A stretch of DNA of 64,000 nucleotides from Poronia punctata (lineage: Eukaryota; Ascomycota; Sordariomycetes; Xylariales; Xylariaceae): the NCBI GenBank assembly GCA_022579005.1, contig MU401600.1, positions 36,653 through 100,652 of the forward strand, given 5' to 3'. Every line of letters starts with the position of its first letter. Position 1 is the first letter of the stretch. Both the position numbers and the translations under genes were made by a program. Below are positions 1 through 64,000 of the stretch, one piece after another. The notes beneath the pieces were generated by a model that had not been told where the DNA came from, did no database searches, and was given only the letters and a program-made list of their open reading frames with translations.

Positions 1-893
1 GATAGATAAGAAACAAAATCTTTCTGTCTAGGTACTCGTCCTGTACTCGTACCGCCAAGGTAAGACATTGCATGCCGATGAGCCGCCTTGCATTAGGTGC
101 AAGTAGTGTAGGTATATATCCCCGAGACAAATAAACAAATAAATGAATGAGTGAAGAAGTACAGGGGACAGAGTACCTAGCGAAAATTATATACCTAATG
201 TTTGACCGAGATTCATACCTAGACTAGGCATCTGAAGGCAATTGCAGCCAGGCTATCTAATCTACCTTATTTATCCTGGTAGGATTCTTCCTTCAACGCT
301 ACATCATCAACACCTTACCTCGGGGATATGAATTCGAAAGTTTGATTTGATATTTTTAATTTGAGTAGGAACAAGAAAATATGACGCACAAGTACACGTA
401 CGAGTAGAGACACGAAAGAAAGGGGCCGTGTAAAAGGGGCCGTGTAAGAGTACGAGTACCTACACGTTATGTTATGGTGGTCCGTGGAGTGGAAGCTATG
501 ACCATGACCAAATCCGAAAGAAAAAAGAAAAGTGATCACGTGAGAGAGCAGCAATAGGTCGGTACGAGTTTTTGTTGTTAAGTTAAGATTTGTTTCATTT
601 CACTATCTATGTACAACTTCCAAAGGAGCCTAGTTTCTAGCCGATATAGACCAGTATCTAGGTTTTAAATCCTTATATGCAAATATATCCAACTCGACCC
701 CCAGAAATATATACAATACATTCATCCATCGATCCATCGATCCATCATCATGCGGCTATGTGTCCTTAGCCTCATCGTACGAGGGGTATCTCATGTCATC
801 ATCCGTCCCATCCATCTCATCGGCGGTTCCTGTCGTCGAGGAAGCGAAGAAATGGGGGTATAATAGGGAGGAAGTGTGTGCGGTGCTGGTAAT
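1..893. other. non-coding spacer at the window start
   Basis: No open frame here has coding character. The stretch holds AT-rich sequence, scattered CTAGGTA/TACCTA-type words and a short ATCC-ATCG tandem near 725-748. The last part is probably the 3' UTR of the protease gene that ends at 894 on the minus strand. Confidence 0.6.
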
Positions 894-2110
894 TTAAGAG
901 TCGTTGTGGATGATCAGGTTGACGGTGTCGCTGGGGACGCCGCTGATGGCATCAGCCTGGGCAACGCTGGCGATGTATTCGCAGAGCTCGTCGACCGAGG
1001 CGGCGCCGAGGCCGAGGAAGTAAGCGCCGATACCGGCGACGTGGGGAGAGGCCATCGAGGTACCAGAGATGGTGTTGGTCTGACCACCGGGCCAGGTGGA
1101 CTCGATATCAGTGCCGGGGGCGAGGATATCGACGAGGGAGCCGAAGTTGGAGTACTCGGCAAGGGTGTCGGTGTTGTCGGTGGCGCCGACAGTGCAGACG
1201 GAGGGCTCGGAGGCCGGGGAAGAGGTGGAGGCGTCGGAGGCCTCGTTACCGGCGGCAACGGCCATGAAGTTGCCAGCGCTGACAACGTTGGCAGCGGCCT
1301 CGTTGACGGAATCGGAGACACCGCCACCGAGGGACAGGTTGACAACGACACCCTTGGGGCAGTCACGCTCGGGGGCGTCGGTCACGACGAAGTCCATACC
1401 GGCGATGACACCAGAGTTGGTGCCGGAGCCGTCAGCACCGAGGACCTTGACGGCGTAGAGGGCGACCTTCTTGGCGACACCGTACGTGGCGGAGCCGATG
1501 GTGCCGGCAACGTGGGTACCGTGGCCATTGCCATCAGTGTCGTCGCTGTCGACCTGGTTGGAGGCAAAGGTGGCGCGGCCCTCGAACTCCTCGTGCTCAA
1601 CATCGATACCGGTATCGACAATGTAGGCGCAGACACCCTCGCCGGCGCTGTCGTCATAGGTGTAGGTGCTGCTGCTGGCATCCGTGTTGGAGATACGAGC
1701 TAGACCCCAGTCGGCGTTCTCCTGGGTGGCGTAGGCGCGGACAACGGCATCGTGCTCAATGTACTCGACCTAGGAGAGATTGTTAGTTCGGGGGGGTCAT
1801 CGGGGGATTCTTGAAGTGTCATTTAAGCGCTTACATCAGCCGAGTTCTGAAGCTTCTCAACCTCATCAGCGGTCAGGGAGGCGGCGAAACCGACGAACTT
1901 GTGGGACTTGTAGGTGTAGTCGGCCTTGGCGGAGATGAGGCTCTTGTGGGACTCGAGGGCCTGGACACCGATGGTGCTCTTCATCTTGACGATGTACTTG
2001 CCATCGATGATCTCAGCATTGCGAGGCTTGACAAGGGGAGCGGGCGAGGCGCGCTTCGAAGGGGCGGCAAGCACCAAGGGGAGAGCGGCGAGGATGGCGG
2101 CGGAACGCAT
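894..2110 (-). CDS. secreted subtilisin-like serine protease (proteinase K type, S8A)
   Basis: Two exons (2110-1835 and 1769-894) around a 65-bp intron (1834-1770) encode 383 aa. The domain order is that of fungal alkaline, cuticle-degrading and proteinase K-type endopeptidases. Residues 1-16 form a signal peptide (MRSAAILAALPLVLAA). An inhibitor I9 prodomain follows, containing GKYIVKMK and the AADEVEKL-like end to about residue 100. The peptidase domain then carries the complete Asp-His-Ser triad: D144 in VDTGID, H175 in HGTHVAG and S330 in GTSMASPH. An oxyanion-hole Asn lies in the AAGNE segment. The intron falls between prodomain and catalytic domain and the frame is continuous across it (NSAD/VEYI). 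The length is normal for the family and nothing is broken. It is expected to be made as a zymogen, to mature by autoprocessing and to act extracellularly on proteins. The physiological substrate cannot be told from sequence. Confidence 0.95.
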
Positions 2111-2263
2111 TTTGATGTGAGGACGAGTTGACGACTTTGGGTTTAGAAAGATAGAAGAGGGATGGACTCTTCTACTGGATGATGAGATGGGATGAGATGA
2201 GATGTGATGTGATGGATGAGGATGCAAAAGAAAAGACGTCTTTCTCCGGGGACGAAGCACTCC

Positions 2264-2273
2264 TTTTATAAAA
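2264..2273 (-). promoter_or_regulatory. TATA-like element of the subtilisin gene
   Basis: A palindromic TTTTATAAAA lies about 155 bp upstream of the protease ATG, a plausible core-promoter position for a highly expressed secreted protease. This is inference from position and sequence only. Confidence 0.35.
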
Positions 2274-5200
2274 CTCGCATCTATTCACAAAGGCGTTATG
2301 TTTCCGTGTCGTATCTTGGTCGGCCGCCATATCATATCTCGCCATGGCAGATCATTCCCGGTAATAGCAAGTCTTTAACGGCATCAGAAGCATGCCTGAA
2401 GACCGTGGACCGACTACTACTGTGGATACTCCAGGGGGAGGTTGGGGGTTTGGCTGACCGTTGCATATGCACACAGCCAAGGCCCGGGGCAACCAGGGTT
2501 AAACAAAGCAAAACGCAGACGACTGAAGCTTGTTGGCCACTGTTCCTGAATGTCCTTTAACGTGATATCTCCGACTGCCACAAGCACCTTGTCAGAATGT
2601 CGATCATAGTCAGACGCGCGGGCGAACCACGGCCTTTACGAGTCTACTACTGTAGAAAGCAGTAACAGATCACTGGCTCTACTGGAACTCTGGGAACTTC
2701 ATGGGGCCCTCGCGTGCCTGGGTTCTTCCTGGGTTCGCCAAAGATGTTGGGTCCTGTGCTCGATGGCGGATCCGGCCCGATCGAGTCATGAGCCAGATAA
2801 TGCATTCTGTTGGCTGGTGGTCGCTGATCGTACCTTTGGCGACCTTGGAGGTGCACATGCCATTGGGCCTTCTGGTAAATGTTTCGCAGCAGCCTTGTCG
2901 ATCTAAGCTCCAGTAAACAGATCTCTTATCAGGCGAGCTGAGTGTCCCCCCCCAAAGACCCTACGGACATCTGTGGACAGAGCGAGACAACCAATGACCA
3001 CCCCAAGCGCCAGCAGCTCGCGTTCTGGCCGAATGAGATCTGCCGGCTGGTGCCAAGGCGACGATCAGCCTCAATCTGGGCATCGACGGTATCGACGACT
3101 CGACCCCATGCTTATGCGCGAAACTATGTCCTTCCCGAAGCGGAATTATCCCCCCCATAGCTTAGCCAAGCTAGCGGCTATTCTACCTTGTAGAGGACAA
3201 GGCTGCCTCGGGTTGCTCAAACAGTTTGGCGAAGATCGACGTCACTGCTTTAGAATCTTGGAACGTTACTACGACTGCTTCGATGGGCCCCTTTCCCCTG
3301 TGATCTCCCCAGGAAAGTAGAATGACCAGTCCTGGCAAGTGTCAAAGTCAAAAGGGCCAGTGCCAAGCATTCTGGCGAGCTCCGGGGTGGGCACGGTGGG
3401 GTACCGGACTGGGCAGTGTTCAGGGTCGGGGATTTAGCAAGGACCTGGTCAACCAAATACCTACCGAATGCTTCGTGTTTCAGTGTCAGAATGAGAAAAT
3501 GTGACACTCCTGAGTCGGTCGTTGTGGTCCGCATGGGGTTTCAACTGCCGGGTGTTTGTTAATAAACTATAAAGCGGTTCTTGACACCTAAGCTGGGCCG
3601 CGATTTACTACCTCGTACGCCACTGACTGATTGCTCTAGGTCAAGGTAAGTAGGTTAGAAGATATGGGCATGCGGCAAAATACCTACTACACAACTGATA
3701 TCGTGCAGTTGATTGGATCAAAATCCAGCTCCGGGATGGATCTAAAGTGTTATTAGCGTCTGTATGTAATAGAGAAGCCACAACCGGAATCAAGGTCGTA
3801 GTGAATATGTACCCCACAGTTTCAACAAAGAGTGTGGTGAAGCAGGGAAGGAGGTGGGTTTTCGTAGTTGCCTCCTGCATTACATCTTGGGGTAGGTGTC
3901 CGCCTCCGTCCACACATGTACTAGACTACACGTACCGTATCTAAAGCAGACATTACCTACTCATACGTACATGCCTACCTTGTAATAATACGAGTGTCTC
4001 CCTCACGTAACTTAGGTAATAAGGTGTTCTAACATTGACCACCAAAAAGCTTGGAGGACTTCCGTTGCCGGACAATAAGCGCCAATCGCTACCGCACACG
4101 GCAGTCGGGAGCCAGCCGATAGCGCGGCTAACCTTACTCACTGAGGAAGGCCGATTCAAGGCGGGCTTGGCCGTTCGCGCTTGATAGCACGCAACCCGAA
4201 GAATAATAACAGAATCGCGCAAACTTCCGTTATCGTTGATGAGTTGGCGGCTGCTGGATAGGGTATGTTGCCAAGCTCACGGTATAAGGCCGCAAGGTGC
4301 TTATTGGTGGCACACCGCCGGTCGACGATTCGCGATCGAGTAATCAACGTCTCCGTGCAGGTTTTCGAGAAGCGAGCCGAGCAACCTGTTCGAGTGTTGG
4401 CTGAGAAGCTGGTTGGCTGTAACCTACCTAGACAAGGAAAAGAGCAGGGGCGAAGATCGCCGTCCTAGCTGGGGCATTGCACTCGAGAGTAACTCGGTGA
4501 TGCCTTCAGTTCCGGTGTCGAAACAGCAACGATGTTGACTAAGGATACAGGTGCCGAGTTCCTCTCACAGCCCATCACCCTAGTACCTACATGTACCTTG
4601 GCGATATCAAGTGGCTGGCATGTGATGTTCAGCATGAAGCATGTTATGAAACCGCATTTTCATGTCTACGAACCTAGGTCAGATATCAGGGCCAAGAGAC
4701 TCCCCATCTTCGTCTTCGACCAAGAAACCTCAAACATACGAGTACAGCAATGCGACATACGTCACACCAAACCCCCTTTCGATATTAGGTAGGTAGGTAG
4801 GTGTCTTGCATAATTGCATTGCCGTTGCAACCTTGGCACACACCGGCGCTTCTATGTCAGGATGTGACCAAGAGGCTTGGCCAAGGCTTGTTCTCTGGAT
4901 CATGGTTTTTAAGTGATATGCATTGGCCTCAAAGGTTTTAACGCATGTCGAAGAATTAATTATCGGGTCCATCGTCCAGTAGGTTAGATATTGCAGCCGC
5001 ATCCCTTCCGCGATTGGTAATCTTCGAGAAGAGTATGGTGAAAATCACTTAACCTAACGATCTTCAAATTCTTGTTGATCAGATCTTAGATCGTTCACTA
5101 AAGACCTGTTGAAAATCTTCGCGTCGCACTATCATACAAACGACATACATAGTTCAGAGAAATAGACGCGGTAAACAGACCTAAAATTAGTAGGCAGTAG

Positions 5201-7298
5201 AATCGTGGCGAAGAGTTGCATCGACGCAGCTTGTGTTCCCTACAGTGCTTTGCTCTTGCATCACCATGCCCGATGGCCGGAGACTTGTTTATCGGTCCGT
5301 TGGATGTTTTGACAGCTCCCAAGACATCTGAACAGGACCGACAGAACTCCCCCCCACATTCCTCAGGTTCTTCCCCACTTCCATACCTTACTACCTTGGC
5401 ACTGCTTGGCACCTACCTGTTCCTCGTCAGGGGCATGCCCTGTACGACAACAAGCTTACGACGTGCCGGCTATGGCTTCAGGGGCATCACAACCTAAATC
5501 CAGTACCGGCCCTTCCCAAAACAAGAGGTCATCTTCGTATTGACAATGAGTTGCTAGGTAGATACCATCTCTCTCCAATACAATTTGTTATTTGCGTGAG
5601 GGCATTTGCAGTATCACTGCAAGAGGTTAGGTGTGATTCCGACGTTCCGAGACCATAGCACTACTCGTAGTGGTAGTTGCATACTGAGCCTTCGCCTTCG
5701 CCTCCTCCTATTATCACCTTCTTTTTTTTTTCTACGTACAAAAGTTCCTACATAAAGAACGGAAAGAGCTCGGACCCAACCTTCCTCTCTGATAATCAAT
5801 ACAGGAGAGCTATTAGAGGTGGGAAATCAATGATCATAATACGTGTCGATACAGAGATCCTCCCTCCTTTAGACTACCTCCTACGTACCTACCTAACCTA
5901 ATTGTCGCTCTCCACACCTCATCTCCAACTTGGGGTAACGGCATTTATGAACAAGCGAGCCAATATCAGAGGCTCGCTAATGGCAGGCAAATAATAAAGT
6001 AACAGGGGTTTTCCCATCTTCTACCGATGAGTAAATACCTACTTACTCACATAGCCCGTGTTCGATGTTTCTTGGATATCAGCTCGCCACCTAACCGATT
6101 GAAAGGGCTCGGAGAAGAGCAAGGCCTCATCTACCTAACCTACCGCTTCGGATGGATTTCTCAGTGCCAACAACAAGTGACTTTCCTCCGCATCAGTTGA
6201 GATGCGAGGTACCGGACACAGTCGACGCGGATATAGTGGCAAAATACTGGCCATTTCCGGCTTTGTGCCGCGCCCCCAGAGAGCGGAAGAAGAACGTAGA
6301 TAGCGGGGTCGGTTCAGGTGTACTCGTAGCTTGATGCGATATTTGGAAGCTCCTCTCCGGTCCCGCGCTACCTTACTTACTATCTGGTGCGCAGTTCGTA
6401 TATTGCCCTCGGTGACGTCAAGATAGATTTATCGTCTTCTCGTGAACGGCCTGCTAGTTGAGAACTAGAGATATGCCTCGTAGCAAATGGTCTTTCTTTC
6501 CTAAACAACTCACTCTATATAGAACGGATGGACTAACAGATGCAGGATTTGCTTGCGTCGGATAGCTACTTTATGGATGTCGAGAGCAAAAGTTGTTTTT
6601 GTCCAACTGGCCGGCGCCCCATCTCGCGGTCTTGTTTCCAGACTTATTTATAGATGAGAAAGGTTAAGCGCATGAGTGCGCATGTGCTCTAGGAAATACG
6701 TACTCGTATGAAGCCAAAAAAAAACAAAAAAAAAAAAAAAAACACCAGAAAAATGGCCACAAAAACATGATCAAAGGAACCTTAGGGTACGGCACTGCCA
6801 TTAAAGAGGAGTATCTAACCTAGTCGATGCGGCCGAAGAAGTGAATCGCCCTCCCAGCGCGTCTAATTCCTTCCTTCCTTCCACCATCAACGAATCCCTC
6901 GGCCGCTGGCCGGCCCTACAATCGGGGAATTCTTTATTTGGGGTTTGTTTGTTATTGCGGAAATCGGAGTTGAGATTGGCTTTCACGATGCCAAGATGCA
7001 AGAGCTCTACCTATCTAACCTAAATCCTTCTGAATGCATATACCTAACCTAACCTGACCTTCCTACCTTCCTTCCATCGTCGGCCAACCCGGCAAGTATG
7101 TATGTATGTTATGACATTTTTTTCTCTATTTTTAAAGTTTACAATGAGTCCAAGGATTCGATTTATTCATTTGGTGTAGATAACTAGTAAGTAAGTAAGT
7201 ACCTAGATTCTCATCTTCTGTAGGATAAGGATATCATCAATTCATCTCTACCTACCAACGCCTAGTAGAAAAAGAAACTCTCGAAAAGTAACAAGATC
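2274..7298. other. 5-kb gene-poor spacer
   Basis: The open frames here are short, lack a partner exon and show no recognisable domain. The spacer contains repeated CCTACCTAACC / GGTTAGGTAGG words (for example near 4791-4802, 5884-5900, 6130-6142, 7006-7050), an A-rich run at 6716-6742, and short TATG and GTAA tandems near 7098-7110 and 7190-7200. I see no tRNA or other structured RNA gene, though a short ncRNA could be missed by eye. Confidence 0.55.
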
Positions 7299-7336
7299 CT
7301 AATAAGAAAACTGTTCTTCGGGAAAATAAGGAGCCC

Positions 7337-7380
<44 letters not shown>

Positions 7381-8241
7381 TTCTTCGGTGGTGGCGATGC
7401 CGTCTTCGTCTTCATCTTGGTAACGAAAGTAGTCGACTTCGTCTTGGTGGTGTTTTTAAAACCATTATTCACCACAGGACCATGCGCAACAGGATAATCA
7501 CCAACCATTGTCCCCTTTGAAAGATCCGTGACAACGTATCCGTGGACATTACCACACTACAATACCACACACACATTACACGTTAGCTTATCTGACCTGA
7601 CCTATATCAACTGGAAGAGAAGAGGAAGAAGACAGGGGAAAGGGGGATGAGGATGGGGAAGGGGAAAATAAAAAAGACAGAAACTAACCTGTATAGTGCC
7701 ATCCGTCCCAACTTTAAAAACAGCCGGATTATCACCAAGTTCGAATCCGAAACCAGCATATACAGCACCACCCTCCGGATCGTGCCGAAACGGCGGATTA
7801 TCCGTCAAGCAGGAACAGCCAAACGTGTGAGAGTTGAGAAGTGAGCAATCTTTGCACTAGGTTAGGTAGATATTGCGCGTTAGTCCAGTCCAGTCCAGTC
7901 TAGTCTAGTAAAAAGAAGAAGATATAATACAGGGGAGTAAAAACCAAAAGAACAGATAAATGAGTATAGAAATCACTTACAAACTCCTTAATCCCGGCCT
8001 CTTCTCCGGGTTCGGCCGCGGTGAATTGGGGAGAGCCAGAGTGTAGGACGAGACAGGTGTTTAGATCTAACCTGCTCGTCACTAACAACTCTTCCTCGCT
8101 GTTCTTGTTCTGGCTAGGGACTTGACATTGTGCGGTGAGAGTGGTGGTGTTGTTGTTGTTGTTGTCTAGGGTGAATTTGCAGTTGTTAGTGGCGACGACG
8201 AGAACAATAGGCCATGATATGAGGAGGGTGGAAGTCTTCAT
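7299..8241 (-). CDS. secreted CVNH (cyanovirin-N homology) domain protein with poly-Thr tail
   Basis: Three exons (8241-7981, 7856-7689, 7556-7299) separated by introns of 124 and 132 bp give 228 aa. Joining them restores a continuous frame. An N-terminal signal peptide (MKTSTLLISWPIVLVVA) precedes a CVNH-like module. Its two repeats each have the usual pattern of a Cys pair, an LDLN-type strand and a DG turn: LTAQC then SRLDLNTC in the first, and FCKDCSLLNSHTFGCSC then FELGDNP with VGTDGTIQCG in the second. CVNH domains are small lectin folds that often bind high-mannose or GlcNAc-type glycans. The C-terminus has a Lys/Thr-rich segment with 14 consecutive Thr, encoded by a pure trinucleotide run, and no membrane anchor. 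The family call is an inference from the Cys/LDLN/DG spacing. The ligand is unknown. Confidence 0.7.
7338..7380. repeat. CGT/GTC trinucleotide microsatellite in coding sequence
   Basis: About 14 copies of a trinucleotide encode the poly-Thr tract of the CVNH protein on the minus strand. Copy number is likely to vary between strains. Confidence 0.9.
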
Positions 8242-8255
8242 TTTTTTTTCCCCCG

Positions 8256-8285
8256 TTGTGTTGTGTTGTGTTGTGTTGTGTTGTG
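8256..8285. repeat. TTGTG pentamer tandem repeat
   Basis: Six copies of TTGTG lie immediately upstream of the start codon of the minus-strand CVNH gene, in its probable 5' UTR or proximal promoter. They read CACAA on the transcribed strand. Confidence 0.85.
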
Positions 8286-9414
8286 TTATTTAGGTACCTA
8301 GGTAAGTATGAAGTCGGGATATAGTGTAGTAAGTGTAGTCTAATAATTTATTTGAAAAGTGACGTGGTTAAAGGGTGTAGGTATACCTACCTATTTATAT
8401 CCTTAGATCTTCCTCCGTTGGTTACCTACCTAGACATTGTATTCTACAAGTGTTCTTTTGTCTGTTGATAAAGGGTTAATAACAACGGACAAAGAAGCTA
8501 TTTTACAACCTAACAAGGCATTCCATGCTTTGTCTCGACTTGTAGTGGTATGTTCTATTATAGTATCAAAGACGGGGGATCCCCTTGGTAGGAATCAACG
8601 CATTGTTCTTCATTGCCGTCGTCCCTCGACGTTGTTCTCTACATACCTCCCCTGTCAACAAAGGTAAATGGCCAACGACTTGCGGTTGGCATGTGCAAGA
8701 CGATGTAGGTGTAACCTTCTGCCTAGACCATATCCCATCAGCCTCATTCCTCAGACTATGACTCCCAACGAAGACCTCGATTTTATTGAAGCTAGCGAGA
8801 ACAATGTGGACGGATCTGATCTACGCCCCTCGAATCACGAAAACGCTGGCGACATAATTCCGAAGCCAAAGTACCAACATCTACAATACTATAAAACAAT
8901 GGGAGCCTCACATTTGTTCGACTTACCTACTAGGTAGGTTAGTGTGGATAAAACTCAAAGACGGTTCTATCACATTGCATATATCTTTCGATCGAGATGC
9001 CCAATTATGTCATGGATAGTATGTAAATATTATGTCTCTAGTATATCAAGTTCCCAGTGTATGTATGCAAACCAGGAGGGTTGCTTGTTCCTTCGCTCTT
9101 CTACATAGTTCGTACGTCTCCCTGACTGTATTACAACCAAGGACAAGAAGCCCCAAACACCGTAACCCAAATCATAAACCTGGATTTCGCACAACTCGCA
9201 GTCGGCTTCCACATACACCCCCCTTTTTCGAGGTTCGTGAACAATTGCCTTTTTTGACTGGCTGTTTTCGGTTTTTCATCTCAGTCCGACCATGGACGGT
9301 GGACAATGATTATTTGGCGACATGGCCATCATAAATTGGCCAACCGTGGTGTTATCAGACGAGCCAGGTCGTAGTCAAGTCGTAACGGCGTATTCCGAAA
9401 CATCTTCGACTACA
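8286..9414. other. non-coding spacer between the CVNH and GT15 genes
   Basis: This is upstream sequence of the CVNH gene and 3' flank of the mannosyltransferase. The short open frames have no domain and no partner exon. Confidence 0.55.
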
Positions 9415-11173
9415 TTACGGGCTTGCCCAGCCACCAGCAACATCGACCCACTCGGCCAGGCATGAGCCTTCTTTGCCTTCGACATCCTGAATGTCCGTGT
9501 CACAGCGGCAACGGCAGCCGACACCGTTCTCTTGCTCTTCGTCCCAATGCTCCCAATAGTCGTCCTCTTCGATACGGAACTTCTCGTCAGCCGTCGTCAG
9601 CTCGAGGAAGGGCTCCCGAGGCAACTGTCGGGCAGGGGCATTAGACGGGCAATGCTGGATAGTAGTGTGTCGGTAACCGAAGTCACGGAAGTAGTGGATG
9701 TCACTAGGAGCTAGCAGAATGCCAGCAGCAAGAGAATGAATAGGAGCATCACCCCACTACATCAATAGTTAGCAGATATTCTCAGCTGTGATCGGAGTCG
9801 AGGGACTTACTCTTTCCATCCAGAAGCCTCCACTACGGTCCATCATCTCGAAGAAGTCCTGGTACGGCTTGCTACGGAACCAGTCGAGCCTGGCGATTTC
9901 GAAATTGGACCAGAAATGACACATGTTGTAACTCTCGCCTTCCATTTCCTCGGGATCGATCTCGGGCATACCGCGACCGGGCTCAACTCGGAGGATCTCT
10001 TCGGGCAGAGGGGGCTTGAAGTTGGGATCGTCTTCGGGGCGCGATTGCTTCTCCTTGGGCTCGACAAACATTTCCCATAGGCCTTGAGATGTAATATTGT
10101 TGAGACGTTTGTAGGCAGATGCATATCTAAAGATGTTGGGCACCGTTTCCCGCAATTCTTTCACAGCAATCGTAAAACCGTAAGTCTTATTGTTCTCGAT
10201 CATCTTCAGGAAGGGATCACTAAGGGACAAGTCAGCAATAATACAATTGTAAGCAACGAAGTGGGACGTACTAGGTAATGTCGCAGAAGTACTTGATCTC
10301 GGGCTCCAGTCGCCAGTACCAATCGTAATCAGCAAGTAGGGGGTGGTTGTAGAAGAACCTAGCGCGCAAGTTAGCAATCGAGATGCAGTAGAGGATATCA
10401 TCACCTGTAAAGAAACATACCCAGAATAGAATCTGCACATGGCGTGGTAACTTTCGAGACCACCATACATGACAGCGGCATCGCCTTGCTTAGCGATGCC
10501 TTCCTTGGCAACCTTGGGGTCGATCCAGTCAGGATAACCCCACATGTCTGCCTCAACCTTGCCAAATTCAACAGGGGCCGAGGTGTAATTTTTGACGGTA
10601 TCTTTGAATGTCTGGTTGAAGTCGCCGTCGTTCAGGAAGACGTAAGGATAATGGTACCATCGGTTAAAGTGGCGCTCAATGGATTTGATCGACTGAATCA
10701 CACCATCAAGCTCCTTGTTTCGTGCAAGCACCACGAAAGCGGCCTTTGCTCGAGGTTTCGACGTGTCGGGCTCAAGGCAACCGGTCACGAAAACCTTGTC
10801 ATGGTCCTCGCTGATCTTCCTATTCGTCAAACCACATTAGCAACGACGTTTTGTACGGGTGCTGTCCAACAGGATAAGTCACATACCTGATAGCCGGTGG
10901 CGCACCAGCGGGGGCCAGTATACTCGTCGGCGAGCTTGGGTGCCTCACGAAAAGCACCAGAATAAGCACTAGGACAATGCATGGAAACAATACAACGACG
11001 CCTAATGGTACAGAGATGCTCGAATTCCCCCTTAACCGGATTGGTTTGCGCAGGAAAGCAAGACGCGAATGGAAATGCGGCGCGCGTCCATGCCTCTTTT
11101 CGTCTGCCGTCGGGAGCTGCGAGTTACCGGACGGTAATGGCACACGCCGGTAGGCACGTCTTATTATATCCAT
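9415..11173 (-). CDS. GT15 alpha-1,2-mannosyltransferase (KRE2/MNT1 family)
   Basis: Five exons (11173-10887, 10819-10421, 10358-10272, 10219-9811, 9756-9415) with introns of 52-67 bp encode 507 aa. It is a type II Golgi membrane protein: a basic cytosolic tail, one membrane span at about residues 55-76, a short stem, then the catalytic domain. Family signatures are AAFVVLARN, the FNRWYHYPYVFLND block, ADMWGYPDWID, DYDWYWRLEPE-KYFCD (the metal and donor-site region) and YNMCHFWSNFEIARLDW, which carries the conserved Glu. It also has SGGFWMERWGDAPIHSLA and HYFRDFGYRHTTIQHCP. These enzymes add alpha-1,2-mannose from GDP-mannose to O-linked and N-linked glycans, and so serve cell-wall mannoprotein synthesis. 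The acidic, Cys-rich C-terminal tail (GCRCRCD...) is longer than in yeast Kre2. All motifs are intact. Confidence 0.95.
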
Positions 11174-12839
11174 ATCGGGCTGGCACCAAGGAAACCAGGA
11201 TTTCGAGGCTCGGTGATAATACAGGTATGCGCACGAGTGCAGTTCTCAGCGCAGGTATTAGGCAGTTCTTGATTATGATGTTGATTCTGGTTTCCAAGAT
11301 CGATATATACTTGAGCGGAACCAATGGTGGCAAGGACGAACCAGCCAGGAGAACGAGGCCGGTAAAAAGGGCTATTTATTATGTGGATAGGTCGGAAGAA
11401 GCGTATACTTGAATCTCAGATGTTGAGCAATGATTATAAAACTGGGCGATGCCTTTGTAACTTGAAATTGTTCGTTCGGGAGGCCTGGAAGACCGGTAAT
11501 ATTTCGTCTGGCGCGCGGGAGATCGTGTCGAAGGAGGAACGAGCGACGAGGGCGAGGCCCCTTGAGGAAGTGGCCGGCAAGATTTTGGCAACGGAAGTCA
11601 CAAAAGACTAGGAATTGACACACAAGGCGTCAACCCGCAACTAATCTTGCTGTGATCGTAACTGCGTCAGATAATATAGGTAGTCGCGCTCTGCTAGATC
11701 ACAGAGAGCTTCATCTGGCGCTGATTCCAGGACAGCCAGCAGGTGGCGATGCGACGTTTGCTGGGTACTAACCAGCCTCTTGGGATGATAAGACCGCGCA
11801 ACTTTAACACCAGAGCACAACGGAGCCAGAGCCGTATAGGCGGATTAATGAGATGTGTCCCCTTTTCTACAATTTGATGAACAGACAATATGATGGATGG
11901 GTGGTCTGGATGGGAAATGGGAAATGGGCGAAGTACCTCCCTGCAATAAGAGATAAGAATTTTGCTTGCCTGCAGCAGTAGGCGGCGGTGATGAATGTAT
12001 GGAGAGCCCCTGGCCACAGAAAGTACTAGAGTAATACTTGTGGAGTAACTTTACAATCCGGTTTTGTAGGGTAACTTTCATGTACCGAGCTTGTCAGTCT
12101 TACCAATTTTCCTAGTACCTGAAGGGAAAAATAGGGGCACAGCCGCCGACCCACAAATAGCCCCCGGTCTCCCCCATTACTGGAATTTAGTGGGCTGGGA
12201 TGACTCGATTCTGGCCAATGGTACTAGGCCAAATCGATAATAGTGGCTGCAGGTGCTGTGCCGTCTCGTGTCAAATGCACGCCATGTCATTTAAATGTTT
12301 GAATTGGTGTTGATTTTTATCACCTGTAGATGCGGTCACAGCATAATACTGTTCTGTCTACGAGATGAGGAGGGATGTCAATACCATAACGTATCCGACT
12401 CGATGTGTCCGGTTGTTCCAATTGGGGACAGACACGGAATATAGGAAAATTTCAATCAATAGTCCCTATAGGTCACAGCAAGCCACGGTCCGTGTCTGAA
12501 CCTTGGTCTATCGTTGCATTTTGTTTCAGGCTCGCTTCTTACATCAAATTTGAAGTACCGGTGACGAAGACTGGAGCTTGTACGCGCAATCATATACAAC
12601 CCCCTGAAGATACCTTAGTAATCGTATGAGCTGATGCCATGATCCTATTCGAACTTTGATTTGTCACTTGTCTGTTCCAGGATAATACATTATTCCGACG
12701 CGTCGGTGTTGTTTCCCCTGCCTATTGGCCCAGACCGTACTTTACGAGTAGATATTGTGGAGGTGGTGAAAGTGAATTACAAGAAAATCCGGACAAACTC
12801 TGAATAAAAAAGTAAAACTTACGCGAAGGCCTCTGCCCC

Positions 12840-12857
12840 TAACCTACATGTAGGTTA
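12840..12857. repeat. 18-bp perfect palindrome
   Basis: TAACCTACATGTAGGTTA is its own reverse complement. It is built from two copies of the AACCTA word that recurs in this genome's spacers. A dimeric DNA-binding protein site is possible; nothing else supports a role. Confidence 0.6.
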
Positions 12858-13450
12858 CCTAAGTAGTTGTCGGGTGTAGTGAGATCGGAGTCTCCTGTGA
12901 CACCACAGCACACGCGACGGCAACACGACTCGACTCTTGGCCTGATGCACAGTCTCTTATAGCCCGACGCAACAACGTTTTCTATGATTGCACCACGGTT
13001 AGATAAGGGGTATGCATATTCTGTAGTATGGTCGAGTTCTGATAAGAATTGGGTATCGGTAGAAATGCAGGAGTGAAATCACTGCCAGGGATTTCTTGTC
13101 GACCCGAATTCATTGGTGGGAGTCTAGGTATGTAGGTACTCCCCCGAAGTGCCACCCTCGGGCGGCCTATTCAAACCCCATGCCTGCGAGCTGCAAGCCG
13201 GATCGCACCGCGACGAAAAAGAAAGAAAGAATGGAAAGCAAGCCCATGTTTTTAGATTGACCATAACTATCATGGCAAACCTAGGTTATGCAGGTGACCT
13301 ACCTATAATCGTGCACGAGCAGATGCGTACGAGCGACCATACATTTAGATTGGACCATTATAGTAAACCCGTCGCGAACAGTATCTGGGATTCATGGGTG
13401 GCGGGCAGTTCATTTGACCTCGCTATAGGGAGGGTATATATATGCCGGCA

Positions 13451-13481
13451 AAGGCGTGGGTTACCATCAAACCCACGCCTT
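13451..13481. repeat. inverted repeat, 12-bp stem and 7-nt loop
   Basis: AAGGCGTGGGTT at 13451-13462 is perfectly complementary to 13470-13481. The GC-rich stem stands alone in a spacer about 470 bp upstream of the dehydrogenase-like gene. It could be a small MITE tip, a regulatory hairpin or chance. Confidence 0.6.
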
Positions 13482-13951
13482 ACTTCCGCCTAATTAGAGT
13501 TAATATATACCCGTCCCTCCCCAGTCGAGAATAACACAAAACGGCTAAACTTGAGGTCTGTTCTCAACGATTCGTATGTCGATCTGTTGTCCAGAAATTG
13601 GACCATAACCAATCTCGACTCTGGAACAGAATAATAGGGTGGTGTTATGCCGTCGCATCCATATGCATTGCGAACAGCAACTACGCCAACTCCGTCCATC
13701 ACTTCGTCACAGATGTCTTGGCTTGGGCCAAGTGCCCGGTTTGGAACCTCGTTAACATCCTCGAGTTTGCCGGGCGGGTGGATCATGAGCAGCGTTGGCA
13801 GAGGACAAGCTCTACTATAGCAGAGACAGGATGGCAGTATATATAGGTCGTCGTTTCTCCGACGTCACTTCGCCGCCGAAGTGGCTTTGGGTGCCTATAA
13901 GCACTTACGAATAAACAAATCAAGTATTGACTTTTATTAAGAAATATCGCT

Positions 13952-15470
13952 ATGCATTGGCTTTTGTCGACTGTGGTAGGAGCAGCCCTCGCAGGCACCG
14001 GTATGGGCTCCTCATATTGTGGTTACCCGACTATGTGGCTTACATCATCCCACAGCTTCATCTCAAACCTACCCCTTCCCAACCGAGTGTGAGGGAGTCG
14101 CTGCTGCAAAGTACCCTTATACAGTTGACTCGGAATGGGAGATCACGAAAATCGCCAGTGGCCTGAGTCGACCGCGAACAATCGTCTTTGACCCTCTCGG
14201 AAACATGTTGGTATTGGAATCCGCTTCCGGTGTATCTGTTCACACATTTGGCGATGACGGCTGCCTGAACAGCTCGACTACCATCATTGCCAACTCGGGT
14301 CTCAACCATGGCTTGAGTCTCTCGCCGGACGGTAAGACTCTATACGCCAGCTCCACGACGCAAGCTTGGTCATGGACGTACGATGCCGCGGCTCGCAATG
14401 TTTCCGACCAGAAGACAATTGTTACCGGTATAAGCCAGGGCGTGCACTTTACCCGAACCATCGTCGTGTCGCCCAAGAACCCGGATATCGTGCTCATCAG
14501 TGTTGGCTCCAACAACAACTGGGATTACGCCGCCGAAAGTCCCGAGACTGGCCGTGCATGCGTCAAAGCTTTTGATGTTAGCAAGGCTCCGACCGAGGGG
14601 TACGACTATAACTCAGAAGGAACAATGATTGCTTATGGGGTCCGTAACGAGGTTGCCTTAGCTTTCGACCCCAACGGCCACGTCTGGGGCGCTGAGAATA
14701 GCGGAGATGATTTCCAGAGAACGGTCGACGGACAGTCAACCGATATCCATATTGATAACCCAGCCGAAGAACTCAACTACTGTGAGTTTCGTCCCCTTGA
14801 TTGCAGAAGTGTATACGATTCATAATCCTTCAACGCAAAAGAGCTTAAACACTAACACTGGTTGTCCATCAGTCGGTGACCCAGAGAGTCCACGAGAGCC
14901 GAATTGGTTCGGGTACCCGACCTGCTTCACAGTTTGGGAGCCGTCTCTTTTCACAGATACCACAGCTCTCAAGACCGGATCGCAATTCGTGGTGACGCCG
15001 AACTCGACATTCAATGACGAGACATGCACAGGCATCTCTAACCCGCCTCGGTTGAGCTTCCCGGCCCACACGGCACCCATCAGCAACGCGTTTGATAAGA
15101 ACGCCACGAACCGTAAGTTGTACGCACGCCACAACACAAAGAAGTCACTAGGTTAACCTAATATGCTGTAGTGTATATCACATTCCACGGCTCCTGGGAT
15201 CGCCAACCGGCGGCAGGCTACTTCGTGGCCGAGATACCCTTCACGACGACGGAAGACGGTCTATATGACCCTATTGCGGCGGCCGATTCCCAGGAAGGCT
15301 ACAAGACCATCTTGTCTGCCGAGGATCCAGAGGATTGTGTATCGCCTTCGCTGACGCAGAGTACATGCTGGAGGCTTGCGGGTTTGAGGTGGGACAATGA
15401 GGGCGAGAGGCTCTTTGTCAGCAGCGACAATCAATCCGATGGTGAGATCTTTGTCCTACGTAAGAAGTAG
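13952..15470 (+). CDS. secreted glucose/sorbosone dehydrogenase-like beta-propeller protein (AA12-like)
   Basis: Four exons (13952-14000, 14056-14781, 14873-15112, 15172-15470) with introns of 55, 91 and 59 bp give 437 aa. The first exon is only 49 bp and supplies the signal peptide (MHWLLSTVVGAALAGT). The rest resembles soluble PQQ-dependent glucose/sorbosone dehydrogenases and fungal AA12 pyranose dehydrogenases. Visible parts are GLSRPRTIVFDPLGNMLVLE, NHGLSLSPDGKTLYASS, GVHFTRTIVVSP, the YGVRNEVALAFDPNGHVWGAENSGDD blade, the FGYPTCFTVWEP segment and ITFHGSWDRQPA. Such proteins bind PQQ and a metal in a six-bladed propeller and oxidise sugars outside the cell. The cofactor Arg and His residues are plausibly in the YGVRN and HFTR motifs, but I cannot align them here. 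The substrate is unknown, and a non-catalytic NHL-type protein remains possible. Confidence 0.75.
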
Positions 15471-16068
15471 ACGGCCATTATATATCATACAGAAAGAGGG
15501 TTGGGCCTCCGCCCCCCCGAGCGAGTGGGACAACCAAGTTTCTGGGTTGGCCCTGCAGGGGATCATGCTGTCAAGATATCCGATTCAATGTCAATTAGAA
15601 TGGGATATATTCTCGATTTCGCGGTTCTAGTTGTCATCGAACTCAAATATAACAGATAACAGATGCGAGATCCCGAATGGGTGCAACTCTTATGTCCATG
15701 TACTACGTGATGTCTTCGTTCTCTTTCGTTACCTGAATGCTCGAATTGGGTTTGCACGTGTTGGCCGTAAAGTGTCGGTGGCATATCCAGTAGGAGCTAC
15801 CCTGTATCTTTATAGTGGGTCCGTATGTCAACACCTACGTCGTCGTCCAAACTACTCGTACATGTCCACGAAACGTGCTCTTGAATCATTTTCAACAATC
15901 AAACACACACACACACACACACAAACACACACCTCACACATATACTGCCTCGTACTTGCCAAGAAGCTCTATAAGCGTACAACTTTCCGGCTTTCAATGA
16001 ACCCCACCGAGTAAAACCCAAACCACCGCCAATTCCTTCCGCACCGACCTACCTACCTGCCACCAACA
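15471..16068. other. spacer with a CA-dinucleotide tract
   Basis: No gene is recognised. A (CA)n microsatellite lies at about 15903-15940, followed by the C-rich leader of the DUF4604 gene. Confidence 0.6.
15903..15940. repeat. (CA)n microsatellite
   Basis: About ten uninterrupted CA units and then an imperfect continuation, 130 bp upstream of the DUF4604 start codon. Confidence 0.85.
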
Positions 16069-16519
16069 ATGTCCCAAAAAATAACCCCCAAAAACCTAAC
16101 CTACGACACCTCCCTCCCGCCCTTCCTCGCCCGTCTCAAAGGCCACCAATCATCACGCAGCGGCCCCGACCCGATCCTCGCGGCAAACAGAAGACCGGGC
16201 CAGAAACGATCCGCATCAGAAGAAGCCGAAGACGCGCCATTAGTCGTAGACGAGGAAGGGAATGTTGTCGAGTTCCCGGCCGCCGAAGATGAAGATGACA
16301 CAAATACCAATACATTAGAAAATGAGGCGAAATCCGGCGAGGAAAAAGATGAAAAAACCAAAACAGAAATGGAAACAGAAAAAGAAAAAGAAAGAGTGGC
16401 AGCGATAGGATCTTCTCGAAAACGAAAAGTCGGTCGCGTGATTGGCGGCGGCGACCAAAACAAAACAGACGGCGAGATCGCTAAAGCGAGCGCTGATGCT
16501 CGACGTCTTGCTGGCGAGA

Positions 16520-16550
<31 letters not shown>

Positions 16551-16668
16551 TGGAAAAGCATCAGTAGAGTCGAAGAAGATTAACAACAACAACAACAACA
16601 AGAGCGTTGGGAAGAAAAAGACTGCCAAGAAGATAAAGCTTAGCTTTGGGGATGAGAATGGCGATTGA
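16069..16668 (+). CDS. DUF4604 domain protein
   Basis: A single-exon gene of 199 aa. The N-terminus MSQKITPKNLTYDTSLPPFLARLKG matches the hallmark start of the eukaryotic DUF4604 family. The remainder is low-complexity: an acidic stretch (AAEDEDD), Lys/Glu repeats, nine consecutive Gln from a CAG run, an Asn run from AAC codons, and a basic end (VGKKKTAKKIKLSFGDENGD). That basic LSFGDE-type tail also fits the family. Members are predicted disordered nuclear proteins of unknown function, and the KRKVGR and KKKTAKK clusters could act as nuclear localisation signals. The ATG is chosen because the conserved motif begins directly at it. No intron is needed. Confidence 0.85.
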
Positions 16669-17562
16669 AAAAGAGAGAGAGAGAGAGAGAATGGACGAAT
16701 GAATGAAAAAGAGAAAGGTAATTCAATCCGCTACGGCTCTATCTACGGGTAGGTAGCATGTGAATGTGACAGCTGTGTCGCTCGATGGAGATGGGTTGAT
16801 TCGGCTACGTTCCTTGCTTATGCAAGCAAGAGAAACAACCATATCTGGGGAAGATACGCCCGGTCGGTATCGCTTACATCGAGCGAGCAGGTCGACTCCC
16901 TCTGGCGCGTCCGGTTGCGCCTATCTAGAGGCTCGCTCGTCCCGGCTCCATCGAGTAGCATACGGGCCCCCGCGGGCAGGCATACACAGTCGCCAGGAGT
17001 CAGCGGCGTGACAGGGCAAAGCGGCGTATTCCGCGATCCCTCTGCCACAGAGATGAAAGCTCCCTATGCCCTCAAGGCTGGGTTTAAACATACCGTGTTT
17101 TACGCGAAGGACCCCCTCCCCAACCATGTGACAGGGAAGTCATCGGAAATATAGGTACACAGGAGCTACATACGTAGGGAGATACCAAATCACCTAGGCG
17201 TCTACAGCGCAATGACCATTGCTTTTCACGCCTACACGTTGTCTGTATGCTTAAGCTATACACAGTACTATTATTACTTCGACTATTCTATCGTGACTAC
17301 CTTAGTGCCGACTGTCTCGTTTTCCCCAATCCCAAGTTCCAACGTAACGGATGCCAGCATGCGTATGACATGCCGCAACTTGCGGTAGAGACCCAATATT
17401 AAAAAGTTTAACCAGGTGTTTCCTGAGGGGCCTAATAGACTTCCCCCGAGCCACCAACCCCAATAACGCCTCGCCGATGCAGTTTCAATGTTTCGTTTCT
17501 ATGAATTGATAAATCTCCAACCCGGCCACGGTTGTACACGTGACCCTTCCATGCCCGCCTTG
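16669..17562. other. spacer between convergent genes
   Basis: It begins with a (GA)n tract at about 16673-16690. The rest is 3' flank of the DUF4604 and Chs7-like genes. No coding signal is recognised. Confidence 0.55.
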
Positions 17563-18680
17563 CTAATAGCGGGACATGCGGTTAGGAGAATTCGAGTGTT
17601 CGTAAGCGCCGTACTGATCTTCGGTGTATACAGTAGCACGTCGGTCTTCCTCTGGAAATGCGTCCTTGACTTCCCAGTTGTTCGCTCGTGTTCCCACAGA
17701 GAACTCGAGATCTTCCTTCGTGATAGAATCCCAATACTAATGCGAGTTAGAACGGCTCTATCTATTGACAATCTCATGGGATACCATACCTTGTAAATCA
17801 TCATTACTCCAAGCAAATTACCAATAGTGGCAAAGAGAAGGCCATCGATGTAATGGCTTGTGCCACTGCATATGCTAGGGCTAACGGCGTAGAGCAACAC
17901 CTGGCCAGCTACGAAAAAGAAGACACCGAGTGCAATGTCTCCGAGAGGCCACCGGTCCTGTAGAGTTCCTACTACTAACAGGACCTGCATAATGACATAG
18001 ATGACAAGCTGCACGCCATTCAGGAGATACAGTACTGTGAAAAGGCCGACGGTGTTTGTCGGGCTCATCCCTGCCCAAGACTTGAAGGTACCAAGTGAAA
18101 CGAGGAAGGATATGATCCAAGCCGCAGCTGAGCATATCCTAAGCATCCATAGTGATAATGGAGTGCCATCCTCGTATAACTGGAACCCCACGAAGCCGTT
18201 GATGAGAAGGCAAGTAATGGCGGCGGATGTAAAACCACATTGTACGGCGACGAAATAAGGATATGGATCGGAGCCGACAGGAATCACACCGGCGTCGATA
18301 ATTAGGGAGAAGACTGTGAGCGCTAGAAACAGGTAGAAAAAGTTGAGGATTTCCTTTCGGCCTGTTCAAAAAGTACATGCGTTAGTAATTTGGCCAGTCC
18401 AGTCTCTGGGTGTAACGGACGGCCGTGTGCTTAACGTACCGACAGCAGTAAACTTGCTCCTTATATGCAAGATCATCACGATGGTCATGCCGAGGGCGAG
18501 AATATGCAGGAAACTGGACGCCCCCTGAAATATAATTGTGTTTGCAAGCTCAATATTTCGCGCGAAGCAGTCCGTTTCAACACCGACGCTACTCGAAATA
18601 GAGGCGCCTGTACCGACAGAGGCACACAGAGGCAAGGGTGCCTTGTGGCAGATGTCGGTGAAGTCACCATAGCCTCCCAT
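17563..18680 (-). CDS. chitin synthase export chaperone (Chs7 family)
   Basis: Three exons (18680-18440, 18361-17790, 17736-17563) with introns of 78 and 53 bp encode 328 aa. The protein is polytopic with about seven membrane spans and reads as Chs7 throughout. It starts with [19 protein letters not shown]. Further on come [109 protein letters not shown] and the cytosolic tail [20 protein letters not shown] followed by [13 protein letters not shown]. Chs7 sits in the ER membrane and is needed for the exit of class IV-type chitin synthase (yeast Chs3) to the cell surface. The third exon was placed because it restores the conserved tail and a stop codon; reading through the intron gives unrelated sequence. 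Confidence 0.96.
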
Positions 18681-19302
18681 CCTATCTTATCACCCTATTA
18701 CCCCAGTCGATATAACTAGATGGCAAGAATCGGAAGCGAGTTTCGTGATTCGAAGCGAGACGGCAATAGCGACTACGAAATGCGGGCCCGTTGAAAAGAT
18801 GCTACGATAGTTATAGCCGGCGTAATGATAGTTTAAAGATGCAGTGTATTGTTGTATACGTTGGGAGAGACGATAAAAACGAACGACAGCAACGTTGGCG
18901 AGGCGGTTGGGGTCGACAGCGACGGTATACGAGCCGATCGGAATCGCAATGTCTCACAACGAAAGTGGATAGGTGACTCTCGTGCTAGTTGCTTTTGCCT
19001 GAATGCGTACAATGATACCGCATCAGTGGAAAATAGATGGCGAAAAGACGGACCAGCGACAGTGGAAACGAGGGGCAGTTGTCTTGTTGCTATGCCAGAA
19101 ACACTGGGCGAAGAACTGTTGTTCTCGGGCAAGGCAGAGACAAATGGAGGAGTCGATTGGTGATGGTTCGACTGGAGTCGATAGGTACCGAGTACAGCAC
19201 AACAAGGACAGCACTCCGTTGCCGTGTGAAAAAGGGTCAAAAGTGGGGTCCTTCTTCACTGTCTTGCACCGCCTGCCATTGAAGTCTCTTCATCGCCGGT
19301 CG
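18681..19302. other. upstream flank of the Chs7-like gene
   Basis: Several overlapping open frames occur on both strands, but none has a domain, signal peptide or exon partner. I treat the stretch as promoter/spacer leading to the AT-rich block. Confidence 0.5.
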
Positions 19303-19313
19303 GGTCCAGATTG
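19303..19313. repeat. left copy of an 11-bp direct repeat flanking the AT block
   Basis: GGTCCAGATTG occurs here and again at 25889-25899, bracketing the hypermutated insertion. A target-site duplication of a LINE insertion is a reasonable reading, although 65 bp of unmutated DNA separates it from the AT-rich sequence. Confidence 0.4.
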
Positions 19314-19377
19314 CAACCTTCCCTCTAATTTTATTTTCTGTTTTCGGAATCCTCGGCTCTAATTGGCCAATTAACCA

Positions 19378-22300
19378 AAAGGACCCAATTTTTGCAAATC
19401 TCTACACTTTAATTAGCCTATGTTAGCATACAGCAAAATTTGCTAATAATAGGACTATAAACGCTATAGCGCTTAGCTGCTGTTTTTAAGCCGCAGTTTA
19501 CTAGGTAAACAAAGCTTGCTACTTTATTTATAGTAAACTTATAGCATAAAAAAGTAAAAATTAATAGCAATTTTTTGCTTTTAAAAATAACGTTTAAAAA
19601 AAACGCTATACTTTAAAACACTGCTTTTTAAAATATAGTAGCAAAATATTTTATAAAAGCTTAACGCTTTATTAAAATATAAAAAAAAGTTTTTATAAAG
19701 CTAGTTAATATTTTAAATAAATTTATAACTTTATTTAATAAGCTTAACTAAGCAATATAAAAGCAAGTAGCTTAAAACCTTACTAAAAAAGTTAGCTACT
19801 ATTTAAATATAGTAGTATTTATACGTATTATAAAACTAATAGCACTACTTAAGCGTTTATAATTAACTTACTATAGTAAAGCTTTAATAAAAGCTTTTAA
19901 ATTAACTAAATCTTACGCTGCTGCAGCTTGCTTTATTTTATTAGCTAGCAGCACAGCACTTTAAAAAGCAGCAAAGCTTGCTAAATCCTTTATTTTTATA
20001 GCGTTTTTTAAAGCTTGCTTAAAGCTATTAAATATTAAAGATCTTAAAATTTTAGTTAAAGTTACTTTTAAAAAACTAATTTATTAAAAAAAGCTTTATA
20101 TAACTTATATAGTTTTTATTAAAAAACTAAAAATCTAGCTTATAAAAATTGTTAACCTTTAACATACTTAAATTAAATAAGCAATTAAAACAACTAGCTT
20201 TGTTGTTTATAATAAGCTTATAAGCAACAAGTAAAAAGCTGTTATTATAAAAGCTTTAGTAGTAAAAAAAATTAAACTGCTAAAAAAGTAAGTTATATAT
20301 GTTGTTAGCAGCGTGCTTATATTTTTTTTTAATATTATATAGTAATAATTAGTAAATATAACTGCTAAACTAGTTAAAAAAAAAGTAAAAGTGCAAATAA
20401 AGTATAACCTAGTAAACGTATACTTTTTATATAAAAATATTAACGTTATTATTGCTATATAAAACTAAATTATATTTTTTAAGCACTTAGTAAAAAGCTT
20501 TTAGCTATTTTTAACTAGCTAGCTAGCTAAGCAAATTAATAAAAAGCTTTTTATTATTAAGCACAAAAAATAAGGCTTAGGTTGCTAAAGGTTTTACTTA
20601 GCTTAGCATTGCTTTAAAGCGTATTGCTACTATAACTGCAGCAATAAACTAAATAGTTATAAACTAAGCAAGTATAAAAAACTGCTACGCTATGCAAATT
20701 ACTTTAGCTTTTATTAAGCTAGCTACTTAAACTGCTTTGCTAAGCTAAAAAAAGCAAGCTAATAAGTAATAGCACTATTAAAAAAATAGCTAGCTATAAT
20801 ATAAAAAGCTAGCAATAAATAATATAAAAATAAAAATAAGCTGCTTATAGCAATAGTAAACTTAGCAAACCTAGTATTTTTTAATTTAAATAAAAGTGCT
20901 AGTGCTAGTATAAAATAGCTTAGAACAGCTTAAGCAAAAAAATAAAAAAAGGCAGCGTTAGCTAACGCTTAAGCGCTTGCAGCTGCTTTTATAAGCTAGT
21001 ATTAAGCTTTAAAAAAAAATAATAGCTAAAACAAAATAAATATAATAATAAAAATCCTAGCTAAAAAGCAAAATAATAATAAAGCACTATAAAAAACTAG
21101 CTTAAAAAAAATAAACTTTTTAAACTTTTAAAAAAGCTAAAATAACAAAAATAGCAAAAGCAGTGCTAGCACTACTATAATAGCTATAAAAATAAAAATA
21201 GTTATAAACAAGGTTACTAAGTTATATACTAATAATATTAAAGCTATATTAAACTAGCAGCTTATATAAATACGTAATATAGCGTTTTTATAACCTATGC
21301 TTATGCTTAACTAGTTTAAACTAGTACTAAATGCTTAATAAAAAAAAACAATATAGGCTAGCTAAAATACTAAAAAATCTGCATGTTAAAGTTTATAACA
21401 TATAAAGGTTTTAGCTAGTGCATATAGCTTTTTTTAAAAAGTGTTAAAAAAAAAAAATAAACGTTATAATAGTATAAAAGCTGTAAGTCTTTACATTTAC
21501 TTATATATAAACGTAAATATACTTAAAGTATACTATATATGCCTTTTTAAAACATTAAAACTTAAAAAAAACTAAACTTTAAATTATAACTTATATAAAA
21601 AAAAAAACAATGCTAAAAGCAACGCTATATAAGCTAATAGCTTTTAAAGACTTACTATAAATAAACGTTAATAAGTTTACCTTGCTTAACTACTATAAAG
21701 CACTGCAAACAAAAAAGGTGCTATAGTACCTATGCTTGCTAAAACTGCTATAAAATTGCTTTATAGCTAAAAATGCTAATATAAAGCACATAAATTAAAA
21801 GCTAAGGTTAGTTTTTAAAAAAAGTAATAGTAAACTAGCCTTGTAGTCTACTTAGTTTAGCATATTATATATTAAACAGCTTAAAATTGCTATATATAAA
21901 AACAGCTACGTTATTAATTTACTTTTTTTTAACATATTATTTACTAATATAAACCTTAATTATAAGTATATATTAAGCTTTAATTACTACTTACTATAGG
22001 TAATGCTTTTTAAAAAAGGAAAAAAACCTTTATTAAAGCAACATAAGTAAAAAATTAAAAAATTAAAGCTTAAAAAGCTATTTAACCTAGTAGCAAACAT
22101 AGTACTTTTTTTTTTAAATATTGCTAACACTAAAAATACAAACAATATAAAAAGCGCAGTAAAAAGGCTTGCAAACATTTTAATTAAAGCAATCTAAATA
22201 ATAAGTACTTAGTATAAAGTTAAAAGGAAGTTAGCACCTTAGTAAATAAATACGTACAAGCTAGCCTATAATAACCTAAAACAAGCTAAAAAAGCCTAGT

Positions 22301-25300
22301 TAGCTAATAAAATAAAAAATAAGGGCATAATAACAAAGTATAAGGCCTTTTTTATAACAGTTTAATAAGCTAAAAAGAAGTACTAAAGCAAGCGTATTAA
22401 TAAAGTAAAAATAAATAAAAACCTATATGCGCTTATTAAATAGCATAAGCTTAAGGCAAGGCTATAAATACCTTTTTTAAAAAACTTAAATATAAAAAAG
22501 CTAATTAAGCAAAGCTTAAACAAAGCTTAGCACTTATACAAAAAAATACTTAAAAAATATAGCTTTAAAGACAATCTTATAAATAATATGCTTTTAAAGC
22601 TAGGATACTTGCTATAGTCTATAAAAATTACTTTAAAAAAAATAAACTGTTTTATATACAAGGTTAAGTTTACTTTTTTAAAAGAAAATAGCATTATAGC
22701 TAAGGTAGTAGTAGCTTACTAAGTATATATTAATAAATATTGTTAGGTTTTAAAAAAAAAGATTTTTTATATAGGCTATTTTTTAAAAGCTTAAAAAGTA
22801 GCACAAGTAGCAATAATTTTTAAGCTAAGCAAAATAGATTTTATAACGTTTTAGTTATTTAAGCTTATAATATTACTTTTTTATATTAGCAAAAGGTATA
22901 AAAAGTTAGTAGCTAAGCAAATAGCATAAGTTAGCTTATAAGCTAAGCTAATTAGCCCTTAGCATGCAAAGGCAATACTTATAAAATTAGCTATAAATCT
23001 AGTTACTAGCTTTATATATAAAGTAAACTTAGCGTTAGTAAAAAAAAAAAAGGTTATATTAGTTACTTTAAACGTATAAAGGGCTTTTAATGCATTATAT
23101 AAGCAGCAGCTACTATATTATATAATACTATAAAGTTAGCTGCCTTAAGTAATAAAGCTAGCTAAAAACTTTTTTATAAAATAGCGCTTATATACTAAGT
23201 TAAAAAAAAATATAATAAAAATGCAAGATTAAAAGTACAAGACCTTATAAAGCTTACTTTAGTTACTTATACTATATATACTTTATATAGCTAAGCTATT
23301 AAACAAAAGCCTATACTAGTAAAGGTACGCTAACAATATAAGCATTCTTATTATTATTAATACTATAAACAAAAGCGCAAAAAAGGCTTAGCAAGAAGTT
23401 AAACGTATTTTAAACTATAAAAGAAATAATAAGATCTTTTTTGCTTTAAAAAAAATAAAAATAATTTACTTTATAAAAAAATGCAAAGTTATAAACTTAA
23501 GCATTAACACTTTAGCTAAAACTATATATTTAATACTACTAAGGCTTTTAAAACAAAAAAAAACTATAGCATAAGCTTTATAAAGGTTAAAGCTAGCGTT
23601 ATAATAGCTTAAAGTCTAGCTAAACTAAAAACTATTTTTTAAACATTACGTAAAAAAAAAAGCAGCTATTAGTATATATATTTTTAACTATATTAAAGCA
23701 CTAGTAGCTATAAAAAGAAAACCTTTAGCAGCAGCACTATATAAAGCAGCGCAAATTATATTAATGCTATTATTGCTTTATAATAGCAAGGTTTAGTATA
23801 AAAGCAAAACAAAGCCGGCCTAGTATAAAGCTAGCAAACTTATAAAAACAAGTATAAAGGTTAAAAGTTATATAGACCTAATATAATAAGCTATAGTTAA
23901 AGTAGCTAAAAAAGTGCTGCTAGTATAAAAAACCTAACTTAACTTAACGCTTTTTATAAATAATAAACTTTTTATAGCATAACTAGTACTAAATAAAGCA
24001 AAGCTACGCTTTGCTTACTAAATATAAATAGTTTTAAAAAACTACTTTTTAGCAACAAAGATAAAGCTAATTAAAATTAAGTAAAAATAAAAAGCAAAGC
24101 AAATTTAACTTTTTATTATAAATATATAGCTTATAGCAAGTTTACTACTAGCTATAGCCCGGCTTACGCTATACTTGCTACGCTACCTAGCTAGGTTATA
24201 AACTAACTTAATATATAAGCTTTTAAAAAAAAACGCAGCTAAAGTATTTTAAAAGTAGTTTAATAAAAAGTTAGTTTTTAATGCTATAGTGTTTTTAAAT
24301 AGCTTTAAAATTAGTAGTAGTAAAGTTAGCTATAGTTACATAGTTTATAAAAGTATAAAAAAAGTAGCAAAAAAAAGTAAAAGCTTAAATAATTGCTTTA
24401 ATATATTTAATGCTAAAAGAGTAAAGCTATTAAAGGGCTTATAAAAAGCTAAAAAGCTTTTTTTAAATTTAAACATAATAGTATATATAAATAATACTGC
24501 TATGCTTTAGTGCATATAAAAAAACGCGCTAAAAACCTTATAAGTAGCATTTATTTAAATATATTAACTAATAAAATAAACTAGGGCTAAGCTAAAATAG
24601 TGCTTTAAGCATATAAACATATAAGGTAATAAATAAGCAAATAAACTAATAAAACAAGCTATAAAAGCAAAAAATTTTAACTTAGACTTTTTAAGCTTAA
24701 TAGTATTTAAAATTAAAATAATAAAATAGTAAAAAATATAAGATTAAGTAACTACTTAGTAAAAAAACAACTTTTTATAAACTATATAAAATAAAAAAAA
24801 TATAAAAATAAAAAGGCTGCTTGCTTATATAGTAGCTAAAGTTAAATACTAACTTAAAAAATGCTTAAAGGCGCTAAGCATGCTTTAAACGCTGCTTAAT
24901 AAATATTTAGCTTGCTTATTAACTTATAAAAACTATAAGTAGTATTATAATAAATTTAAGTATAAAAAAGCTAAAATATATTATGCTTATAAAAGGAAAA
25001 AAAGGTAGTAAAATAGTAAAGTAAAGTTGCTATAATATATAGTATATTATAAAGCAACGCGCTGCTTAATATATAAATAGCTAACGCTACTTAAATTAAA
25101 ACTAAAACATAATAGCAAGCTATAAGTAAAAAATAGCTTGCTAATACGTATATATAATAAAGCTTTTTAAAAAGCACTAAATAAGGCAAGATATTAAGTA
25201 TAGCTGCTAGAAAACCTAGATAAATTTTAAAAGTTTTATAAGGCTACTAAATACTTTATTAATATTTGTTTTTTATTTAAAAAATAATAACTATGTTGCA

Positions 25301-25870
25301 TAGGCTAGCGTGTTGCTTGCAATAAAACAAAAAAAGAAAAAAAGGAAAAGCTAGAGTATATAGTGCCCTAGCCCCTCTTTAGGTAAAATACTAATAAGGA
25401 ATAAAAGGGCCGCCTAGGGGAAAAGGGCCTCTACTAAAGGGAGGGGAGTAATAAGGGGTAATAGGGACGGAAAAGAGGAGAGGTAACGTTAAAGGAGAGA
25501 AAATAAAAGAAAAGCAACAAAAACAATATATTTTTAACAATAAGGGCAGGATTGTTAGCCTACGGCTAACGACCTTAAATACCCCTTAGAGCTATAACAA
25601 TAAAGCTAGCGCAAAGCTAGCTTATAATAGAAAAGACTAGGGTAAGAACTAGAAAATAAAAAAACTATATATATAAGAGGCAACCTTAACAGAACATAAT
25701 AAGTCCAATGCCTTAAAAGAAAGTAGGCGCAAGCTAGTGAAAATTTATAAGGCTATAGGCTAAGTAAAGTTAGCATTGTTCTATTTAGGTTAGCTTATTA
25801 TGTCCTATGCCCTTTAAGAGGCCGGGATAGCTGCTACGCAGCTACCCCCTAGACGTTAAACACCATTAAT
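19378..25870 (+). mobile_element. hypermutated (RIP-like) block containing a dead Tad-like LINE
   Basis: About 6.5 kb of extremely AT-rich, stop-filled sequence. Conceptual plus-strand reading, allowing for G-to-A and C-to-T changes, still shows a non-LTR retrotransposon in the expected domain order. Around 21757-21800 is FIAKNANIKHIN, the worn GDAN-x-KH motif of an APE-type endonuclease. At about 23070-23110 is LNV-x-x-AFNAL, from LDV-x-GAFDA of reverse transcriptase. At 23326-23349 is YANNISIL, from the YADD catalytic box. At about 24310-24350 is SYSYIVYKS, the start of an RNase H domain. At 24598-24660 is CFKHINI-GNK-ANKLIKQA, the RNase H end pattern GH-x-DI-GNE-AD-LAK. This is the Tad/I-type layout EN-RT-RNase H. 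The stretch from 19.4 to 21.3 kb may hold the ORF1 remnant, which I cannot confirm. The right end (25865-25888) has ATTAATCA tandem units, like a LINE 3' tail. No intact frame survives. Confidence 0.8.
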
Positions 25871-25888
25871 TAATCAATTAATCAATTA

Positions 25889-25899
25889 GGTCCAGATTG
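25889..25899. repeat. right copy of the 11-bp direct repeat
   Basis: GGTCCAGATTG, identical to the copy on the left side. It directly follows the ATTAATCA-type tail of the mutated element, where a target-site duplication should begin. Confidence 0.45.
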
Positions 25900-27103
25900 T
25901 CTTGTTAGCTCGAGTTCGTGTCCAACAGAACCATACCTTTCCATTTCAGGACAATACCTGCCCTTTTCGGACCAATTAGCCTAAAAATAGGGGAAACGTC
26001 AAACTGAAATAAGAACTCACTGACACGAGCCCTGCCCCATCACCCTTTGACGTCCATTTGCTTGTCACGATCAGATTAAGAAGGTCGCTCTAGGACAGAC
26101 GTATACTCGTACGTGTTTATTCAACGCCTTGCTTAAATCTGGTCCGACGTTCTCATATGAGTTTGTGGTACGCTTCACCGTCCGAAACCGCGAATCTGAA
26201 CAGGCTAAATCCTCACTCCTACGCCTTCTGTACCAACACGAACACAGCGCGTCGGAGCTGGCGTATTGCTACAAGTGGTGTAAATCAACAGAAATACTCG
26301 TAGGCAAGCCATCCGACGACAATATTAATAGCTAGAATCAACAGACCAGTAAGCCTGCACCAGGTAAACAGAAGATGGTAAGTGTAGTGACGGTCAAGCA
26401 TTTGAGCAGGTTATCATCGTTGCTTATCAGGCTAAAGATCATCATACGGCATGATGGATACATAATATACCACCTTTTAACTTCATTATTAACAATTAAC
26501 ACATCCTCGCCACCAACCCGAAAAACAACGTTTCCCGGCTCCCATGGCCGGGACACATGGTCCCACCTGTTCCCCAAGGACGTATGTTCTAGAAACCAAT
26601 CTAGACTACTTTACTGACTAGACTAGACGCTTTAACTCATCAAATCCCATCAACCAATCTCCAATGTTCCTGTCACTATCTAGTCTAGAGCCATGTGGCA
26701 GAGACTAGACTAGGTAGTACTTGAGTGTGTGCAGAATAAGCACTTGAGAGCTGGGCAGGGTTAACAGTGCCAATCGAAGATTGGACCTTGATCACGGAAA
26801 CGACCAATTGGGAGACAAGCGTCGATCGTCCATATGAAGGTTTGACCTCTGATCTCATTGTGATGAATGAGGGGAAACCCCAGCATCCTGACTAATGGGG
26901 AACGATTCAAGATGTGTGTGTAGATGAGAACCTTATATATATATATATATATATCGAACCCCCCTCTCCTTACGGCAGTTTTTTCTAGGACATCATCTCT
27001 CTTACCTACATACTCAAGAAGAAAGAACTGAAATTGCAACTACAAATCAATCGTCTCACAGTAGAGACGATATATTGGCTCACTAACCTACATCAACATC
27101 ATC
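25900..27103. other. spacer after the AT block
   Basis: Normal-composition DNA returns at once. No gene is seen before 27104. A (TA)n tract lies at about 26934-26954 and several CTAGACTAG words at 26590-26715. Confidence 0.5.
26934..26954. repeat. (TA)n microsatellite
   Basis: An uninterrupted alternating TA run 150 bp upstream of the small gene at 27104. Confidence 0.85.
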
Positions 27104-27472
27104 ATGTCCAAGGCCTATCTTGCCGCAAGGGAGAAGTATCAGGCCGTCTTGGACGACGCCGGACGTGCCGATTGGTACTGTAAGTATCTCTCTCTCTCTC
27201 TCTCCCCCCCTCCCGTCTGATTTGTCAGTTACATGCACATTTCTCGTACCAAGTAAAGACATACTTCTTAACAAACTTCTCTCTTCCCTAACTTAGGCCG
27301 AACAAACCGTTACGGCGCGTCACGTCATCCATCGTCGGGTGATTGCCACCCTACCAACAGGATCGATCACCCGGAACGACGTCGCAGTAGCGCCGGCTCT
27401 GTCGGTTCTATCGGGGCTCCGGTGACATTTCGAGATAGGGTTCGGAGTTGGACTAATCGACCTGCTTATTAG
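27104..27472 (+). CDS. small basic protein of unknown function
   Basis: Two exons (27104-27179 and 27297-27472) around a 117-bp intron give 83 aa. The donor is GTAAGT, the acceptor is a pyrimidine-rich ACTTAG, and the phase is preserved (a TGC Cys codon is split). The protein starts MSKAYLAAREKYQAVLDDAG, a short helix-forming head. It continues with an Arg/Ser/His-rich segment (RHPSSGDCHPTNRID, HPERRRSSAGSVGSIG) and ends FRDRVRSWTNRPAY. No signal peptide, membrane span or known domain is visible. The ATCATG context, the clean splice sites and a stop soon after coherent sequence make it more likely real than chance, but conservation should decide. A (CT)n run opens the intron. Confidence 0.6.
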
Positions 27473-27905
27473 GGTTGATTGGTTGGTTGTTTGATATCAA
27501 ATTGTCATTGGTATGGTATGGTATGGTATGATATGATTTATGATATCAGGGCCAAGATTGTATCCCGCCCACGCTTTTCTTTTATGAATTATGTACTATT
27601 GTTATGAGATTGATGATGAATGCGCAGAGGACTGAGGCCCTTGACACCGGTCTTTCAGGAATTGGATATTACTCTGCTTATAATTAATTATTTAATTAAT
27701 ACAATCAACATTTATCAGGCTGACCTAGTTATAATCTTTGCGCCAACTCTTATACCTTATTCCTTATGTACATGTCTCTCTCTCATTGTTCCTAAGATTA
27801 TAAAAAAACACAAACCCGCCCGCTAGTTATGTAACCCTTGAGCAAGATATAAAACAACGATACTTCACATACCCCCCCCCCTCTCTTTTACCGCAGCGCA
27901 TATCC
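27473..27905. other. spacer between convergent genes
   Basis: AT-rich 3' flank with four TATGG units at about 27513-27535. No gene is seen. Confidence 0.55.
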
Positions 27906-28606
27906 CTAGTGTAGGTACTCTCTCTGTCCCGGAATAGAACCTTCCACCTCGTGATAAACAACATAAGCAGGTCTACCATCAAGTTCCGCGACCGGCTGCT
28001 GCTGCTGCTGTCCCAAACCCATCTCGACCCAAGAAGTACTCGTAGATTGAGGTGGTCTCGCTTGTTGTTGTTGTTGTTGTTGTTGTTGTCCCTTTGCTGC
28101 TACTAAACTCGATCTTTTAAAACCAGCAGTAAACATTGAACCAAGGGATTGTGATAATCTCTTGTTATATGATTGATGATTTTGTTGTTGTTGTAGTTGT
28201 TGTGGGACTCCGATTGGTGAATATGGCGATTTACGGGATATATTATCTGGGGAAAAAAGTAAATTATTTATTAACCACATAATTACATTGGGGGGTATGG
28301 GAATGGGAATGGGAATGGGAAAGGGAAAGGGAAAGGGAAAGGGAAAGGGAAAGGGAAAGGGAAAGGGAAAGGGAAAGGGAAAGGGAAAGGGAAAGGGAAA
28401 GGGAAAGATAAGAGGCAGGGACAGAACTAACCATTATTATAAGGAGGCGGTGGTGGTGGTGGTGAATTCATCACAGCGGAATGACGAGGACCTCCTCCTC
28501 CTCTCCTTCTTCGTCTCCGTCGATGACGAAGTAATATAAATGCAATCAGACCGAGGACCACCAACACGGCAATGATTCCGCCCACGATACCACCTATAGG
28601 TAGCTT

Positions 28607-28638
<32 letters not shown>

Positions 28639-29188
28639 TGTTGCCGTCGTTATTACCATTATTATCATTATCATCTTCCGGTGTGGGTGTCGCTGTAGCA
28701 GTCGCAGTCGCACTTTCAACAACACCAGAGGACATAACAACACTAGCACTAGCACTCGTCGCCGTCATCGTCGTCAAAAAAACCGCCCTACTCTCCCTAT
28801 CCTCACTCAGAACCGCCCCGACCAGATCCTCACCGGGACATTCCCCCCCATTATCGCACGGGTTCGAAGTACAGCATCCGATGAACGTATTTCCATTTGT
28901 GCAAGTATACCAAGACGCCGCGAAGACGGCGCAGCGCTGAGGTGGGATTTCTTGGTATTTGGATGGGTTGAAATGGAGGGGTTCGAGGTCGGTGCTGGGA
29001 CATCCCCCCTCTCCGTCGTCAAGACACGGGTCAAAAGAGGAAGAGGAGGAGGAGGAGGAGGAGGAGGAAGTAGTAGTAGTAGTGCAGCAGCCTAGGAATT
29101 TTAGGGACGAGTCTTGACATATGGAGACTTTGCCGCCGGATGGACAGGTGAGTCCTAGTTCGGTGATGGGGTCGTAGGAGACGCCCAT
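27906..29188 (-). CDS. single-pass membrane protein with Cys-rich ectodomain and Gln-rich tail
   Basis: Two exons (29188-28432 and 28246-27906) flank a 185-bp intron filled with a GGGAAA hexamer array. The product is 365 aa. The N-terminal half has two similar Cys-containing units: LTCPSGGKVSICQDSSLKFLGCC, and CAVFAASWYTCTNGNTFIGCC with DNGGECPG. Ser/Thr runs lie between them. An acidic Asp run, one membrane span (PIGGIVGGIIAVLVVLGLIAFILL, about residues 196-219) and a basic stop-transfer block (RHRRRRRRR) follow. The cytosolic part is Pro- and Gln-rich. The organisation resembles fungal Mid2/WSC-like wall-sensor or SKG6-type proteins, but I see no diagnostic domain. No classical signal peptide is present, so the ATG may be preceded by an undetected exon, or the span may act as signal anchor. 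Function unknown. Confidence 0.7.
28293..28406. repeat. hexanucleotide array (GGGAAT)3-(GGGAAA)15 inside an intron
   Basis: Three GGGAAT units lead into about 15 perfect GGGAAA units. The array lies within the intron of the membrane-protein gene, so the transcript carries a long TTTCCC pyrimidine tract. Confidence 0.9.
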
Positions 29189-30078
29189 GTTTTTAAATTT
29201 TGTTTTTGTTTAGGTATGGGGTTGACCGCGAAGGGACTTTTTATAGAAGTGATGTGGTGAGGGTTCCTAAACATAGCAACTATGTAGGTAGAGAGGGAGG
29301 GAAGGAGGAGAGGGAGTAAGTAGTAGTGATGGTGGGCTGGGTACCTTAGATTTGACCCGGGTGTTATTGTTCGGGTTATTCATTCAAAAACCAACATCCT
29401 AAGGGGTACCTAGTCGGTAAGGTAAGGGAAGGTAAGGTAAGGTAAGGGGGATAATCATCATAATCTCGATTGATGGTGATATATGGGGCTCTGTTGTAGG
29501 TTAGATGTGTGTATGTTTGTGCAAGGGGGGCGGGGGCAAGCATTATTCTTTTCACCCGGAGAAGGCGTCGTGTGTGTGGAAAAAAAATATTAGAGGCTAC
29601 TATTTCTTTCGTACGAAGGCGTCCTCGTGGCGTTGGGATACACCGTTGGTGTTGTTGTTGTTGGTGCTGTTGGTGTGACCCTGCATGTCACTGCATTAGT
29701 GAGTGAGGTTGCGTGATACTGGATTTGCTTGTTTGCTTGTTTGCTTGCTTGGTAAATAAAGTAGACCCAACAATAAATGAGGTCCAATGTAATTTTATCT
29801 ACGGTATGTTTTCTGGTGTGGCATTGTGTAGCTGAGAAAGAAGGTACACGGGTTGCCCTTCGGGAAATATTGGTACAGCCTGACTTACACCGCCGATATA
29901 GTAGAGGAGTTTGAGGGATACCCACTAGGTTTTAGATATCGCGGTACAACACAAACTTATAATCTAGGTGGAGATAAATGGTACAAGTTTTGTTGCGCAA
30001 GCCTCAAGTGAAAAATATTTGTAGTCGCTTTAAAATTGGAAAAGCTCTATGATGGATGGTGTTCAGATTCCATCCGAT
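29189..30078. other. spacer
   Basis: Promoter side of the membrane-protein gene and 3' flank of the Hsp70-like gene. It contains GGTAA pentamers near 29415-29446 and a TTGTTGG tract at about 29648-29670. No gene is recognised. Confidence 0.55.
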
Positions 30079-32241
30079 TTACCTGCCCACCTTGGTGCCT
30101 TCATCGTCCCAGGTGATCTTGATTGGATCATGGTTCCCCGCGTATCTCTGTCCTGCGAACCATAACTCGAACCGTATTTCCGCCGGTGCTACGATAGCAT
30201 GAACCTCAAACGTGCATAGGTAGAACTTGGAGCCTCGGAAGAATAGTCGCTTCGGACTTCGTTGCTTGATCATGTCCTCGTGTTGTACGCCAGTGAGGTC
30301 GCTCTTGATGACACAAAGCTGTTTGACACCTTCTATAAAGAATAGAAAGGTAAGTTTTCGAACACACGAGGTATTGGCGGAAGGTATACAAGTATCAAAC
30401 TATAACCCACCTTGGTTTACCCTGATGGGCAGTGAGCCACGATCAAGGTCGGAAATCATAATGATAGAGTCCCAGCTTCGAGTGGCATCTTTAGCATCCA
30501 ACTTGTAGGTGAACGTCTGAATTATGGGCTTATTCGGAACTATATAATCACCCTGACGCCTTTAGTTTGCCGCTGTCTCCTGATCAAGGAAAAATGATAT
30601 AAAAACTTACCTTTTTTATGATCCACTCTATTTGTCCCATGACATAGAGAACACCATCGTAAGCATCCTTCCGCACTTCTTCATCCGTGTCGATTTCTGG
30701 GTTATATTTCCTCTTGCAAACTATACCATAACTTGCACGTGCTATCCTGCCTACGATAACTGGCGCAAGGGTCGCTTCAAGACTCTGTAAGCGATCAAGA
30801 AGAAGACCCCTTACTACAACTAGCTGCGGATCCGGAGCTTGGACGATCTTGACTTGTCGAGCGTAAGGGTGTGGGTTGATGCTGAGTTCTGCCTGCAGCC
30901 AGTTGCGCACATATGCAGAACTGCCCAGACCGCCGGATAAAATTAAATATCTCTGTCCGAGGTGAATGTCAGTGTAACTCGGTAGGGCTTAAGAATGTCA
31001 GGGCAATTACGATCTGACGGTCAATGCCACGGGCTTGCATCCAGTCGAGCTGTTCGCGGATCTTTTGTAAGATGGCCCTAGCATGTGGATCGAACAACCG
31101 TTGCATCTCCTCCCTTTTTTAAGTGTTAGCGGATTCGACACATTCCTAGTCAAACGAGACCTACCAATATATGATTATCTTCCCAAGCTCTATGCCGGCT
31201 GCCTCATGACTGAAATTAAATGGCACCCCATCTAGCGTCAGCTTGTAGCAGTTTGACTGGTATACTTTTTCGCCAAATTTATGTTTAGTAGTCTTGAATC
31301 TATCGCTTTTTACCAGTCTTTCGGCACAATCGGGTGGGATTTGACCGATAAGCTCGGGGAACATGCCGAGACGGGCTTTGACAAAAGCGACAAAAGCCTG
31401 GTCAATCAGGGTTGATCCGATACCGACGCCGTCGACCTGATTGATCTGAGATAACGACGGGAAAGGCTGCCGGGCCTGTACGACTTGCATCAAAGCAAAA
31501 TCGGTAGTACCTCCGCCAGCGTCCACAGACAGGAAAATATCCCCGGACGTAAAGTCGACGGTAGAGCTCTTGATGGTACCTACTGCGGCGGCCTCTGACT
31601 CGGTAAGCTCAACTGTCGCTGAATGGCGTTCTCCTTCGACGCCGAAACCAGCTGCTTTGATGCAATGCTTGAAAGTGTTGATGACGTCCTGACTCCTCCA
31701 CGTGGTAGGGACACTAAATATGAACTCCACTGTGAGAGTTTTCCATCCCATGTGGCTGATTCCCGTCTGCAGCTCGACGGTGGCTTTCACATGGGCGTAT
31801 ACCTCTTTGAGGTAGTCGATGATAAGCTTTTGTGCTTCCGAGGCCGACCCCGGGATCTGGCTGGTTACCAGCTTACCCTTGGCCTCGAATGTTTGTCGGT
31901 CGAGAAAGGCTTTAAAGAACTCGCGTCTCGACTTGTCCGGGGAGTCATCGTCATCATCGTCACAAAGGTAGCCCCAGGACGACAAACTCTGATCTTTGTT
32001 GTAGACGAGGCATGTCTGCACTTTCTGTTCGTTTCTGCTTGAGACGCCGGGCCAATTATGTAAAATCTGGATCGGGCTTTGCAGTGCTTGAAATCGTTGA
32101 GGCCTTGCCCAGGCGACACCTACTGTCTATCAGCACCTGACCTCCGAGACTGTAGTTGTTGGGTAGCAGATATACGCGCATACCTGTGTATGTCGTGCCG
32201 AAATCGACGGCTACGATTATATCTGGGCGTGTATCTGTCAT
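30079..32241 (-). CDS. Hsp70-like ATPase (fungal HSPA12-type, actin-like fold)
   Basis: Six exons (32241-32184, 32119-31165, 31113-31011, 30952-30611, 30552-30411, 30332-30079) with introns of 51-78 bp give 617 aa in one unbroken frame. The ATPase motifs of the Hsp70/actin superfamily are present. Phosphate-1 is IIVAVDFGTTYTGVAWA (residues 9-25), phosphate-2 is LSVDAGGGTTDFALM, and the adenosine motif is RYLILSGGLGSSAYVRNWL. The second half lacks a classical DnaK substrate-binding domain. It carries a family-specific C-terminus (LFFRGSKFYLCTFEVHAI, IRFELWFAGQRY). Such atypical Hsp70s are abundant in Pezizomycotina and their roles are mostly unknown. The gene is divergent from the single-span protein gene at 33401. 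It has an acidic insertion DDDDDDS near residue 75. Confidence 0.85.
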
Positions 32242-33400
32242 GGTGTAATTAATCGAATGGCTTGAATTGCTGGTGTTATCTATGCATGCGAGCGATTGGC
32301 GTGCGCTTCATCTCCATGAAAGGCGGCATATACAGGAAAACTGGCTTTTAATGATCATAACGTTGGATTATTCTTATTACTCAGCTGGATTACATATAAT
32401 TATACCTATTAGTAGACATGAAATATGCATGGGTTCTCTTTGTGAATCCTTCTGAATAGCTCACTCAACATGCTCGGTCAAGGAGTTGGACAAACAGCTC
32501 GTTGGCATCGAGCTGATGCCGGCCATTGATAAATAGCAGCGGGACTGCGGCGAGTTATGTCCAGAGAGACGTAAGGCAAGTGAGAGTGTACTCATGGGTA
32601 ACTGCAGGTCCTTTTTAAGGTGAGGCATTGTCGCAGATGAAGAAGTCTAAATATAGGTCGATCTGTTACCTAGGCTCCCCCGGCCCCCAAATACACGTTT
32701 ACAAATATGCAGGTCGACATGCAAGTTGGAAATGAGAAGTTGTAGAAAGGCATGAAATTTTAGGAAGCAGGCAGTGCAAATACTAAACTAGCGTCACGCG
32801 CCTCCCCTGTTGTCCCCGTTTTACCCCGCTAATTCTTAGAACTTCTGAAATAAGATTGGTCAGTTGTCCATTATTGTTTGCTCAATTGAATACAAAATGG
32901 CAACTGTGTATGTCCATGGTGCAACCTTATTTTGAAGGAAGGCTGGCTGTGGCACTCGCAGCTCCCAGAATAACTTCTTCAATGAGACTGTAGACAGACA
33001 GCCTGCTTTCTGCCTACGTCAAATCCTATGAGTGGGATTTGATGAGATACCATATTATTGAGGCCGGATCCATTTCACCCCTTCAATAGGGTCGCCTTAC
33101 ACAGTATGAAATTTGATAAAGCGATTGTGAAGCCCGAGGGCAGTGCTGTGTCTTTCTACTTTGTGATAGTGTGGTGTTGGTCTTGCTTGTTCCACGTTGT
33201 TTGTCCTGTCACAAGTTGTCGTCCGGGACGAAAAGTAGAAAACTCAAGATATGCAGTAGCATGAACGAGATTCGCGACCTGGATAATTCCCCCCCTCTCT
33301 CCGGCTCTGTAACTCGACGGTCTTCCCCTTCACAGTTAGTATTCAACCGAGCTCATCAGGCCCATTTCCATCACACTTTGCTTTGATTCAATGGTAGAAT
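32242..33400. other. shared upstream region of two divergent genes
   Basis: 1.16 kb between the Hsp70-like gene (minus) and the Ser/Thr-rich membrane-protein gene (plus). No coding exon is recognised. A bidirectional promoter is possible. Confidence 0.5.
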
Positions 33401-34816
33401 ATGGAGCCTCCCGTTTCTTTGTCGACGGTTTCGACGATTTACAGGTCAAGCACTACTGTTGTAGAAGTAATCCCATTCTATAGCACTACTCTCTCAAACG
33501 GCAAGGAGACGGTGGTCCCGAAGTCAACAGCGCTTTGGTCGCTTCCAGATGTTTTACCTACGCCTATCGCCTCATCGACTACAAGCGTCGCCAGTTCCAG
33601 CTCAACCGCAGAGAGAGGAATAACAACAAAAACGAAAACAACAACAACAACAACAACACAAGCTCCAAAAACCAATATCAAGATATCGACGTCGTCGGCT
33701 TCGACCAGTATTACTACTTCGCAGGTGCCATCCACGACCTCTAGTATCCACCGAATACCCATCTCCCAACATATGACTAGCTCACATGGCTTGAGCAATG
33801 GGGCCATCATTGGTATCGCCATAGCTACCGCCGTTGTAGGATGCTTGATAGGCTTCCTCTCAGCCCTCATCTTTGCTAGACGCAGAAGGGGATACCGTTC
33901 GGCTCCGCAATTCACAACATATCCCGAGAGAGATAAGGAGATGGCGATAAGCCCGGACATATCTGACGGCATACAGCTCGACCAGTTCCTCTTAGAACCC
34001 AAGCCTGATACGATCCTAGCTAGCGAGCTTCGTTCTCTGGGGCATCTAATCCAGCAGCATACCGAGAACCATTATCACCTAAACCCAGTCAGGATAGAGT
34101 CCAGCATGCTTCGACAACCGTTGGGGGATCTGGGTATAGAACGAGGCAGCGCACCTGCAATCGCGAGGCTTGCATCATTAGTACTGGAGCCGAGGACTCG
34201 GCAAAGCGCTATCCAGTATGTGATCGCCAAGACTGCATTTGAGAGCACGGTGATCGGTGGCAGTGCATGCATGTCATTGCTTCCGCCGATGGTCTCGGCG
34301 TTAGGATCAAGCATGCCGCCTGTCGAGGGCCACGTTGGGAACCACCAAGGTAGGAAAAAATATTACAAAACAAGGAGAAGAAAGAAAAACCTCAGCTAAC
34401 AATGAATTATTATAGCTGTGGGCCTTGCAATAACTAAATGGCGGCAATTGTCCGCATTTCTGCTTCATCCGGAACGTAGCCAGCGCACCCCACTCGTGCC
34501 TTCGGAGGATATCAGCACACAGCAAGCGCAACAACTCACGCTTGCTTTGAACCGATTCCTCGAACCTTTCGTGTCCGAAGATCGGGAAGAGAGATATGAG
34601 CAGGAAAATCATCTACGCGAGGTTATCGTAGAATGTGCCATGTTTGGCTATGTCATCTTCTCTCAGCCGGCAGAATACCGCTTCCGCTTCGACAGCGACG
34701 GAGGTTTAGATACCATTGTCGTCTGTCCAGGTCTCGAGAAAATCAGCGATGAACAAGGTCATCGGTCACAGTCTCGACCGGATCAGGTCATAGCGCCTGT
34801 TATCGAGTCTATTTAG
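33401..34816 (+). CDS. Ser/Thr-rich single-pass membrane protein of unknown function
   Basis: Two exons (33401-34349 and 34416-34816) with a 66-bp intron give 449 aa. Residues 1-132 are Ser/Thr-rich, with a run of Thr, and are likely O-glycosylated. A membrane span at about 136-158 (IIGIAIATAVVGCLIGFLSA) is followed by a basic RRRRG stop-transfer. The long cytosolic part is unusually well structured for this class: helical segments (LASELRSLGHLIQQHTENHY, PAIARLASLVLEPRTRQSA), a second exon with SDGGLDTIVVCPGLEKISDE, and no low complexity. I do not recognise the cytosolic domain. No cleavable signal peptide is obvious, so the span may serve as signal anchor. Its position opposite the Hsp70-like gene may mean co-expression. 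That is inference. Confidence 0.75.
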
Positions 34817-35967
34817 TTACACAGTAGTTTACGAGAAACGGCCGCGGGGTGGCTGTTTCATCAATTTTTAATAAAGTATGATACCTACTACGAGTACAAC
34901 AGCAAGGACCAAAATGACTGGTCATAGGGAGTCCCGCGTCGTCTTCTTTCAAAAACGATGCATCGTCTTTTCTATTTTCGATCTAAAACACTAAAAGGGT
35001 GAAATATGGTATAATGGCCGCTGTTTGGTCATATCCCTGCGGTGATGTCTATGTCCTCGACCATGGAGGCGCACCATAAGAGGCTTCTACTACAGATGTA
35101 CTGCATCCAAAAGAAGACACTTAATAACGCGGAATCGGTCTGTATTGGCTACGGATTGACAATTAGAGAGAGACTCCCTACATTACCTAACCTAATCCGT
35201 CTTAAGTGGCGTCCGAATCGGCGCCGAAATGAGCATAATGTCTTGTTCTGGGTCTTAATTGAACGCGACTGTGACTGCGCCACATGCCGGTCGTCCGGAC
35301 GGACGGCATTGCTCAAGCATCATTTTCCCGTCTGCCCGAAAGAAGGGTCAGGTCAGATCAGGTCAGGTCAGTCAACACACACAGTATGTAGGTATGTATG
35401 ACGAAATTTGACCGAAAGAATTTAAGCCTCTCTACCCTACCCTACCCTACCCTTAAAAAGACCAAGCTTTTTTGTTTGTACGTGTATGTACTTGGTGTGA
35501 AGCTTATCCTAACCTAGCACGGTATGTACTTGATGCAAGGGGTGTCCCCATGGGGGAAAAAAACAAATGTTTGTGTATGTTTCGACAAGCAGCGCCACCT
35601 TTAGTGTGTATTGAAAGATGCGTTTGCGAAGATCTCCGTGCCCTGTCCAGCTGAAAGGGAATGCAAGATTTCATAATGCGTAGATAGTCTTTAGTCTAAG
35701 TAGGGAGAAAGAAGTGAAACTTGAAACATACATCTATTTCCGCACGCGGCATTGCTATTTGTTATTACATATATAGGGACAGCTGTAGAAACGTCTCGAC
35801 ATTCCATTTCTACTTACATACATACATACATATATACATACCTACAAATGTGTAACTGGTGTTTACTACCTTCTTGCCTTATCCGTTGACGAACTTACTT
35901 ATGCTTTAATACCTGGAGAGAGAGAGAGAGAGAGAGAGAAAAGAAGGAAAAAAGAAGGAAAGGAGAA
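34817..35967. other. spacer with short tandem repeats
   Basis: No gene is supported. It contains GGTCA pentamers near 35350-35372, four TACCC units at 35433-35452, TACA units at about 35815-35835 and a (GA)n tract at 35912-35938 just upstream of the next gene. Confidence 0.55.
35912..35938. repeat. (GA)n microsatellite
   Basis: A pure GA run 30 bp upstream of the start codon of the proline-rich protein gene, in its probable 5' UTR. Confidence 0.9.
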
Positions 35968-37378
35968 ATGGCGACAATGTTTGAGCGAAAGTTTGAATTC
36001 AAAACATTTCTGACAAGGAAGAAGAGAGCTGTATCAACTGGTAGGTAAACACCTAACCTAACTAACTCAACCTAATTACCATCTATTTTCAACTATTCGT
36101 CTTAATATTCCTAACAAAAAACCGTTGTATTATCTACATATAGCCTCCATCAGTTTCCCACCAAAGGACCATGCATCCTCCAGCTTACGCCAAGAAGAGA
36201 AATATGCCGAAAAACTATACACCGGACCGGAGAAATTACGAAAGAAGAATCCTAATGCCACGAGACATGCTTCGGTCGGATATATACCCACGACAACGAC
36301 GACGGCGACGGCGACGACGGCAAAGAATGGGGGATATATATCAGGACCGGTGCCTCAGATTTCCATATCGGTGGATACGGAGCCGGTGTTTACGAGTACG
36401 GGTTCGAGGGGGATAGGGGGGCATAGGTCTTTTAGTACTACTACTACATCATCATCTATTACAACAACAACAACACCATCAACAATCACAAGTACTACGA
36501 CTACACCATCTACTACAAATACGACTACAACACCATTCCCATTCCCATTCCCATTCCCAATCCTAAGCCCAAGCCCAAACACAAGCCCCCCAACAACATT
36601 CACCCCATCCCCATCATCATCCCTTCACAGCAACAACACCACAAACTCAAACTTGGACTCAAACAACAATAACAACAACAACAACGACCAACCCCGCAAA
36701 AAATTCTCCATAGCGAGAAAATCCCTCCCCCCACCAACGATTCGACGAGAAACATATCAGCGAAGAGCAAGTTATAACTCACCACCACCACCTCCTCCTC
36801 CCCCTCCTCCTATTGCTCCTCTACGCCAACCACCATCAACACCATCAACAAATACTAATGGGGGAGGAGGAGGAGGAGGAAGTGGAAGTGGAAGTGGAAG
36901 ATCTCAATTATTCGTATATAAACCACGACCGATAACACCACCACCACCACCACCACCAACATTATCAGCAGAGGGACCAGAAGGTGCTCTATCGAAATTA
37001 GAAGGAACAGGAACAGGGACAGGAACAAGAGTCGAAGAACCCACCCGTGCCCCACCACCACCACCGCCACCGCCGCCTATCCCTGCGAAAATCAACTTTT
37101 CCCGACCACTTACGTTGGAGGATCGGGATAGTTGGTTGGGAAGGTTTAATTTCGAAACTACTGGTACTACTAGGACTAGGTCGAGGTCTAGTTCTATGGG
37201 ATGTGATGATGATGATACTTTGATGGTAGAAAGTGCCAAGGATAATAAGGAGGTGACGGAGAAAAAGGAAAGGGAAAGGGAAGAAAGTGCAAGTGAGGCA
37301 TGGTTGAGAAAGACGAGAATGTTTCAGATTGAGGATCCGGATGGACATTTGAGAGTAAAGATTGATCCTGTTTGCTAA
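35968..37378 (+). CDS. proline-rich low-complexity protein
   Basis: Two exons (35968-36040 and 36144-37378) with a 103-bp intron give 435 aa. The upstream exon (MATMFERKFEFKTFLTRKKR) was chosen because its GTAGGT donor and the TATAG acceptor restore the frame at ASISFPPKD. A continuous open frame starting further inside is also possible. The protein is mostly low complexity: Thr, Ser, Pro and Asn runs, three poly-proline stretches of seven to ten residues, and a Gly/Ser spacer. Less repetitive parts are EEKYAEKLYTGPEKLRKKNP near the N-terminus and RPLTLEDRDSWLGRFNFET and EAWLRKTRMFQIEDPDGHLR at the C-terminus, which may be the conserved pieces. Poly-proline tracts can bind profilin, SH3 or WW domains, so a cytoskeletal or signalling scaffold is possible but unproven. 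Confidence 0.65.
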
Positions 37379-37384
37379 GGGCGG

Positions 37385-37430
37385 GGAAAAGAGGGGAGGG
37401 GGAGGGGGAGGGGGAGGGGGAGGGGGAGGA
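37385..37430. repeat. (GGGGGA)n purine tract
   Basis: Five to six GGGGGA units in the intergenic gap between the proline-rich and GH3 genes, on the 3' side of both. Confidence 0.85.
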
Positions 37431-37608
37431 GCAGGAGGAAGATGGTATGAGTTTATGATGATGATGATTTTTTATTATTATTTCTTTTTAGCTTTCTGTT
37501 ATGATATCCCAAGTTTCGAGATACTAGAAGCGTTTACCTAGTATAGTACAAATTATATATTTATATTTTCCATTTTAACCCACTGCCTTGTTTGAAACCA
37601 TCCAGGTA

Positions 37609-40600
37609 TCATAAACATCTCATCGTGACATTCACACCACCAACATCATCATCATCACCCCCATCATTCAAAAGAGCAAAGATGTAACCCCCCTTCTCAA
37701 CTTCCCACTCATACCCACGATTCAAAATAGCGAGATACCGATCAACTTCCAACTCCATATCAATCATCGCTTCATGTCCCGCATCTATCTCCACCCTCCG
37801 AAACGCCACAAGTTGTCTAACCGGCTGCACGATAGTCGACACGCGCGCAAGGGAATACACCTGCGCGACATAACTCCCCTTTACCGCACCCGTATTCCTC
37901 ACGCGCGCCGAGAAGATGATCGTATCGCCGGCTCTGAACTCTGAACGTGATCCACTTGCCATCGCGTAAAAACCCAGGACTTCGAACTCGGTATACGAAA
38001 GTCCGTAACCAAACGCATACGCGGGCCGGGAATCGACGTCGAGATAATCAACAGACCGCGCTTTCTCCTTGTAGTTATAATACACGGGTATCTGTCCGAC
38101 ATGTCTCGGTACCGAGACAGGCATGCGGCCGCCAGGAGTAACTTTCCCAAACAACACGTCGACGATAGCTTGTCCGCCTGCTTGGCCGGGGAAGAAAGCG
38201 TCCAGGACGGCGGCGCTGCGGGTATAGTACTCGTCGATAGCAAAAGGACGTCCGCCTTGTAGTACGAGGACCACTAGTTTGTTAAGACTGTAAATGGCGC
38301 GGGCGAGTTTATCCTGACTTGGTGGTAGGTCTAGGGTTCCTCTATCGCCGCTTTCGCCGTCGCTGTTCCATGCTGCGCCTACTGCGAGAATGATGAGGTC
38401 TGCCGATTGGGCTGTTTGTATGGCTTGGTCTATTGCGTTGTTCCCGTGGCGGTCGATGAGGTTCCAGAATAGAAGGATTTGGGAATTGAGCGAGTTGACG
38501 TTTGCTGTCTTTTTGTACAGGTTGAAAGCTTGGTACTCGATGCGGAGATGGTATGTCTCCCCCTTTCGGAACGTGAATGGAGCTGAACCGGTAGGGGGTA
38601 GTGTGCTATTGGTTGAGATATAGTCGTGATTCATGATGTTGCCCATGATTGTGCCCGATGTCGAGAGATCCTCTACACCTTGACTGAGGATGAGGTTGTC
38701 GTCTACGAACAGTCGCATTGTGGTGTTCGGCCCAACTGCTACCCCTATCCAACCGTCAATATCAATGTCAACTGGGGAGCGTAAGTCTCCTTCCCAGACG
38801 GCGCTAAAGTTATTGGAGGGTAAGCCATCCGGCGGATAGATGCCCCAATCAAGGGCGGGAACTTCCACCCTGTGAGCTACAGGTTTTGAAAAGTTCGTGT
38901 CGGCAAAGTATGTCGCAGACAAGCCACCCGCAGTGCCGTTTGCTGACAGCAGGTACGGCGGCATCACATATTGTGCGTTGTACTCCCATGTATTCGCACC
39001 CCACGCCGAGATAACTTCGAAATCCTCGTTTTCTGCGTAGGAGACAAGACCTTGCCGGATTGTCTGCGCGGAATCGGCTGGGTATTGGCCCCATGGCCCG
39101 GCGTAATCTCCGTAGTTGAGGACGTCTCCATAAGGCCCGATCAGAGCGATTCGCTTGAGACCTTGAAGCGCGGGGTTTAGCGGGAGTGTATTGTTCCTAT
39201 TCTCCAAAAGTACGATGCTCTTTTGGGCGGCCTCCAGAGCAAGATCGCGGTGGTCATGGACGAGTTGATAAGGATTGACGTCTGTTGGTATGTACTGGAT
39301 AATCAAAGGTTAACTGGCAGTGTTCGGAAGTATATGATATGTCCGGATGTAAGTAAGGGGGATGAGGAGCCATGTTCACTCTCACACACCGGATCCTCAA
39401 ACAGTCCCAGGTCCCATTTGACACCCAGTATCTTCTTGACATGGGATATCAGGATAGAAACATCGAGTGTCTTATTAGCCACCATATCTTTAGTCGCCTA
39501 GTACGACATTAGCTGTAGTTCATGGCAAAATTGATGGCTTCCGGTGGTGTCTATAGCCGGAAGTGAGTCTTACGTTAAGATATATCTCAAGTGGATAGTC
39601 GTAAAACTGCACCATTCCACCTGCAGTAAACCACTGACGGATAGCATCAGCCGGGGAATCAGCAACTCGATGGATAGTGAACAATTCGGACATTCCTATT
39701 CTCTCTAGGTTAGCGCCTCTCTAAACACCGAGACCAACGCAGGGGCGATTATACCGGTGTCATCTCCAATGACAAAACCATCAAAACCCCAGTCATCGAG
39801 GGCTTTGTAGAAAAGGGGGTGCACATGAGCTGGTATATCGTCGAATTCGTTATACGCCCTTGTTATACGTCAGCCCTTCTGTGTTATAGTTCCCTGTGAG
39901 CATCTTACATCATGACACCTCTAGCGCCACCGAGTTGAATCGCCGCCTTGAAAGGCATCAGCAGGTCTTGGAGCACTTGTCTGTTCCCGTGTCCCATAAA
40001 CGGGGCAGTATTGTGTCCTCCTTGCGGTGCTCCGTGAGCAGCAAAATGCTACACAATGACTACCTAGTCAGACGTGATCTACATTTCACCTTTGCGTGGG
40101 GCGCCGACAGAGGGATGGACTTCAGTATAAACGATTGCATGCTTACCTTCAGAACGGGGACGACGGCGTCGGGCTCAGACCAAGACCCATTTTTCGACAG
40201 GCCAGACGCATATGCCACCCCCATGTGAGAAGTGAGTATCTTATCCTCACCCCATGCCTCTGTAAGAATCATACCATACTTTGTTAGAAGGAGATCCTGG
40301 GCTACCTAGTGACTTCCTCAATACGTTCACCATGACACTCACTTACCTTGCATTCGACCCCATCTGGGATCCTGGCCAATATCAAGAACTGGAGAGAGAC
40401 AGGCATGAATCCCAATATATCTGGCTTCCGCACCTATGGCCCTACCTACCCGATGTACCATCTCGGTATCGAAACTTGCCGAGAGGCCTATGCTTTGCGG
40501 AAACATCGACTGCTTGAAGGACCCGACGCCATGAAGGCACTCTCCAATATGCATGAGCGGGACTTTCAGTCTAGCTTTCTGAAGGTTCAAAAGCTGGACC

Positions 40601-41096
40601 GAGTTATAATAGGATGTATTAAGCGGATACCTGTGAAGCTATATCAGTAAAGGCCTGCGATTTGAACTGCGATGAGGGCGAGGCATTACCTACCAGTCAT
40701 GCATGACCCCTATTGGCGAATCTGGACTGAAACGCATGGTGTACTCTGATGATAGATGAGTATACCTGGGTAGTATATGGTTGATTAAATTTACCGTGTA
40801 GCTCATTCCGAGAGTCCACGCCTACGATGTCATCCCCAAACATGAGGTGAAGTTGGAGCACTAAAATCATTAGCTACCCCGAGTCCAAATTTCCTAGCGA
40901 GTATAAGCCGTAACGTACCTAGGTCTTCAATTGTCATGTTTGAAACGATGTTGTCGATATATGAGTCTTTGGAGACTTTAGCTGCATCGTCACTGGATGG
41001 CTCATATGTTTGCCTTCGCCTATAATTACCACTGGTCGTTTGCGCTGAAAGACAAAAAGTCAACAAGGTGACGAGGACCAAGCATGCTGACCACAT
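37609..41096 (-). CDS. secreted GH3 beta-glucosidase with PA14 domain
   Basis: Ten exons (41096-40919, 40860-40795, 40745-40694, 40630-40347, 40259-40147, 40048-39909, 39858-39755, 39695-39574, 39497-39390, 39294-37609) encode 950 aa with every phase matching. A signal peptide (MWSACLVLVTLLTFCLSAQT) precedes the GH3 barrel. The barrel shows NMTIEDLVLQLHLMF, PDSPIGVMHDWYPLN, LSPVLDIGQDPRWGR, LKHFAAHGAPQGGHN (K231-H232) and FDGFVIGDDTGMSELF, where the nucleophile Asp should be about residue 310. The alpha/beta sandwich follows, with an inserted PA14 domain at about 505-650 (GGLSATYFADTNFSKP, GWIGVAVGPNTTMRLFVDD). The GESGDRGTLDLPP loop comes next, and a fibronectin III-like end (ARVRNTGAVKGSYVAQVY). 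It most likely cleaves beta-linked glucosides from oligosaccharides outside the cell. Substrate preference is not predictable, and the GDD in place of the usual SDW marks a distinct GH3 subfamily. Confidence 0.93.
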
Positions 41097-41708
41097 CGTA
41101 TTGCCGGGCTGATAGATTCACCGCAATGTGACTGATCATTGGATATCGATATCACGTTTGGCTTGAAACTTTCTCTTATAGTTGTGAAGTTCCGTGGCAT
41201 CAGTAACTTGCTTAATATGCACTCCCCTGCGCGGGGTAAGGTGAAGATCACAAGCACTACAAATATACCGACATGACGATGCAACCCAAGGTGGGGTTGG
41301 ATGGAGTAGGCAACAACTACCGTAGACCTAATGGACATCAAAAGATCTGGAACTCCATATACATAATGTATAAGATAGCAGGCATAATGTCTGTCATGAG
41401 CACGTTCCTTCAAGCCATAGTAGAGGAACTCAAACATCTATCACCGTATTAAAATATAAAGCGAGCTGCTGAGTCCTACTTTCGCTAGGAGCACCTTATA
41501 TGTTGCCGAGGTAGAGAAAGATGCGATAAAGTGGTTATATGGAGTGGGATATCCTAACCTTAGGGTCCTAGTATAAGGATGTCTCGTCGTATATGGTGTC
41601 TGTCGAACTGAGATGCCGTGGATTGGTGCGTGTCTCTGCCGGTCGATAGCGTTAGAGGTCGTAGATACGTAGATACGTAGAGACGAATTATGTTCCTAGA
41701 AGACCTAG
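41097..41708. other. upstream region of the GH3 gene
   Basis: No coding signal. A short ATACGTAG direct repeat occurs near 41664-41682. Confidence 0.5.
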
Positions 41709-42560
41709 CTAGGGACGGTCTTGGTTAACGTTACAGTCCCGTTGCTGGTCTATCTCTTCATGGATGTTCTCGTCCTGAGAGGAGACCTTGAATCCTAGCC
41801 CCTCCATATCACTAGGAGATGAAAATGCCAAGTCCATCTTGGTATCCATGAATCGCAGTTCAGTATCAATGTCATCATTGATAGATTTCAGAGGAATACT
41901 CGCGTACGTTGGCTTGAACTGGTACCGGCCCCGTAACTGGTCAAAGACCGAATGCGCGGCTTCCGGGGCCAGTTGTTGGTGTCCTCGAGGTATCGTGTGA
42001 CAAGCGCTGTACTCGGAAAACCTTGCCGAGCCACCCTACTGCGTGGCCTCGACAAACACTTCGCTCGGCTGTACCGAAGAAAACACATGGCAGTGTCGTG
42101 CTACCAGCAAATAGCTGCTAATCTCAGTCGGCATCGTGGCTAGCAAGGACACCTGAGATTCGAGAAGCACGCGGCTAAAAATGCTAGACCAAAGCTCAGT
42201 GTGCCAAGTTGCAAGTCGCTCGACCACGCCATATTATTACTGCAGCTGTTGCACGTCGACGGCATCGCTGCGCCGGGCTCGTTGACGAAGTGGTCCTACA
42301 AGTTCTATTTCTGGCTCAAGATTCAGCCAATAATATCTTCACAGGGCAAGATACTGCCAAATCAGTCATTGCGGGCCGAAGATGCAGGGTTCCGACCAAT
42401 GTGCGTAATCAAGCGGTACAGCGAGATAGGTGTAGATGCTGATGTAACGTTCTACATGTTTGTCATGATTTCAGACAGCATCGCGAATATTCTAGGACCC
42501 AAACAGTCCTCGCGAAGAAGCCGGAGCGCGGTTAGAGGCGTGCGAAGTCGCTAAGCGTAG
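41709..42560 (-). pseudogene. possible broken protein-coding gene, family not recognised
   Basis: One minus-strand frame is open from about 42227 to the stop at 41709 apart from a single TAG (42036-42038). The downstream part has a natural protein-like composition (YQFKPTYASIPLKSINDDID, TELRFMDTKMDLAFSSPSDM). Upstream, another minus-strand frame near 42460-42554 reads LTALRLLREDCLGPRIFAML and is cut by a stop. The pieces could be exons with introns I cannot place, or a gene decayed by point mutation. I recognise no domain. A fungal regulator or biosynthetic enzyme fragment would be a guess. Confidence 0.3.
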
Positions 42561-44014
42561 CCGGCAGCATCTACTTTTTCAGACGGCATATGCGGCAGGA
42601 ATTTGGGGCCGCCCCGCTGGGGCCGTTGGGGCCGTTGGGACCAATGTGGATAAAAGAGTCGCCTATACGAAGAGCTTAGCTCATGATCGCCGGTTGGAGA
42701 TCTCGTGATAACGGGGCATAAGATGACCCAATACACATTTCCCGCGTGTTGGGTTGAGCTTACCGTACCTAACATGCATCCAAGTGGCACCTTCCAGCTT
42801 CGAGTCCCCTCTGAGACATGATTGGGCTACTTCCAGGGTCGCACACACAAGTAAGTAGTACGGCAGGGCCGTAACTTCTCTAATACGTTATGCGCTTTTC
42901 AAGTTGAAGCCGTAAGAGTCGGCGTGGTCAAAACCTATACTTGCCTTACCACCTACATTGTTCATGTTTGCTATGTGGGATGGAGGATCGGCCAAGACTG
43001 AACTATATGCCGTGTAAGGCTGTCTAATTCGGACAGGTGAATTACTTATAGCAAAGGCATGTGAAGGCAAGAGCCCAAGCGCAGAAAATCAATAAAGACG
43101 AGATATAATGAAACAGGGGCCAAGTGGTATCAGACATCGATTGTTCCCCTGACGTAGATAGATATTTTATGAGCGTCCAAGCGTTTACCCCAAAAACTTC
43201 ACTGTGGATGTGGTCAAAACCAACCAATCAGACGTTATGACGGCGCCTATGTGTCGCTCCAGCAGCGCCCGTTTAGACTTGGTGAAGCGCTAGACTAGGT
43301 ACTTGTAAAACGCGACCAGCGTAAGTTGCGATATGATTATTGCCACATACAATTTGCTTCAAATTGGAAATAAAATACAGAAAAAGAGCACGTCAGCATG
43401 GAGCAAACAATACGCGAAAACATACACCGCTCAGAGTCCCTTCCGGTGTCGGTTCGTAGCTGACCTAAGATTTATTCTACAACCGGTCGCAGAGAGAAAA
43501 ACCTCTTGGAGTAATAGGTGCCCGCACTAGTAATTCGCTTGGCAAGTCCTCGCACTTGCCCTCGTGCTTCGTGAATACGAAGTGCTAGGGCTATAGGACC
43601 ACTATCTATAACATCGTAGGCTAGAGAGCCAGACATGACATAGAAGATGGGGCGTCGTACCGGTGATTGGACTTGGTAACATCCATTGCTTCGTATTCTT
43701 CACGCCTGGGAATACCTCCGAGACTTCATCGTTTGCGGGCCGGAATGTGGTGGCATAGACATGGCAATATTCCACGTAACTCTCCCTCGCACCTAGGGAA
43801 TAACCAAGGCCGCACCTGCCTAGACATCGAGGAGTATAAGACCAGTGACGACTTCACTCATTACCTACCGTTTCTAGTCCCCCAGCTCCTTCCGTTCTTC
43901 AGCAGCATATTATAATTCGGAATCGATCAAGCCCTTGACAAAATATCTCCCTTCCTCCCAAGTCAGCTCCCCAATCTCCATAATCATACCTCTTATACAC
44001 TCTCTCTCGCCAAG
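42561..44014. other. spacer
   Basis: No gene is supported; all frames are short and without motifs. The last 100 bp are C/T-rich, a typical leader for the BYS1-like gene. Confidence 0.5.
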
Positions 44015-44672
44015 ATGAAGTTCTCAGTTGCCACCGCAAGCATTGCCCTCGCGGCTTCCGGGGTCGCTTCCCAGCAGGTTGTTGTGTCGAACGGTTGCAA
44101 GTCTACGGCCTATGTGCAGTCTTTCCCTTACGATGGGAGTTCAGCCGGTGCCTTGACTACTGTCACTACGGGAAAGACTTTTTCCGAAAAGTTTCGCCCA
44201 TCCGGCTCGGTACGATCGATTACACTCTGACATTTCAATTTGTAATATTCTCTAACTATGCATCTTAGACCGTTAAGATCGCGACCACCAAGACTCTTAA
44301 CAGCCCATTGTTCCTCGGTTACTCCTTTTCCAGCAACCCAGATTATGTCTACTGTAAGTAGCTTACCATACACCACCCTTGGTAGTCTCCAAGAATTCAT
44401 GCTAACATCCGTGGCTTAGATGAGCTCAGCGCGTGAGTATTGCCTACCAACTTCGTCCCGCTACACGGGCATATGATTATATAAGCTAACTTCCATCAAG
44501 GGAATGGGGAAATCCCTTCGCTAGCTTCAATAACACCCTATCGCCGGGCGAGGGCTGTGAGGTATTCGACTGCAACGCTGGCGACGCCGCTTGTTACAGC
44601 ACACCAGCTCATAAGAAGGTGTACGGTTGCCCGCAGCCCGTTACTCTGACTCTGGACCTCTGTGATTTGTAG
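44015..44672 (+). CDS. secreted BYS1-domain (thaumatin-like) protein
   Basis: Four exons (44015-44209, 44269-44353, 44420-44432, 44501-44672) give 154 aa. The third exon is only 13 bp and is required to keep the frame. The protein has a signal peptide (MKFSVATASIALAASGVASQ). A single compact domain follows with the BYS1 layout: QQVVVSNGCKSTAYVQSF, a TVTTGKTFSEKFRPSGS loop, TVKIATTKTLNSPLFLGYSF, YELSAEWGNPFASFN, and a Cys-rich end (GEGCEVFDCNAGDAACY). BYS1 proteins are small secreted fungal proteins first noted as yeast-phase-specific. They are thaumatin-like and some are regarded as effectors or allergens, with no known biochemical activity. The last two splice sites (GC/GTGAGT and ATCAAG) were chosen to fit the conserved EWGNPF strand. 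Confidence 0.8.
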
Positions 44673-45231
44673 AGTATCCGGGCAACCGCTAGCTTAAGCC
44701 ATGGCTACAAGGATTGGAGGCCCAAAGCTAAAAAGGAGACGGGCAGAAAGACTTGGTTTTGAAGATTGCCAACTGTTGGCATGACCCCCACATTCCCTTT
44801 TACTGGAGTCTCTGCGCTGGAGGAATATGTTTAAAAGGCGCAAAGGTTGGGCAGGAGGGTAATAATGAGCATCCATTGATACGTATTTCTTTTGTAATCC
44901 ACCACTTCTGTGTTGACAATGGACTGACTGGCAAGCCTTCGTCGTCCAACCTCTCATTCGCCTTCAATGAAGCTTATAAGTATGTTCAATAAATACTACA
45001 ATCCACGTTCAACAATCGCTAGGTGAATGGCACATACCATTGTCGCAAGTGAATTGTCAATGCTGGCTTATTATGCAGGTTACCGCAGGTATTTGCTAAC
45101 AAGCTCTTCTCTCTCTGGCCTGTTTGTCCTCTTTCAAGTCCAACAAGCCACACGGTAGACTGACTTGAAGGTGCTTGTTCACGACGCTGGGGTAGGGTAC
45201 TTCAAGCAGCCTCTCGGTAACTGTATTTAAC
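44673..45231. other. spacer upstream of the dioxygenase-like gene
   Basis: No gene is recognised. Short frames on both strands lack motifs. Confidence 0.5.
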
Positions 45232-47451
45232 ATGCCATTTTCTCTCGGAACCGCGCCATCTTGGGTTCCTGAGGAGGAAACTGTCGAGTTCCTCCTCAGT
45301 GAGCGCAACGATACAGACAGGAAGACGAGTCAGACAAAAACGCTACAGGAGCTTTCTGCCAGCGAAAGAGGGCGTCGGAACCTCATCGAGCTTGGAGTCC
45401 GAAAGATGCGAATCGAAGGTGACCCTTGGGGAGAATATCTTTCTTGGGCGGGAAACGTTGGTCATCCAAAGGATCCTCGTATTGTAAGTTAATTCCTTGC
45501 CCCCCAGAGTCTTGGCCGATTACAACACAAGGCATTGCAATGATCTGATGCGTACTTTGAGCTCAGTTCGAAATCCTTGAACCACTCCTAGTGAAACTGC
45601 GAGATACTTCTTTTCAAGAGTGCGGTGGAATATCTTTACTAGTAAAGTTCCTAGAAAAGATCCCAACCACAGACGTTATCACCCTAGCCGAGGAGTACTC
45701 CGGTACAGACGGGTATAGAATTGAACATGATGACGAGTCGGAGCTCGTGGTAACGCTCCGCCTAGGAAATCGAACAGTACGTCTCATGCAGGCGAGAGAC
45801 CTAGACGTTAACGACCCTAAGTCCTACAACAAGAGCAACCGAGCGCGAACAGCAACTAAAAAGGCCAGGGAAGCCCTGACAGAGCCCGCCATGCTGATAT
45901 CTGTTCAAAAACACCTTGTTGCTACGCGTCTGGTTGGTTCCCATGAGCACAAAATCTTAGGACAGGGGAAAGACATGGACATCATAGACATAGATCTCCT
46001 CGAGAAACTCCGGGCATTGGTTCAGGAAGAATACTGGCTTCTATCAACCAAGTCGGAGCGTGAAGCTTATACTCGCGCCGCAGAACAGCCCCGTTCCTCA
46101 CTTCCATCAACACTCCAACGCGCGTTGCAGATCGTCGAGGTCGCATGGCCTCGGAAATGGGATAACGGGCGCTACGACCCGGACTTCTTTCGGAACTACC
46201 TCGAAGACCAGGGCGCAGCTGAGAAAATATGGACCCTGGTGAAGGAAGATGTATTTGTCGTGACGGACGCACACCGACGGGTCGTCTTCGCGAATATCGA
46301 AAAGTTGGCGGATGAGCTGTTGGGTGAGGAAGGCATGCAGATGCTGTATCGCTGCGCGGATCTTTGGACATTCTTTACGCCGTTACCATTGCCCGAGACC
46401 TCGCGACATGTCGTTGACGCGCACATCCGTCGTATACACCCGGAACTCGACCCCGCAAAGGCCACTGTGGAAACGCTACCCAATGCACGCATGGCTGTAG
46501 CGCATTATGGCTGCTGGTCGCCGCGTGGTGATCGCGAGGGCAGACGAGTATGCCGGACTTACGATGCTCGCTTCGTTAAGAGTCAGTCATTGGAAAACCC
46601 CGCTGACCTATTCCCCCTATTCGCGGCCTCTGTTTTGGGCACGGCGTCGAGATTATTTCGGCTCATGGTGCGGTCATTGGATCGAGGGTGCTATGAAGAG
46701 GGTAGGGAGGTTTGGCGAAACCTACCTGTCGGGCAACGTATCACGACGTCTGTTGATCCGGACAATGGGGACGATTTCATGAGCTTGTTTGCGTTTGGCG
46801 TCAACGGGTACACCCAGAGACACAGTGATATACAGGATATATCAGAAGGGTTAGCAGGCTTGTTCAGTTTCGGTGACTATCAAGGTGAGCCATACTATTA
46901 ATGAGTTCTAGGGCACACACGGAGAAACATTGTAACCTTACTCATTTACTGCTTGGGTAGGAGGAAACTTGTGTATACCCCAACTGGGCATCAAGGTAAA
47001 GTACCAACCAGGTACCTGTGCCATCCTACGCGGCACTGCGCTGGAACATCTCGTTCAAGACTACTCAGGCACACGATTCTTCATCATCGGTACGAACCAC
47101 GAGAGCTGCAAAAGACATGCATGGCGGGCTCTTGGGAGACTGCCGCCCTTGCCTCCCCGGACGAAGAAGCGACCGGCCCCCACTTCCGAAGAGTCCACCA
47201 GTGATGCAGCCCGTACTCGTGACACGGCGAGGGAGGACCAAGCAAAACCCGGCAAAAATGAAGACAATGACGGTGACGATGATGGGTTCAGGCCTATGGA
47301 AACGCCTTGTGTCAACTTGCGAAGCGACGACGATGACGATGATGAAATTCAGTGGACAAATGATCTCCTCCATGGGTCGGCTGTGTTACCTCTGTCGGGC
47401 CTGGTCGATCTGGAGGGTTATATGAGTCAGGATCGACAGACATGGGGTTAA
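45232..47451 (+). CDS. 2-oxoglutarate/Fe(II) dioxygenase-like protein (possibly TET/JBP-type)
   Basis: Three exons (45232-45483, 45567-46884, 46961-47451) with introns of 83 and 76 bp encode 686 aa. The C-terminal third has the residues of an Fe(II)/2OG double-stranded beta-helix. NGYTQRHSDIQD supplies H503 and D505. GLFSFGDYQGGNLCIPQLGI is the typical strand after the metal loop. PGTCAILRGTALEHLV supplies the distal H553, and GTRFFIIG has R562, placed to bind 2-oxoglutarate. The GGxLxxPxLG...PGxxxxLRGxxLxH pattern is close to the TET/JBP and fungal-transposon-associated dioxygenases, but a protein or small-molecule oxygenase is equally possible. The N-terminal 450 residues are helical and unrecognised, with a WAWP-like VEVAWPRKWDNGRYDPDFF patch. 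The tail is Lys-rich and then acidic (SDDDDDDE). No signal peptide is present, so it should be nuclear or cytosolic. Confidence 0.7.
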
Positions 47452-48024
47452 CTAATCGCTAATAGATATCTTCGATACTAGGTTGGCCTTTGTTGAGAGG
47501 CGCATCTCAGACGGATGGTGTAATAGTTTCTGTTACTTAGGTCGTACGGTCTATGAAGTTTGTTTACCCCTTAGTTACAACACCAGGTGTTACATGCCGG
47601 ATGAACAATCACAGGGGAGGTTCATGTTGTGCAAATGTTTCAAAACGTTGTTCTAGAGTAAAGTTTCCTTTCGTTTTACGCCATTTTCCATTCCATGCCC
47701 TTCGTGGGTATGCCGTACTGCTACCTGAGTTTTTACTTCAAAGGAATTCCATCCTTTATTTCCAACACATTTAAAGGGTAAACCATGCAAGCATGATGAT
47801 GACTGTGAACGAATACCACTTGATAGGTAAACGTATTCATCTATAAATACTCCCCTTCGCCCGCCCTAAGGCTCTTAATTCTAGTCCAGCAGTAGCAGTG
47901 AATATCTTGACGATATTGGCCTCCTCTTATTTCGGTATTTTTGCCAATAACAGGGTATCTTGAAGATACCTTCCATTTCTTATACTTTTCTCTACAAAAA
48001 AGAAACTTCATTACTATTTCAAAA
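47452..48024. other. spacer
   Basis: No gene before the CVNH gene. The last 100 bp form a pyrimidine-rich leader with an inverted GGTATCTTGAAGATACC (47954-47970). Confidence 0.5.
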
Positions 48025-48637
48025 ATGCGTTCTTTTGCAACGCTCAACATCCTCGCCGCCGCCGTCGGCAGCGTTACAGCCGTCCCTTTCTCCACCCGAG
48101 GCAGCCCGCAACAATCAGGGTTCAACAAGAAATGCGACACCCCCTATTTCTTCGAAGATCCGAAATTCGGGCCCTTCTTTTCCGCCAATTGTAAATCGGG
48201 CAATGACACGAAGGCGAGATACATCCTCAACCTCGACCAGTAAGAGCTCAGATTGTTGTGGATGAGAGAGAGAGAGAAGATTAGGTATTAACGTAAAGCT
48301 TGTGACAATAGCTGTTTCACAAACGATGGGGGTAATATCAAGGGCGGTGAGGAGGGCAACTTCTCGCATACCTGCAACAACATGACATTCTCGGTTACAA
48401 CTAATAACCTCACCGCGTCCTGTAAGCCTCAAGGCACCGGGAATGATCCTATGAACTCTACCATCACACTATGTATGTGTTTTTGCGTCCCACCCACAAC
48501 TCTCTCCCACTCTCTCTATTTTATTTTTACACGGAAATAATGAGACTCTCGACTAACGTTAATTAGCTGATTATATTGGTGCCATGGATGATGGGAATCT
48601 TGTTTGCTATGGGGCGAAAGGCGAGCTGTCAAAGTAG
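48025..48637 (+). CDS. second secreted CVNH-type protein
   Basis: Three exons (48025-48239, 48312-48472, 48567-48637) give 148 aa. The start is placed at the Met heading a signal peptide (MRSFATLNILAAAVGSVTAV) rather than at an upstream in-frame codon. The mature part carries a CVNH-like duplicated pattern. First comes SANCKSGNDTKARYILNLDH with CFTNDGGNIKGG. Then come GNFSHTCNNMTFSV and LTASCKPQGTG, followed by STITLSDYIGAMDDGNLVCY. The repeated Cys, (L/I)xLxxxI and DDGNL/NDGGNI turns match the family; the carbohydrate ligand is unknown. There are several N-glycosylation sequons. It ends 334 bp from the tail of the serine hydrolase gene that opens the putative muropeptide cluster. Confidence 0.75.
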
Positions 48638-48970
48638 AATTAGGGTTGAGCAGATGAGATAAGCATGGCTTTCCTCTTTTGGCAATACGGCTGGGCCGGA
48701 GCGTTTACTTTTACTGTTGTTTACACGGCCATTTAGCCCTACTGCGGTGGTTTATTATATTTCGTCTATCTAGTAGCATCTGATCTCAGGTACAGCTCTG
48801 AAGACAATAAGCATTCGTGTCCGTCTTTTGGGTGTTCTTTCCATGTATGCTTTACAGTTGCCTCGTTTTAATTTTCTGGTGATGTGATGACGCGCTCATA
48901 TGCATTTTCGGCCGGTGCTTCCCATGTTATTGAAGGAGCACTCCTTGACCTGTGACTTCCGAGTATACAT
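48638..48970. other. tail-to-tail gap
   Basis: 3' flanks of the CVNH gene (plus) and the serine hydrolase (minus). No gene is seen. Confidence 0.6.
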
Positions 48971-50299
48971 CTATTGCGGAAATTCAACGTCCCTGCCCAG
49001 AGATGTAGCTACCCACGCACCCAGCGACTCCCTTACAATATTATTACTCGACCAGTTCCTAGACGGATGAGCTCTGTTACTGAAATGCAAGAAGAGCGTG
49101 TTACTAGCCCGGTCAATGACCAGCGACGTGCCAGTAAACCCTGTATGACTAGCCGCCAGCGGATTCGCCATCGGCCCCGCGGTGTAATACTGATTGAGCT
49201 CGAAGCCGATACCATGGGCGGCATCGGCACCGAAACGCTCGTTAAAGTTGGTGAAGATGAGATCGACAGACTCCTGCGAGAGAATACGCTCGCCACCGTA
49301 CGTGCCGTTGTTTAGGATCATCTGGCAGAAAATGGCAGCGTCGTAAACGGTGGAGAACAGGCCCGCGTGGCCGGATACGCCGTTCAGGCCCCATGCGTTC
49401 TCGTCGTGCACGGTACCGCGCACGGGCTGTGGTCGCTCGGGCGCCGCGCCGTCTAGGACGTCGAGTTGGAATTCCTGCGTCGCCATGCGCGAGTAGAAGG
49501 GGAAGTCGGCGCCTTCGACGTTGTCGCGGTTGAAGAATGTGTCTTCCATTCCTAGCAGGGATGTGTATTCGCCGATTACCTCGTCGAGGGGCTTGCCGGT
49601 GACTGCTTCGATAACAAGCATTGTTGTCATGAGGTTGAGGTCAGAGTACGCGTAGGCAGAACCCGGTTCGTTCTGTAACGTCTCATTTAGGATCTTCTGG
49701 GTGCGTGATTCGTATGTCGGGTATACATCCACCATCCAAAGTCCGGGTTCAGGGTCCGGCGCAAGTCCGCTCGTATGCGTTAGAAGTTGTTGGATTGTGA
49801 TTTCCTCCTTGCCGTTTGCTGCGAAGTCCGGGAGATAGGTAGCAACGGTGCCTTCAAGCTCGATCAAACCCTGGTCTATACAGCGGAGGGCGGCGACTGA
49901 CGTAAACAGCTTGGTCAAGCTTGCCAGGTCGTAGATGGTGTCGACAGTAGCCTCCTCTACCTCGCCTGTCGGGAGCTGTTCCTCGACAGAGGCCCAGAGG
50001 TTTCGGTTTCCAAACGCGAAATGGCTCACGATTACACCATTGTGTGCCACGAGAGTGGTACCGCCGGGCTCGATGGGGAGGACCTGGTCATGGGTCTTGG
50101 ATCCCCAGTTTCTCGCCTCGGTGAATTGTGTGAGATTGGTAACCATGGCCTCTAGGGGCTCGGATAACATGCCCACGGATTCGGGCGTCCCTTCAACCAG
50201 CACGTCATCTTCCTGGCGGGCGAACTTTGGAGGCTTTGCAGACGACACTGCGGCCAAGAAGCTGGCCGCAACTGATAGATTCCAAATGAGTGCCACCAT
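48971..50299 (-). CDS. secreted class C beta-lactamase-like serine hydrolase (AmiE-like candidate)
   Basis: An intronless gene of 442 aa. A signal peptide (MVALIWNLSVAASFLAAVSS) precedes a beta-lactamase/penicillin-binding fold. The catalytic set is complete: S127-L-T-K130 in YDLASLTKLFTSVA, Y218-S-D in the YAYSDLNLM loop, and HTGFTGTS near residue 393. QLLTHTSGLAP is another family signature. The fold covers carboxypeptidases, esterases, D-aminopeptidases and the Bacillus muropeptide amidase AmiE (YbbE). The neighbours (NagZ-like, MurQ, amino-sugar kinase) match the genes found with AmiE in Bacillus. I therefore infer that it removes the peptide from MurNAc-peptides outside the cell. An esterase role cannot be excluded from sequence. 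It is divergent from the NagZ-like gene, 1.15 kb apart. The lack of introns agrees with, but does not prove, bacterial descent. Confidence 0.85.
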   Translation of the reverse strand: MVALIWNLSVAASFLAAVSSAKPPKFARQEDDVLVEGTPESVGMLSEPLEAMVTNLTQFTEARNWGSKTHDQVLPIEPGGTTLVAHNGVIVSHFAFGNRNLWASVEEQLPTGEVEEATVDTIYDLASLTKLFTSVAALRCIDQGLIELEGTVATYLPDFAANGKEEITIQQLLTHTSGLAPDPEPGLWMVDVYPTYESRTQKILNETLQNEPGSAYAYSDLNLMTTMLVIEAVTGKPLDEVIGEYTSLLGMEDTFFNRDNVEGADFPFYSRMATQEFQLDVLDGAAPERPQPVRGTVHDENAWGLNGVSGHAGLFSTVYDAAIFCQMILNNGTYGGERILSQESVDLIFTNFNERFGADAAHGIGFELNQYYTAGPMANPLAASHTGFTGTSLVIDRASNTLFLHFSNRAHPSRNWSSNNIVRESLGAWVATSLGRDVEFPQ

Positions 50300-51447
50300 T
50301 TTGATGTCGAGATATCACTCAACCGCTATTGGATGTGCTAACATTTGCAATCGAAAGCTAGACTAGCTAGCTGAAAGACATACATACATGTCTATATGTG
50401 GAAAATGGAACATCGAAACAAACATCTGCGAGGTTGCATCAAGACTGTCGAGCGCCCCCAGGCGGGCCCCGACGACCCCCGGTCATTGTTGGATTCAATT
50501 CCGCGATCTTGACCCACAGATGATGAGGCCCATGCATAGAGGGTAGGATCAGCAACCTGCCCCTGTTCTCCCCATGTCCGGTTGTGGATCGCAAGCAAGT
50601 TTGGGGGATTTTGGTGTTGGGGGTGGGGTTGAAGTTGAGATAGACTTACATGAACTAGATAGGAGACCGAGGCACGCACGAGGAGCTCGCCTAATCTAGA
50701 GTCCTAGACTAACTAACCTATTTCTCTGACGATGGTGATGATGACAAAATGTCGAGAGACAGAATCAGGGCGTTTATCGGTGCTGAGATCCTATCTGCGG
50801 GTTTATCTTGGGGGTTTAATTCGCCATCGGGAAAGGTTTGGGTATTAATTATCTCAATGCTTCACGACATCCGCACATCCGGCAATGAGTCCAGCAAAAC
50901 TGAGGCCGTACTCGTAAGCCCTTGGGAGCTTAGCTCCCCTTATTACCTGGCATATTATGCGGGATGATACGCTAGAAACAAAGGAATATTCGATCAGCTC
51001 CTCGCTATGCGGCTATGCCTATCCTTAACATAATAAGCTTTTGGCGCACTTGGGAAAACGCTTGGCTAATGATTTCCGGCATTTGTACCTAGATATAGAC
51101 AGGCATTTGCCACGAAAGCGAAATACGCATTTATCTAAATTCCTCGGCGAGTTCAGATGTGTGTAAACTATTCCAATTACCTACATGTTATCGCCGCTGA
51201 CGCATGCAGGAAGTTCTAGCCTCAGCCGTGGGGTTTCTGACCCCAAGCTAAGAAGACGAGGATGCAATGTTACATCAATCTTGTAAGGGGATATCGGAAG
51301 GGAGAGATTTGAGGTAGAAGTCTAGGTCAAGCTAGATGGTATATCTCGGTGTAAGAATGTCGACTTTCCCAAGATTTTTAGACACGGTACAGTTTCTAAT
51401 CGACTAGCCCTAGATCTAGTCGTTTTATCACCGAACCCATAGGCATC
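50300..51447. promoter_or_regulatory. intergenic region between divergent serine hydrolase and NagZ-like genes
   Basis: 1.15 kb without a convincing gene separates the two start codons, so both promoters must lie here. CTAGACTAG/CTAGATCTAG words occur near 50361-50370, 50695-50712 and 51400-51420, one set close to each start codon. A shared regulator is plausible but unproven. Confidence 0.45.
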
Positions 51448-52563
51448 ATGTATTTTCGAGCTTCGTTGAGCGCCTCGGTGTGCGCCTTGCTAGCGATTCC
51501 TAGCTTGGCCGCAGTTCCCTCTGGCGTTACCAACAAGGAGCTGCAGATATTGGCCGGAGCACACGTCATCTACTCGTGGCCCAGCACAGTCTCGGCTCCG
51601 GATGAGCTGGTGAATCTTATTCGAAACGGCGTTGTCGGCGGTCTCATCCTCTTCGGAGAGAACGTGGGCACCGGCACGGCAGACGTCCTAGCTTCGTTAC
51701 AATCCGACTATAGTGCCTCGCCGGCCGGCAGTGTATTCAAGAAATACCTGGGCGCGGACGGTCCTCTCTTCATCAACACCGACCAAGAGGGCGGTCAAGT
51801 CCGACGCATCAAGACAGCCGGGCCCATCGAATCGGCCAAGGATACCGGGTCATCCGCACACCCCGCAGTACGCGGGAAGCAAGCCGGCATCGACGCAGCC
51901 GCCGCATTAAGCGGCGCTAACATGAACGGTAACCTTGCACCCGTCCTCGGCGTCTACCGACATGCAGGAGATTTCCTCGACTATTACGAGAGATCGTACG
52001 GCAACACATCGGCCGCCGTGTCCCTCGCTGCCACGGCTTTCATCAAAGCGCAACAAGCGGCCGGCATCCCCGCCACGGCGAAGCACTTCCCCGGTCTGGG
52101 CGCCGCGCTCCACTCGCAGAACACGGACCTCACGCCCGTCACGCTCGACTTGTCCCTCAACGAAATACGCACTGTGGACGAAGCGCCCTACGTCAAAGCG
52201 ATTGCGGCGGGCGTCGAACTGGTGATGCCCTCTTGGGCCATCTACCCCGCGCTCGACTCAGTCCCGGCGGGTCTGAGCAGGAAGTGGGTTACCAATGAAC
52301 TGCGCACGCGGCTGGGTTTCAAGGGCGTGGTCATCACGGACGCGCTGGAGGCGGGCTCTCTGACGCGGTTTGGGGATACGGCTGCTTTGGCTGTGAAGGC
52401 TGCTGGTGCGGGCGTGGATATGTTGCTCGCTAGCGGGAGGAATGTGACGCAGGGTGTGGTGACTAGGAAGGCTGTTGTCGAGGCGCTGCAGAGTGGGACG
52501 TTGGATTGGGATGAGTTTATCGCTTCTTCGAAGAGGATTATCGGGCTGAGGAAGGGGTTGTAG
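51448..52563 (+). CDS. secreted GH3 NagZ-like beta-N-acetylhexosaminidase
   Basis: An intronless gene of 371 aa. The size equals single-domain bacterial NagZ rather than the 700-950 aa fungal GH3 glucosidases. After a signal peptide (MYFRASLSASVCALLAIPSL) the barrel shows VGGLILFGENVGT, PLFINTDQEGGQVRRI, the Lys-His pair in ATAKHFPGLG (K212-H213), VELVMPSWAIYPALD and FKGVVITDALEAGSL, with nucleophile D298. The DQEGG-R and KHFPG motifs bind GlcNAc in NagZ. The expected reaction is removal of beta-linked GlcNAc from GlcNAc-MurNAc fragments, releasing MurNAc or MurNAc-peptide. The usual Asp-x-His acid/base dyad after KHFPGHG is not seen: the loop reads GLGAALHSQNTD. This is common in NagZ relatives outside the canonical clade and may change mechanism or substrate. 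It converges on the MurQ-kinase gene. Confidence 0.88.
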   Translation: MYFRASLSASVCALLAIPSLAAVPSGVTNKELQILAGAHVIYSWPSTVSAPDELVNLIRNGVVGGLILFGENVGTGTADVLASLQSDYSASPAGSVFKKYLGADGPLFINTDQEGGQVRRIKTAGPIESAKDTGSSAHPAVRGKQAGIDAAAALSGANMNGNLAPVLGVYRHAGDFLDYYERSYGNTSAAVSLAATAFIKAQQAAGIPATAKHFPGLGAALHSQNTDLTPVTLDLSLNEIRTVDEAPYVKAIAAGVELVMPSWAIYPALDSVPAGLSRKWVTNELRTRLGFKGVVITDALEAGSLTRFGDTAALAVKAAGAGVDMLLASGRNVTQGVVTRKAVVEALQSGTLDWDEFIASSKRIIGLRKGL

Positions 52564-52955
52564 GCCGTCGTCCAGTACAGGCAATGTGAACTCAACTATA
52601 TTCGCATGTCAATTGAAGATGAGTTCTTTGTAGTAAACAAATAAAAACCATGATTTTTGTTACAAGAGCTGCGACTTATCCGAAGTACTCCCTATAGGCA
52701 CTTGGATAAGCTATTCGACGCTGGGCTGTGGGATATTTTCGCTCTCCTCTCCCGTCGCGGTTTGAGTGTGGAAGATATGTTGTAGGAGGAACGGAAGGGG
52801 CCAACACAGTGCAAAGATGTCACTGAAGTCACTGAAGTCACTGAAGTCACTGGGAAAGTGCGGTTTTGTTACACTGCACAGTACATCACACAGTCACACC
52901 TTCCTCATGGCTCGAGCTTCATCAAACAGATTTCTTTTCTTTTACTTCTGTGTAA
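52564..52955. other. convergent gap with 9-bp tandem repeat
   Basis: 3' flanks of the NagZ-like gene and of the MurQ-kinase gene. It contains about 3.5 copies of the nonamer TCACTGAAG at 52819-52851. Confidence 0.6.
52819..52851. repeat. TCACTGAAG nonamer tandem
   Basis: Three perfect copies and a partial fourth between the convergent NagZ-like and MurQ-kinase genes. No known role. Confidence 0.85.
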
Positions 52956-55146
52956 CTATATGCGACCTAAGAGATATCGAGCTCCCGCAACAGCCGGCTG
53001 GTCCACGCTTTCGATCTTTTGGAATTTGCCACATTTCTCCTCGAGCGCCTTCAACAGCGTCGTTTGGTAGAGGTCGTCTTTCATCATACCACCTGCTAGC
53101 ACGAGACCTGACCTAGCAGGATCGATTCCTCGTCCCCGGACAAGCAGCGCCACCAAGTCTACTAGACTCGAGACGCCTGCGTTCACTATACGCTTGGCAG
53201 TTTCGTCGTCGGAAGCGGCCAAGGATAGGACGAGCTTAGCTACGCCGGCTATGCGTTTTGTCGTAGCAAGCGTGGCATCTTCGGCCTGGTGTAGGGTTGG
53301 GTCCGGGACGAGGATGGTGCTTAGGAGATCTTCTGGTTGGGAATCGGGATAGAGGTCCTTGAAATGCTTGAAGATTGCCTGCGATAGACTCGGCAGTTTA
53401 TCGATCGTGGCAGTGCTTTGTAGTCTGTAGAGATCAGACGAATATAGTGCCGCCCGCAGTGCCTCTCGGCCAATCCCATAACCGGAGCCGTCGTCGCCCA
53501 GGAGGTAACCCCATCCTCCGACGCGGTGTGTTCGTTGGAATTCGCCGTCTACCTTGGAATAACTCATCGCGATGGACCCTGTTCCTGCCACGACGACAAC
53601 CGCCGAGTCGATTTCTTCTTGGTTGGTCACTGACGCTGGGAGGATGTCGATGTCGGTGGTGATTCTCGGTTTTGTGCCTGCTGGGAGATTAATCAGGTCG
53701 GAGAGGGCGCTGTCGATTGCTGAGGTCAGGGACGGCCTGCCGTAACCAGCCATGCCGACCCAGGCGGCAGAGAAGTTGAGTGTGCCCACTTGTTGCCCAT
53801 GGGTCGATTTGCAGTTGTTGATAGCCTCCTGAATTGCCTTGGAAATAGTGGCAATGGCGGCATCGATGCCAATGTTGGTTCTAAGCCGTTTAGCGATGCA
53901 TCTTTTCGAGCTGAGGTGATGAGGAAAAACTTACAAGTTACAAGGGCCGGCGGTACCCATTCCCATCTCTCCGTCCTTTGACATGATGACAGCTTTGCAA
54001 TTGGTACCTCCAGCATCCACGCAAAGGACCAAACCGTCGTTCTGCGTTGCCCGCTGTGTCTCCGTTTCGCGAGCTTCCTCAAAAACGCGGGCAAGGACGC
54101 CCTTGTTGCTTTCAAGGCGCTCTTCTGCTTCCGCCACGGGAACTTTCAGGACGATGGTTACGGCAGCTAATTTGACGCTCCCGCGACAGCTTTCCAGAAT
54201 CTGGTCTAGCTCTACATCGGACTGCGTACGAACGTCGCCGCCGACGAAGCGAAGAATGTTTCGGGCTCGTTGCTTTAGTTTGAGGTTGGTGGCTTTCACG
54301 TCAATCATCTGTGCTTGTTAGCCAGACAGATTTGTAACATTGGTAATAGAGCAGAGCATGTCAGAAAACGAACCAAGTTTCCATAGGTTTTGCCGAGCTT
54401 GATCATTACACCAGTGCTGATCATATTCAGCACCAACTTCGTCGCCGTCCCGGCCTTCATCCTCGTGCTACCGGTGACAACCTCGGGCCCCGTAACAGCG
54501 GGGATGAGGTAGTCGGCATTACCCTCTTGGCCGATGGCCGAAGGCGAGACGCAAACAAGCCCGACAGTAGTGGCACCTATTGACTTCATATAAGACAGAC
54601 CACCCAGGACATAGGGAGTGCGACCGGAGGATGCGATTCCAATTAGCGAGTCCACCTTGGGGTTCAAGTTGAAGGGCTGTAGATCGACTTCTGCTGCGTT
54701 CCTGTCATCTTCGGCGCCTTCTTTGGCGTGGCGAAGGGCATGATCACCGCCGGCTATCAAAGCTATGAATTGGCCTGGCGGTGCGGAGTATGTGGGCGGT
54801 ATCTCGGATGCATCGAGGACACCTAATCTGTGTCATACACAGATCGCGGTCAGTCAACACTTAAATGCACCTTATATTTAATAGACGGTTTAGAGGAGGC
54901 TCGTTACCTTCCACTAGTGCCGGCACCTATATAAAAGACCCGGCCCCCTTTGCGCACGCGTTCCGATAAAGTGTCTATCACCTCGGCAATCACCGGGAGG
55001 CATGATTCGACGGCAGCGGGCACATCCCGGTCCTCCCGGTTGAGGATCCGGCAGAGCTCGACAGTCGGGACACGGTCAATGTTTGCTGACCGGGCGTTTC
55101 GGTTCTCCGTCTGCAGGCCCGCAAGCTGGATGACAGGTGTGGACAT
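52956..55146 (-). CDS. murQ: fused MurNAc-6-phosphate etherase (MurQ) and BadF/NAGK-type sugar kinase
   Basis: Four exons (55146-54908, 54827-54374, 54308-53935, 53880-52956) with introns of 80, 65 and 54 bp give 663 aa. Residues 1 to about 300 are MurQ. The signatures are [60 protein letters not shown] and [17 protein letters not shown]; then [14 protein letters not shown] and a helical C-terminal domain. The two catalytic Glu align as E88 (DASE) and E119 (EGAED), with the same spacing of 31 as in bacterial MurQ. From about residue 322 a BadF/BcrA/NAGK kinase begins: [69 protein letters not shown] and VLAGGMM. It should phosphorylate MurNAc (and perhaps GlcNAc) and cleave the lactyl ether to GlcNAc-6-phosphate plus D-lactate in the cytosol. 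The second intron uses a GTTCGT donor; the join rests on it and on the MurQ tail encoded after it. Confidence 0.88.
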
Positions 55147-56108
55147 GGCTGCGGCTCTATCTCGTCACCCTTGTCGCAAGATCTCTGGGCAAGGATTATT
55201 ATCGAGATTGTGGGCAACAAGAAGATACCCAACGAAGGTGCGTATGTATCAGTTATTTCTTATCACAGGCTGGCTTGGTTACGATCATGGAAAATCTATT
55301 TCTAAACATTTTGTGATCTACATACGGCAGGTCCCGAGATACAGAGACGGAAACAACACCGACACCGGTAACCTGTTTTCTGTCATCTTGGCCCGTTTCT
55401 TTTACGGCCTTTTGCGGGCCTGAGAATTATATTTTCTTTCTATTTCCAAGGACTGTAAATGGGGACCATCGAACCCCCCACTACAGTTTGAGGCGGAAGA
55501 ACATGCCGGTGGAGATGGCCGATGCGCAACTCCATACCTACCTAGTGCATTGGCTTTCCTCGTGGCAATTAGGTACCTACTCTTAGCAGTTGGCCAACCA
55601 GGTAAGTTGCTTTCAAGTGCTTACGAGCACATCAGAAGATGTAATTTGTTTGTTGCGAGTAATGTGATGGCGGATCTATTCTCCTTTGCTTCAATTTTAC
55701 GTGCGTACAGATCTTCAAGGGTTAGTGATCTCCGCAATCCTTATCTGCATCTGCTTTTCCGTAGGTAGCGGAATTTTGGCGCGCCAGGGCTGCCAGGTAA
55801 CAGGTTGGAGGGAAGGATTTTGGGGAAATGTAACGTGCCTATCAGATCGTACCCGTTTTGGGACTGCGGATACCCTCACGACGACACACCTGCTTTCTTG
55901 GGGATATATGGGGTATATGGGGTATATGGGGGCGGCGACGCCCGCTCATAACCCGTTTCGAACCGTTCTGTCGGGTCTGATAATCAGTAGAAGTAAGCGG
56001 TTTTATTACCTACCTTACTTTGAGATTCGATCTGTGGTTGTGAGATTCGGGAAAGCTGACGAGATCTCGCAACATCCAAGGGGGCAGAAAGAGAAGAACA
56101 AAGACACA
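55147..56108. promoter_or_regulatory. intergenic region between divergent MurQ-kinase and UNC93-like genes
   Basis: 0.96 kb holds both promoters of the second divergent pair. A CGG-N8-CCG inverted triplet (55348-55361) fits a Zn2Cys6 regulator site, but such triplets are frequent by chance. A GGTATATGG triplication lies at about 55908-55930. No gene is supported here. Confidence 0.4.
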
Positions 56109-57695
56109 ATGTCGACCCAAGTAAAGGAGTCGTCTCCGGCTGGAGAGGCACAGGCCGAACATCAACAGCAACTTCCGGGCGAGCGACACTCGTCCAAAAT
56201 CGTGCGCTTCTATTCTCATCCATGGACGCAGATCATACTCATCAGCCTCATCTGTTTCTGTCTTCCAGGCGTAAGTCCACCACTTTCAAACCAACCCTCC
56301 CGTGTCCAAACCCGGTTTCCTAGGTTAATCCATTAATTGCAGATTTACAATGCTCTGGTTGGTATCGGAGGCTCAGGTCAGGTCGACCCGACGGTCGCGG
56401 CCAATGCCACAGTCGCGCTCCTGGCCACAACAGCGGCCACGGCCCTATTCATCGTCGGCCCAATCTTCTCGTGGGTTGGACCGCGCATCTGCTTCTTGAT
56501 CGGCGGGTGGACATACGCTTTGTACACTGGTAGCTTGCTGCATTTCAACCACCATCCCGATGACGGCTCATTCGTCATCGCCTCGGGCGCCATCCTAGGT
56601 GTCGGCGCGTCTTTCATCTGGATCGTACAAGGCGCCATCATGACCACATACGTAGACGAATCGCAAAAGGGTAGGGCCATTGCCGTTTTCTGGATCATCT
56701 TCAACCTCGGCGGTGGTATCGGATCCCTAGTCTCCTTTGGCCTAAACTATAACTCCAAGAGCGGCACCGTCACAGACTCGACTTATATCGCTCTTATGGT
56801 CATCATGATCTTTGGTTACTTCCTCGGTCTATTCATCTGTTCGCCTTCGCGCATTCGGCTGACTCAGTTAAACCGAGCTGTCGAGACGGAGAAGAGAAGC
56901 GTCAAAGGCACCGCCATCATGGCTATCAAGACGCTCAGCAAGTGGCGCGTGGCGTGTAGTACGTAGCCACTCAGATTTTCTCCTTTTTTTTATTTAAATA
57001 TGATTACTAACATGATATCAGTGATCCCTCTCTTCTTCTCCGCCAACGTATTCTACAGCTACCAGCAAAACGAAGTCAACGGTCGAACCTTCAACATCCG
57101 CACCCGTTCCCTAAACGGCGCATTCTACTGGATCGCCCAAATGCTCGGCGGCCTATTCATCGGTCTCATCCTCGACATGCCATGGTTCAGCCGAGGAGTG
57201 CGCGCGCGCGTCGGCTGGGTCATCCTCCTAGTCACCGGAATGGCCATCTGGGGCGGCGGCTACGCCTTCCAACTATGGGAGAACAAACGCCTAGCGCTCG
57301 GTCTGGTGCAAGATATCGATTACACGCAGGGCAATATCTCGACGGGTCCCATCTTCTTATACATCTTCTACGGCACGTATGATGCGCTATGGCAAGGGTT
57401 CGCGTACTGGCTCATCGGCACCGAGTCGAATAGCACGGCGCGCGCTGCCGTCCTCGTGGGCGCCTACAAGACTTTCCAGGCTACAGGAGGCGCGATGGCG
57501 TGGCGGATTAATGCGTTGCATAAGAGTCCGCTGACGCAGTTGGGTATGAATTGGGGTTTGTGTATTGGGTCGCTTATCTTTGTGTTGCCTACTGTGTGGA
57601 CGGTTTCGGATCATACTGCTGCTGAGGCGGAGGCTGGGTATGAGGGGGAGAAGAGGGATGAGCCTCATAAGACGATGGAGGATGCTGAGGTTTAG
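56109..57695 (+). CDS. UNC93-like major facilitator transporter
   Basis: Three exons (56109-56270, 56343-56958, 57022-57695) with introns of 72 and 63 bp encode 483 aa. The Met at 56109 heads a hydrophilic N-tail (MSTQVKESSPAGEAQAEHQQ); an upstream in-frame extension is less likely. About eleven or twelve membrane spans follow. UNC93/DUF895-type features are the first span WTQIILISLICFCLPGIYNAL, GIGGSGQVDP, the loop YVDESQKGRAIAVFWIIFNLGGGIGS, a NEVNGRTFNIRTRSLNGAFYWI segment after the central loop, and GSLIFVLP near the end. The C-tail is acidic. In fungi such proteins sit in the plasma membrane and their substrates are largely unknown. Because it shares a promoter region with the MurQ-kinase gene, uptake of MurNAc, GlcNAc-MurNAc or a related amino sugar is the natural hypothesis; it is inference from context only. 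Confidence 0.88.
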
Positions 57696-58557
57696 GGTTT
57701 ATGGACACTTACCTGTCTGCCTCATATATGGCGCAATTTAGTTATTTTGAGGCTTTGATGTCGCTATGTTACTACATAGTTCTCAGAATGACGTGATAAC
57801 TTGGACTGCTTGATAGGGGAGGTGTGAAGTCGATGCATGTGTTCCCCTGAGTCAAAGAAAGGGGTATCGCGGGACAAGGGAGTAGGATCATGTCATACAG
57901 GTAATTATTATATTCCTATCTCCATAATCGTATCCTTGATGGTAATTCTTGTTCTGATTTTTATTACGGGCATCTTCTTTAGGATACTACGCATGACTGG
58001 AAATAGTGACTGGTAACTGCTGTTGTTGTTGAGTCATCTCTTCCCCGTCAACGAAGCCCTTTTTTATGTGGCCGCTCTTTCCTGGAAATATATATATATA
58101 TGAATGGCTTCGACTCAACTTCTAGGAGGTACGAAGAGTGATTGGCTTGACTTGACTTGCTGTTACTAACAATTAATTGTCATTAACCTTTCTGCTTCTG
58201 CTTGGGTACCTGCCAATATGTAGGCCCGATGTTCAAACCTTGACTCCCCCTAACATCACACAAGTATCTGCCATGCCATGCGTTTCGGACAGACCACGGA
58301 AAGTACAAGGTTGAACCAGAATCAACAAACAATAATATGGTGACTATAACCGCGTAGTCTTCAGTCCCTCCGAGTTCGTTAAGATAAAAGGAGAAATAAA
58401 CAATATAAATCCTTCCTTGCAAGCTCCCAAAACCCTTCCTTTTCAACCCCATTTCTGATAATAAGTATCTATGCGATCACCAGAACCACCACCACCACTT
58501 CAACAGGAACGTCGCACCTAAACTTATAACATATCGTACGAATAAAAACAACGAAAA
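57696..58557. other. spacer
   Basis: No gene is supported. It contains a short TA run near 58090-58100 and an A-rich leader before the next ATG. Confidence 0.5.
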
Positions 58558-59292
58558 ATGTCCTCATCCTCCAGCTCCGCCTCGCTAACCAACAGCGATA
58601 TCCCCATCGAATTCCCCCTCCGTCTCCCCTACCGCTGTCCAACTAACATCCTCCCCACCCCCCCTGACCTCCCAGCGCAACATCATCATCATCATTATCA
58701 TCGCCTCCCCGACTTCGACAAGATCGAACTCCACGGTCTAGGCCAGCTCGGAGAGCGCTTGTGCCAGCACCCGGAAAACAGCGCCACCCTAACGCGAGAA
58801 TACGACGAACGGGCGACGGTGGTCATGCCGTCGTCAGACAGGTACGACTCGAATGTCCGCATCCGCGTAATATACGGGACGAAAGTCGAGGTTGCCGAAG
58901 CCGAAAACATGCTCTTCGTCTCCTCGTCGTTGTCTACTATTACTACTACTAGTCCTGGTCCTCTTCACGTACCTGCCCTTTACGCAGTTTATAGTCAGGG
59001 GGAAAAGATTGTCATCATCATGGAGCAGGTCAAGGGACGACGTCTCTCCGAGATGCCAGACCTAGCATGGGAACGTGAAGATCCGGATAAATATGTGAGA
59101 ATGCTACATAAATCCCTAGAATGCCTCCGAGAGAACATTCCCCGGGGGGAATATTACGGTCGACTAGGCGAGCAGAGTTTCGGATATCAGACGTGTTACT
59201 TCCCGTCAACAGTGTCGTCGTCGTCGTCGTCTTCTCCTACCTGTACCCACCACCACGACGAAGAACAAAGAAAAAAACTCGGACCTTGTTAG
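58558..59292 (+). CDS. APH/protein-kinase-like protein, apparently truncated
   Basis: A single open frame of 244 aa. After a Ser-rich head and a His run, the sequence resembles the N-lobe of fungal aminoglycoside phosphotransferase-like proteins. VRIRVIYGTKVEVAEAENML covers the beta strands and helix, KIVIIMEQVKGRRLSEMPDL is the hinge region after the gatekeeper, and YVRMLHKSLECLRENIP matches the helix before the catalytic loop. The catalytic HxD and DFG-type motifs that should follow are missing. The frame ends at LGPC within 100 bp of a hypermutated AT-rich block, so the 3' half was probably lost or destroyed. The Ser run near the end comes from a TCG microsatellite. Probably non-functional as a kinase. 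Confidence 0.55.
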   Translation: MSSSSSSASLTNSDIPIEFPLRLPYRCPTNILPTPPDLPAQHHHHHYHRLPDFDKIELHGLGQLGERLCQHPENSATLTREYDERATVVMPSSDRYDSNVRIRVIYGTKVEVAEAENMLFVSSSLSTITTTSPGPLHVPALYAVYSQGEKIVIIMEQVKGRRLSEMPDLAWEREDPDKYVRMLHKSLECLRENIPRGEYYGRLGEQSFGYQTCYFPSTVSSSSSSSPTCTHHHDEEQRKKLGPC

Positions 59293-59379
59293 AATCCCTT
59301 CTAATACCCTTAACCTCATTAACCACATTAAGACCATTAGAACGCAAATATCTTATAGACATGGATATTTAGTTTTTTA

Positions 59380-62300
59380 TACATTTGTTATAGATTACGT
59401 TAGACTTACTTTATTAGGAAAGTATACGCGCAGTGTACGTATATAGTACGTAACTGGTATAAATAAAGTATGCGTCTTTTATATATTAAATATATAGGGT
59501 ATACGTGTTTTTTTTATATTGCTAATAAGTTTTAATTAATTATAAACCTTTATAGCTATATAAAACTTGCTAAAAAAAGTCTTTATAACTTTTTTTTTTT
59601 TTTATTAATTAAGTTAATATAGTACTATAAATAATAATATATTATAATTATATTAACTTTTAGCTAGACTAATACTAATTAGTAGTTAAATTAGTAACTA
59701 TAAAAAAGCAAGGTTTAAAAGTAAAAACTATTATTATACTTATTTTTTACTTAATTTAAAATTGCTTTAGCTTTATATTGCTTTTAAAACTTACTATATT
59801 TAAATAAGTAATAAATAAAAGATTTAACTTAAATTATTATATAACTACTTAAAAAAATAAAGTAAGTAAAAAAAGTATATGCTAAATTATAGTAAGCGTT
59901 TTATAAGTTATATACTAATAAAATAAAAAATAGTAAGTATTTTTTACTACTTTTAACTTATAGCTAATTTAAAAACTAATTAGTATTAATTTATAATAGT
60001 ATTATTATTATATAACTTTAGTTTATTTTTAAAAAAAAATTTAAAAAACTAATTATATTAAAAATTATAGCATATATAGTAGTTAGTACTACTTTACTTT
60101 AAAAACGCTTTTAATAATAACTTAAATTAAGTTAAAATTTTTAAAAAAATAAGTATAGCTATTTATTTATTAAAAAAGCATATTATTTTTAAAAAATAAA
60201 GTATAAAAAAACTTAACTTTAAAATACTAATAAAAAACAAGCTAAATATATATATTTTATATAAAATAACTAAGTATATATATATATAGCTTAATAGCAA
60301 AAACTTTTTATAAGCTATTTAAAAAGATTTTAAAAAATAAATACGCTAGCATTTTAATAATATAGTATATATAGTACAACGTTTATTATTACTAGTACTA
60401 TAGCAAAAAAGTATTAATTATAGCTTAATTTAAAGCTATAATATAATAAGTAATAAGTTGCTTACTATTATAAATAGCAATATAACTATTAGCAAAGCTT
60501 AGTACTTTTTTTATATATTTTTAATTAAAAAATAAAAACTTAGTTTAACTTTTATATTTATTAATAAAAAGATTATAAGCTAAAATACGCTTAAATTTAA
60601 AATATATTTTAAAGTACTAGTAACTAACTAAAAAGCTTAAGCTTTATAAGCTTTTTAAGCTTTTTAAAATATTTAACTTGCTTTTTAACCTTTTTTAACT
60701 TTTTAAGCATTATAAGCTATATAGGCTATATATGCTTTATATACTTTTAAGCGCTTATAGCTAGTAAATTTTTTACTTGCTAATAAGCTAATTATACTTT
60801 AATAGCAAGCTACTTTTACTTAAGCTATTAAGTATAAAAACGTTTTAATTTTATATTTAAATTTATAAAAATTTAACTATATTTTACTTTATAATTTACT
60901 TTTAATACGTTTAATAAACAATACTTTTTTTACTTTTAAAAAAATTGCTATATTTATAAAAATATAATAAAAAAACTAAAATTATATAAGTAAGCTTTAT
61001 AACTTATTATATAACAAAATACAAATTTTTATTAATATATATTGCTAAATTAAAATAATAAAAAACTAATATTAAGCTATATTTTTAATAATTTTTAATA
61101 AATATGCTAAATAGTACTTTATATAGTAAATTAGCTTTAATAAATTATAAATAAAAATATATTTTAAATTAAATTTATATTTTAACAATATTATAAATTA
61201 GTTTTAATACTTTATTAATTAAATAATAATTATATACTAAAATATTTATAAAAAAAACTTAAATAAAACCTTTATAAAAGCTTTTAACTTTATAATTAAT
61301 AAAATTATAAAAGCTTAGTAAGCACTTAGCGCTATATATTAAAATAAAATTTACTTAATAATAAATATAATATATGCATACAAAGGTATATTTAAGTTTA
61401 ATATAGCACTTATTTACTAAAAGCTAACGTTTAAAAGTTTATTTTTTAACTTTTAAATATATTTACAAGTAGCAAATAATAGCAAAGGCAATATTATATT
61501 TTATATAAATTATAAGTATAATAATTATAGTTATAATAAAAATAATTTAATACTATATTACTTTAATTTTAAAAGTAAATTAAACCTGTTAAAATAAAAG
61601 TATAAGTGTTTTGTATATAAAAAAAATAATTATTTTTTAACTAATTATTTAATTAAAAAACAATATAAAATAAAACGTTAGTTTTTTACTATATATAAAA
61701 TAATTTATAGCTATAAACTAAATATTAAAATATTTTTTTAATATTTAATAAATATAAAAGATATTTTTAAAACTGTTTTAAATTTAAATTATAAATAAAA
61801 TAAAATTAATAATAAAATAGTAAAAAAAATTATTTAATTTTTAATAAACGCTATATATATGTATTGCGTTATAAGCAAAAATATATAGTAATTTAAAGCT
61901 AAAACGCTAGTAAATTAATTTGTTTTAAAAAATCTATATAAAGTAAAATATTAAGGTAAATTATAAAATATAAGTGCTTTTAATTATTTAATAGTTAAAA
62001 AAGCGTAATTAAAAGCGTACTTATGTTTAAATTTAAAAGTAAATATAATATAAAAACTAAGCAAAGTTTATATTAAATTTAGTAGCAGCAGTATTATTAA
62101 AAGTATTAGTATAATTTAAATATAAAACCTTTTTAAAATAACTACGTATTATATTTTAAATATGCTTACTTTTTTTTTATTTTTATTATATAATGCTAAC
62201 TATATTAGTGCTTATTTTAACAATACTAAAAATATTATTATTTAAAGCAATAGCAATATAATACTAGTTATTTATAAATAAAAATATTTATTTTTTAATA

Positions 62301-64000
62301 TATACTTTAGTAAAATAATTATATATTTTATTAAAACTAAGTTATACTAGCTTTATAAATAATTTAAGCACTTTAAAACAATAAAACTAAAGTAAATATT
62401 AATTATAGTAAGTTATAAAGTAAATTATTTTATTTTAAAAAAAATTTAAAAATTTTGCTACTATTGCTAAATATATAACTTAGTGCTAAAATGCTTTAAA
62501 TTTACTTTAAAAAATAACTATAAATTTAATTATAAGGTTATTATTAATATAGTTTAAATTAATAAAAAACAGGTTTTTTATATTATTAATTTAGCTACGT
62601 TATTTTAAGCTGTAACCTTTATTTAAATAATAAAAGCATATAAGGCATAAAATGTACTTTATAAGTGCTAAATTAACGTTTATTAAAGACTGCTTAATTA
62701 TATAGTATATAACTTTAGTACTAATTTTGCTTTAAAAAAGTTTTAAACTAGTACTAAAATTATAAAAATTATATATAAAAAAATGCTTATTAAAGCATAT
62801 TAAGTACTTAGTAAAATTAAATATGTATATGCTTTTTTATACTACGCTTTTAATATAATTAAAAAAAAAATTAGCTATTAAAATAATAATAAATTAATTT
62901 TATAAATAGTAGTAAAAGCTTTTAATAATATTATAAAACTTAATAAACTAGTATTTACTTTATTAGTATTTAGTATTTATTTATAAATTAATTATAATTT
63001 GCTACTATTATTTAAAATTGTTTAGCGTATAAAAGCTATTTAAAAAGCTATAAAAGCTATTTAAAATAAAAAAGTAAAAACAAACGTATTATATGCGCTT
63101 AATACTTAAAATAGCTTTAATTTACTTTTTGTTTTTACTTTTTTTTTATAAAGTAAAGTTTTTATTTAGCAAAAAAAATAAAAATAAAATAGTTCTTTTA
63201 AAGTTTAAGCAATTAAAAGCAAAAACGTTATTGTTAATATAGTTAATAAATTAATAAAGTTTTATTATATATAAATAAAACTATATTAATATATAAATAA
63301 ATCTTTAGCAAATATAAACTAAACTAACTATAAAGCAAGTATAAATTAAAATATACTTTTAGTAAAAGTAAAAAACTTGTAACTTTTTACTACTTTAGCA
63401 GTTATTTGCTGCTTTTATAAAAAACTAAAAAAAATAAAACAATAATTATTATATTATAGTACTTTTTAATAGTATAATTTAAGTATATAATAGTACTAAA
63501 AATATATTTAAACGTAAAAAAGAAAGCAAATTTTTAATTATTATTAAAGCTATAAAATAAAAGCATTATTTTTATTTTTAGTTTACTTTTTAAAAAATTT
63601 AACGCTTTTAAAATTAATAATTTTTTAAGCATAAAAGTATTTAAGTTTGTTTATTTTAACTTTAAAATATACTTAAATATTAAGCTATTTTTATTTTAAA
63701 TAGTATATAAAATTAAAAGCAAGACTACTTAGCTTTATAAAAAATTATAACTAGTAATTTAAAGCTATAATAACTATAAAAAAAAGATAGTTTTATATTA
63801 AGCTTTAACTATTTAATAAATAAGTTAATAAGTTATACTTATACTTGCATTATTTTTAATTTAAAACTATAACGCTTATAGTAAGCTAAAAAATATTATA
63901 TAAGCATATATATAGTTAAAAAATACTTTTTTTTATATTATATATATATGTTTACTTATTAAACTTAAAAAAAAGTACTTTAAAAGTACTATTTTTTAAT
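59380..64000. repeat. second hypermutated AT-rich (RIP-like) block, running off the window
   Basis: At least 4.6 kb of near-pure AT sequence with stops in all frames. The few remaining C residues almost all follow A or G; TpC and GpA are nearly absent, as in the first block. It is even more degraded than the first block and I could not read any transposon motif. Its nature as a mutated repeat is inferred from composition. The right boundary is outside the window. Confidence 0.75.

Follow-up and report, generated by a model that had tools for sequence, protein, structure and literature searches.

Four neighbouring genes occupy positions 48971 to 57695 of the window, the 64,000-nucleotide stretch of Poronia punctata DNA analysed here. 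The genes, their parts and the intergenic regions given by the gene models are as follows.

50299-48971, minus strand: S12 (beta-lactamase-fold) serine hydrolase, PBP4B/YfeW-like; 442 amino acids, one exon, secreted-looking
50300-51447, unstranded: intergenic region with the divergent promoters of the hydrolase and GH3 genes
51448-52563, plus strand: single-domain GH3 protein with a NagZ-like fold; 371 amino acids, one exon, secreted-looking
55146-52956, minus strand: fusion of a MurQ etherase with a BadF-family amino-sugar kinase; 663 amino acids, four exons (55146-54908, 54827-54374, 54308-53935, 53880-52956), three introns
54194-55146 (approximate), minus strand: MurQ half, spanning roughly residues 1-315 and interrupted by two introns
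52956-54180 (approximate), minus strand: kinase half, spanning roughly residues 320-663 and interrupted by one intron
55147-56108, unstranded: intergenic region with the divergent promoters of the MurQ-kinase and MFS genes
56109-57695, plus strand: UNC93/MFS-type membrane protein, candidate MurNAc importer; 483 amino acids, three exons (56109-56270, 56343-56958, 57022-57695)

All four genes announced in an earlier note on this DNA were found in place. They translate cleanly, their five introns all have GT...AG borders, and the Pfam matches of the four proteins lie above the curated cut-offs. Over all 663 amino acids, the spliced MurQ-kinase product matches a Poronia punctata database protein (P0001) with 100% identity. 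Contamination was considered and judged unlikely because introns are present, the genome measures 45 Mb and many fungal orthologues exist. By a crude hydropathy test, which is not a signal-peptide predictor, the hydrolase and the GH3 protein have a hydrophobic N-terminal stretch and MurQ-kinase does not. The two divergent promoter regions have a single 10-mer in common, fewer than the 2.2 found on average when the sequence was shuffled 200 times by mononucleotides, and no long word. The window also encodes an unrelated GH3-C/PA14 protein (37609-39306).

The description of the first gene product as a secreted beta-lactamase-like hydrolase agrees with its PF00144 match (180.4 bits) and, as far as the crude hydropathy test goes, with its N-terminus. 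PBP4B was the best of 30 NCBIfam matches, at 158.6 bits, a score that does not reach the cut-off of 385. The S-x-x-K, YSD and HTG motifs of PBP4B/YfeW are present, and residues S127, K130, Y218, S219 and H385 are invariant in 120/120 rows (best 120 matches). The predicted structure matches esterases, acyltransferases and peptidases alike; the enzyme could be an amidase, a peptidase or an esterase.

The gene at 55146-52956 had been read as a MurQ etherase joined to an amino-sugar kinase, and this reading held for both halves: one is matched by GKRP_SIS_N (80.2 bits) and by the MurQ equivalog model TIGR00274 (341.6 bits, cut-off 302), the other by BcrAD_BadFG (PF01869; 99.6 bits, residues 328-656). 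Altogether, the MurQ half passes three NCBIfam MurQ models with 342-359 bits (cut-offs 168-302). Solved MurQ chains score 253-255 bits against it and GKRP chains at most 72.4, and residues 6-304 align with the solved MurQ 4s12. E88 and E119, the positions aligned with the catalytic glutamate pair of MurQ, are conserved in 113/113 and 116/116 of the rows that have a letter there (best 120 fungal matches). From these comparisons, membership of the fungal fusion protein in the MurQ family is solid. The fusion is present in four classes of Pezizomycotina. In a tree of 66 MurQ rows, the 30 fungal rows (picked from 120) formed one clade with 100/100 support; its bacterial sister comprised four Veillonellaceae/Acidaminococcaceae rows, with a support of only 84/73 and with bacterial rows drawn from six short patterns. 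Relatives of the fusion protein go under the database name "glucokinase regulator".

The kinase half shows the BadF/BadG fold and motifs expected of a MurK-type kinase, among them a 15-residue motif. A GGWGxxxGDxGS motif is common to the fungal kinase and to seven of nine bacterial kinases from murQ loci. For a sugar site with space for the lactyl group of MurNAc, the residues point both ways: T precedes the catalytic Asp, as in Tannerella MurK according to the accessible text of PMC10465942, and a small GG lies at the second site, but in 56 of 117 fungal rows the residue before the Asp is N, as in GlcNAc kinases. Family and gene position suggest that MurNAc would be the substrate.

The hallmark of NagZ is an Asp-x-His acid/base dyad within the KHFPGHG loop; B. 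subtilis NagZ carries the dyad and the fungal GH3 protein does not. The DSH of NagZ aligns with SQN in the Poronia protein, (N/D)TD replaces Asp-x-His in 120/120 fungal rows (best 120 matches), and the score with the NagZ model, whose cut-off is 207 bits, comes to 127.8. The GH3 barrel itself is present, with a PF00933 match of 171.1 bits and the catalytic Asp, D298, kept in 119/120 of the same rows, and the predicted structure matches GH3 N-acetylglucosaminidases, including NagZ folds. The proposed likeness to a secreted NagZ is thus borne out by fold, catalytic Asp and secreted-looking N-terminus, and not by the dyad or the model score. The protein may be a new catalytic variant. A Streptomyces GH3 that is 49% identical to it, the closest Streptomyces one with annotated neighbours, adjoins a GH25 lysozyme gene.

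The membrane protein matches MFS_1 (42.8 bits) and UNC-93 (43.0 bits) in Pfam. Its nearest paralogue in the same genome (C118:63842-64921) is 41% identical, and the open frames inspected around that paralogue included no recognisable gene. A role as MurNAc importer is guessed from the position of the gene.

Linkage in relatives was scored from equal "longest contig" values across the three lists of best 120 matches (119 non-self rows each), in which some rows represent more than one contig. MurQ and the hydrolase were on a common contig in 19 of the 30 named organisms appearing in both lists, paired by eye, against about 1.7 expected by chance for an assumed 35-Mb genome; in the remaining 11 they were on separate contigs. 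Among the matches listed, metagenome rows included, the contigs in common numbered 19 for MurQ and hydrolase, 8 for MurQ and GH3, 19 for hydrolase and GH3, and 3 for all three enzymes. Pairwise linkage recurs across four fungal classes. Rows named Xylaria number 14 among the best 120 for MurQ and none among the best 120 for GH3. Hence the expected co-location in relatives is strong for pairs and uncommon for the full set: the hydrolase, GH3 and MurQ genes travel mostly as pairs.

Certain bacterial murQ loci contain the same kinase and hydrolase families. The closest layout among the loci compared was that of Thermomicrobium roseum (murQ-BadF kinase-GH20-AnmK-S12 hydrolase-nagA), where murQ overlaps the BadF-family kinase gene, the S12 hydrolase is 33% identical to the fungal one, and a hexosaminidase and nagA lie nearby. 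Unlike the fungus, T. roseum has separate murQ and kinase genes, a hexosaminidase of family GH20 and an AnmK, and no transporter in common was seen. The E. coli locus, with murR and the murQ-murP-yfeW operon described in the available part of PMC5061867, resembles the fungal one in coupling murQ to a PBP4B-type S12 hydrolase, 31.8% identical to the fungal protein and encoded 1.5 kb beyond murQ with murP between. It differs in having no GH3, no fusion and, because PTS import phosphorylates MurNAc, no kinase; it also recycles the cell's own wall. In the murQ-murR-murP-amiE-nagZ-ybbC set of B. subtilis, the AmiE amidase and the NagZ GH3 act extracellularly on muropeptides (PMC5061867, in the portion available). 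The comparison drawn earlier with Bacillus fits by gene content (MurQ, a GH3 and, in the place of AmiE, a hydrolase that could be an amidase) and breaks down at uptake, which in that same portion of the paper runs through a PTS transporter without a kinase, whereas the fungus would need the MFS protein plus the kinase.

Other systems approach the fungal arrangement from different sides. In Tannerella forsythia, as the accessible text of PMC10465942 describes it, MurT, MurK and MurQ handle external MurNAc as proposed for the fungus, by import, phosphorylation by a kinase and then MurQ action, although with separate proteins and in a bacterium unable to make MurNAc. A Verrucomicrobia locus has kinase and MurQ in one open frame; there the kinase precedes MurQ, and since the domain order is reversed, the fusion is probably of independent origin. 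Bacterial murQ in a eukaryote is also known from Camponotini ants (PMC13320244), where it derives from Mollicutes; the available part of that paper mentions neither a kinase fusion nor a cluster.

The cluster is likely to represent a eukaryotic form of MurNAc/muropeptide salvage built from bacterial-type genes, that is, a known pathway in a new form. Besides genes for GlcNAc catabolism, the same genome contains two muramidase genes of family GH25 and one S66 peptidase gene, so that a path can be traced from the bacterial wall as far as fructose-6-phosphate. Muramidases, presumably outside the cell, would cleave the bacterial wall to disaccharide-peptides, from which the S12 hydrolase would remove or trim the peptide and GH3 would take off GlcNAc, both probably outside the cell as well. 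MurNAc would be imported, possibly (a guess) by the UNC93/MFS protein, and, judging from family and position, converted to MurNAc-6-phosphate by the kinase half. The MurQ half would then, on strong grounds, yield GlcNAc-6-phosphate and D-lactate, and a deacetylase and a deaminase would carry GlcNAc-6-phosphate to fructose-6-phosphate. The genes for these last two enzymes lie at a separate locus, in a stretch (C30) that also holds hexokinase and NDT80-type regulator genes, comparable to the fungal GlcNAc-catabolism cluster with RON1; the deacetylase scores below the cut-off of its bacterial model. GlcNAc and muramidase genes alike are on contigs other than that of the cluster. AnmK and NamZ_N (YbbC-type) had no match in the P. 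punctata genome. Muropeptide salvage, as first suggested, is thus favoured by the MurQ equivalog match, the catalytic residues, linkage, the bacterial loci and the GlcNAc genes. What has to be given up is the earlier note's word "complete", which is too strong because the GH3 lacks the NagZ score and dyad, the reaction of the hydrolase is ambiguous, the transporter is no more than a candidate, and relatives have mostly pairs of the genes.

The fusion might instead join a GlcNAc kinase to a GKRP-like domain that senses sugar phosphates, serving chitin or GlcNAc metabolism and not peptidoglycan. The "glucokinase regulator" names and the Pfam domain GKRP_SIS_N, itself named after GKRP, point that way. 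GlcNAc kinases belong to the same kinase family, and the N that precedes their catalytic Asp occurs in 56 of 117 fungal kinase rows (best 120 matches). In addition, the available text of PMC9159588 places a Monascus murQ under chitin biosynthesis. Yet the MurQ models score far above GKRP, the glutamates aligned with the catalytic pair are invariant, the GlcNAc-gene stretch already has a hexokinase, and the fusion gene is linked to secreted-looking hydrolases, all of which makes this explanation unlikely. A GKRP-like regulator alone is disfavoured by the MurQ model scores, the solved-chain scores and the invariant glutamates.

That the etherase acts on another 3-O-lactyl-type amino sugar or a damaged metabolite, with hydrolase and GH3 serving another glycan, would accommodate a GH3 loop unlike that of NagZ and a hydrolase that could be an esterase. 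We consider it distinctly improbable in view of the GH25 lysozyme gene beside the Streptomyces GH3 and of hydrolase relatives in or near bacterial murQ loci. Least of all do the four genes appear to be chance neighbours without joint function: separation of MurQ from the hydrolase in 11/30 organisms and the unrelated GH3-C/PA14 protein in the window could be read in this sense, but pairwise linkage is repeated over four fungal classes, and for hydrolase, GH3 and MurQ chance neighbourhood is largely refuted.

No description of a fungal MurNAc pathway was found in the literature searched (titles and abstract openings, few subscription journals), and the terms muramic, peptidoglycan and MurNAc are absent from a Trichoderma paper (PMC4950302). 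It seems about evenly balanced whether many Pezizomycotina possess a dedicated bacterial-wall salvage, put together from bacterial-type genes, in which a MurQ-MurK fusion turns MurNAc directly into GlcNAc-6-phosphate and a GH3 cuts muropeptides with (N/D)TD as its acid/base site, different from that of NagZ. If an etherase-kinase is indeed conserved throughout Ascomycota, this would explain a large family now named "glucokinase regulator" or, in the accessible text of PMC9159588, put under chitin synthesis.

In soil science, muramic acid serves as a marker for bacterial remains. If muropeptide salvage is what the cluster does, fungi would be direct consumers of those remains and of bacterial wall sugar, down to muramic acid itself, and the fusion gene would give genetics a clear-cut way to ask if bacterial walls are food for fungi.

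Four genes occupy positions 48971..57695 as an earlier note had claimed, with spliced models free of stops and GT...AG boundaries in all five introns. The MurQ-kinase protein has a database copy under the name Poronia punctata (Sordariomycetes, Xylariales). The orientations of the four genes alternate, forming two divergent pairs on a contig of 100,652 bases in a 45-Mb genome:

50299-48971, minus strand: S12 hydrolase
51448-52563, plus strand: GH3 protein
55146-52956, minus strand: MurQ-kinase fusion
56109-57695, plus strand: UNC93/MFS protein

Adjoining the hydrolase gene, the plus-strand interval 48025-48637 encodes a small protein (148 aa) that looks secreted and contains a cyanovirin-N-like lectin domain (CVNH, 44.1 bits); it may bind glycans. 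Outside the cluster, an open frame on the minus strand (37609-39306) carries GH3 C-terminal, PA14 and Fn3-like domains.

The MurQ part of the fusion, residues ~6-311, clears the cut-offs of three MurQ models in NCBIfam; for TIGR00274 the score is 341.6 bits and the cut-off 302. Solved MurQ proteins aligned with it over nearly their full length at 253-255 bits, GKRP chains scoring at most 72.4. Glu88 and Glu119 align with the catalytic pair of MurQ and are kept, among the best 120 matches, in 113/113 and 116/116 of those with a residue at the position. The MurQ identity proposed earlier thus holds, and a SIS-model search of the genome returned this MurQ as the only one. The C-terminal half belongs to the BadF kinase family (PF01869, 99.6 bits). 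The kinase motif GGWGxxxGDxGS is present in a solved MurNAc/GlcNAc kinase (8zo3) and in seven of nine kinases encoded within about 7 kb of bacterial murQ genes; the two that differ are the kinase of L038 and that of a Verrucomicrobia kinase-MurQ fusion (L039). A threonine precedes the catalytic Asp in the Poronia kinase, as does T94 in Tannerella MurK (PMC10465942). But asparagine is the commonest residue there across the 117 fungal sequences with a residue at this position among the best 120 (N 56, T 42, A 14), so that a preference for MurNAc is only plausible.

Genes that could act before or after the cluster's enzymes were found elsewhere in the genome:

C62:2372-2836 and C67:81339-81800: GH25 (Chalaropsis-type lysozyme), two matches over the cut-off
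C286:36749-37120: S66 peptidase (LD-carboxypeptidase/MccF family), single match, 90.7 bits
C30, ~134-154 kb: GlcNAc-catabolism genes (deaminase, hexokinase, NDT80-type regulator, GNAT/GH3 pieces, deacetylase)

Fungal GH25 enzymes digest peptidoglycan (PMC7954357). On contig C30 the deaminase scored over its cut-off and the deacetylase under its bacterial one; the NDT80-type regulator is reminiscent of RON1 in the GlcNAc cluster known from Trichoderma (PMC4950302). Since a hexokinase gene lies among these genes, the fused kinase is probably dispensable for GlcNAc, which would speak for MurNAc as its substrate. FAD-oxidase_C matches occur at three places in the genome, and a D-lactate dehydrogenase could be among them.

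The GH3 protein had been described as NagZ-like. Its family membership stands, and a structure model (pLDDT 86.6, catalytic loops weakest) matches GH3 N-acetylglucosaminidases including B. subtilis NagZ; the NagZ cut-off, however, was missed, and the position of Asp-x-His, the acid/base dyad of NagZ, is occupied by (N/D)TD in all of the best 120 matches. The acid/base residue must therefore differ from that of NagZ. D227 would be the natural candidate, and the enzyme is possibly a new catalytic variant; this loop is the main mechanistic gap. Within the plasmid collection, its closest bacterial counterparts come from Streptomycetaceae (47.5-49.3% identity), and the two whose loops were examined share the TD motif. 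One of them, from Streptomyces sp. NBC_01324 (L064, 4851-6984), is 49% identical to the fungal protein, has the same NTD loop and adjoins a GH25 lysozyme gene.

The hydrolase (PF00144, 180.4 bits) has a signal-like N-terminus, as do 92 of 118 listed best-matching homologues with a start Met, and S127, K130, Y218, S219 and H385 are invariant in its best 120 matches. Its top NCBIfam match was PBP4B, at 158.6 bits under a cut-off of 385, and its structure model (pLDDT 87.0) matches esterases, acyltransferases and DD-peptidases equally. E. coli, Thermomicrobium roseum and two Propionibacteriaceae encode relatives close to murQ; among plasmid-borne near relatives (Streptomyces, Salmonella, Priestia) murQ was not adjacent. 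In Burkholderia savannae the match (H14, NZ_CP013419.1 71535-72437) falls within a gene whose annotation names a NamZ (exo-muramidase) domain.

Linkage in relatives was scored as contigs shared, judged by their lengths, between the best-120 lists for the three enzymes: 19 for MurQ and hydrolase, eight for MurQ and GH3, 19 for hydrolase and GH3. All three share a contig in Xylariaceae sp. FL0594, Apodospora peruviana and Purpureocillium takamizusanense. MurQ and hydrolase are on one contig in 19 of the 30 organisms named in both lists, against 1.7 expected by chance for a 35-Mb genome, and seven of these contigs are shorter than 200 kb. Locus tags put the two side by side in Xylaria hypoxylon, X. 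multiplex, X. curta and Nemania bipapillata; in Zasmidium cellare and two Cadophora the distance is two or three tags. Pairs recur, with shared contigs in all four fungal classes, but several observations speak against a fixed unit of four: MurQ and hydrolase are on different contigs in 11/30 organisms, and Beauveria bassiana ARSEF 2860 and Conoideocrella keep hydrolase with GH3 and MurQ elsewhere. No Xylaria was named among the best 120 GH3 matches, against 14 for MurQ; Penicillium GH3s are listed at 51-56% identity, and unnamed sequences among the 120 could be Xylaria.

All named sequences among the best 120 MurQ-kinase matches are fungal by name, and among them are Sordariomycetes (Xylaria, Coniochaeta, Metarhizium), Leotiomycetes (Cadophora), Dothideomycetes (Zasmidium) and Eurotiomycetes (Talaromyces, Aspergillus), the class having been looked up for four species. 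A tree of 66 MurQ domains groups all 30 fungal ones in one clade (support 100/100), a pattern that fits a single bacterial origin before the classes split, or later fungus-to-fungus spread.

No earlier description of such a fungal MurNAc pathway was found in the literature searched; a 2026 ant paper (PMC13320244) describes the transfer of murQ as something that "has not been reported previously", and a Monascus paper places murQ under chitin synthesis (PMC9159588). Among the loci compared, the closest layout is that of T. roseum (L067, 5968-13045), a good comparison locus with murQ, BadF kinase, GH20, AnmK, S12 hydrolase and nagA. The fusion is a MurQ by membership joined to a kinase that is MurK-like by motif, and the hydrolase and GH3 protein are of the right families, yet under the PBP4B and NagZ cut-offs, respectively. 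Judged from its genes, the cluster is predicted to work like bacterial MurNAc salvage.
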